Shown here: one piece after another, positions 1 through 43,384 of the stretch
Layout of the letters: each line of letters starts with the position of its first letter
Position numbering within the stretch: position 1 is the stretch's first letter
Assembly: GCA_022565555.1 (NCBI GenBank)
Contig: JAIUMN010000004.1
Location: 1-43,384, forward strand
Direction of reading: 5' to 3'
Length of the DNA: 43,384 nt
Source of the DNA: Candidatus Altimarinota bacterium
GTDB taxonomy: Bacteria; Patescibacteriota; Gracilibacteria; BD1-5; UBA6164
The notes under the pieces: generated by a model
What the model saw: the letters and a program-made list of their open reading frames with translations, nothing else
What the model was told of the DNA's origin: nothing
The model's database searches: none
Made by a program: the position numbers and the translations under genes

Positions 1-359
1 AAGAGAAGGTGGATTCTTGGCTAACTTTAAAGCTGGTCTTAGAACTCCTGCCGCTACTCTCGCATAATCGAACCCTTACATATTAGGACTTCGAGTGGCC
101 TCCTCAAGTAGGATGAGTGCAATTGCTTGCCACACCATTTTTATACCGTAAGTTTTCGCGTAGTATAAAGATTATCTAAAGTAAAACCGTGATTTTGAGT
201 TTCTAAAACTTTGTGCTCATCATCTCGTATAATACAGAGTTTTCCGGAAGTATTTTGTCTTTTTTCTTGTCACTTCTGAGTATCTCAAAAAAGACTATGA
301 TAGTAGAAGTATGCTTTGTGCCTCTCAGGACGTGAGTTCGAATCTCACTAGCTCCACCA
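1..359 (+). ncRNA. ssrA: tmRNA (SsrA), 5' end cut off by window edge
   Basis: tmRNA rescues stalled ribosomes by acting first as an alanyl-tRNA and then as a short mRNA for a degradation tag. The 3' end has a tRNA-like T arm (GTGAG 332-336, loop TTCGAAT, CTCAC 344-348), the acceptor strand TAGCTCC and an encoded CCA at 357-359. Near the start a tag reading frame is visible: resume codon GCT at 20-22 to TAA at 65-67, giving ANFKAGLRTPAATLA. The 5' acceptor strand (expected GGGGCTA) lies before the window. An intrinsic terminator follows. A plain tRNA is excluded by the length and the tag frame. The pseudoknot region between tag and T arm was not folded in detail. Confidence 0.9.
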
Positions 360-380
360 TTTTGTTATTATAAGATTTTT

Positions 381-416
381 AAAACATTGTTTCTTACATA
401 GGACAATGTTTTTTAT
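381..416 (+). terminator. Intrinsic terminator after tmRNA
   Basis: The inverted repeat AACATTGT (383-390) / ACAATGTT (403-410) is followed by a T-rich tract. It starts about 22 nt after the tmRNA CCA end. Confidence 0.8.
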
Positions 417-473
417 TTGACATTAAAGTATATTTAAATATAAAGTCAAGTAATAATCTTAATAAATAAAATC

Positions 474-767
474 GTGGATTTTGAATTACGTAGAAAAATC
501 ATTTTTGAAAGACTTGAGACTCACTGAGAATTAGATTGTTCTTGTGAAGATATTATAGATGAATGTCGTAGAGAGATTATTTGTTTATTAGAGGAAATGG
601 ATGAACTTGAATCAATAGCCTATGGGATAGATAACTCTGAGCTCATAACAAGTATTTATTATTATAATAGGATGCTTGAGCGAATTATCTGAGAGATGAG
701 AGAGTTTATACGATGAGTGGATATCCTTACAGCAGAACAAGCATTGTATATACTGAGAAGAAAATAA
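474..767 (+). CDS. Small helical protein of unknown function, overlapping the RNase R-like gene
   Basis: A 97-residue acidic, highly helical protein with two in-frame UGA(Gly) pairs or singles. I do not recognise a family. It is rich in Glu, Arg, Ile and Leu, has no membrane segment, and has four cysteines around residues 22-40 that do not form an obvious metal site. The start is uncertain: GTG at 474 is the best candidate after the upstream in-frame TAA at 441, but there is no Shine-Dalgarno match. The stop codon overlaps the ATG of the next gene (TAATG at 765-769), so the two are translationally coupled and may work together. The only support for reality is the intact frame and the coupling. 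Confidence 0.6.
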
Positions 768-2308
768 TGAAATCACGCCTAACAAATCATGTATCTCCTG
801 AGGCATTTCAGCAAAGCTATATACGTACAGAATATAGTCCTTACACACGTAACCAAGTACAACGCATACTAAGAACTTGAATAGATGATCAGGCAATTTC
901 AAGAGAGGAGGTTGAGGCTATTACTATAGATGGGATAAACTCTCTTGATCTTGATGACGCAATTTGGGTAGAACGAGCTCGTGATTGATGATACTGTGTC
1001 TGGATACATATCTCAGATGTAAGTGAAGCAATACCTCTCTACTCACCCTTGGACTTAGAAGCACTTCATCGTACCACAAGTATCTATAGAAAAGATCATA
1101 TTCTTGATATGATACCTCCGGAGCTTTCAAATGGACCACTTTCACTTGATATATATTGAGGCAAAAAGCTTACTTACTCACTTCAGATAGATATAGATAA
1201 TCAGTGACAGATATGAAATACGAGACTATTTGAATCGCGATTTACTAATCTGAGACGATATGATTATGAAAGTTTCTGAGAGGATTTTTCAAATCCTGAT
1301 TCAGAGCACTTTCAAACACTTCAGCTTCTTAAAGAAGTTTCAGATAAGCTGAGAGCAAGACGACTTCTTTCTTGAGGAATACTCCACTTCAATGATGATA
1401 ATAGAAGATTGAGTATATGAGATAAAACTCCGTGAATGTATCATCCGTCCCAAGGAGCAAGCATATCACATGACATCATCGAATCACTTATGGTTCTTGG
1501 AAATACTACGGTAGGAAATGTGGTAGCCTCAGATGCATCACTTCCTCAGCTATTTAAACGACATGATAGTGTGTGAGAAGCGAGCTTTTACTATCATAAA
1601 CCAGCTTTTCATCATGGTTTACAAGTATCAAACTATACTCACTTTACTTCCCCAATACGTAGATATGTTGATATTGTTATCCACCGCATACTGAAAGCGC
1701 TTCAAAGATGAGAGGATATCCCTTATAGAGAGGAGGATATGAAATTTATCGCTGAACATTCAAATAATACTCGTTGGAAAGTAGAGAATCTCTGAAGGCA
1801 AATAGATATAGATACGAGAGGACAACTCTACTATCAGAAACAAGAGGCGAGACTCGGAAGGGCTCTTGAGGTATATGATATGAAGCCTTATATCCGCAAT
1901 ACTACAGAAAGCTCCCTTAAGCTTCCGAAAGTTATGAGAGATGCTATAAAGGAAAAAATACAAACTTGAAAGCTTGGAAATTGGATTTGGTCTGCATGAG
2001 TAATACTTGTGTGACAGGAAAGGGAATTGAAAGAACTTATAAGGAAATGTATACTAGAAGATCAGGTAATGAGATATCAAAAATTTCTTTCTATCCTTGA
2101 ACAAACACGTATCTTGAGAGGACAAGATGCACTTTTCTCCTTTGAGTACCATGATTGAGATACATCATCTATTTCAGTAATATTTAGGTGACAAAAAATA
2201 ATCGAAGTAAGTTCATGAAGAGATGATACCATCCCTCCTATACAGCGTTCTCACAAATTAAGAAGGGAAGTGATAGAAAGGATATTTGACTATTTTTTAA
2301 GTTTATAG
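767..2308 (+). CDS. rnr: RNB-domain exoribonuclease (RNase R/II family), minimal form
   Basis: A 513-residue 3'-5' exoribonuclease of the RNase II/R family that degrades RNA processively with Mg2+. The catalytic aspartates are present at D55, D61, D63 and D64, with the same spacing as D201/D207/D209/D210 of E. coli RNase II. The family signature [11 protein letters not shown] with a following VIHR is seen near residues 288-305. The RNB core starts within the first 50 residues, so the two N-terminal cold-shock domains of usual RNase R (about 700-800 aa) are missing, and no clear C-terminal S1 domain was seen. Many glycines are UGA. The gene overlaps the preceding small gene by one base. Because it lies next to tmRNA, a role in turnover of trans-translated mRNA, as known for RNase R, is a reasonable inference. 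Confidence 0.92.
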
Positions 2309-2389
2309 TTTCAGGTATTATCCATTTTTCTTTTTATATTTCACCTGTTTCAATATACTATTTCAGTTATTTCTTAATTTTTTGAAATT

Positions 2390-3112
2390 ATGTGAAAACA
2401 AGTAAGGCGCGTATTGCTCTTATGAGCTATACTCTTTTTCTTTTTTGTTTTCTTTCTCCTCACTCAACTTATTCAGCTATTTTGAATACAAAGTGGAAAC
2501 TTTTTTCTCTCTATATTAACTGTAACTTGAGTTGTTTGAGTATTTCTTGTACTGAGTGGATATTACACATGGATGCATGTACCTAAAAAATGGAAAATAC
2601 TCGGAGGCAGTATAGGAGCACTATTTTTTCTCGTATATGGAATTTCATATACTCAGATTTCTTTTACGCCTCAAGACCATACTTTCTTGGTATATATAGA
2701 GCGACAAGATGAAGAATATTTATTATGACAAGCATTTTCTCTTATAGATGAGGAACAAATCCGAGAAGATCTACAGAATCTTTCTCAGCAAGAGCAAGAT
2801 GAATATATTTTAAATATCCTTCAAAGTCTCTGACAAGTCAGCTATGAGCACGCAATTTATGTTGTAAACAGCGGAGTTTTGCGTTGAAGTTTTTTCTTTC
2901 AAAAAACACAGTACTTAGACTATCAAAAATATAAAATCACAGAAATTACAAGTAATCTTGATTATGAGTATGAGCGACATGAGCTTGGAGATTTAGCAAA
3001 TATATCCCCACTTTTAGTAAATAGGAAAAATGTGTATAGGGTATTTGGTTGACTTGATACACTTGTTTTATTAAAAAATTCTCTTCTTGATATAAGGCAG
3101 GAATTTAATTAA
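2390..3112 (+). CDS. Membrane protein of unknown function with three N-terminal helices
   Basis: A 240-residue protein. Three hydrophobic segments lie roughly at residues 7-32, 37-62 and 73-92, followed by a soluble, mostly polar domain of about 140 residues rich in Glu, Gln and Tyr. No family is recognised. The start ATG is followed directly by UGA(Gly), and four UGA codons fall in or near the membrane segments, so the gene is readable only in code 25. It is convergent with the DEAD-box helicase gene, with 31 nt between the stops and no obvious terminator hairpin in the gap. The soluble domain could be cytosolic or external; the sequence does not decide this. Confidence 0.75.
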
Positions 3113-3143
3113 TGATTTATCTGAATTTTGATAGCTTTAAACT

Positions 3144-4394
3144 TTAACGTCTTCTCATTCCACCAGTCTCTCGTTTTTTAGCATAATGCTCTTGTCTGCG
3201 TTTTTCTTTTTCTGCGTTCAGTGCTTTTTTCTGAGTTTTTGAAATAGGAGCAGTAATAGCTATGGCATATGGATGGTCCTCCATGCGACGTATCTTTGTG
3301 CCGATAAGCTTCTCGATATCAAGCAGATATTCAAACTCTTCTTGGTCACAAAAGGAAAGTGCCACTCCATCACGCCCTGCTCTCCCCGTACGTCCTATAC
3401 GGTGTACGTAGCTCTCTGGCTCGTTTGGGAGGTCGTAGTTGATAACAAACATCAGTTCATCGATATCTATCCCTCTTGCAGCGATATCAGTTGCAACGAG
3501 TACTCGGATAGTTCAAGACTTGAAGTCACTGAGTGCTTTTTGGCGATTGTTTTGTGATTTATTTCCATGAATTGCCTTAGCTCAGATTCACGCAGCCTCT
3601 AAGTCTTTCACTACCTTATCAGCTCCATGTTTTGTGCGTGTAAAAACGAGTATCGAAGTCATTTTTTGATTACGAAGTATATGCTGGAGAAGAAGTTTTT
3701 TGTCAGGTTTTTTTACAAAAAATACTCATTGAGTTACTTTGTCAGCGGTAGATGAAACTGGAGTGACTTCTATCTTTACCGGATTACGAAGAATTGATTC
3801 AGCAAGGTGAAGAATCTCTTTTGGCATCGTCGCGGAGAAGAAGAGATTTTGACGATGAGCTGGAAGTTTCGCAATGACTTTTCTTACATCATTTATAAAC
3901 CCCATATGAAGCATACGATCTGCTTCATCAAGCGTAAATATCTCTACATGACCGAGCTCTATATACCCTTGATTCATCAGATCAAGAAGTCTTCCAGGAG
4001 TTGCAACGAGGATATCGATTCATTTTTTCAGTTTTTGCACCTGAGTCACTTGAGATACTCCACCAAATATAACAGCGTGTCGAAGTCACATTCCATTTCC
4101 GTACTCTCTAATATTTTCTTCTATCTGTATTGCGAGTTCGCGTGTTGGAGTGAGGATAAGTGAGCGAATAGTTCGTCCAACGTTTGAAAGTTCTCACTCT
4201 CTGTAGAGAAGTTGCAATGTTGGTATCGCAAATGCTGCAGTCTTTCCTGTACCAGTTTGCGCTGCTCCGAGTACATCTTTCCCATCTAGTATATGAGGAA
4301 TAGCTTGCTCTTGGATAGGAGTCGCCTCGCTGTATCATTTTTTCTCAAGGGCGGTTTGGATATGAGGCAGAAGTGGGAGTTCACGAAATAGCAT
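3144..4394 (-). CDS. DEAD-box ATP-dependent RNA helicase (RhlE-like)
   Basis: A 416-residue DEAD-box helicase that unwinds short RNA duplexes with ATP, acting in ribosome assembly or mRNA decay. Both RecA lobes are complete: Q motif (ATPIQEQ), motif [18 protein letters not shown] in [15 protein letters not shown], then lobe 2 with [10 protein letters not shown] and [13 protein letters not shown]. The C-terminal tail of about 50 residues is basic (Lys/Arg-rich, ending MRRR), typical of RhlE-type enzymes that use a basic tail for RNA binding. The length is normal for the core plus short tail. The start ATG at 4394 gives the usual few residues before the Q motif. It is divergent from the AT-rich helicase-nuclease gene. 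RhlE versus another DEAD subfamily cannot be settled by eye. Confidence 0.95.
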
Positions 4395-4473
4395 AAGTCT
4401 TGATAAGTAGTATTATGGGCTACATTATGACAATAGTCGAGGGAAAAGCAAAAGATAATGAGGGTGTATTATT

Positions 4474-4501
4474 TTGTTTTTTTATATAACTTACCTATAC
4501 T
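4474..4501 (+). promoter_or_regulatory. Putative promoter of the helicase-nuclease gene
   Basis: TTGTTT (4474-4479) and TATACT (4496-4501) are separated by 16 nt, 32 nt before the ATG at 4533. It fits a sigma-70-type promoter and implies a short leader. In AT-rich DNA such matches occur by chance, so support is moderate. Confidence 0.45.
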
Positions 4502-4532
4502 CGTATTATTAGAGTATCTTTTTAAAGTAATA

Positions 4533-7262
4533 ATGAGCAAAGTTTTCTACAATAACAAAAAACATTTAATTATTAATGAAAACAATGAAGTATTAGAAAA
4601 TATTTCATATTTTCAGTTTGCTTGAAATAAGATAAATATTAGGTTTAGTAATTGAGATAAAGTTTATTCATATAAATCTAACTCTATAACTATTTTGAAA
4701 GATCCAAAAAATATAGATATAAATAGTAATTTATTTTATCTTGAAAAAACACTATTATTCAATATTAAAGAGGTTTTATATTTCTGAGATAAATATTATA
4801 GAGTATTTTTAAAAGAAGGTTGAGTAATTACTAGTAATAAAATCAAAGTTATTGAGAATTTAATTAAAAATGAGAAAGTATCATCTGTGATAGATTATTT
4901 AAAGTTAGTTTTAAATAATATTGAAAATAATGAAGTAACAAAGCATTTAAAAAGAGAATATGAAAAATTAGAGAATATATTACCAGATAGTGTATTGTGA
5001 GATTTTCTTTTCAAAAAAATTACAGCTAAAACTAGGTGCTTTAAAACGAAACAATTAATTTATCCTTTCAATTTTAATCTTAGTCAAAAGAAAGCTCTTG
5101 AAAGTGTTTTTGATTCCAGTATATCTGTTATTGAATGACCTCCTTGAGCTTGAAAAACTCAGACGATTTTGAATATTATTGCAAATCTTGCCATAATGCA
5201 AGATAAAACTATTGCTGTAGTTTCAAATAATAATTCTGCAATAGCAAACGTAAGAGAAAAATTAGAAAAAGAATGATATGATTTTTTTGTTGCAATGTTA
5301 GGAAATAAAGGGAATAAAAATACATTTTTTTCTAATATTCCTGAACTAAAAGAATTTAAAGTTGATAAAGCTTGAAATTATACTTCAAAATTAGAAGAAA
5401 TTTCTGATTTAATGAATGTTGATAATGAAAAACAGAAGTTAAAACTAGAATTATCAGATTATGTTTTAGAACAAGAACATTTTGAAAATTATTTTCAAAA
5501 ACAAGAAATTAAAGAAATATTCAGATTACCATTATTGTCTAAAAATTCTGAGAAAATAATGAATTTTCTTGTTTTAAATTCTGAAAAATCTAAAGAATGA
5601 AAAAATAAATGATGGTTGTATAAGATAGAACTTTTTATAAAGTTTTGATTTACTGAATTTAAAAAATTAGATACAAGTGAGATTAATTTGATATTATCGT
5701 ATCAAAGAAAATTTTATGAATTAAAAATATGAGAATTAATGGATTTAATATATGAATTAGATAAAAAACTTCAAGATAATAAGTATGAGAATTTAGTCTC
5801 TGAATACATTAAGTTTTCTAAAATATCTTTTGAAAACAAACTTAATTCAAAATTTAAAAAATTTAAGTGAGTAACTTTTTCTTCAAAAGATATTTTTAAT
5901 TCATCTTCAGGTTTTGCAGAAAGATTTCCTGTAATTTTAAGTTCAACCTATGCTTTATTAAACTCTATACCGAAGTGATCTTTATTAGATTATGTAATAG
6001 TTGATGAATCTTCTCAAGTTGATCTTATTACAGGTATCCTTATTCTTTCATGCTGTAAAAATGTTATAATTGTGTGAGACAGAAAACAATTAACACATAT
6101 TACTAATTGAGAAAAGGTTAGTGCAGATATTGATGAGGACTTTGATTATTATAAGCATAATATTTTATCATCTGTTTTAAGTATTTATAAAGATAAAATC
6201 CCAGTCACACTCTTAAAAGAACATTATAGATGTCATCCCAAAATAATTAATTTTTGCAATCAAAAATATTATAATTGAGAACTTATTATTTATACATCTG
6301 AGTGAGAGAATACAAATCCGCTTGTTATTTATCGTAGTGCAGAATGAAATCATATGAGAAGTATAACTCATTGAGACAGTACATGAAAATATAATCAAAG
6401 AGAAATTGATATTATTCAGGATATTTTATTGAGTAATAAAGAAAATTTTACTGAAAAAGATGACATATGAATTATAACTCCTTTTAGAAAGCAAGTAGAA
6501 AAACTAAATAGCATAATTTGAGAAACTATAGATATTGATACTGTTCATAAATTTCAATGAAGAGAAAAAGATATTATTATTTTTTCCACAGTGTTAGATA
6601 ATTCAAGGGATTGAAATATTACTCTTAAATTTGCAGATCAAGCAAATCTTATAAATGTTACAATTTCTAGAGCTAAAAATAAATTTATAGTTGTAACTGA
6701 TCATGAATTATTCTTTAAAAAATGAAGAGAGATTAAAGACTTCGTTAAATATGTTGAATATAGTTCATTAGATGAAAATATTAAAAAGAGTGAAATAGTT
6801 TGAGTATTTGATCTTTTGTATAAAAATTATTCTAATAAAATATCTATTAATATAGATAGTATAGAGAAGGTTTCTAAGCATAATTCTGAAAATATTGGAA
6901 ATGCATTAATTAAAGAAATTTTGGAAAGTCATAAAGATTTTTCTCATTTAACTTATACAAGAGAATATCATTTGAAACATCTAATAAATGATACAAGTAA
7001 ATTAAGTGATATTGAGATAAAATTTTTAAATAATAACTCAAGAGTTGATTTTCTTATTTTTGAAAAGTTTTGAAAAACTCCTATACTAGTAATTGAAGTT
7101 GACTGAGTTGCTTTTCATGAAAATAATTTAGAACAAATTGAAAGAGATAAAAAGAAAAATAGTATTTTAGAAAAGTATAATATTCCGTATTTAAGATTAT
7201 CTACAAATTGAAGTTGAGATAGAGAAAAAGTTATTTTTGAATTACATCAAATACTAACATAG
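4533..7262 (+). CDS. SF1 (UPF1/Dna2-like) helicase fused to a C-terminal Vsr/PD-(D/E)XK-type nuclease
   Basis: A 909-residue protein. Helicase motifs in order: Walker A GPPGAGKT (202-209), DESSQ (491-495, the AAA_11/AAA_12 type of motif II), GDRKQL (515-520), HYRCHP (564-569), HKFQGREKD (around 676) and the arginine finger in SRAKNKF (R713). Between motif I and motif II lies a long Lys/Glu/Leu-rich, probably coiled insertion. The C-terminus has D839 then IEVDG (854-858) followed by a His and a basic helix, the pattern of the Vsr-like REase domain known at the end of large defence helicases. Residues 1-190 are unrecognised and may sense substrate. The gene is much more AT-rich than its neighbours (sampled lines 18-22% GC versus 35-43%) and favours TTA for Leu where neighbours use CTT, yet still uses UGA for Gly. 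I infer acquisition from another code-25 organism. A role in defence or DNA repair is inferred. Confidence 0.88.
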
Positions 7263-7361
7263 ATACACTTTTATATTCCCGACTATTTTTTTATCTTTCA
7301 ACTATTTTTTGTACCAAAAATTTATTTGCCATCTCTTGCATTTCCCTAAAAAAACATACAA

Positions 7362-7391
7362 TTCCCAAGTTGTAATTCACTAACTTGGGAA
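7362..7391. promoter_or_regulatory. Perfect 10-bp inverted repeat abutting the ATP-grasp start codon
   Basis: TTCCCAAGTT (7362-7371) and AACTTGGGAA (7382-7391) flank a 10-nt loop, and the ATG begins at the next base (7392). It could be an operator for a dimeric repressor or an RNA hairpin that controls access to the start codon. No T tract follows, so it is not a normal terminator for the upstream gene. Confidence 0.6.
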
Positions 7392-8759
7392 ATGAAAAAA
7401 ACGAAATCATGTTTACTGGTGATGAGTGCAAGTATTTCAGCAGATAAGATACTGCAATATAGTAATCTACCATATACAAAAGTATGTATCCTTTATATTG
7501 GTAAAAGGGATATCACGGTAAAGAAGATACCAACTAAGCTAGAAGTAGTCTTTGTGAGTGATGGAAATGACTTGACTCGGAAGATAAAATATATATTTCA
7601 AAAACATCTAGAGTATAAGATAATTCCTCACTTTACGTGAGATGATAACTCTCGTCATGCTATCAAGGTATATAATCATAGTTTCGGAACGAAGATAGAT
7701 GCTAAGGTATTTAAAGAAAAAGATAAAATGCAAAAGTTCCTCTGAGATATCTCTCGCAAAGAGTATGTCAAGATGAGCTATAGAGATGTAGTGCACTCTG
7801 ACTACGCTATGCTGGCAGAGCAGCTTGGTGCGCAGTTTATCGTAAAACCGACTAATGCAAGTGCTTCGAGATCAGCATTTAAAGTGCAGTCTGAAGAAGA
7901 GTTTGAACTTATAAAAGGGAAAATATCAAGATGATATGAATATCTCATAGAGGAATATATAGGTGGAGAGTTATACTCGATGGATTTTTTTGTCTCAGAA
8001 GGGAAGATGTATCTTCTCAATTATGCTCGAGAAGTAGCGATGATAGAGCTTTCTGATAAGAAAAAGTTTTCCAAGGAGTTTTTGGAAAAATACGGAGAAG
8101 AGCTTGAGAAGCACTTTAACTTCATACTCCCACTTGCGTATCATCTCGACTTCTCTCAACTCAATAAGATAGAGTTAAACTTTCTTGAAGAACTCAGAAA
8201 AAAGCTTGCTGAGATAGATTATAGAGGCGTGATACATCTAGAGTATAAGTATGATAGAAAGTTGAAAAAAATAGGATTTATCGAATGGGGAGCGAGATAT
8301 GGAGGATATAGAAGTACGTTTATCAAAAAAATATATAATACTGATATCCTGAAGATACCGTATTATCTTTTGATTGATCAAGATACTTCACGATTTCAAG
8401 TACTCAAAAATAATATTCTCTGTATCAAGGAACAAGAACATAATGTAAATCTTATTCGCGTAAAGACAAACTTTGTAGAAACTACAAACTTTATTTCTAT
8501 CCTTAAAAAAACATGAGGGATATTTGAAACCTCACTTTCTCAATTTCTCAGAGAGTATTATGTAAGAGTTTTTGGGATAAAAATTAAAAATATAGAGTTT
8601 TATGTAAAGTATTCACCACTATATAACTTTTTTCCATTTTATCATAAGCAGGCTACAAAGTTGGATTACACTCTTGAGATGGATGATGCAAACTTTGAAC
8701 TCTTTAAAAAGAAGAAGTTCCAAATCATCGAAAAAACTTTCTTTCATGATTACAGGTAG
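7392..8759 (+). CDS. ATP-grasp domain protein, substrate unknown
   Basis: A 455-residue cytosolic protein with an ATP-grasp fold, the fold of ligases that join a carboxylate to an amine through an acyl-phosphate. The N-terminal 110 residues look like a pre-ATP-grasp domain. A Lys-containing strand FIVKPTNASAS is the adenine/phosphate-loop strand, LIEEYIGGE is the usual hinge and Glu strand, and IEWGARYGG (E298, R302) is the metal-binding E-x-x-x-R segment; the usual Asn of this motif is not present. The C-terminal 100 residues are an additional region of unknown function. I cannot assign a substrate; amino-acid, peptide-tailoring or cell-wall ligases are all possible. It stands alone between an inverted repeat and a strong terminator. 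Confidence 0.8.
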
Positions 8760-8762
8760 CAT

Positions 8763-8794
8763 AAAAAACTCCTCACAAATTGTGAGGAGTTTTT
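8763..8794. terminator. Bidirectional intrinsic terminator
   Basis: AAAAAACTCCTCACA (from 8763) pairs with TGTGAGGAGTTTTT (8781-8794) around the loop AAT. A and T tracts on both sides serve the convergent ATP-grasp (+) and RRM (-) genes. Confidence 0.9.
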
Positions 8795-8811
8795 CTAAAA
8801 TGATTTTTTAA

Positions 8812-9072
8812 TTACATTTGTGGTTTTTCTTCTGCGAAGTCAACCTTGATAGCTCTTCCGTCAAGTTCAGAACCATCCATAGCTTCTTTTGCAGCAGCTG
8901 CGTCTTCAACTGTAGCGAATTCAACAAATCCAAAACCTTTAGATCTATTCGTTTCTCTATCAGTGATAACCTTAGTGTAAACCACTTCACCGTGTTGACC
9001 AAAAGCTTCCTTAAGATCTTGCCATGTAAGATTCCATGAAAGGCTTCCTACAAAAAGTTTTTTTGTTTCCAT
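8812..9072 (-). CDS. RNA-recognition-motif (RRM) RNA-binding protein
   Basis: An 86-residue single-RRM protein that binds single-stranded RNA. RNP2 is LFVGSL (near residues 6-11) and RNP1 is KGFGFVEF (near 45-52), both with the aromatic residues that stack on bases. The protein is nearly only the RRM, like the small Rbp proteins of cyanobacteria and several other bacteria. ATG at 9072 gives the standard METKKLFVG start. The frame is open further upstream to about 9168, but that extension is not RRM-like and probably represents the leader. It ends at the bidirectional terminator. A role as an RNA chaperone or in mRNA localisation or cold adaptation is inferred from family members. Confidence 0.93.
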   Translation of the reverse strand: METKKLFVGSLSWNLTWQDLKEAFGQHGEVVYTKVITDRETNRSKGFGFVEFATVEDAAAAKEAMDGSELDGRAIKVDFAEEKPQM

Positions 9073-9228
9073 AATAGTTTTATGGTAAAAAAGTAAAACG
9101 AGATGAGCATTGCACAGTTTTACAATTTTACCAGTTGAAAGAAACAATTGATGAAAAATGTACCACATAGCTTAATGAAACTCAGTTCTCAATGAACATT
9201 ATGACTATATTTTTAGAATTGCAAACTT
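9073..9228 (-). other. 156-nt gap: leader of the RRM gene
   Basis: The stretch between the RRM start codon and the stop of the upstream cNMP-binding gene holds no gene that I can support. It lacks a strong terminator hairpin, so read-through from pilT/cNMP genes is possible. Bacterial RRM genes often have long regulatory leaders, but no specific structure is evident here. Confidence 0.35.
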
Positions 9229-10080
9229 TTATATGTTTTTTATATGTTTTTTATTTTTTTCTATCTCAAGAATCTCTTTATGTCCTATGACTCAGGCAAA
9301 ACTTACAGCAGCATTTTCAAGAAGTTTTTGCTCATTTTCATTGTATTGCTTACTACTTCGTGATACAAGAAGGTATCATCGTAATTTTCATCAGTGTTTA
9401 AGGGGAGCTGAGGTGATTTTGGACTGCATAAGTGTACTTTTTTGTTTTTGAAATGCTTGAATCGTAAATCACTCATCTCAAAATGAGAGTATGAGATCTT
9501 CTCAAAGAAGCCCTTTTATTCCATGTGAGTATTTTATTTTGTAATAACCTGTCATGATACTGTTTTTTTCGAGATATATAATACTTTGTGAATCAAGAAT
9601 TACTTGAATAGTTTCAAGAAGTTGCTCAATACTTTTTGTATCAAAGTTTTTTATATGAGCTACCGCTTGTGTTATCTCGTAGTTTGCGGTTGTTTCACTA
9701 TTTGCCTTAAGGAGTCTATCATTAGAGTGTGCAATGATATGGATAAGGAGTTCATAAGATTCTTCAGGAAATTCGCGAACAAAGTCTACAAACTTTCTTC
9801 ATAGTATCTTAAGAAGTACTGTTTTTCGTGCTGCTTTGATTCGCACTTCTTTTTTTTGATTACGAGTCAGTCATCATTCTCAGACTATATTTCAGGTACG
9901 TATGTATGAAAGTATTTTGAAAGTATCTCATTGCTTTACACGTTTTTCTACAATAAGCTCCCCATCATATATGATATAAAGATTTTCATCATGCTCTCAT
10001 TCATCAAAGAGTAATTGATCAACATCAATCTCTATTTTTTCAAAGTATTTACAATTTCATAAAAAATTTAAATCTATCAT
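9229..10080 (-). CDS. Cyclic-nucleotide-binding domain protein with GAF-like C-terminus
   Basis: A 283-residue protein. Residues about 20-95 have the CRP/CNBD beta-roll pattern: LLFDEGEHDENLYIIYDGEL, then a phosphate-cassette-like GNIVGEGGLT, then VLLKI. There is no C-terminal helix-turn-helix, so it is not a CRP-type transcription factor. Residues about 140-270 look like a GAF-type sensor fold (LRGYLLVSRSS followed by a NENEQKLLENAA helix). The start ATG at 10080 is 12 nt after the pilT stop, so both are in one operon with pilT first. A role in coupling a ligand signal to pilus retraction is inferred from this context. The bound ligand (cAMP, cGMP or none) cannot be read from the sequence. 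Confidence 0.8.
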
Positions 10081-10092
10081 AGTTGAATATTA

Positions 10093-11190
10093 TTATAATA
10101 AGTTTCGAAGATTATCTTTATCGCGAGCAAAGCTTTTAAGTGACTCTTCTGAGATAATACCTTTTTTATAGAGTGCAATGAGGTAATTATCCATAAGTAT
10201 CATTCATCGTTTTTGCTCTATTTCTATTACTGAGTAGAGTTGGTGCGTGTTTCAGGATATAATAAGATTTTTTACCGCATCATTATTGAGAAGTATTTCT
10301 CGAGCTGGAATACGTCACTCCTTATCACTTCTTGCAACAAGTCTTTGAGCTATAACTCATACAAGACTTAGTGCGAGCTGCATACGTATTTGTTCTTGTT
10401 GCCCTTCTGGAAATACATCAACAACACGATCTATTGTTTGTACGGTATCATTAGTATGTAGTGTGGAAAATACGAGATGTCAGGTCTCCGCAAGCGTGAG
10501 AGCAGTGCGTATTGTTTCAGGATCTCGCATCTCTCCTATAAAGATAACATCAGGATCTTCACGAAGACAAGATTTCATAGCCTTAGAAAAACTTTTTGTA
10601 TGTATGCCAACTTCACGTTGATGAATAAGACTTTTTTTATCACTATATACAAACTCTATAGGATCCTCTATACTGATGATATGTTTTTTAAAGTTTGTAT
10701 TAATATAGTCTATCATTGCTGCAAGGTTCGCTGATTTTCAGCTTCCAGTTGGTCATGTCATAAGTATAAGTCATTTCTGTCTTGAACACATTTCACGTAC
10801 AGTTTCACCAAGTCATAGAGTCTCAAGTGTTGGTATCTCATGAGGGATTTGCCTCAGTGCTATAGCTTTTCATCGTATATTTGTGAAGCAATTTACACGA
10901 TACCTCTTATTTCATTCAAGATTATATGAGCTATCAACCTCAAGATGATCAACATAATCAAGATATTTGTCAGGACTGAGTATATGACGAGCGATATGTT
11001 CTATATCAGTTCATGGAAGAGGGGATAACTCTAAGTTTTCTCAAGAAGTAAGTGTGATTTCTGTGAGAGTTTCTATATCCCCACTTCTATTGCGTATTAG
11101 GGGATAGCTCCCACTACTAAGATGTATATCTGGATACTTTTGATTGTAACAGTATGTAATAATATGTTCAAAAATTGTATGTATCTCCAT
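10093..11190 (-). CDS. pilT: Type IV pilus retraction ATPase PilT
   Basis: A 365-residue secretion-superfamily ATPase that drives pilus disassembly, powering twitching and DNA uptake. Motifs in order: N-terminal domain with DIHLSSG, Walker A GPTGSGKS, Asp box around ISIEDPIEF, Walker [11 protein letters not shown], His box [11 protein letters not shown], and a C-terminal DAVKNLI segment corresponding to the AIRNLIR motif required for retraction in PilT. Length matches the usual 345-370 residues. The Walker A glycine is UGA in the codon before Lys's loop (TGA-AAA pattern at the GSGK site). It heads a two-gene unit with the cNMP-binding protein. PilU is the alternative assignment, since PilT and PilU are similar. 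Confidence 0.93.
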
Positions 11191-11348
11191 ATTAAAATAA
11201 GTTATATATTAGTTAAAGAGTATCATAAGTTGAGAAATATTTCCACATAAACTACTTGACTTGTAGAAAGACTACAGCCCTAGTAGTATAAAGCTTGCGT
11301 TTTATTAAAAATCCATACAATTTTCACAATATTTAATAAAATATTTTC

Positions 11349-13496
11349 TTGAAAAAACTTCGTGACATTATTTCAAGCTCAGAAAAATATCCTGATAATA
11401 TTGATTGTAGTTTTCAATCTGGCGTAGAGGTAGAAAAAGTATTTTCCCAGAAAAAAAGTGAGAACATACAAGACCTGCCGCAAAAAGCAATTTCACTGAG
11501 AGAAAAAACTCAAGTTCAAGTTGAGTCAAAAAAAATCTCTATGAAAGATTTTGATGCACTTGAAAAAAGATGAGAGATTATGTCCCTTTTCCGACGTAAT
11601 ATCTCACTACGACCCAAGCTTTCTTTTCTGAAAAAACAATACTGATCCTCTATGGTTTTTCTAGAATCACAAGGGAGATATTTTAAGGAGATGTTTTTTA
11701 GATTACAGACTTTTTTTACGCATCTTACGTTGTGATGATATATATCACTCCTTCTTATATGTATTTCGTGAGCATTTTTACTTTTATTTGCTACAAAACA
11801 TACCATCGAGACTCGCGTCAATCGATGATATGCAACACTTCAAAATATATCACAAGGTGGAAATAGCTTTGAAGAGATACGTAAGGGGGTAAATCAAGCT
11901 CGTTTTGATTTTCTTTTAGCTGATATATTTTTTACTCCTTTTCGACTCCTGGGTGATACTCGTATGGTATCAGTATCAAATGTTATTGGGGGAGGAAGGT
12001 ATTTAAGTTATACGCTTGATCATAGTATGTCTCTCATGACTCAGATCGAATCATTTACGCGTAGTAGAAATCCAACAGAGATATACTGGGTGCATGTCTT
12101 AGAACGCCTCAGACCAAATATCACTCTTATATCACAAGGTCTTGAAAAGGCTATATATTCGTATCAATCAATAGATTGGCTTCCAAGCACCTCCCTTCTA
12201 GAGCAAAAAAACACACTTATTTCTCAACTCAATCTCCTTAAAGATAATATAGATATACTTGAATCGCACTATACTACACTTCTCTCACTTCTTGGAAAAG
12301 ACGAGCGTAAGCAATACCTTATCGTATTTCAAAATGCTGATGAAATACGTCCTACTTGATGATTTATGGGAAGTATGGCAATCGCAAGTATGTTTCGTGG
12401 GAAACTTGATATATTTCAAAAAAAAGATGTATATGCGATAGAGTGGGATCTAAAACTTTCAGAGTATGAGAGACGACTTGCTCCAAAAGGAATTAATGAA
12501 CTTACGGAGTATTTTTGACTTCGAGATTCGAATTATTTTATTAATACAAAAGATTCAGCAGAAGCGATAAAGTTTTTTGTTTGACAGGCTGGACTTGATA
12601 TAGATGGGGTGATATTTTTTAATCAAAACTCTCTACTTCGACTTCTTGATATCTCGTGACCAGTATACTTTGATGAACTCAAGCGTGACATAAGTCGTAG
12701 TAATTTTTCAGAACTTATGTCGCTTTTGGTTGAGTCAAAGGTATATCATACGGGGACACTCGGTACTCCAAAACAAATACTTTTTGATTTTGTACCAGTA
12801 TTTTTTGAAGCATTGAAGCAACAAGGGAAGTATGCTGAATACATACAGTTTTTATCCCAAGAAATACAAAACAGAGAGATTATAGTATGGTTTTTTGATG
12901 ATGATGGTCAAAATCTTAGTAAAGAACTTGGGCTTGATGGAGCTATTGATTTTACTGTTTCAAAAGATTTCTGATATCCTGTATACACTTCAGTATCATG
13001 AAATAAATCAGATAGATATATGCAGAGATCTTACAGTTATGATATAGTAAGAAAAGAGTCTTGTGAGTATGATATATCGGTAACAATAAACTCAACTCAC
13101 GCAATGACTAAAGTGCATCGAGATAACATAGAGATACTTAAGCGTGATTTTTGAATTCATCAAGACGAAGAATTGATGTATATTCAAGGTATGGGGCGAA
13201 ATAGACAGTTTGTACGATATCTCCTACCTCCAGAAGCTACAGTAGTTGGACTTGATAGTTGAGAAGCAGTAAACTATGGTTCTCGAAAATGAATTGAGTT
13301 TTTTCTTGAGACCCCACTTTTACAAACCTCAAGATTTCACTTCAGTTATACTCTGCAAAATCCTGAATGCCAAGAATATAGTCTTATTCACTACAAGCAG
13401 CCAGGTATAAAAAAATACGATATAGATATTAGCTATAACGGTGATATGACCCGCTATACTGATATGAGTCATGATTTTTATTTTGAGAAAGAATAA
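11349..13496 (+). CDS. DUF4012 membrane-anchored protein
   Basis: A 715-residue protein. About 125 cytosolic residues are followed by one transmembrane helix (near residues 133-152) and a large external part. The hallmark of DUF4012 is seen as QNADEIRPTGGFMGS, with R334-P335-T336-G337-G338, in which one glycine is UGA. DUF4012 proteins are common in Gram-positive bacteria and CPR and are often found near polysaccharide or cell-surface genes; their activity is unknown, though a relation to LytR/CpsA-like proteins has been discussed. The start is uncertain: TTG at 11349 is the only common start codon after the in-frame TAA at 11337, with ATT at 11343 as an alternative. It is followed by a MurE-like ligase gene. 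Confidence 0.85.
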
Positions 13497-13579
13497 ATAT
13501 TTTATAATTAAACTAACTATTTTAAAACAAAAACTTTCCAATTCCTTTCTTTATTATACAATTGTTTTTAAACATAATC

Positions 13580-13594
13580 TATAATTATTATAAT
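13580..13594 (+). promoter_or_regulatory. TATAAT boxes just before the MurE-like gene, possible leaderless start
   Basis: TATAAT occurs at 13580-13585 and again at 13589-13594, directly before the ATG at 13595. If the first is a -10 box, transcription would begin at or near the start codon and give a leaderless mRNA. No well-spaced -35 box is evident, so support is weak. Confidence 0.3.
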
Positions 13595-14908
13595 ATGCTG
13601 AGAGAACTCAAAAAACTTATTGCTCTTGATAATCCCTTAAGACTTTTGTATCACTTTCTGAGGGCTGTGATAGCAAATATTATGTACGGATTCCCAAGTA
13701 AAGATATGACAATTATAGGGGTAACGTGAACGAATGGAAAAACTACAACCTGTAATATTATAGCACAAACTTTGAGAGCTTCAGGAAAGAAGGTATTTAT
13801 GTTTACTACAGTAAATATTATGCTTGGAGAGGAGGTGTTTACTAATGAAACAAAAATGACCTCACCAGATGCTTTTGAGCTCCAGTCTTGGTTAAAAAAG
13901 GCAAAAGATGAATGATGTGAGATAGCTATTATCGAAACAGCAAGTCATGGTATAAAAATGCACCGCATATGGGGAATCGATTATGATATTTGTGTGTTGA
14001 CTAATATTACACAAGACCATCTTGATCTCCACCGTACCATGGATGATTATGTGCATACAAAGCTCAAAATATTTAAAAAACTGATGTATTATAAACGTAA
14101 GCCGTGAGTAAAAAAATCTTGAGTTATAAACGTAGAAAGTGAGTATAGTGAGTTATTTCTCGCAGAAACCTATGACTCTCTTTATACCTATGGTTTTTCT
14201 CCAGAGGCTAATGTTCGAGCAGAAAATCTAAAAAATACGAAAAAGACAATGAGTTTTGATGTTATTATACCATGACAAAAAATACATATAGAAACAAGTT
14301 TGAGGTGAAATTTTAATGTCTATAATATCCTCGCTGCAGCGGGGGTTGGTATGTCACTTGGTATTGATACTTCTACTATTTCTCAAGCTATTAAAGGGGT
14401 TTCAGGAGTACCAGGACGTATGGAAGAAATACTTTCTCCTGATGGATTTTCTATATTTATTGATTACGCCCATACTCCTGATGCACTTGAAAATGTACTC
14501 TCAACACTTTGAGAAATACGAGGAAAAGGAAGAATTATCACAGTTTTTTGAGCAACATGAGATCGTGATACTGCAAAACGTCCAGAAATGTGACAGATAG
14601 TCTCACGGCTTGCTGATGCTGTAATGCTTACGCACTATGATGACTACAGTGAAAATACTGGAAAAAATATTAAAGATATACTTCCTGGAATCGATAGAAA
14701 ACAAGGAGAGGGCTTTTGGATAATTCCTGATAGACTTGAAGCGATACGAACTGCACTTTTGATGTGAGAAAAAGATGATATCATACTTCTTGCTGGGAAG
14801 TGAGATGAGCATGTACTTATGACGAATAGGTGACCTATTGATTGGCATGAACGAACTATTGTAGAACGCATTTTAAAAGATATAGATGATAACACTCTAG
14901 TGAAGTAA
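13595..14908 (+). CDS. murE: MurE-like Mur ligase (UDP-MurNAc-tripeptide synthetase family)
   Basis: A 437-residue Mur ligase. The ATP-binding motif GVTGTNGKTTT is at residues 42-52, with UGA for G45. ITQDHLDLHRT, ETASHG, GNFNVYNILAA, VPGRME and IDYAHTPDALE are all family hallmarks. In canonical MurE (about 490 aa) the P loop lies near residue 110, so here most of the N-terminal UDP-binding domain is missing. The amino-acid recognition segment DNPR of meso-DAP enzymes is replaced by THYDDYSEN, so meso-DAP is not the expected substrate. Its stop overlaps the next ATG (TAATG). It could be a true cell-wall ligase using another amino acid, or a Mur-family enzyme with a different substrate. Confidence 0.85.
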
Positions 14909-15504
14909 TGAGTAAAAAAATAATTGTTTTCGACGTTGACGGGGTGATAATTGATTCTGCTCAAAGAAAGCTTACTGCCTTCTCTCAAGTTGTAAGAGAT
15001 TATGGACTTTCAGATAATTCTCTTATTATAGAAACATTAAATACAAGAGTAAGTCGTAATATACTTGCAGAAAAAATATATGAAGTCTCTTGAATAAACA
15101 CAAGAAAAACACTCATGGATATTTCAAGATATCTTGCGTTATATGAAAGTAAATGAAATATGTACCCAGTTTTTTCTGATACACTTGTATTTATCGAAAG
15201 ATATTATGAGAAATATCTCTTTTTTACAAATACTGCAATGCATAGCTCTACAACACAAGATATATTTCAGAAATTATGAATATTAAATTTTTTTGAGGAA
15301 ATACTTGGGTATGATACATGAACAAAAAGAGAGAATATACAATACCTTCTCAGAGAATATACATCTTTTTCTAAAAATATTCTCTTTTTAGATGACTTGC
15401 AACAAAATATCGATGAGGTCATTCCAACCTGAGTCCATACCTTGCTTTTTTCTGATGACTGAGTAAGCTTAGAAGAGAAAGTGCAAAATATTTTTTGAAC
15501 CTAA
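14908..15504 (+). CDS. HAD-superfamily phosphatase
   Basis: A 198-residue HAD hydrolase. Motif I is FDVDGVIID, with nucleophile D9 and acid D11. Motif II is FFTNT, and motif IV is FLDDLQQNI, where the two Asp bind Mg2+. The helical cap between motifs I and II makes it a small-cap (C1) enzyme of the phosphoglycolate-phosphatase type. The substrate is not predictable. It overlaps the MurE-like gene by one base and is 6 nt before dnaX, so it is in the same operon. A housekeeping role such as sugar-phosphate or nucleotide salvage is inferred. Confidence 0.87.
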
Positions 15505-15510
15505 GTTTCT

Positions 15511-16983
15511 ATGACCCTTTATCTGAAATATCGTCCTCAAGATTTTGAAAGCCTCGTAGGACAGAGCTTTATCAAAGATAGTTTGCAAGCCGCAGTACAA
15601 AACGATAAAACCGTATGAGCTTATCTCTTTACCTGACCACGTGGAACAGGGAAGACCTCTACGGCGAGGATATTTGCTAAAGCAATAAATTGCTTGAATC
15701 CAGAAGATGGAAATCCTTGTGGAAGGTGTGGTATATGTAAGGCATTTTCTGAGGGGAGACTCATCGACATCATCGAGATAGACGCTGCGAGTTATACAGG
15801 AGTTGATAACATCAGGGAAATAATCGAGCGTGCACAGTTTCAGCCAACACAGTGTAAGTATAAAGTCTACATCATTGACGAGGTACATATGCTTTCAAAA
15901 TGAGCTTTTAATGCTCTCCTTAAGATACTTGAAGAGCCACCAAAGCACGTAAAGTTTATTCTTGCAACTACTGATATACATAAAGTTCCTGAAACAATAC
16001 TTTCACGTTGTCAGCGTTATGATTTTAGAAGTATCACAGATGCGGATATGCGTGCGAGGCTTCAGTTTGTTGCAGATGAAGAAGGTATAACCATAGATAC
16101 CGAAAGTCTTGAGTATATTATAAGTGAAGCACGTGGATGATTACGTAATGCTCTTACGCTTTTTGAACAACTTATAGTTGACAGCGAGATACGATTTACA
16201 TATATCGAATCAACGCTTTGAGTCGCAAGTGCTACTGAAAAACAGAGTTTTGCTCTGAAACTTCTTAATCGAGATTTATCTCTTCTTAGTGATTATGAAA
16301 CGATGCTTGAGAAGTGAAAAAATCCAAGTATCTTTATAAAAAGTGTTTTATTTCTCTTGCAAAAACAAGCAGAAGAGCAGCTTATAAACTGATGAGATAT
16401 AGGGGGATATATTGAGATACTTGAAATACTTCAAAAACTTCTTTGAAGTCTTAAATATAGTTTCGATGAATCACTTCTTATCAAGATATCGCTTCTCAAG
16501 ATACTTTCTTGATATACCGAAACTCAGACTTCAAAGATTCCGATAAAAAATATCCCTCTTCCAAAAGAAGCTCCTCAAGTATTAAGTAATCAAGATCAAG
16601 TCCAAAATACACAAGAAGTGCAACTCTCTGATGTAGAAGATATTTTTTGAGGAGAGAATTCACAAGATATTACTTCTCAAGAAGAAAAAACCCAAGATAA
16701 AGCTTTTGTACGAATAGATAAAAATAAGCAAGTTATAAATAGCATAGAAGTGTCTTCTCTCGATATAGCTACCCTTATGACTGAGGCAAAAAAACTGTGA
16801 GCAAAAGCTGCGGTAACTATGAGTCTAAAACCAGCTATTATTTCGATTTCTGGTACTACTTGCAGTATGCAAACTAAGACAAAAATAGCTCGGGAGCAAC
16901 TTTTAAAAAGTGAAAATAAGACACTCTTACTTGCTGCACTTCAAAATATTTCTCCTGAGATTACTTCTCTTGTTATCTCGTAA
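15511..16983 (+). CDS. dnaX: DNA polymerase III subunit gamma/tau (clamp loader)
   Basis: A 490-residue clamp-loader ATPase that opens and loads the sliding clamp. It has YRPQDFESLVGQ, Walker A GPRGTGKT (42-49), a zinc site (C61, C70, C73, C76), Walker B IIDEVHML, and sensor 1 LATTDIHKVPETILSRCQ with the SRC arginine finger. The C-terminal part (from about 360) has a Gln/Glu-rich low-complexity linker and then a small folded domain, consistent with a short tau tail. No slippery A-run producing a gamma form was identified with confidence. Only 2 nt separate its stop from the priA-like ATG, so the genes are coupled. Confidence 0.96.
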
Positions 16984-16985
16984 GT

Positions 16986-17939
16986 ATGTATTACCGAGTT
17001 ATACCCTATGAGCAAAGCTTCGATAGTTATGGACTTATCTATAAGATACCAGAGTCTTATACTTCTTATGAGCTTATATGAAGAGTGGGGGAATTTCCTT
17101 TTTGAAAAAAAACCTTTCGTGGAATATTTGCTGAGATATTAGATGAGTTTTCTTTGAGTGATTTGAAGTATGAAGTAAAAGAAATGCAATGACTTATTTC
17201 GGGTACTCAAATACTTTCTCCTCACGAGATTGAGATGATAGATTTTATTGCGAAGTATTATTTTTGTCAGATACATCTTGCCTGAAAGCTCTATCTTTCA
17301 GGAAATCTTCTTAAAGAGATATCCTCACTTAAATATTTTTCAAGAAAGCAGTGAGTATATAAGTATAAGTCGCAAATCATACAACTCACTACTGCCCAAA
17401 GTGAGATATATAAAAAACTCAGAGAACTCCCAGTTTGAAGTACTTCACTTCTTTATGGTGTAACATGAAGCGGTAAAACTCAAATATATATTAAGCTTAT
17501 AGAAGATACCCTTAAGGCGTGATGACAAAGTCTCTTGCTTATACCTGAGATTAATTTAACAAGTCAAATAGGTGAAAAACTTCAAAAGCACTTTTGAGAT
17601 GATGTGATACTTATACATTCAGGTATATCAGCAGTAAAAAAAGTTCAATATTTTAAAGATATTAGTTTAGGAAATGCGAGGATAATAATTTGAACGAGAA
17701 GCGCATTATTTTATCCGTATAAAAACTTGAAGTATATAATTATTGATGAAGAGCATGATAAAAGTTATATATCAGACACAAGTCCACGATATCATGTAAA
17801 AACACTTGCTTTAAAAATGTCGAAGATATATAATTGTTCAATTCTTCTAGGATCTTGAACACCTGAGCTTACCTCACTTTATAAGTGACTTAGCTGAGAG
17901 TATCACTTGTTTCAAATGCTTGAGAGTTATAAAAAATAG
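16986..17939 (+). CDS. priA: PriA-like primosomal helicase, ending after the first helicase lobe
   Basis: 317 residues, versus about 700-820 in normal PriA. Visible parts: the N-terminal 3'-DNA-binding domain (YYRVIPYEQSFD, then GRVGEFPFGKKTFRG), a winged-helix-like stretch, and RecA lobe 1 with VTGSGKT (about 159-165), PEINLT, HSGIS, IIIGTRSALFYP, DEEH (254-257), SPRYHVKTLA and LGSGTPELTSL. The protein stops there. The cysteine zinc-binding motifs, helicase lobe 2 and C-terminal domain are absent. The stop codon lies inside a perfect terminator palindrome and clpP follows, so the rest is not downstream. Either the gene decayed, or this lineage uses a lobe-1-only PriA as a DNA-binding or restart factor that cannot translocate alone. 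No frameshifted remainder was found. Confidence 0.85.
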
Positions 17940-17962
17940 GTCATATATATGACCTATTTTTT
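17931..17962. terminator. Palindromic terminator overlapping the priA-like stop codon
   Basis: AAAAAATAGGTCATA pairs with TATGACCTATTTTTT across 17931-17962. The UAG stop at 17937-17939 is inside the left arm. The A and T flanks allow use from both strands; clpP (-) ends 12 nt further on. Confidence 0.88.
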
Positions 17963-17973
17963 ATATATAAGTA

Positions 17974-18594
17974 CTATTTCACTATCTTATCAATAATCCC
18001 GTATACAAGAGCTTCTTCTGCGCTCATAAAGTTGTCTCTGTCACAGTCTTTTTCTACTTTTTCGAGTGTTTGGCCAGTATGCTTTGCAAGTATCTTATAG
18101 AGAGTTTTCCCAGTTTTTTCTATATGACGAGCAGCAAGCATAATGTCAGTTGCCTGTCCCTCAGCTCCTCATAGAGGTTGGTGAATCATGATTTCAGCGT
18201 GAGGAAGGGAATACCTCATACCTTTTTCTCCTCCTGCAAGTATAATAGAACCCATACTAGCAGCAAGCCCTACAGCAACTGTAGAGACTGGACATTTGAT
18301 ATGTTGCATCGTATCATAGATAGCAAGTCCAGCAGTTACATGTCCTCCTGGTGAGTTTACATACATCGTTATAGCTGCTTTTGGATCAGCTTTTTCGAGA
18401 AAGAGAAGTTGTGCTATAACAGTATTAGCCACAGCGCTATCGATTCCTTCCCCGAGAAATATTACTCTATCCTCAAGAAGCCTCGAGTAGATATCATAGG
18501 CACGCTCTTGATTTCCGATTTTGTCTATAACTGTAGGGATGAGCGTTGAGATAATAGGAGATTGTCTTTTTTGTGATATTACTTGCTTTGGCAT
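17974..18594 (-). CDS. clpP: ATP-dependent Clp protease proteolytic subunit
   Basis: A 206-residue serine peptidase that forms the tetradecameric barrel degrading proteins fed by ClpX or ClpA/C, including tmRNA-tagged ones. The catalytic triad is S113 (ASMGS), H138 (MIHQP) and D184 (VEKD). The segments VNSPGG and GLAIYDTMQ are standard. Length is normal. The N-terminal axial loop and propeptide region is about 20 residues longer than the minimal form. One UGA glycine is present in the QPLYGGA segment. It has its own unit, divergent from gltX and convergent with the priA-like gene. Confidence 0.97.
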
Positions 18595-18763
18595 AATTTT
18601 AAAATCAAATATATAAGATACATAACTCAGTATAACATATTTTTTAAAAAATAAAGCAAGAATTTTTTAAAAATGATTTATTTTCCTGTTTACATACTGT
18701 AATTCATATTGAATTATGATATTTACATTTTTATTTCAAAAATATAGAGCTTTTCTTATTTTC

Positions 18764-18791
18764 TTGAAAAAATATATTTTCCTTATATAAT
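18764..18791 (+). promoter_or_regulatory. Putative gltX promoter
   Basis: TTGAAA (18764-18769) and TATAAT (18786-18791) are 16 nt apart. The ATG of gltX is 28 nt after the -10 box. It lies in the 224-nt divergent region between clpP and gltX, in which I saw nothing else. Confidence 0.6.
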
Positions 18792-18818
18792 CATAAATAA
18801 TAATTTTGATATATACTT

Positions 18819-20297
18819 ATGACTATTGTAACTCGATTTGCTCCGAGTCCAACATGATACCTTCATATAGGAAGCCTCAGAACCGTATTATATAACTATC
18901 TTTATACCAAACAACATGATGGGAAGTTTATGCTGAGGATAGAGGATACAGATAGAACACGTCTTGTAGAGGTGAGTGCAGAGAATCTTCAAGAAGTTCT
19001 TGCTAGCGTAGGGCTTATTCCAGATGAGGGTCCAAATAATCCTGGAGAGAAGTGACCATATTTTCAGTCTGAACGACTCGATATTTATCAGACTTATATT
19101 AAAAAACTTATTGAGAACTGACATGCGTATTATTGTTTTTGTAGTTCAGAGAGACTCGATGAACTTCGAACTGAACAACAAGAGCTCGGACTTCCTACAA
19201 AATATGATAAGAAATGTCGATACCTAACTCCTGAAGAAGTACAAGCAAATCTTGATGCGTGACTTCCATATACGATACGTCTCGCAGTTCCTGAGGGGAG
19301 AGATATTAGTTTTACTGATACTATTAGAGGTAAGATAAGTGTTCCAAGTAAGGATGTAGATGATCAAGTACTTATAAAAACCGACTGATTTCCAACCTAT
19401 CATTTCGCAGTAGTGGTTGATGATTACCTGATGTGAGTGACAGATATTATTAGATGAGATGAATGGATACCAAGTACTCCAAAACATGTTCTACTTTATG
19501 AAGCTTTTGGTTGGGAAATGCCACGATATTCACATGTTCCACCACTTATCGGAAATGATAAGAAGAAGCTTTCAAAACGAACTTGAGATGTATCTGTGGA
19601 AATATTTCTACAAAAGTGATATATACATGAGGCGATATTGAACTATATAGCGCTCCTTGGATGGAACCCTAAAACAACAGAAGAGATATTTTCACTTTCT
19701 GAGCTTATTAAGAGATTTAAGTTAGAAGATGTTCATAAGGCTGGGGCAGTCTTTGATATAGAGCGGCTTGAGTGGTTTAATAGTCGTTATATTCTTTCAT
19801 ATAGTATAGAAACTCTTGAAGATAAGTTAAAGATTTATTTGAGACGCTATAATCCAAAGCTTCTTGAGACTATGAGTCAATTTCCTATAGAGTATAACAG
19901 AAAAATACTTTCAGAGCTCCAAACACGCCTTAAAATACTTTCAGAGTATGAGGAACTCACTCATTTTTTTTATCATGAAAAAGAGAGTTTTGACACGAGT
20001 CTTTTTATTAATTCAAAGATGAAAATATCAACACTTGAAGAAGTGAGAGAAAGTCTTGAGTTCGCTTACGAAATTCTTAATAATGATACGTATAATTTTG
20101 AGGTAATAGAAGATATAAAAGATATTTTTATACAAAAAATAAGTGAAGCAGGAAAGAAAAATGGGCAAATTCTTTGGCCAGTGAGAGTTGCTCTCTCATG
20201 AGAAAAATTTTCTCCTGGAGCTTTAGAACTCATATATATATTTTGAAGAGAAAAGTCAATGCAAAAAATACAAAAAAGTTTGAAACTTCTCTCTTAG
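18819..20297 (+). CDS. gltX: Glutamyl-tRNA synthetase
   Basis: A 492-residue class I aminoacyl-tRNA synthetase charging tRNA-Glu (or also tRNA-Gln if a GatCAB system is present). The HIGH-type motif is APSPTGYLHIG at residues 8-18, where G13 is encoded by UGA; this is among the clearest proofs of the code. LRIEDTDR, the ADDYLMG-type VVDDYLMG, and the KMSKS-type KKKLSKR are present, followed by VEIFLQKGY and the C-terminal helical anticodon-binding domains. Length matches bacterial GluRS. It has its own promoter. The zinc-binding segment is only partly conserved (CFCSSERL). Confidence 0.97.
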
Positions 20298-20342
20298 TAT
20301 AGTAATATAGAGAAGACTTTATAATTTTTAGGGAAATACAAT

Positions 20343-20759
20343 ATGAACTTTGGAATGCTTAAACATATGGTAGATAATCTTATAACAGCATATACGTGTC
20401 CTTTTTGTGGGAGTAAAAATATTTCTGAACAGAATATTGATATAATATGAGCTGCTGGTAATACAGTAAATATAGATATGGAATGTCCAAGTTGTAGAAA
20501 ACATTTTATGGCAAAAACAGAAGTTATTCAGATGAATGCTTGAAAACTTAATGCTGATGCACTTAAGAAACTACAACACTCACTCCAAGCAATCAAAGAG
20601 CAACTAGGATGAAATCTCAATGTTGAGAAGGAAATGAAAGACTTTTTAGGTAAAAATCCAGAATCTTCACTTGATGATGAAGCTATTGTTTCATTTCAAA
20701 GAGAGCTTAAAACAAAAAAATGACTCAAAGTCGAAGATTTATTTTCTGAAGAATCATAA
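20343..20759 (+). CDS. Zinc-ribbon protein of unknown function
   Basis: A 138-residue protein. Two CxxC knuckles (CPFC at about residues 19-22 and CPSC at about 45-48) form a zinc ribbon, like those in many nucleic-acid or protein-binding small proteins. After the ribbon come about 80 residues of charged helix and a conserved-looking VEDLF end. Three or more UGA glycines are in frame. It lies 45 nt after gltX and 11 nt before the next gene, and may be cotranscribed with both. I do not recognise a specific family. Confidence 0.72.
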
Positions 20760-20770
20760 TATAATTTACT

Positions 20771-21187
20771 ATGATTACTAAAATCATTTCATGAATTATC
20801 CTCCTAGGTGTTTCGTACGGACTCACTGTATTTTTTGCACCACAAGTAAGTACTCGTATCGATGCATTTATTTGACTTCCAGGTCTCACAGAGAAGCTTA
20901 AGGGTTCAAAAGAAAAGCTAGATTTTGTTTCTACAGACTGAGTAAACTCTGCTCTTGATAGCGCAAATCAAATGCGTAACAATGCCCGTGAAATCGTTGA
21001 TACAACAAAAGATCGTATAGATACCGTGAGAGAACAAGGACAAAGAATAGAAGAGTGATATAAAGAACTCCAAGAAAATATTGATACCCTCAAAGAGGTA
21101 TATGAATCAACTTCACAAGCAATAGAGCAAGTCTGAGAATGACTTCAAAATATTAGATCATCTACAGGTTCAACAGAAGCCGAGTAG
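20771..21187 (+). CDS. Membrane-anchored coiled-coil protein (YtxH-like)
   Basis: A 138-residue protein with one N-terminal hydrophobic segment (about residues 3-25) and then a long helical region from about 45 to 130 rich in Glu, Gln, Asp and Arg with heptad-like spacing. It resembles YtxH/apolipoprotein-like single-pass proteins. The function is unknown; envelope organisation or stress response are possibilities. It starts 11 nt after the zinc-ribbon gene and is followed by a terminator. Confidence 0.72.
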
Positions 21188-21208
21188 TTTTTAAAAAACA
21201 TATACTTT

Positions 21209-21250
21209 TAAGTCAAGAATTTTCTTCAGAGAAAAACTTGACTTTTTTTT
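21209..21250 (+). terminator. Intrinsic terminator after the coiled-coil gene
   Basis: AAGTCAAG (21210-21217) pairs with CTTGACTT (21237-21244), followed by eight T residues. The inner loop is A-rich and can pair partly. Confidence 0.8.
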
Positions 21251-21296
21251 GCTTCTGACTACAACGTGTAGGTTTTATTTTCTAACTACACCGTTT

Positions 21297-22817
21297 ATGG
21301 AAGAATCTGGAGAGTGATTTTGATGATATAAAAAATACATCTTTTCGCTTATAGTAAGTCTTATGCTCCCAGTTCAGAGTTTTGCAGCGTGAGCTCCTCT
21401 GATGGACGTGAGTGCAACAAGTTTTTCCCTTGCTTCGTGAGTATTTATGACTCTTGTGATGTTTCTTGTGATAACTTTGGTAGCTACCGAAAAAGTACAT
21501 CGAACTTTGGTAGTTTTTTTTATTGCTTCGTCACTGATATTTTTAAATTATACCTTTGGATATTTTATTCCTGAACTGCGTTTTCTCAGTTTAGAGCAGG
21601 CATTTAAAAGTATTGATGGAGAAGTCATAGCACTCCTTGTTGGTATGATGATGATTGTTTGAGTATTGGCTCAGACTCGACTTTTTGAGTGGTTTGCGGT
21701 TAAGATGTTTGAGTTTTCAAGAGGAAGTATGACTGTACTTTTCTTTTCATTTTTTGTTATAACTGCAATCTTTTCAGCCTTTCTGGATAATGTTACCACG
21801 ATATTTCTTATCACTCCTGTTGCAATCGCGATAGCAAAGATATTTGAGATGAATCCTGTAAGACTTGTGATACCAATGGTGATAGCCTCAAATTTATGAG
21901 GAGCCGCAACTCTTATCTGAGATCCACCAAATATTATGATAGGTTCATATGCCGGACTTACTTTTAATCAGTTTCTTTTTAATCTCTGACTCCCTGTTAT
22001 AGTGATATCAGCTATAATAATGATATCTCTCTATGTAGTGATGGGAAAAGAATTACGCAATACTAAAAAAATAGAAAATTTTCATGAAACAGTAAACGAA
22101 CTTAAAGCAAAGTATCCGATTAAACATAAAAAACTTCTCATCGCTTCACTTTCTGTTCTTGCACTTGTAATTATCTTCTTTTTTCTTCACTGATTTTTTC
22201 ATATGCCTGCTGCAGTACCTGCGGTTATGGGGGCTGCACTTTTGATGCTGATACGTGATAGACTCATACGCAAGCGTTTCGGAAGAACTCAAGAGTGTCG
22301 AGAGATGATGGAACATCGTATTCATGATACTTTCTCTAAAGATGTTGAGTGGCTTGTAATAGGATTTTTTATATTTCTTTTCATGATAGTAGGAGCTGTA
22401 GAACATACCTGACTCCTCCATCTTGTAGCAATTTATATACAAGAAACTTTTGGTGATAATCTCCTTCTTTGTGCGCTTGCAATACTCTGGCTCGCAGCGA
22501 TATTTTCTACAGCACTTGATAATATACCATTTACTGCGGTGATGCTCCCAGTAGTTGCAACTCTTGTTCAGTTTTACGCTGATCAATGAATTGATGCAAC
22601 ATTTCTTTGGTGGGCACTTGCTTTCTGAGCATGTTTTTGAGGAAATGGATCACTCATAGGAGCTTCTGCAAACCTCGTGGCGGCAGGACTTCTTGAGAAA
22701 GAAAAATATCATCTTTCATTTATGGAATTTTTCAAGCTCAGTTTCCCACTTATGCTCCTACAAGTTACGCTTGCATCAGTAGCAGTATATCTTATGTATC
22801 TCGGAACTTATATGTAA
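21297..22817 (+). CDS. ArsB/NhaD-type ion transporter (IT superfamily)
   Basis: A 506-residue integral membrane protein of the ion transporter superfamily (NhaD, ArsB, P-protein). About 11-12 hydrophobic segments are visible, arranged as two inverted halves. Each half has the discontinuous-helix signature: [13 protein letters not shown] then [18 protein letters not shown] in the first, and [13 protein letters not shown] then [17 protein letters not shown] in the second. The match to NhaD/P-protein-like Na+/H+ antiporters is good. An N-terminal segment of about 30 residues (MEESGEWFGG, then a signal-like helix) precedes the core. Substrate could be Na+/H+, arsenite or dicarboxylate. It has terminators on both sides, so it is a single-gene unit. 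Confidence 0.9.
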
Positions 22818-22844
22818 TTAAAGAAATATAAGTTGAACTCTTGC

Positions 22845-22877
22845 ATATAACTCCTATACTCTAGGAGTTATATTTTT
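22845..22877 (+). terminator. Intrinsic terminator after the ion transporter
   Basis: ATATAACTCCTA (22845-22856) pairs with TAGGAGTTATAT (22862-22873), loop TACTC, followed by a T run. Confidence 0.85.
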
Positions 22878-22897
22878 ATCAAAATATCTATTTAAGT

Positions 22898-24427
22898 ATG
22901 AAAAAAATATTTTTTATTTTTATTTTTTTAATCTTATTGTTTCCTTACGCTTGATATAGCCAAGTATCAGAGGAGCATAAAGAAATTTTTCAGAAATTTT
23001 CTCAAATTATTGAAAAAAGATATTCTACTTCTGATCAAGAGATAATTTATCAGAGGCTTGCTACTATGATAGATCCTCTTTTATTAAAAATCGATACAAG
23101 TGAAGTACAACGAAAAAGATTGAGTGATATACAAAGTCTTTCACGTGAAAGACTTTTTGAAATACACTTGGATGCAGATGCTAGTATCCGTACACAACTT
23201 ATAAAAGAACTAAGAATTAAAAATTCTTCTGAAAATATCTCAAACCTTAGAGCTTACTCACAACTTCAACAAGAATTTCAATATTTTATAACAGAAGATC
23301 GACAATTTGTTTGAGATTGAGATATTTGGACATGAGTCTACTTTCGTAATTTTGTATTTTTTCCAAATGAGTATGGAGTAAGCGAGAGAGATCTCGAAAG
23401 AAATAATATTTCAAAATCTTCTACTCCTCTGTATCGCGATACTTCTGGAAGATATAATTTTATTCCCGATCACGAAAAAAAGATATTTCTTACTGAGGAT
23501 GTATTTTTTTGACTTCCAGAGAAGTTTCACCTTATGCAAAATTTGTATGATGATATGAAGTATAGCTCAACTCAAGTTGAACAAACACTACGTGAAATAC
23601 AAAAAATAACACTAGATATAACGGCTTGAAAAAATCGTGAACAAAAAATAGAAGCTATCTATCATTATATATTAGAAAATCTTTCATATTCAGAAAATTT
23701 TCAACTTGATGATATGTATATTTACTCAGGACTTGAGGCTTTTAAGAGATGATCTGCGGTTTGTACATGATACGTGAAACTGATGTCATATATGCTTGCT
23801 TTTGCATGAATAGATGACTTTGAGGTGATACGATGATATGTTATAGATGCTGATGATTTTCCTCGTATTTGACATGCATGGATACGCATAGGAAATAAGT
23901 ATTATGATCCAACTTTTGATGATCCTATAGGTGTGGAAAAAACTCTTACACCTGATGAATATAGATATTATGGACTCCCTCGTGATATTATGTATACGAA
24001 TCGTTTTGATTATGGAACACTCCCAGAAGACCTAATAACTGCAAGCTTGCAGGATCGTAAAAAATATATCAGAAACTCACTTGCTGATATCTATGATATA
24101 TATAAACATATTGCATCAAGGTATCGAATCTTTGATGAAATTGTTTTTCGAGAAAAATATAATTTCTGACCGATTATCCCTTTTTCTATTTCAACTGTTA
24201 CTTCGAGACTCACATATATTGAAGTAAATGGAGAAACATTTAGATATATAGATAACGGAACACAAAGACAAATACAAAGATTCAACTTCTTTATACTCAC
24301 TGATACTAATATAGACTCTCTTCTCGAACAGATTAAGTATGACTTAACTGATTATACTCTTATGAAATGGATGCATGCAGATGGAACACATGAGTGGAGA
24401 TTCGGATTTAATATGGAGGTGAGATAA
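22898..24427 (+). CDS. Exported transglutaminase-like protein
   Basis: A 509-residue protein with a signal peptide (residues 1-21, ending around AGYSQ). The transglutaminase/papain-like core is seen at C289 (SAVCTGYVKLM), H326 (GHAWIRIG) and D337 (YYDPTFDDP), the correct order for the Cys-His-Asp triad. Upstream of it are about 260 mostly helical residues without a known domain, and downstream about 170. In this superfamily members act as cysteine proteases or amidases on cell-wall peptides or proteins, or as cross-linking enzymes. The substrate is not evident. For an epibiotic or host-attached cell an extracellular enzyme could act on the host surface, but this is inference. It precedes the structured RNA and has no clear terminator of its own. 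Confidence 0.85.
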
Positions 24428-24454
24428 ATTGTAAGAAAATTGTAAGTAAAAAAT

Positions 24455-24483
24455 TTGACAAGTTATCAAGTATTGGGTATTAT
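24455..24483 (+). promoter_or_regulatory. Near-consensus promoter of the structured RNA
   Basis: TTGACA (24455-24460), a 17-nt spacer and TATTAT (24478-24483). It is the best sigma-70-type match seen in the window. It predicts a start near 24489-24491, right at the first hairpin. Confidence 0.85.
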
Positions 24484-24570
24484 AAAAAGTACCACCTCGC
24501 AGGGAGGATGGTGCTGGCTCATTAAGTATGTCAGCTAACTCAATTCCCCAAAAGGGGAGAAAGGGTCACA

Positions 24571-24708
24571 ATGACCAAAAAAGTTGTTTCTTCGCCAAAC
24601 AATAAAGCTGCTAGAAAGCGGCAAGATCAAATGGCTTCGCGTCTTGCGAAGCAAAAAGCCAAGGGCGAAAGCCACTTGGCAAGGCAGAGGCTGAAGAAGA
24701 CTGGTTGA
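24571..24708 (+). CDS. Possible small basic protein inside the GC-rich element (alternative to ncRNA)
   Basis: ATG at 24571, preceded by purine-rich GGGGAGAAAGGG that could act as a Shine-Dalgarno, opens a frame of 45 residues, very Lys/Arg/Gln/Ala-rich (MTKKVVSSPNN, ARKRQDQMASR, SHLARQRLKKTG), to TGA at 24706. In this organism TGA is glycine, so the frame would really run through the terminator to TAA at 24844 (91 residues), which is implausible. Its codons (GCG, CGG, GGC, AAG) are unlike all neighbours. Either it is a by-chance frame in a structured RNA, or the element came from a standard-code genome. I recognise no family. Confidence 0.25.
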   Translation: MTKKVVSSPNNKAARKRQDQMASRLAKQKAKGESHLARQRLKKTG

Positions 24709-24728
24709 GCCCTGAGCAGGCCATATTC

Positions 24729-24761
24729 GGGCACCCCAACAGGGGTGCCCATCACTTTTTT
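24729..24761 (+). terminator. Strong intrinsic terminator of the structured RNA
   Basis: GGGCACCCC (24729-24737), loop AACA, GGGGTGCCC (24742-24750), then a T run at 24756-24761. A 9-bp GC-rich perfect stem is the strongest hairpin in the window. Confidence 0.92.
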
Positions 24762-24841
24762 AAAAATGAAATACTTTCACAATAATTGAGAGTATTTTTT
24801 ATATACTCAGTATATATATTTTTACTTGCAAAGACAAGGGA

Positions 24842-24870
24842 AATAATTACTATGCTTTGTAGTAATTATT
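24842..24870. promoter_or_regulatory. 11-bp perfect inverted repeat before the UvrD-nuclease gene
   Basis: AATAATTACTA (24842-24852) and TAGTAATTATT (24860-24870) flank a 7-nt loop, ending 9 nt before the ATG at 24880. It may be an operator or a 5'-leader hairpin. The space from the RNA terminator (24761) to here is AT-rich with no gene. Confidence 0.5.
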
Positions 24871-24879
24871 ACAAGATAT

Positions 24880-27800
24880 ATGAACCAAGAAAACTATCAA
24901 AAAACTCTTGCAAGCCTTAATGAGAAACAACGTCAGGCGGTAGAGACTATTTACTGACCAGTATTGGTGCTTGCAGGTCCAGGAAGTGGGAAGACACAAC
25001 TTTTATCGGCTCGTGTGGCTCATATTCTTCAGGAAACTGATTATAGTGCTGAAAACATCCTGTGTCTGACTTTCACGGACAATGCAGTAAAAAATATGCG
25101 AGAACGTCTTGCGGGCATGATTGGTCATGATGCGTATAGAGTGAGTATCATGACTTTTCATAGTTTTTGAAACGAGATTATTCAGAAGTATCGAGCGTTC
25201 TCAAGAGAGTATAGTGAGGCTGAAACGCTTGATGATATTACAGCTTATGGTATCCTTGATATTATTACCCAGAGCTTTGATTACAAACATCCATATAAAC
25301 CATGATTTAAGGCGGCTGAGACCCTCAGAGAACTCATAGGGGATATAGGAGACCTTAAGAAATCCTGATTTACCCCAGAGAAGTATAAGGCTATTATCGA
25401 AGCAAATCATAAAACACTCAAGATACTTTCTGAGCTAACAAAAACATATTGGAAACAGATAGATACTCTTGGGCAAAAAAAGGAAGAAAAACTCAAAAAG
25501 TGAGAACTTTTTATACATTACACTGAGGAGATTACGAAACTTCTTTCAGATTCTCTAACTTGACTCTATGGATATCAAAGCCTTGCACGCGTGATTCTTG
25601 ATTCACTCTCTGAGGCTATCCTAGCTTATGGTGAAACTTGAAGCTCTACTCCAATCACTGCTTGGAGAAATACTTGGACAGAACTGAGTCATAAAAAGGA
25701 ACGCCGCTTTAAGGAAGAGCTAAAGATAGAAAAACAATTCGCACTTGCAGAGGTATACGGACTGTATCAATCAGCTCTCAAAGAAAAATGATATATCGAC
25801 TTTTCTGATATGATACTCGAAGCTATCAGGCTTCTTGAAACTCATGAGGTAATACGACTCAATCTTGCTGAGAAGTATCAAATTATCATGATAGATGAGT
25901 TCCAAGACACAAACGAAGCACAGATGCGACTCATTGATATGGTGACTTCTGTAGATTCTGAACAGCCAAATATCTTTGCGGTAGGAGATGATGATCAGTC
26001 TATCTATAAGTTTCAAGGGGCAAATACGAAAAATATCAAAGACTTTAGTGAGCGCTACGATTGAACAGAACTCATTATCCTTGAGAAAAATTACAGAAGT
26101 CATACAGAAATTATCGAAACCTCTCGTAGACTTCTCTCAGAGTCGCAAGATATAAAAAATATATTTCCTGAGGCAGAAAAAAAGTTTGAAGCTCACAGGT
26201 GAAATGGGGGAGTAGTAGAAAAATATATATTTGAAACAGAGCTTGATGAGATAGTGTATATCAGGCAAGATATCGAGAAAAAAATAGCTTCCTGAGTAGC
26301 ACCTCAGGATATTGCGGTTATCACGAAGAAAAATAAATCCCTCGAAATCATTGCAAAAAATCTTCTTGACGCAGGGATTCCAGTATCAGTTTCTAAAGAA
26401 GAATCACTTTTTGAACTTGAGGAGATGAAGCTCCTCTCAGATATACTCAAGCTTCTATGAAACCTCGATCGCTCGTATATGTACGAAGATGGAGAACTCT
26501 TTATATCCATACTTTCTCATCCTGTATGGGGAATAGAGCGACTTACTTTATGGAATCTTTCAAAGACTCTCTATCACGCACGCAGCGAGAAGACTCGAAG
26601 TATTATTGAGCAACTTCGTATGCAAACTGATGTAACACTGAGAGATATTGGATATTTTTTTATTGAACTCACCCAGAGATCCCGCTATGAACGCCTTGAA
26701 GATATTATAGACTATATCACGGGTGCAAATACTCTCAGCTATGAAGATGAATACTATGATGGGAGAGATGACTGAGAAAATATTAATCAACTTCAAATCA
26801 CACTTCTCGATAGTACGCAAAAAAACTATATTTCCCCATATTTTTCCTATTATTTTTGAACACAAAATGGAAAAACGTGAGTGAAGTATGCAAGACATCT
26901 CACGCACCTCAAAAAGTTTATAGATACAGTACGGAGTTATAAAAAACAAAAAGATTTTCTCTCACTTTCTGACGCCCTTGAGATACTTGCTTTGAGAGAG
27001 AGTTATAATCTCCATCTCAAAGCTTCCACGCTTCTAGGAAATGAGTCACACTCAGTGCAGTGTATCTCGGTGCATAAGGCGAAGTGACTCGAGTGGAAAC
27101 ATGTATATGTTCCATTTATCACGACAGGTGAGTACAAGCAAGGGAAGTTTTGAGCGGTCACGTTTCCGAAAAATCTTCCACTTCAAGCAGAAAAAGACAA
27201 TATGGAAGATATAGAGCGACTTCTCTACACTGCGGCAACTCGCGCGGAGTCTCACCTAACTCTCAGCTATAGTCTCAAAAATACTTCTGAAAAAACCCTT
27301 GAACCACTTCCAAGTCTTGCTGAGATGCAAGGGGAGTTTTGTGAGCAAGAGAGAGGAGGGATGAGTGCTATCTCAACCACTCTAGAGCTTGACGCAGAGC
27401 GACTTGTGATGCTTCCATATCTTGGAGATGAACAGAGTTTCCTTAGAGAGCGTGTCGAGAAAAACTTCTCGATGAATGTCTCAGCACTCCAGAACTTTCT
27501 TGATATCACTTCTTGAGGTCCTCAAAGTTTCGTGAAACGAAATCTTCTGAGGTTTCCTCAAGCAAAAAATATAGCTGCAAGTTATGGTACTGCGGTTCAT
27601 AACGCCCTTGAGGCATTTATGCAGGACTATAGTAATAGTTGAACATTTTCTCAGAAACTCCTTCTTGAAAGTTTTGAGGAGAGTATGAGAAAAGAGTGAT
27701 TTGAAGCAAGTATTCTCGAGGATTTTCTCACAAGAGGAAATGAAAAACTTCTTGAACTCTATCCTGAGATTTCTGGGACAAAATATGAAAAACTTCAACT

Positions 27801-28287
27801 AGAGTATAACTTTTCTCTCGACGGGGGAGTGTGGCTTCCAAGGGAAAATTGAGAAGCCATCAAGCTTACTGGAAAGATAGATAAAGTCGAGCAATTTCCA
27901 GATGATAGTCTGCTTATTACAGACTATAAAACGTGAAGTGGATTTGAGGGATTTACATTTAAATGACCCGATTATCTTAAAGTGAAGCAGTGGAAGTATC
28001 ATTTGCAGCTTGCGTTTTATGATATACTGTTTGAGCTTTCAAATAAGTACAAAGTATTTTCTCGCAAGCGTTATGAATTATTTTTTGTCGAGCGAGATAA
28101 AAAAACATGAGAGTTATACAGGATAGAGGAGTATATTCAAGAGGGAGAACGAGAGCGTGCAAAGAAGCTTATCAGGGCTGTGATGACGAAGATAGAAAAT
28201 CTTGATTTTCCAGATGTTTCGCACTATCCACAAAGCTACGAGGGAATTCGCCAGTTTGAGGAAGATTTATTAGAGGGGAAAGTGTAG
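24880..28287 (+). CDS. UvrD/AddA-like helicase with C-terminal RecB-family nuclease
   Basis: A 1135-residue SF1A helicase-nuclease. Motifs: Q motif LNEKQRQAV, Walker A GPGSGKT (33-39), LTFTDNAVKNM, TFHSF, DEFQDTN (motif II), VGDDDQSIYKFQGA (III), KNYRS (IV), VHKAKGLEW (V) and LYTAATRA (VI). The C-terminal quarter has GKIDKVE (D1001) and DYKTG (D1015, K1017), the PD-(D/E)XK signature of the RecB/AddA/AddB nuclease. This single chain resembles the streamlined helicase-nucleases that replace RecBCD/AddAB in reduced genomes. Likely roles are double-strand-break end processing and degradation of incoming DNA. A second UvrD-family gene follows after 65 nt. Transcription probably starts in the AT-rich gap after the RNA terminator. 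Confidence 0.93.
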
Positions 28288-28352
28288 GTTTCAAACTTTT
28301 ATTTTTCAAATTATTCATATACTTAGTCAGATTTTAGATATAGAGAAATATT

Positions 28353-30656
28353 ATGCAACACAATGAAAAGCAACTTGAAGCCATTACTCATAAAGACTGA
28401 CCGCTTCTTATTATCGCGTGAGCGGGAAGTGGAAAAACTGCGACACTGACTGCACGTATCGGACATATGATTTCTGAGGACTGAGTAGAGCCAAGTTCGA
28501 TTCTTGCGCTGACTTTTACCAACAAAGCAGCAGGGGAGATGAAAGAGCGTACTGCTCAAGTAATAGGAGCGCAGTATCGCCCTTCTATGATGCAAAATAG
28601 ACATCTCCCATATATAGGAACATTTCATAGTTTCGGAATATTTGTTCTCAAAGAAGTACTCTCTTGAGGATTTCAAGATATTGATATCTGACTCAAAAAA
28701 GACTTTCTTATCTATGATGAGAGTGATAAACTTTCAGTTCTCAGAAGTATCATAAAAGACGAACTCTGACTGATAGAAAAAGAATTTCCTGCAAGGCAAG
28801 TAGCCTATCATATATCTGACGCAAAAAATAGAGGACTGAATGCAAAAAGTTTTGAGTCAGAGGTAGACTCTCAAATAAAAGAAGTCGCACACTCTGCTTT
28901 TGTGAGATATGAAAAACGACTTCAAGGAAATAACGCCATAGACTTTGATGATATTCTGGCAAAGACACTTACACTGTTTCAAAATATACAAATACTTGAG
29001 TACTATCAGTCTCGCTATAAATACATTATGGTAGATGAGTATCAAGATACGAACCTTGTGCAGTACGAAATCGTCTCTCTTCTTGCGGGGAAATATAAAA
29101 ATCTCGCGGTTGTTGGGGATGATTGGCAGTCTATCTATAGTTGGCGTGGTGCAGATATGAGAAATATATTACATTTTCAGAAAGATTATCCAAATGCGAA
29201 AGTTGTAAAGCTCGAGCAAAACTATCGAAGCACGCAAAATATCATTAAAGCGGCCAATATCGTCATCGCAAAAAATACAGAAGCACTCAAAAAAGAACTC
29301 TGGACGGATAATTTCGAAGGGGAAAAGATACAGTACTTTGAAGCAGTAGATGATAATAGTGAAGCAAATTTTATCGCAGAAAATATCGAAGAGTATATGA
29401 ATATCCCTATCCTGAATCCTTTCCCCTCAGAGGAGAAAGGAGCTGCAGCTAGTTCTCTCTCCTCTCAGGAGAGAGTTAGAGAGAGGTGTTATAGTGACAA
29501 TCTTATACTCTATCGAACCAATGCTCAATCGCGTAAACTCGAAGAAGCATTTCTTAAAAAATGAATCCCATATAAAGTTATCTGAGGGCTTAAGTTTTAT
29601 GAACGAAAGGAAATAAAAGATATGCTGTCATATCTGAGACTGATTCATAATCCAGAAGATAGTGTTGCTTTCCTGCGTATCATCAATACTCCCAGTCGTA
29701 AAATAGGAGCAAAAACTCTTGAGGTGCTCACTAATATAAAAAATAATTTCTGACTGAGTTATATCGAAGTACTTGAAGATATCAGTGATATAGATGAAGT
29801 GCGTCCTCAAGCGCGTGAAGCACTTGCGAATTTTTACACCATGTTCCAGTTACTCATGCAAGCAAGCTCCAAAGTTTGACTCCAGGATCTCCTTGCGAAT
29901 ATTATATCTGATACAAACTATGAAGCATATCTCAAGCGTGAATACTCAAGTGACGAGTATGAGTCAAAAAAAGAAAATCTTGAAGAACTTCGTAATGTCG
30001 CTTCAGAGTATGAAGGGATTGATCCGCGAGAAAGTTTATCACTCTTCCTTGAGGAAGTAGCACTAATAACTGATCTAGAGCAAAAACTTGAGGATGAAGA
30101 AGTGCAAAGAAATCCGCTCGGCTACGTAACTCTTATGACGATACATACTTCAAAGTGACTCGAGCAAAAGCGAGTCTTTGTGACTTGACTTGAGGAAGGA
30201 CTCTTTCCAAGTAAGCGAACAATATCTGAGCCTCGTCAACTAGAAGAAGAGCGGAGGCTAATGTATGTTGCAATGACACGTGCGTGTGATGAACTTTTTC
30301 TCACGAGAGCACGAGAACGTTTTTATTTTGGAGAGTATGTTCGTAATCCTGAGAGTCGATTTATAAAAGAGATACCAGAGGAATATATGGAAAAAGTAGA
30401 ATCTCAGATGAGTAACTTCTCTTTTTGAAGTATGTCTTCTATGTTTTCTGATATCGAACGAGGTACTCCGGCTATACGTAAGCCAAAGACAGAAAATAAT
30501 CTTTCGGATTTTCGTACTTGAATGCGTGTAGAGCATCATAGATTCTGAATTGGAATTATAGAAAATCTTCTTTGAGAAAATGCTGAGATACGTTTCAAAG
30601 AATGAATGAAAAAGATGAATATACGTATCGCCCCAATAAAAATACTAAGTGAATAA
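28353..30656 (+). CDS. uvrD: UvrD/PcrA-type DNA helicase with a palindromic in-frame insertion
   Basis: A 767-residue 3'-5' SF1A helicase for repair and replication. Motifs: EKQLEAI, Walker A GAGSGKT (23-29, one Gly as UGA), [75 protein letters not shown]. The C-terminus ends in a short Tudor-like domain ([13 protein letters not shown]), the PcrA/UvrD type that contacts RNA polymerase. Residues about 356-378 are encoded by a double-hairpin palindrome (see the repeat entry) that has no counterpart in normal UvrD and is probably a surface-loop insertion. Length is a little above usual (about 720-740). The stop is 2 nt before the next ATG. Confidence 0.95.
29418..29475. repeat. Palindromic double-hairpin element inserted in the uvrD coding frame
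   Basis: First hairpin: CCTTTCCCCTC (29418-29428) against GAGGAGAAAGG (29430-29440), one mismatch. Second: CTCTCTCCT (29455-29463), CTC, AGGAGAGAG (29467-29475), perfect. Between them is the palindrome AGCTGCAGCT. It stays in frame and adds roughly 23 residues rich in Ser, Glu and Arg. The organisation resembles REP/MITE-like palindromes or the coding-region palindromic elements of Rickettsia. No second copy was seen in the window. Confidence 0.6.
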
Positions 30657-30658
30657 TT

Positions 30659-31120
30659 ATGATGAGCTTTGAATACCTTCTTCTTATCCTTCTTTCTCTT
30701 CTCCCGCTTGCTTATAAGTTTAGTTTTTGGGCTGAGATATTTTCTGGTAACGAAAGTATATGATATAAGCTCAAAAAATGATTTTCTCACTTTTGGTCAT
30801 ACATTGAGTTCCCACTTTTATTTTTTTCTGTCACTATATTTATAGAGCCACTTTTTGAGATATTTCTCTACAACTTTTTTTTCTATTTTCTAGTACTTTA
30901 TAATATATTTGTTTGGGGAAAGATATTTCGCAAGAAACTCCCTCATATGCATTATAGATGACTGCTTTTTATTTTTACAATCTGAGTTTTTCTTGTCCTT
31001 GTAGGTATAGTATTATATATTCCAAATCTTTTATATACAGTAATAATAGGGATATTTTCTATAATTCCTTTATTATTTGTAATAAAATGATTTTTATTTT
31101 CAAAAAAATCATTAGAGTAA
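30659..31120 (+). CDS. Small multi-spanning membrane protein, unknown
   Basis: A 153-residue protein, very rich in Phe, Leu, Ile and Tyr, with about four or five hydrophobic segments (near residues 4-22, 45-62, 66-84, 100-120 and 125-143). No family is recognised. It starts 2 nt after uvrD (two possible ATG codons, 30659 and 30662) and is 30 nt before ddl, so it is probably in the same transcript. Context with ddl hints at the envelope, but this is weak. Confidence 0.72.
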
Positions 31121-31150
31121 AGTCTATTATTAATATAAAAATATTTTTCT

Positions 31151-32044
31151 ATGTCAAAAATAGCTATTCTCACTGGATGACCTGGGTATGAAAGAAATAT
31201 TGCACTTAAAAGTGTTGAGATTTTTAAGAAATACCTCAAACATGAATATGATGTATTTCTTCTTCCTGAGGAGCTTGATATTTTTTTAGAAAAGAAAAGT
31301 GAATATAGAAAAGTTATTCCTGTGTTTCATGGAGAATATGGAGAAGATGGACGTATACAGGCATTTCTCGATATACTTGAGCTACCGTATGTGTGATATA
31401 ATTATTACATTAATGCTCTATGTATGAATAAGCGAGAAGCAAATATTATTGCCTTCCATCATGGTATCTCTGTTCCGAAAGAATATATATTAAAGAAATG
31501 AAAAGAACTTCATATTGAGAGTATTTGATTTTGATATCCAATTATTGCGAAGCTTAATACATGAGGTTCAAGTTATTATACTTATAAGGTAGTGAATGAA
31601 ATTGATCTACAAGAAAAAATTGAATATATTCGTTCCCAAGTAAGTGATGATATCTTGATTCAGGAATACATACTTGGAGATGAGTATAGCATCTCTCTTG
31701 TAAATGGGGAAATACTCGATGCTATTATGTTTGTTGAAAAAAATAATCCTGAAGATTTTTTCGATTATGACTCTAAATATGAAACTGAAAGTTGAATGCG
31801 TGAAACTTTTCCTCAATTAGAGATACGATTGAAAAAAAGGCTTATTGAATTTGCATGAAATATAAGAGATATATTTTGACTTTACAACTGATATGCTCGT
31901 ATTGACGTTATAGTCCGGGGTGAGGATTTATATTTTCTAGAAGTAAATACTATTCCCTGAAGCACTGAAGTATCTATCCTTCCAAAAGCCTGGAAGCTTT
32001 CTGGAAGAAGTTTAGAGGAATTTGTAGAGGAAGTATTGAGATAA
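31151..32044 (+). CDS. ddl: D-alanine--D-alanine ligase
   Basis: A 297-residue ATP-grasp ligase that makes the D-Ala-D-Ala dipeptide for peptidoglycan. Signatures: HGEYGEDGRIQAFLDILELPYVG (N-terminal HG(x)GEDG motif, here FHGEYGEDG), IIAKLNTGGSS (ATP loop), EYILGDEYSISLVNG, and the C-terminal LEVNTIPGSTE Mg/D-Ala site, corresponding to EVNTxPG. The length is typical (300-310). UGA glycines occur in the LTGGPG and NTGGSS segments. With the MurE-like gene it supports an intact peptidoglycan pathway. Confidence 0.93.
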
Positions 32045-32056
32045 TTAGTTATATTA

Positions 32057-34189
32057 TTATGTTTCTTCAAGTATCATTTCTCCTACTTGCTCCGAAATAA
32101 TCCTATCCCCAATATATCTTTCTATAAGAAGTATCTCGTTGGAAATTAACGTATTGTATGTTAATGATCAGCTTAGTGACTTTAGTTCCTCTCTATATCA
32201 CCAAAAAAGAGATCGACGATTTCTTTCGGCATCTTCTTTAAAAGATTTATAGTCATCTATAATGTCCTGAAGCTCCTTGTGCTGAGTAAAGAAAGGGTAA
32301 TTTTGTAATTCAATAAGGGCTCAGAGAGCTTTTTCTATAATAGTATCAAGAGTTCTGAGTTCATAATATTGACTTTTTATATCATCCTCTTCTTTTTTCT
32401 CTATGTATCTCAATACTTTTTCAGAAAATACTTCGATAAGATTTTGCTGCGGTTGTATGTATTTTGTACTTTGTATTTTTCACTTCCCACTTTCTATGCG
32501 ATCTTGTTGGTATTTTATACGGGAAAGTATTTTTTTAAATATAGACTCAGGAACTTGGTCTTTTCTATAGAGATTAATAAGTGTTTTTTCTTCTACTCAG
32601 AGAGCATAGAGAGCATAGACTCTCTTTTGGAGATTTCAAAATATACCCTTATATTTTTTACCAAATACTTCAATTTTTTCTTCAAGCATCTGTAATTTTT
32701 GTTCATATGAGAGAGAAAGTTTTTTTCCTTCATCTTCTTCTACGTACCGTGCTTTTCTTACTTTTTGTAGGTGTATAAGTCATTCATAGTATGATATGAG
32801 TCGAACAACATATCAACGATATTCATCTATATCTGATATTCGTTCGATTTCAAGATATTTTATAGTAGGTTTTATACAGAGTGTTTGTAAAAAAAGACTT
32901 GAAAGTACAACTGATATTGTGAGAGCAAGTAATGTATCACGCAGACTGAGAGAGAAACTCCAGAGAGGAAGAGTGAGGCTTTCAGGTACAAGAAGTACTA
33001 ACATGATAGCTATTGCACCACGAAGTCAGGCAGTACTAAGAAGAAGTTGCCAGTTTTTTGGAACCGCCTCTTCACTTTTATACTTTGCTATAAGTCAGAA
33101 AATAGGAAATATAGATATACCTCGAGAGAGAAATACTATAATAATACTTGCAACAATAAGAGGAAAAATTGAAATCCACTCAATATCCAGGTTAACAATA
33201 AGTATGCCTACAAGTAGAAAAAGGAGGTTATTTGATACAAATGTAAAAAATCCCCAATAGTGTTGCATAACCTGCTCTACTTTACGTGAAATTTTATATC
33301 GTCCATAATTCCCAAGTATCATTGCTGCTGTTACTGTTGCTATAATACCTGATACAGGTAAGATATAAAAGTTAATAGCTTCAGCAACAAGAAAAGTAAT
33401 ATGAGCAAGTATAAAACTGAGAGATACTTCAAGGTACGGTTCTTTATGTACCTTTTGTATAAGCTTAGAAAAACCAATTCAAAAAATAACTCATACAATT
33501 ACTCATAAAATAAGCATAAAAATAAATGTGAGCATTCATTGAAATAATATAAGGAGTATTCATGCATCTTCAGTATAGTATGAAAATATATAGGTAAAAA
33601 TATTTTTTTGTTGACCAATTAGTCATCAAATTGTTTGAGACTGAATCACTGAAAGTATAATAATAAATAGTGCAATAGCTGTTCCATCATTAAAAAGACT
33701 TTCCCCCTCAAAGAGACTTTTAAGTCTCTTTGGTATACCTATATCTTTAAAAATACCAAGAGTTGTAGCAGTATCGGTAGCAGAAATCAGGGCTCAAAAG
33801 AGAAAAAATACTATAAAAGGTATCTGGTATCACAATAACAAACTAACTCACCAGAGTCATACTGCTATAATAAGACTTGATATGAGAAGTGATATACCTG
33901 CAAGAGCAGATATAGAGTAAATATTTTTAAGTACATTTCGATAATTTGTATGATATGCTGATTCAAAAAGAAGTACTGGAAGAAGTATATAAAATAATAT
34001 TGCTGGACTAAGTTCAAAATCATCAATAAATCATAAAAATGGTAATTGAGCAATATATGCAATTAAAAATCCTGTAATTACAAGAAGTATAGCTGAAGGT
34101 ATTTTTTTTACACGTGCTACATATGTGATTCCTCCAGCTATTAGGAGGAGGAGTATAAAAGAGAGTGTCTGAGTGTAAAATATTCACAT
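32057..34189 (-). CDS. CPA1-family Na+/H+ antiporter with long cytosolic tail
   Basis: A 710-residue protein. Residues 1-445 are a CPA1 (NhaP/NHE) antiporter with about 12-13 helices and the key segment ISATDTATTLGIFKDIGIPKRL followed by GESLFNDGTAIALF; the ND pair is the ion-binding site. A later STAGLRGAIAIML segment is the family's GLRGA motif. About 260 residues follow the membrane part, highly charged and helical, with Tyr, Glu and Lys-rich coiled stretches; this is longer than in most NhaP proteins and has no recognised regulatory domain. The start ATG at 34189 is followed by UGA(Gly). It is convergent with ddl. Confidence 0.9.
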
Positions 34190-34220
34190 ATATTTATAAG
34201 AATTGTAACAAATAAAATAT

Positions 34221-34250
34221 AAAAAGTTTCTCGCTTAAGAGAAACTTTTT
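34221..34250 (-). terminator. Intrinsic terminator after the SPFH gene
   Basis: AAAAAGTTTCTC (34221-34232), loop GCTTAA, GAGAAACTTTTT (34239-34250). It sits between the SPFH stop (34274) and the antiporter start (34189) on the minus strand, so it separates the two genes and the antiporter needs its own promoter. Confidence 0.88.
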
Positions 34251-34273
34251 ATAACATTAGTAAAGATAATTTA

Positions 34274-35269
34274 TTATCTTTGCGGAACTTCCTTTCCCAT
34301 AAGTTCACTCCCAGCTATAAGTTTTTCTCATTTTGAAAGTGTTTTATTGAGTCATTTTCCTTCAAGATCTTCATTGAGATATATGATTTTTGCATTTTTC
34401 TCTCAGATATTTCCAAGAGTTTCGATACGTGATGAGTCAAGGAGAAATTCTAGAACGAGTGCTCCATTGAGAGAATCGTCAGCGGCCTTTATCATAGCAA
34501 CTGCTTCCTTAAATCACTCAGCGATTTTTGTACGTTGCCCTGCCATACCGGCTCCGAGAAGTATGCGAGACTCTCTTTCTCATTCAGCCTTTTTTACTTG
34601 CATAATCTTTTCAGCCTCTCACTCATTCATAGCAGCTTCTTTAAGCTTTTCTGACTCGATAACTTTATTCATCGCAGTCATAACACTTGCTTCTAGTTTA
34701 ATATCACGAACTTGTATAGAATCTATTTTATGACCAAATGTTCCAAGTCTTTCTTTGAGTCTTTCCCAAATAGCATCTCAGATTTCTTCTCTTTTTTCAA
34801 ATACATTTTTATGTGTGAATGTTACAATCATACCACGAAGTTGTTCATCAACCGTAGAGCGAATCATAGTTCGTGGATCATCGATAGAATAAATAGATCT
34901 ATAAATTGCTCCATCTGGAGTATCGTTTTTATCATCTTGTACATAATAGATAACATTGAGTCCAATATAGGCAGTAACGTTATCATAGGTTACTCACTCA
35001 ACATTTACGTCAAAGTTTCTTCTAAAAAGTACTTGTGTCTTCGTAGTTTCAAGTACTGGGATTATGAAGTTCAGTCCTGAGCGAAGAACTCTATCAAAGC
35101 GCCCAAGAAACTCTACTGCCATTACAGTATTAGGCTTTACGATACGTATAGATAGAGCAATAAGTATAATATCTAGTATGATAGCGACAGGGATACCTGC
35201 AATTCATCATACTGCTATAGATACGGCAGGAATAAAAATTAAGAGTCAAGGAACAATATATGCAAGCAT
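34274..35269 (-). CDS. SPFH/Band 7 (stomatin-prohibitin) membrane protein
   Basis: A 331-residue protein with an N-terminal membrane part of about 45 residues (two hydrophobic stretches) and an SPFH domain: VKPNTVMAVEFLGRFDRVLRSGLNFIIPV, YDNVTAYIGLNVIYYV, DPRTMIRSTVDEQLRGMI and GHKIDSIQVRDIKLEASVMTAMNK. A long Ala/Glu/Lys helix (ESEKLKEAAMNEGEAEK) follows and forms the coiled coil used to oligomerise. The family scaffolds membrane microdomains and controls membrane proteases. No NfeD partner gene is adjacent. The antiporter downstream is in the same orientation but is separated by a terminator. Confidence 0.93.
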
Positions 35270-35295
35270 AATTATTTATTTAGTAATAAAATATA

Positions 35296-35346
35296 CAAAT
35301 ATATTACAAAAATTTTCTTAATCTCAAAATTTTTGTAATATATTTG
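35296..35346. repeat. 21-bp perfect inverted repeat in a divergent intergenic region
   Basis: CAAATATATTACAAAAATTTT (35296-35316) and its exact reverse complement (35326-35346) flank a 9-nt loop. The SPFH gene (-) starts at 35269 and the next gene (+) at 35404, so it is in the shared promoter region and cannot terminate either gene. A cruciform, a large operator or an insulator between divergent transcripts are possible. Confidence 0.75.
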
Positions 35347-35403
35347 CGTTTGGATGGATATACATATAATCCCATCTCATTTATTTAACCATAAAATATC
35401 ACT

Positions 35404-36297
35404 ATGAAGAACTATTTTATTTTTATGATAGCTATGTTTCTTATTCTACCTGTATGAGTGAGTGCTGATGATGTAGAGGATGAGTATATGTTTGTCGAAG
35501 AACGACAAACAAGCACAGGTACAGAACTTATTATACCAGAAGACATTAATTGGACTCAGCGTTTTATACTCTCAGAGATGAGAGAACTCCGCATAGATCT
35601 TGAAACTATGAGACGTAATATATATACTGAACTCAATGAGCGTGAGCTTCGTACCGTTGATAGAGCACTTTCTTATAGTGGAAATATGGTAAACTTTCTT
35701 TGGCTTATCCTGACAATGGCTGTTACTGGATTCGGACTTGTATGATGGAAAACAATGAAAGATGTTCGTGAAAATCTTTCTAAAAACTTTGAAAAACAAA
35801 TAGGGAGACAAGTTTATACACAGCAAAAAGCGCTTGAAGAGTTTATGCAAAAATTCCAAGAAGAACAACTTGCTCAGTCTCAAGAAATACTCAGAAACCA
35901 GGAATATATACAAAAAAGACAAGAAATAGGATATTATTGGAGTCAATATAATAGGGAAGAGAATACTCAAAAACGCCTAGAGTTTTTAGAGAAAATTGAT
36001 GCATTCCACTTAGAAGAAAATACACTTCTCATACTGATCGAGAAAGCATCGATATTTGCTGAACTTTGACTTTGGGATAAAGTTTTAGATGTTACAGAAG
36101 CTTGACTTCTCAGTGATACAGAAAACTCTAGCTTCCTTAAATATAAAGCCCAAGCACATATTATGTTAGAGGAAATAGATGAATGACTTCAAGTATTAAA
36201 AACCCTCTTGATACTCTATCCTGCGATGAAAGAAGAAATACTTCACATACAGTGTTTCGCAGAACTTCAAGATACAATAGAAGCATTAGCACTATAA
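35404..36297 (+). CDS. Membrane-anchored helical (TPR-like) protein with signal peptide
   Basis: A 297-residue protein. Residues 1-20 are signal-like (ending VSADD). An acidic region follows, then a helix, one transmembrane segment at about 95-117 (NFLWLILTMAVTGFGLVG), a coiled coil at about 120-180 rich in Gln/Glu, and a C-terminal helical repeat region with TPR-like alternation (LLILIEKASIFAELGLWDKVLD, then YKAQAHIMLEEIDEGLQVL). It seems to expose an N-terminal part outside and a TPR-like part inside. The function is unknown; TPR proteins usually bind protein partners. The following gene starts 11 nt later. Confidence 0.78.
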
Positions 36298-36307
36298 ATA
36301 TATACAT

Positions 36308-37153
36308 ATGCTCTGGGCAATACTTTGAACTATTATATGAAGCATTACACGAGTTTTATTTAAGAAAACTACATATTATAAATTAAGTACTGAGCATAAT
36401 GAACTTATTGGTTTATTTTGATGATTCCTTTGAATCTGAATTTTATATCTTCTTTGATTATTTGATTTAGGACTTAAGAGTCCTCTTGATTATGTAATTA
36501 TTATTTCTATTATTCTTTTCTTTCATCCTGTTTTATATATCAGGATGTTTGTACTCCAAAGAGAAAAGTTATCTTCACTTGTCCCATATCAGAATATATC
36601 ACCAATACTTACAGTTCTTCTCGCTTTCTTATTTTTGTGAGATAGTATTTCAACCGTAAGTTTTTTTATATTTCTGGTCATTATTTCCATTTTGTTCTAC
36701 ACGAGTACCAAGTGAAATAAACTCGTCTTTAATAAAAATATATGACTTTTTATTATATGAGAAATAATTACGGCGATATATAATATTTCTGTAGCATATA
36801 TTCTTATATGAAATACAACTTCTACATACTTTATAGTATATATTTTACTTTGTTTTCTTATATATAGTATCATTACCTTTTCTCAGTTTATTATAGGAAG
36901 ACCATATCCTATATTGGATAAAACATTTTATACCTATAGATTACTCGCTTCCCTTTGATGGACATCTTGGCTTATTTGAATTATTCTTATATCAGAGTAT
37001 GGTATTATAGTCACAACTCTGTTATGATTTTTATGACTTATTGTAACACTCTCAAGCTCGTATTTTGTATATAGAGATATACCGAGTAAAAAGGATTTAA
37101 TTATAACTATTTCTATTTCTATTTTGGTCGCGCTATGATTTTTATTTCGTTAA
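36308..37153 (+). CDS. EamA/DMT-like membrane transporter
   Basis: A 281-residue membrane protein with about 9-10 hydrophobic helices. The strongest family signal is the middle segment PYQNISPILTVLLAFLFLGDSIS, close to the C-terminal-half signature of EamA/DMT proteins. At least ten UGA glycines are spread through the helices; read with the standard code the gene is invisible. The substrate is unknown; DMT proteins export amino acids, sugars or nucleotide-sugars. It lies in a likely three-gene unit with the TPR-like gene upstream and the coiled-coil gene 10 nt downstream. Confidence 0.72.
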
Positions 37154-37162
37154 ATATTTCTT

Positions 37163-37714
37163 ATGGAAAAAGCTTATCTATGACAGATAGAAAGACAAAA
37201 AATACTCAATGAAAAAGAGTTAAAAAATCAAGAAGATGAACAACACGAAAAACAAGTTAAGTTTCAAATGATGAAAGAAAAAATTTATCTTTCACATCAT
37301 AGTCAAGAAGAGCTTGAGCAACTTTTCGAGCTTGTAGAAAAATGAGTACTTTCAAAGGATTCAGTAACTCAGAAGCTTCATCTTGAGGATAGTCAAAAAC
37401 AATCTCTTGAGCTCCGCTTGCAAACTCTTTCAGCGTCTTATGAATCAATAGAAGATAAGTTTAAGTATCTCCCTGAGGAGCTAATTATAACAAGAGAAAA
37501 TATGTTAGCTGCTATATATGATAAAACTCAGCGAAAATATCTCTGCAAGACACTTCGTTCATGACTTTCCTATATGAGTAAGAATATTTCTCCTCTGAGT
37601 ATATTTTCAGCATTTCCATTTTTTTCCTGAAGCTTATATGGAACAAATAAAAATATTGTATTCCTCCAAGAGTTTTATATAGATACTATAGGTGTCTTAG
37701 AAGAACTTGATTAA
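37163..37714 (+). CDS. Coiled-coil protein of unknown function
   Basis: A 183-residue soluble protein. The first 100 residues are strongly charged helix (Lys, Glu, Gln; heptad-like) and the last 70 are more hydrophobic (SIFSAFPFFSGSLYG). No transmembrane segment is certain and no family is recognised. It ends at a terminator. It starts 10 nt after the transporter gene, which suggests a partner role. Confidence 0.68.
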
Positions 37715-37716
37715 TT

Positions 37717-37750
37717 ATAAAAAACTCTTCCTGCAGGAAGAGTTTTTTAT
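37717..37750. terminator. Bidirectional terminator
   Basis: ATAAAAAACTCTTCCTG pairs with CAGGAAGAGTTTTTTAT, a perfect palindrome across 37717-37750, between the convergent coiled-coil (+) and mechanosensitive-channel-like (-) genes. Confidence 0.92.
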
Positions 37751-37765
37751 AATATAAATAAAGAC

Positions 37766-39187
37766 CTACTTCATAGAGTTGAGAAGTTTTTCTATATGTT
37801 TTGCCGCTACATCTTTTGACCCAAGACCAACTGCGAGTGCAAAAGCAACTGCAATTGCTCAAAGTCCAAGAGTGAAAGCCATTGTAATAATGTTATTTGC
37901 TATACCCATTTGTTCTAAACCTATAGCTGAAGCAAGTATTATTATAACTATCTTTACAAACTGTGCTGCTTTTGGGGAATTGATACTCATTGCTTTTGAG
38001 GCAAAATTTGCAATGATAAGTCCTACGAATATCGTAATAAAACCACCAAGGATTGAGCTACCAAATGCTATAAAGGTAGCGAGCATTTCTGAAAATATAG
38101 TTAAATTCATCATATTTCCTGCCTCAACAAGCGCTAGTATCATAATAACTGCAAATAGTATTTTTGATACTATATCTGAAAGTGTCATACTATCAGGAAG
38201 TGATATATTTACTTTTTCAAGCAATGTATTAAATCCAGCATTTTGTAAAAATTCTTTTACAAGCTTTGTAATAAATTGTGCTATAACATAACTTACAGAT
38301 ATAAGTATAAAAGCTGCAATAACTCAAGGTAGAGCATTCATAAGAGTCGAAAGCATATCGTTTGCCGGCCTTGATATGGATTCTATCTGAAGTCTATCTA
38401 ATGCAGATATGATGAGTGGTACAAGTATTACTATGTATATTAGCGTTCCACCAAGTTTAGAAAGCGAAGTGTGTCATAATCCTATTTTTTCTGCTACACT
38501 ATCCACTTTTGAGGCTATTAGTACTGACTCAACAATTTGACGTACAAGTCTTGCAACAAATATACCAACTCCAAGTATAAGTGCAGCTGAAATAATATGA
38601 GGTATATATCATGTAACTTGTCCAATAAGTCATTCTATAGGAGCTGATATTTCTCTGAGACCAAGTCCTGCAAGTATACTTGGCAAGAAAAAAAGTATTA
38701 CAAGTCCTCATACCGCCTGAGATATTGACTTACTTGTACCTTCTCCTACTTTTGAATCTATATTGAAATTATGAAGCCATTCAAGACTAAAATGTTTTGC
38801 AATTCGTGATACTATCCAAGCAAATACTGCGAGGAGAGCTACTCCAAGATATTGCGGTATAGCTCAAACAAGAACCGCAAGTGTTGCTGAAGCAACAGTA
38901 AGTTGTAATTGCTCAAAAGCTGCTGAAAATACAAGAAGTATAATCAAGAGAAATACAACTGTTTTTACAACTTGAGCAATTATTGGTAAATCAACATTTA
39001 CTCAAACTCTTCTAAAGCTTACTTCAACAAAGGTCATTTTTCTAATAAGCTTTCATAATATTCCAGAAACTATTTTTGCTACTATCCAACCTACTATGAT
39101 AATAATGAGAGCAATACCAAGTTCTATCATTATATTGACCGATCAACTCGGAATCATATTTCTAAGATTCATAATGTTATCCAGCAT
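37766..39187 (-). CDS. Mechanosensitive-channel-like protein with repeated TM-helix units
   Basis: A 473-residue membrane protein built of repeated units of the conserved TM helix type (Pfam TM_helix family) found in MscS-related proteins. Three to four repeats are visible, each with a pair of helices and a VARLVRQIVES-, IVSRIAKHFS- or IANFASKAMS-like Arg/Lys-Ala end. The typical MscS beta domain is missing; the protein ends in a GLGAIAVAFALAVGLGSKDVAAKHIEKLL segment that resembles the MscS pore helix (Gly/Ala-rich) and then stops. It may be an osmotic or tension-gated channel or a scaffold. Divergent from ppk2. Confidence 0.8.
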
Positions 39188-39259
39188 AATTCTTATTGAT
39201 TAAAAATTAAAAGATATGACAACATATCATTATAACTATAACTTTGTCCTATGAAATAT

Positions 39260-39314
39260 CAAATATTTTTTTTTATGCAAAATATTTGACACTATAAAAA
39301 TAATATGTCAAAAT
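39260..39314 (+). promoter_or_regulatory. Overlapping inverted repeats and putative ppk2 promoter
   Basis: CAAATATTTT (39260-39269) and AAAATATTTG (39279-39288) form one repeat; TTTGACA (39285-39291) and TGTCAAA (39306-39312) form a second that overlaps it. TTGACA at 39286-39291 also fits a -35 box with a weak -10 CAAAAT at 39309-39314 (17-nt spacer). A regulator bound to the second repeat would cover the promoter. Confidence 0.5.
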
Positions 39315-39345
39315 ACTCTCATATTAGTTTTATAACCATACATAT

Positions 39346-40533
39346 ATGACGGCACTATTTTATCAGATAATTAATAATATTGAGAAGATTACAGATCAAA
39401 ATTATCAAGATTTTAAAAATAAACTTCTCGCACTTTTAAGGGAGTTTCAGGAACATGATGATGTTGATAATGTAAAAGTTCTTCGAAATAAGCTCCATAT
39501 GCTTCTTGCCGATTATCTCAAAAATAAGAACGAACATAAGGCTATTAAACATCACCTCAAAGATCTTCAAAAATTTGTTCATGAGCTTGATGATATCATA
39601 GAAGAAATGGATAACCCTGAAGTTGAAGATGAAGAGAAAAAGATAAAGCTTATAGATGTAGTGAAGAAAATAGAAAAAAGATATAAAAAGTATTCTAAGT
39701 ACTCAGATAAACAAAAAGAGAGTCGAAAAAAAGTTGGAATTAAGAAAAAAACTATAAGTTACGAAAAGGAACTTATACAACTTCAATTAGAGCTTGTAAA
39801 GCTTCAGAGATATATTACTCAAGCGTGAAAAAAAGTACTTATTATATTTGAAGGTCGTGATGCTGCAGGAAAGTGAGGAAATATAAAGCGTTTTACTGAG
39901 TATCTCAATCCCCGAGCTGCAAAAGTAGTTGCACTTCAGAAGCCTACTGAAGTTGAACAAACACAATGGTATTTTCAACGATATGTAAAGCACCTTCCTA
40001 ATGGTTGAGAAATGGCTTTTTTTGATAGATCATGGTATAATAGAGCATGAGTAGAGCCAGTTATGGGTTTTGTTTCTAAAAAAGATTATGAAAAATTTAT
40101 ATATGATGTTCCGAGATTTGAAGAAATGCTTATTGATTCAGGAATAGACGTTATAAAATTATACTACTCAGTATCAAAAGACGAACAAGCAAAGCGTTTT
40201 CACGAAAGAAAAACTAATCCCTTAAAGCAATTCAAACTTTCTCCTATTGATCAAAAATCCCAACAACTTTGGAAAAAGTATACTCTTGCGGAGTATCAAA
40301 ATTTCTCTCAAACGAGTACCAATAAAGCTCCTTGGATTATTATTGACTCAAATGATAAAAAAGCATCACGAATCAATTCTATAAAGTATGTTTTATCACT
40401 TTTCGACTATCCGGGTAAGATAGATAAAAAATATCTTAAATATGATACCTCAATAGTTCATAGTGCTGAAGAGCGAGTTATGGAGCTGAAGAGTGAGATA
40501 GGAAAGAATGCTGATTTATTTGGAGAAAAATAA
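39346..40533 (+). CDS. ppk2: Polyphosphate kinase 2 (PPK2) with N-terminal helical extension
   Basis: A 395-residue enzyme that transfers phosphate between polyphosphate and nucleotides. The PPK2 core begins near residue 145 with Walker [12 protein letters not shown] (168-178), one Gly being UGA; then QKPTEVE, Walker [12 protein letters not shown] (around 225-235) and the lid segment [13 protein letters not shown]. In ordinary PPK2 (about 230-300 aa) Walker A lies near residue 60-70, so there are about 100 extra residues here, highly charged and helical (Lys/Glu/His). It may regenerate NTPs from polyP in a cell with little energy metabolism. Divergent from the channel-like gene; seven consecutive TAA codons mark its end. 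Confidence 0.93.
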
Positions 40534-40551
40534 TAATAATAATAATAATAA
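40531..40551 (+). repeat. (TAA)7 microsatellite at the ppk2 stop
   Basis: Seven tandem TAA triplets start with the stop codon of ppk2, and the convergent ruvC stop is at 40554-40556. The run gives repeated in-frame stops. No hairpin terminator is between the two genes. Confidence 0.9.
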
Positions 40552-40553
40552 CA

Positions 40554-41021
40554 CTACTTTCCAAGACTTCCTATATATGCGAGTGCAAGAGCATCTGCTG
40601 CATCATCTGGTTTTGGTATAGAACTAAGTCCAAGGAGCATCATCAGTGCTTTTTGGACTTGTCATTTTTTTGCTTGCCCATTTCCTGTAAGTCATTTTTT
40701 AACTTGAAGAGGAGTATATTCTTTAATATCTATTCATGCCTTCATGCACTCATAGAGGATAACTCAACGAGCATGAGAAACAGCTATTCAAGTTGTAATA
40801 TTAGTATTAAAAAATAACTTTTCTACAGCACATATCTCAGGATTGTATCTTTGAATAATCCCTTTCATATCGATTCCTATTTCATAAAGCTTATGATTGA
40901 GTTCTTGCTTTGGAGTAGTTTTAATAACTCAAAAATCAAGTATATGAAAATCTCTTTCGATTCGTTCACATACTGCATATCAAATAGTCGTAGTTCATGG
41001 GTCTATACCAAGTATCCGCAT
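40554..41021 (-). CDS. ruvC: Holliday junction resolvase RuvC
   Basis: A 155-residue endonuclease that cuts Holliday junctions as a dimer with RuvAB. The acidic active site is D7 (GIDPG), E67 (AVEKLFF), and D140/D143 ([10 protein letters not shown]), matching D7/E66/D138/D141 of E. coli. [42 protein letters not shown] are all standard. Several glycines (G9, and in the TG and KG segments) are UGA. The length is normal. It is convergent with ppk2. Confidence 0.96.
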
Positions 41022-41123
41022 AATATTTGACAAGTATAAAAATATAATCTATAATAATAAAGAAGATTTTCTTCAATGTACATAACTTATTTCTGGAAAC
41101 ATATATATCTATAATATGTCTCT

Positions 41124-41276
41124 ATGAAAAAAAGTAAAATACAAATTTCTGCGACTCTTATCGATGCCATCGTTGAGTCATCTCTTTGCGAGAAGCAAAA
41201 ATGTTCTTTCCTACGTCATGTGTGATACTTATATCCTCATGAGCAACAAGAACTTCTTCAAGCCTTAGAGAAATAA
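41124..41276 (+). CDS. 50-residue protein of unknown function
   Basis: MKKSKIQISATLIDAIVESS at the start, then a Cys-containing basic stretch and a Gln/Glu/Leu helix. It has one UGA glycine, ATG at 41124, TAA at 41274, and is directly followed by a strong terminator shared with the convergent epimerase gene. The N-terminus resembles short ribbon-helix-helix-like or toxin-antitoxin accessory proteins only superficially. No partner gene is adjacent. Reality is supported by the terminator placement, not by a family match. Confidence 0.5.
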
Positions 41277-41314
41277 AAAATATTTCAGGAGTGGTTTCCT
41301 GAAATATTTTTTTT
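41275..41314. terminator. Bidirectional terminator between the small gene and the epimerase
   Basis: AAAAAATATTTCAGGA (from 41275) pairs with TCCTGAAATATTTTTT (from 41297), loop GTGGTT. It overlaps the TAA of the 50-residue gene at one edge and that of the epimerase at the other. Confidence 0.9.
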
Positions 41315-42686
41315 ATTTCCAGTTAAAATATTTTTCGAGTCAAAGACGCTCATCATCATACTGAAAGAGTTTTCCTTGCGTATGAAGTCTGGCAAGGACT
41401 CCATTGACGATTTTTTGACTCACGTCTTTTCCGTAGATGTTTTTTTTCACCATATCTTTGTTACTTATCGCTCCCTCAACGATATCAGCAATCAGTTCTG
41501 AGTTAATTGGTGGCGCGAGTACGTTACAACCCTCCAGAATCGTCTCAGATCTATCTGATCCAAAACGCACTGTGACACAGGGGGTTCCAACGATGTTAGC
41601 TTCTTCTTGCATACTTCCTGAGTCAGTTACGAGAGCACCAGCATCTTGTATCATATGTATAGCCTCATGATGATGTGCAAGTGGCTTTCCATAAGCGAAA
41701 CTCTCAGGATATTTTTTCAAGAGCTCATCTAGTTCTTCTCTGAGTCAAAAATTATCAGTAGCAAATTCACTGGCATAAAATCAGAGCATACATACAACAA
41801 CCCCTCTCTCTAAAAGTTTTTTTATAGCATAAAATATCGTAAGAAAACGCTCCTTTTTTTCACAATTCTCTCTCCTATGAATGGTTACAAAAATATATTT
41901 TTTTCCTTTCAATTGAGGATAATATTCATATATTTTTGAATTTTTTGCTTTTTCAAGTGAAAAAGCAATAGCATCAGAAACCGTATTTCCTACTACTTCC
42001 ATATTTTCACGAGGAAATCACTCTCGTCTAAGGGTTTTTTCATAGAGTTCGTGAGGAAGTGCAAAGTATCAGGCTGAGGGCTCAACTCAGCGAGTATCGA
42101 ACTGTTCTGGATATGGCTCGATACTCCCTAGTTCATAGATATCTTGCTCTTGCAGGCTCTTATAGTACTTTTTCCACTCGAACTTACCAGCTTCATAGTC
42201 TGTAAAGAGTTTTTCAAAAAATTCTCTCTTTGGTGTAAAAGTACGTATCCCAGCTTCGACGTGTACAACAGAAAACTTATTCAAAAATGCGGCCTTATCC
42301 GCGGTAGTTGCCGTGAGCGTATCACCGTGTACGTAGGGAACAGGTATTTTTTTATAGTCTTCTGAGAGCTCTATGAGTATGTTACCAAGTCGCTCGATGA
42401 TGAGTGAATACTTCTGATGAAGTTTCCCGTAGATATTGAGATTAATATCTACATCCATCCCGAACTCTCCAAGTACTCCGTGAGAGAGGTTGTAATCATA
42501 GTGTTGACCAGTATGAATCAGTACTACCAGCTCTCCACGCTTCTTAAGCTCCAAATAGAGTGGTGCTTGCTTGATGATATCAGGCTTAGTGGCAATCATA
42601 ATTATATGTACGTAGCGTTTCCCGCTTCGCTCAATATCCTCCCAAAAGTTTTTTCTGATATGGACTTGTTTTTCAGTGTGATTCAT
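41313..42686 (-). CDS. wecB: UDP-N-acetylglucosamine 2-epimerase with internal insertion
   Basis: A 457-residue WecB-family enzyme converting UDP-GlcNAc to UDP-ManNAc for surface polysaccharides. Active-site segments: HTGQHYD (58-64), VHGDT (119-123, catalytic Asp), HVEAGIRT (E144), PYPEQFDTR (E194, the PEE motif), THRRENC-type IHRREN, and SDSGSMQEEA (UDP-binding). In E. coli WecB the two glutamates are 14 apart (E117, E131); here they are 50 apart because about 36 charged residues (FFEKLFTDYEAGKFEWKKYY region) are inserted. An N-terminal extension of about 25 residues precedes the GT-B fold. Length is therefore above the usual 370-390. Confidence 0.9.
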
Positions 42687-42905
42687 ATACTGTTTTTATT
42701 AAAAATCGGCAAGATTATACAAACTTTTCTTAAAAATCAAAAAATCATAAGAAATTTTTAAGGTATATTTTTTAGATATTAATTCTAATATTGAAAAATG
42801 TAAAAATAAATTAATAAAAAATATGTCAACCTAATTCTCAAAAATCATTTTACAAACAAATATTTCTTATTACACTCATAACATATACACTTTATATATG
42901 ATACT
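42687..42905. other. AT-rich divergent intergenic region
   Basis: A 219-nt stretch between the epimerase (-) and dprA (+) starts. It is very AT-rich, with several A/T runs. I see no gene, hairpin or convincing promoter beyond scattered TATA-like boxes. Confidence 0.4.
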
Positions 42906-43384
42906 ATGGAAGAGAGAAAATACTTGGCGTATCTGCATCACTTGTGACTCACTCAGGTAGACTTGAGAAGACTCTGTGGGGATGAGGGAAGAGATGTGGG
43001 GGATATATATAAAAACTTGAGTGAGGCGAGTCTTGAGGATTTGGGAGTTGAAAGTGAAAAAAGATACAAGATACTTGAGAAGCGTAAGAAGTTTCAGAGT
43101 CAGCAAATAGATAGAGTGTTGTATGATAGGGAAGTGCGTATCATACTTGAGAGTGATGAAGAATATCCTAAGAGTCTAAGAGAAATTCCTCATAGTCCTT
43201 ATATACTTTACGTGCGAGGTATCCTTCCTCAGGGTGAGATGTTTGCAGTAGTATGATCACGTACCATGACAAGCTAGGGACAATCTGTGATACAAAAGAT
43301 AATTCCTGATATCGCAAAGATATTTACAATAGTCTCGGGTTGAGCGCTGGGATGTGATAGCGAAGCCCATAAGACAACGCTTGC
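42906..43384 (+). pseudogene. dprA: DNA-processing protein DprA, in-frame UAG, 3' end outside window
   Basis: DprA loads RecA on incoming single-stranded DNA in natural transformation. The 5' part reads as a helix-hairpin-helix-like N-terminus (LHHLGLTQVDLRRLCG), then DEEYPKSLREIPHSPYILYVRG and VVGSRTMTS, all DprA. At codon 124 (43275-43277) a UAG interrupts the frame where DprA usually has Tyr (as in GSR-x-x-TxYG). After it the frame stays open to the window end and gives VSGGALGCDSEAHKTTL, the DprA Rossmann motif SGxAxGxDxxAH. Other genes here end at UAG, so it is a real stop codon. A nonsense mutation, a base error in the assembly, or recoding are the options. If it is an error, the gene is functional. 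Confidence 0.8.

Follow-up and report, generated by a model that had tools for sequence, protein, structure and literature searches.

Results

A GC-rich transcription unit between two conserved genes

The window, that is, the whole 43,384-nt stretch of Gracilibacteria DNA analysed, carries a compact transcription unit at 24455-24761 (+) between two conserved neighbours. Upstream lies a gene for a protein of 509 aa, transglutaminase-like in appearance (22898-24427, +), whose orthologues in same-genus genomes are likewise followed by a small-ORF unit. Downstream, a gene for a protein of 1135 aa is, by its motifs, a UvrD/RecB-like helicase (24880-28287, +). The unit opens with a sigma-70-type promoter, TTGACA-N17-TATTAT (24455-24483, +), which matches at 11 of 12 positions and is the best within 23000-26000. 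Because similar TTGAC(A/T)...TA(T/C)AAT elements precede the genome's own 16S rRNA, this promoter is probably active in the Gracilibacteria cell itself. The unit closes with an intrinsic terminator (24729-24761, +), the strongest of three detected, whose hairpin GGGCACCCC-AACA-GGGGTGCCC (24729-24750, 8 of 9 pairs G-C) is followed by a T-run. The high rank that the first-pass annotation gave to both elements was thus borne out.

The same annotation had singled out this stretch as GC-rich in AT-rich surroundings, and GC indeed rises to 0.48 in 200-nt windows, against ~0.33 nearby (~50% for the unit overall, with a peak of 56% in one 150-nt window). Among 232 intergenic segments, drawn from 983 kb of the 1022 kb of the window's own genome (96%), the unit is the second most GC-rich island outside rRNA and tRNA. 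Only the segment C5:20001-20375 (60%) and the rRNA exceed it, the other islands above 52% being tRNA clusters.

Local stems and an enclosing helix, noted previously from the letters, recur in the predicted minimum-energy fold (-112 kcal/mol; z = -5.44, with 0 of 200 shuffles equally good; this is the folding tool's value, our own shuffles giving a larger absolute z). The predicted stems lie at 24488-24515, 24513-24535 (an alternative), 24544-24558 and 24564-24576, together with hairpins in the ORF. The first of these is the 5'-terminal hairpin of the transcript (24488-24515, +), and such a hairpin is also predicted in two relatives of the same genus, G003 and G005. Sequence comparison suggests a leader hairpin, GCTGGC-TCATTAAGTAT-GTCAGC (24513-24535, +), the 11-nt loop of which is common to the window and G003, while the G003 stem differs (TTGAAC...GTTCAA). 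This form is predicted in G003, whereas the window leader folded alone gives a shifted pairing. The Shine-Dalgarno (SD) region GGGGAGAAAGGG (24544-24565, +) lies partly in the 3' arm of a hairpin, TTCCCC-AAAA-GGGGA, and in G003 and G005 the SD is likewise predicted in or beside a small hairpin.

The unit had been proposed to lie outside known RNA families. A search of all 4227 Rfam families agreed, with no match at gathering score for 24455-24761 and chance matches only in E-value mode; in the related loci, Rfam found tRNAs only. A hidden tmRNA or RNase P was rejected, both RNAs being located elsewhere: RNase P RNA sits on a different contig, and tmRNA is, as already annotated, in another part of the window. 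There, positions 1-359 (+) hold its 3' part (E 1e-11; missed by ARAGORN), with the 5' end off the contig and a tag frame ...ANFKAGLRTPAATLA.

The unit encodes a small basic protein

The first-pass annotation missed an SD-led ORF inside the unit (24571-24708, +), which consists of 45 codons followed by TGA (24706-24708): MTKKVVSSPNNKAARKRQDQMASRLAKQKAKGESHLARQRLKKTG. Its product (24571-24705) is a basic protein of 45 aa. A homologous protein is encoded in the sister-genus genome G008 on contig C3, elsewhere than at the syntenic locus (47% identity over 36 aa; single-comparison E 8e-9; profile E 1.3e-5), and related ORFs occupy the same locus in G002, G003 and G005. BLASTN of the transcript in 60 relatives returned only itself, so the locus was tracked through its conserved flanking genes.

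The best-sampled pair is G003/G005. Over 46 codons, their ORFs differ at 4 first, 2 second and 22 third positions, and the ORF frame has 16 synonymous and 6 non-synonymous differences (2/21 and 1/23 when read in the two alternative frames). This codon pattern shows purifying selection on the predicted protein in this pair. Because of it, and because of the G008 match to the window ORF, 24455-24761 is, as far as comparative sequence evidence goes, the mRNA of a small basic protein and not a non-coding RNA. The earlier proposal of a lineage-specific abundant RNA holds insofar as an independent, abundant-looking structured transcript is found at the same place in relatives, but its non-coding part falls to the codon-like conservation in G003/G005 and the homologue of the ORF in another genus. 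Nor was covariation strong enough for a conserved non-coding fold found; the divergence of the RNAs prevents their alignment, apart from leader hairpins that a few of them have in common. Even under a conservative reading, this is a fast-evolving small-protein family missed by annotation.

Related loci carry similar units with different ORFs

The same interval holds a similar unit in G001-G007 (same genus) and in G008, each with a promoter, a hairpin leader, an SD (weak in G001), a short ORF and a terminator. In G021 a unit lies upstream of the same helicase gene and in G030 one gene further upstream; it is absent from most other family members examined. The window ORF forms one family with those of G002, G003, G005 and contig C3 of G008. 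A two-ORF type is common to G004 and G006, whose proteins are not basic, and the ORFs of G001, G007, G008 (syntenic), G021 and G030 are each of a different type. In G006 the assembly is broken within the unit, and the starts of contigs C13 and C62 carry the ORF-start variants MAECNYWRA and MTECNDWRA, which suggests strain variation.

The unit proteins had no relative outside this lineage among viral contigs, phages, GTDB contigs, PHROGs, NCBIfam and PDB; the GTDB contig with the G008 homologue carries the label Candidatus Gracilibacteria. With no phage homologue and with conserved chromosomal genes as neighbours, the unit does not look like a phage or prophage gene.

By our own shuffles, z is < -2.9 in 12 of the 13 related units, and most remain below -2 without the terminator, whereas 6 of 7 native controls lie above -1.5 (the exception, L1, has -3.8). 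Since most units fold more strongly than controls, the mRNA may be structured or have a dual role. G005 without its terminator has no excess fold (z -0.65). Two short motifs recur close to the ORF end or beyond it, in most cases ahead of the terminator: GAGCAG in the units of the window, G003, G005, G007 and the C5 segment, and AACAGGGAG in those of G004, G007 and G008.

The host reads UGA as glycine and makes little use of SD sites

In the window's own genome, TGA accounts for 45% of glycine codons (837 genes), and a tRNA with a UCA anticodon is present. RF2 was not found, the single prfB-model match (277 bits against a cut-off of 370) being read as RF1. SmpB is present. In code 25, avoidance of TGA-glycine is a codon bias that marks highly expressed genes: EF-Tu has TGA at 0 of its 42 glycine codons (L166:5382-6581), and L1 (L111:5895-6590), L7/L12 (L123:2044-2418), an S-layer-like protein (L112:9713-13075) and HU are also free of it.

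SD-like motifs precede 26 of 837 native genes, with 13 expected by shuffling, and none of the 33 in the window. The 16S 3' end reads ...GGATGGACTATCTCCTTA in G005, G003 and the window's genome (L147, L148, L149), an altered anti-Shine-Dalgarno. Pairing with GGAG is nonetheless possible for the altered sequence (...GACTATCTCCTTA; 16S 3' end ...GGACTATCTCCTTA).

The units depart from native gene grammar

GGAG or GGGG SD sites are found in nearly all small-ORF units, G001 being weak. Codon usage is non-native, in that only 2 of 776 genes score below the window ORF; ORFs of this genus mostly fall between native and E. coli usage. In the window family, the ORFs end with TGA after 45 codons in the window, 52 in G002 and 50 in G005, and with TAA after 46 in G003 and 51 in G008 contig C3, so that TGA sits where relatives stop. 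In G004 and G006 the TGA of the first ORF overlaps the ATG of the second. A standard-code pattern, with TGA at the ORF end and none inside, fits the window and most units of this genus, while others end in TAA or TAG (G003, both of G008, G021, G030 and a gene on contig C29); in the TAA/TAG-ended unit ORFs, 29 of 29 glycine codons are GGN (P 3e-8 at the native 45% TGA). TGA avoidance loses weight as proof that the standard code is used, given the TGA-free EF-Tu, L1, L7/L12, HU and S-layer-like genes; codon usage, unlike TGA avoidance, does separate the units from such native genes.

Under the native code (TGA=Gly), the window ORF would extend from 24706 to 24761 (+), reading ...KKTGGALSRPYS, with no TAA or TAG before the transcript end. 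The same holds under code 25 for G001, G002, G004, G005, G007 and the first ORF of G006. Past the TGA, the tail frames have slightly fewer TAA/TAG than other frames, as native reading predicts; counts of this kind are a weak and partly circular gauge of nonstop selection, and we set them aside.

The units thus depart from native gene grammar in SD use, codons, absence of TGA-glycine and frequent TGA ends, in comparisons that cover a small set of units and were made once the pattern had been seen. The dialect is not uniform, since GC3 is native in the G008 and G021 units, and with TAA/TAG-ended, AT-rich units in sister genera it is best supported for this genus only.

Two further units were seen in the window's genome. 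The most GC-rich non-rRNA intergenic island (C5:20001-20375, -; L162:1-375) has the same design: an SD-led ORF of 57 codons with a TGA end (TAG 3 codons later) and a strong terminator, with an RNase R-like gene following closely. Here too only 2 of 776 genes score below it in codon usage, and, like the window ORF, it is far from EF-Tu, L1 and HU. Alignment shows no meaningful homology between the two ORFs, and the idea of a conserved companion of RNase R was dropped, as the unit is absent there in relatives. The gene on contig C29 (~13990-14384, -; L128) is a third SD-led case (101 aa, AGGAGG), with 8 GGN glycines, no TGA, a TAA stop and a GGGCC terminator; no relatives were found.

The G003/G005 unit descended with the chromosome

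Third-position divergence between G003 and G005 is 22/46 = 0.48 in the unit and 0.45 and 0.48 in flanking genes. Because these values are equal, we take the unit to have descended with the chromosome. Its GC3 is 52 and 46 (G003 and G005), against 19 and 20 in the best-matched neighbour gene, and the GC-rich codons have outlasted ~0.5 third-position changes per codon, a saturated synonymous divergence. Mutation should have erased such codons, which were probably kept by selection. RNA structure is an alternative cause of the high GC3, but the G005 body is predicted to have no excess fold.

Discussion

Our preferred reading, advanced tentatively at a probability of about 0.4, is that the unit is a small-protein gene specific to this lineage (Gracilibacteria), retained in a form that SD-using ribosomes of the standard code can read and terminate correctly. 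In the producing cell, where UGA means glycine, the ribosome would run off the transcript end and the product would be tagged by tmRNA/SmpB, so that readthrough and tmRNA together would probably blunt production at home. Expression would be full in cells that stop at UGA. These could be partner bacteria or prey into which the gene, or its mRNA with its armour of hairpins, had passed. Another candidate is a cell whose decoding has been altered by a code-11 phage; phages of this kind have been reported in Gracilibacteria (PMC10746230).

Delivery to another cell is here conjectural. The more specific scenario of a predatory or episymbiotic code-25 bacterium that keeps genes in its partner's dialect (SD, GC-rich codons, UGA stop) strikes us as quite unlikely; in it, a protein effector would be delivered as nucleic acid, expressed in the partner from armoured mRNA or DNA, and silenced at home by readthrough and tmRNA, with the code mismatch as a safety lock. 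If the preferred reading is true, a gene is kept by selection in a code foreign to its own cell, code reassignment becomes a tool for cell-specific expression, and there would be a first molecular entry point to the action of Gracilibacteria on other bacteria. Even conservatively read, the unit is an SD-led gene in a genome that otherwise has hardly any SD sites and whose anti-SD is altered, and it cautions that GC-rich hairpin islands of AT-rich genomes may be coding.

The main rival, which we think unlikely, takes the protein to be a back-up factor for ribosome rescue, similar to ArfA/BrfA and translated from a nonstop mRNA. Normally it would be tagged by tmRNA and destroyed; when trans-translation failed it would accumulate and free stalled ribosomes with RF1, a factor that ArfT shows to be usable in rescue (PMC6299226). 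The seven units without a TAA or TAG before the transcript end under code 25 are what such a gene would look like, as are the basic proteins of 45-52 aa in the window family, the presence of tmRNA and SmpB, and a KGES in the window and G008 homologues that loosely resembles the KGKGS of ArfA. However, neither Pfam (PF03889) nor PDB gave an ArfA match, although the E. coli ArfA control did (4.5e-26). Ordinary stops in G003 and the G008 homologue, where transcripts do not end before a usable stop, and the non-basic G004/G006 proteins also speak against it. TAA/TAG avoidance after the TGA is weak, and a rescue role does not account for the SD, the codon usage or the TGA at a point where the ORFs of relatives have TAA.

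It seems improbable to us as well that the site is an insertion hotspot to which phages, plasmids or partner bacteria repeatedly supply small genes of the standard code, the dialect having no special use. Recurrent acquisition would account for the mixed ORF types, that is, mutually non-homologous ORFs at the same spot in related species, and it fits a protein of the window type elsewhere in G008, the absence of the C5 unit upstream of RNase R in relatives, and the foreign-like composition. It does not account for the G003/G005 orthologues, which are as diverged as their neighbours, making at least this one old and vertical, yet unadapted to native composition, and no donor or homologue was found outside the lineage. 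Finally, the reading of the first-pass annotation, a lineage-specific structured RNA, possibly dual-function, with the GC-rich hairpins and not the peptide as main product, is very unlikely: the strong folds of the window and its relatives, the shared-loop leader hairpins of the window and G003 and the recurring GAGCAG are set against codon-type conservation, the missing excess fold of G005 once its terminator is left out and the lack of an alignable conserved fold.

Among known systems, brfA (PMC6881298) and arfA (described in PMC6299226) provide nonstop precedents with an internal terminator, and they share with the unit a short basic protein, a terminator before any native stop and tmRNA/SmpB in the genome. 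The unit differs from them in its SD, foreign codons and TGA end, in lacking an ArfA sequence match, and in that some orthologues stop normally. With the code-11-compatible Gracilibacteria phages (PMC10746230), the unit shares the absence of in-frame TGA within a code-25 setting. Their genes have back-up stops close behind the TGA, which the window ORF does not, and the unit is a single chromosomal gene flanked by conserved genes of the chromosome, with neither phage surroundings nor a phage homologue. Lineage-specific structured bacterial RNAs resemble it in their strong promoter, hairpin array, terminator and high GC in an AT-rich genome; unlike them, the unit encodes a protein under purifying selection.
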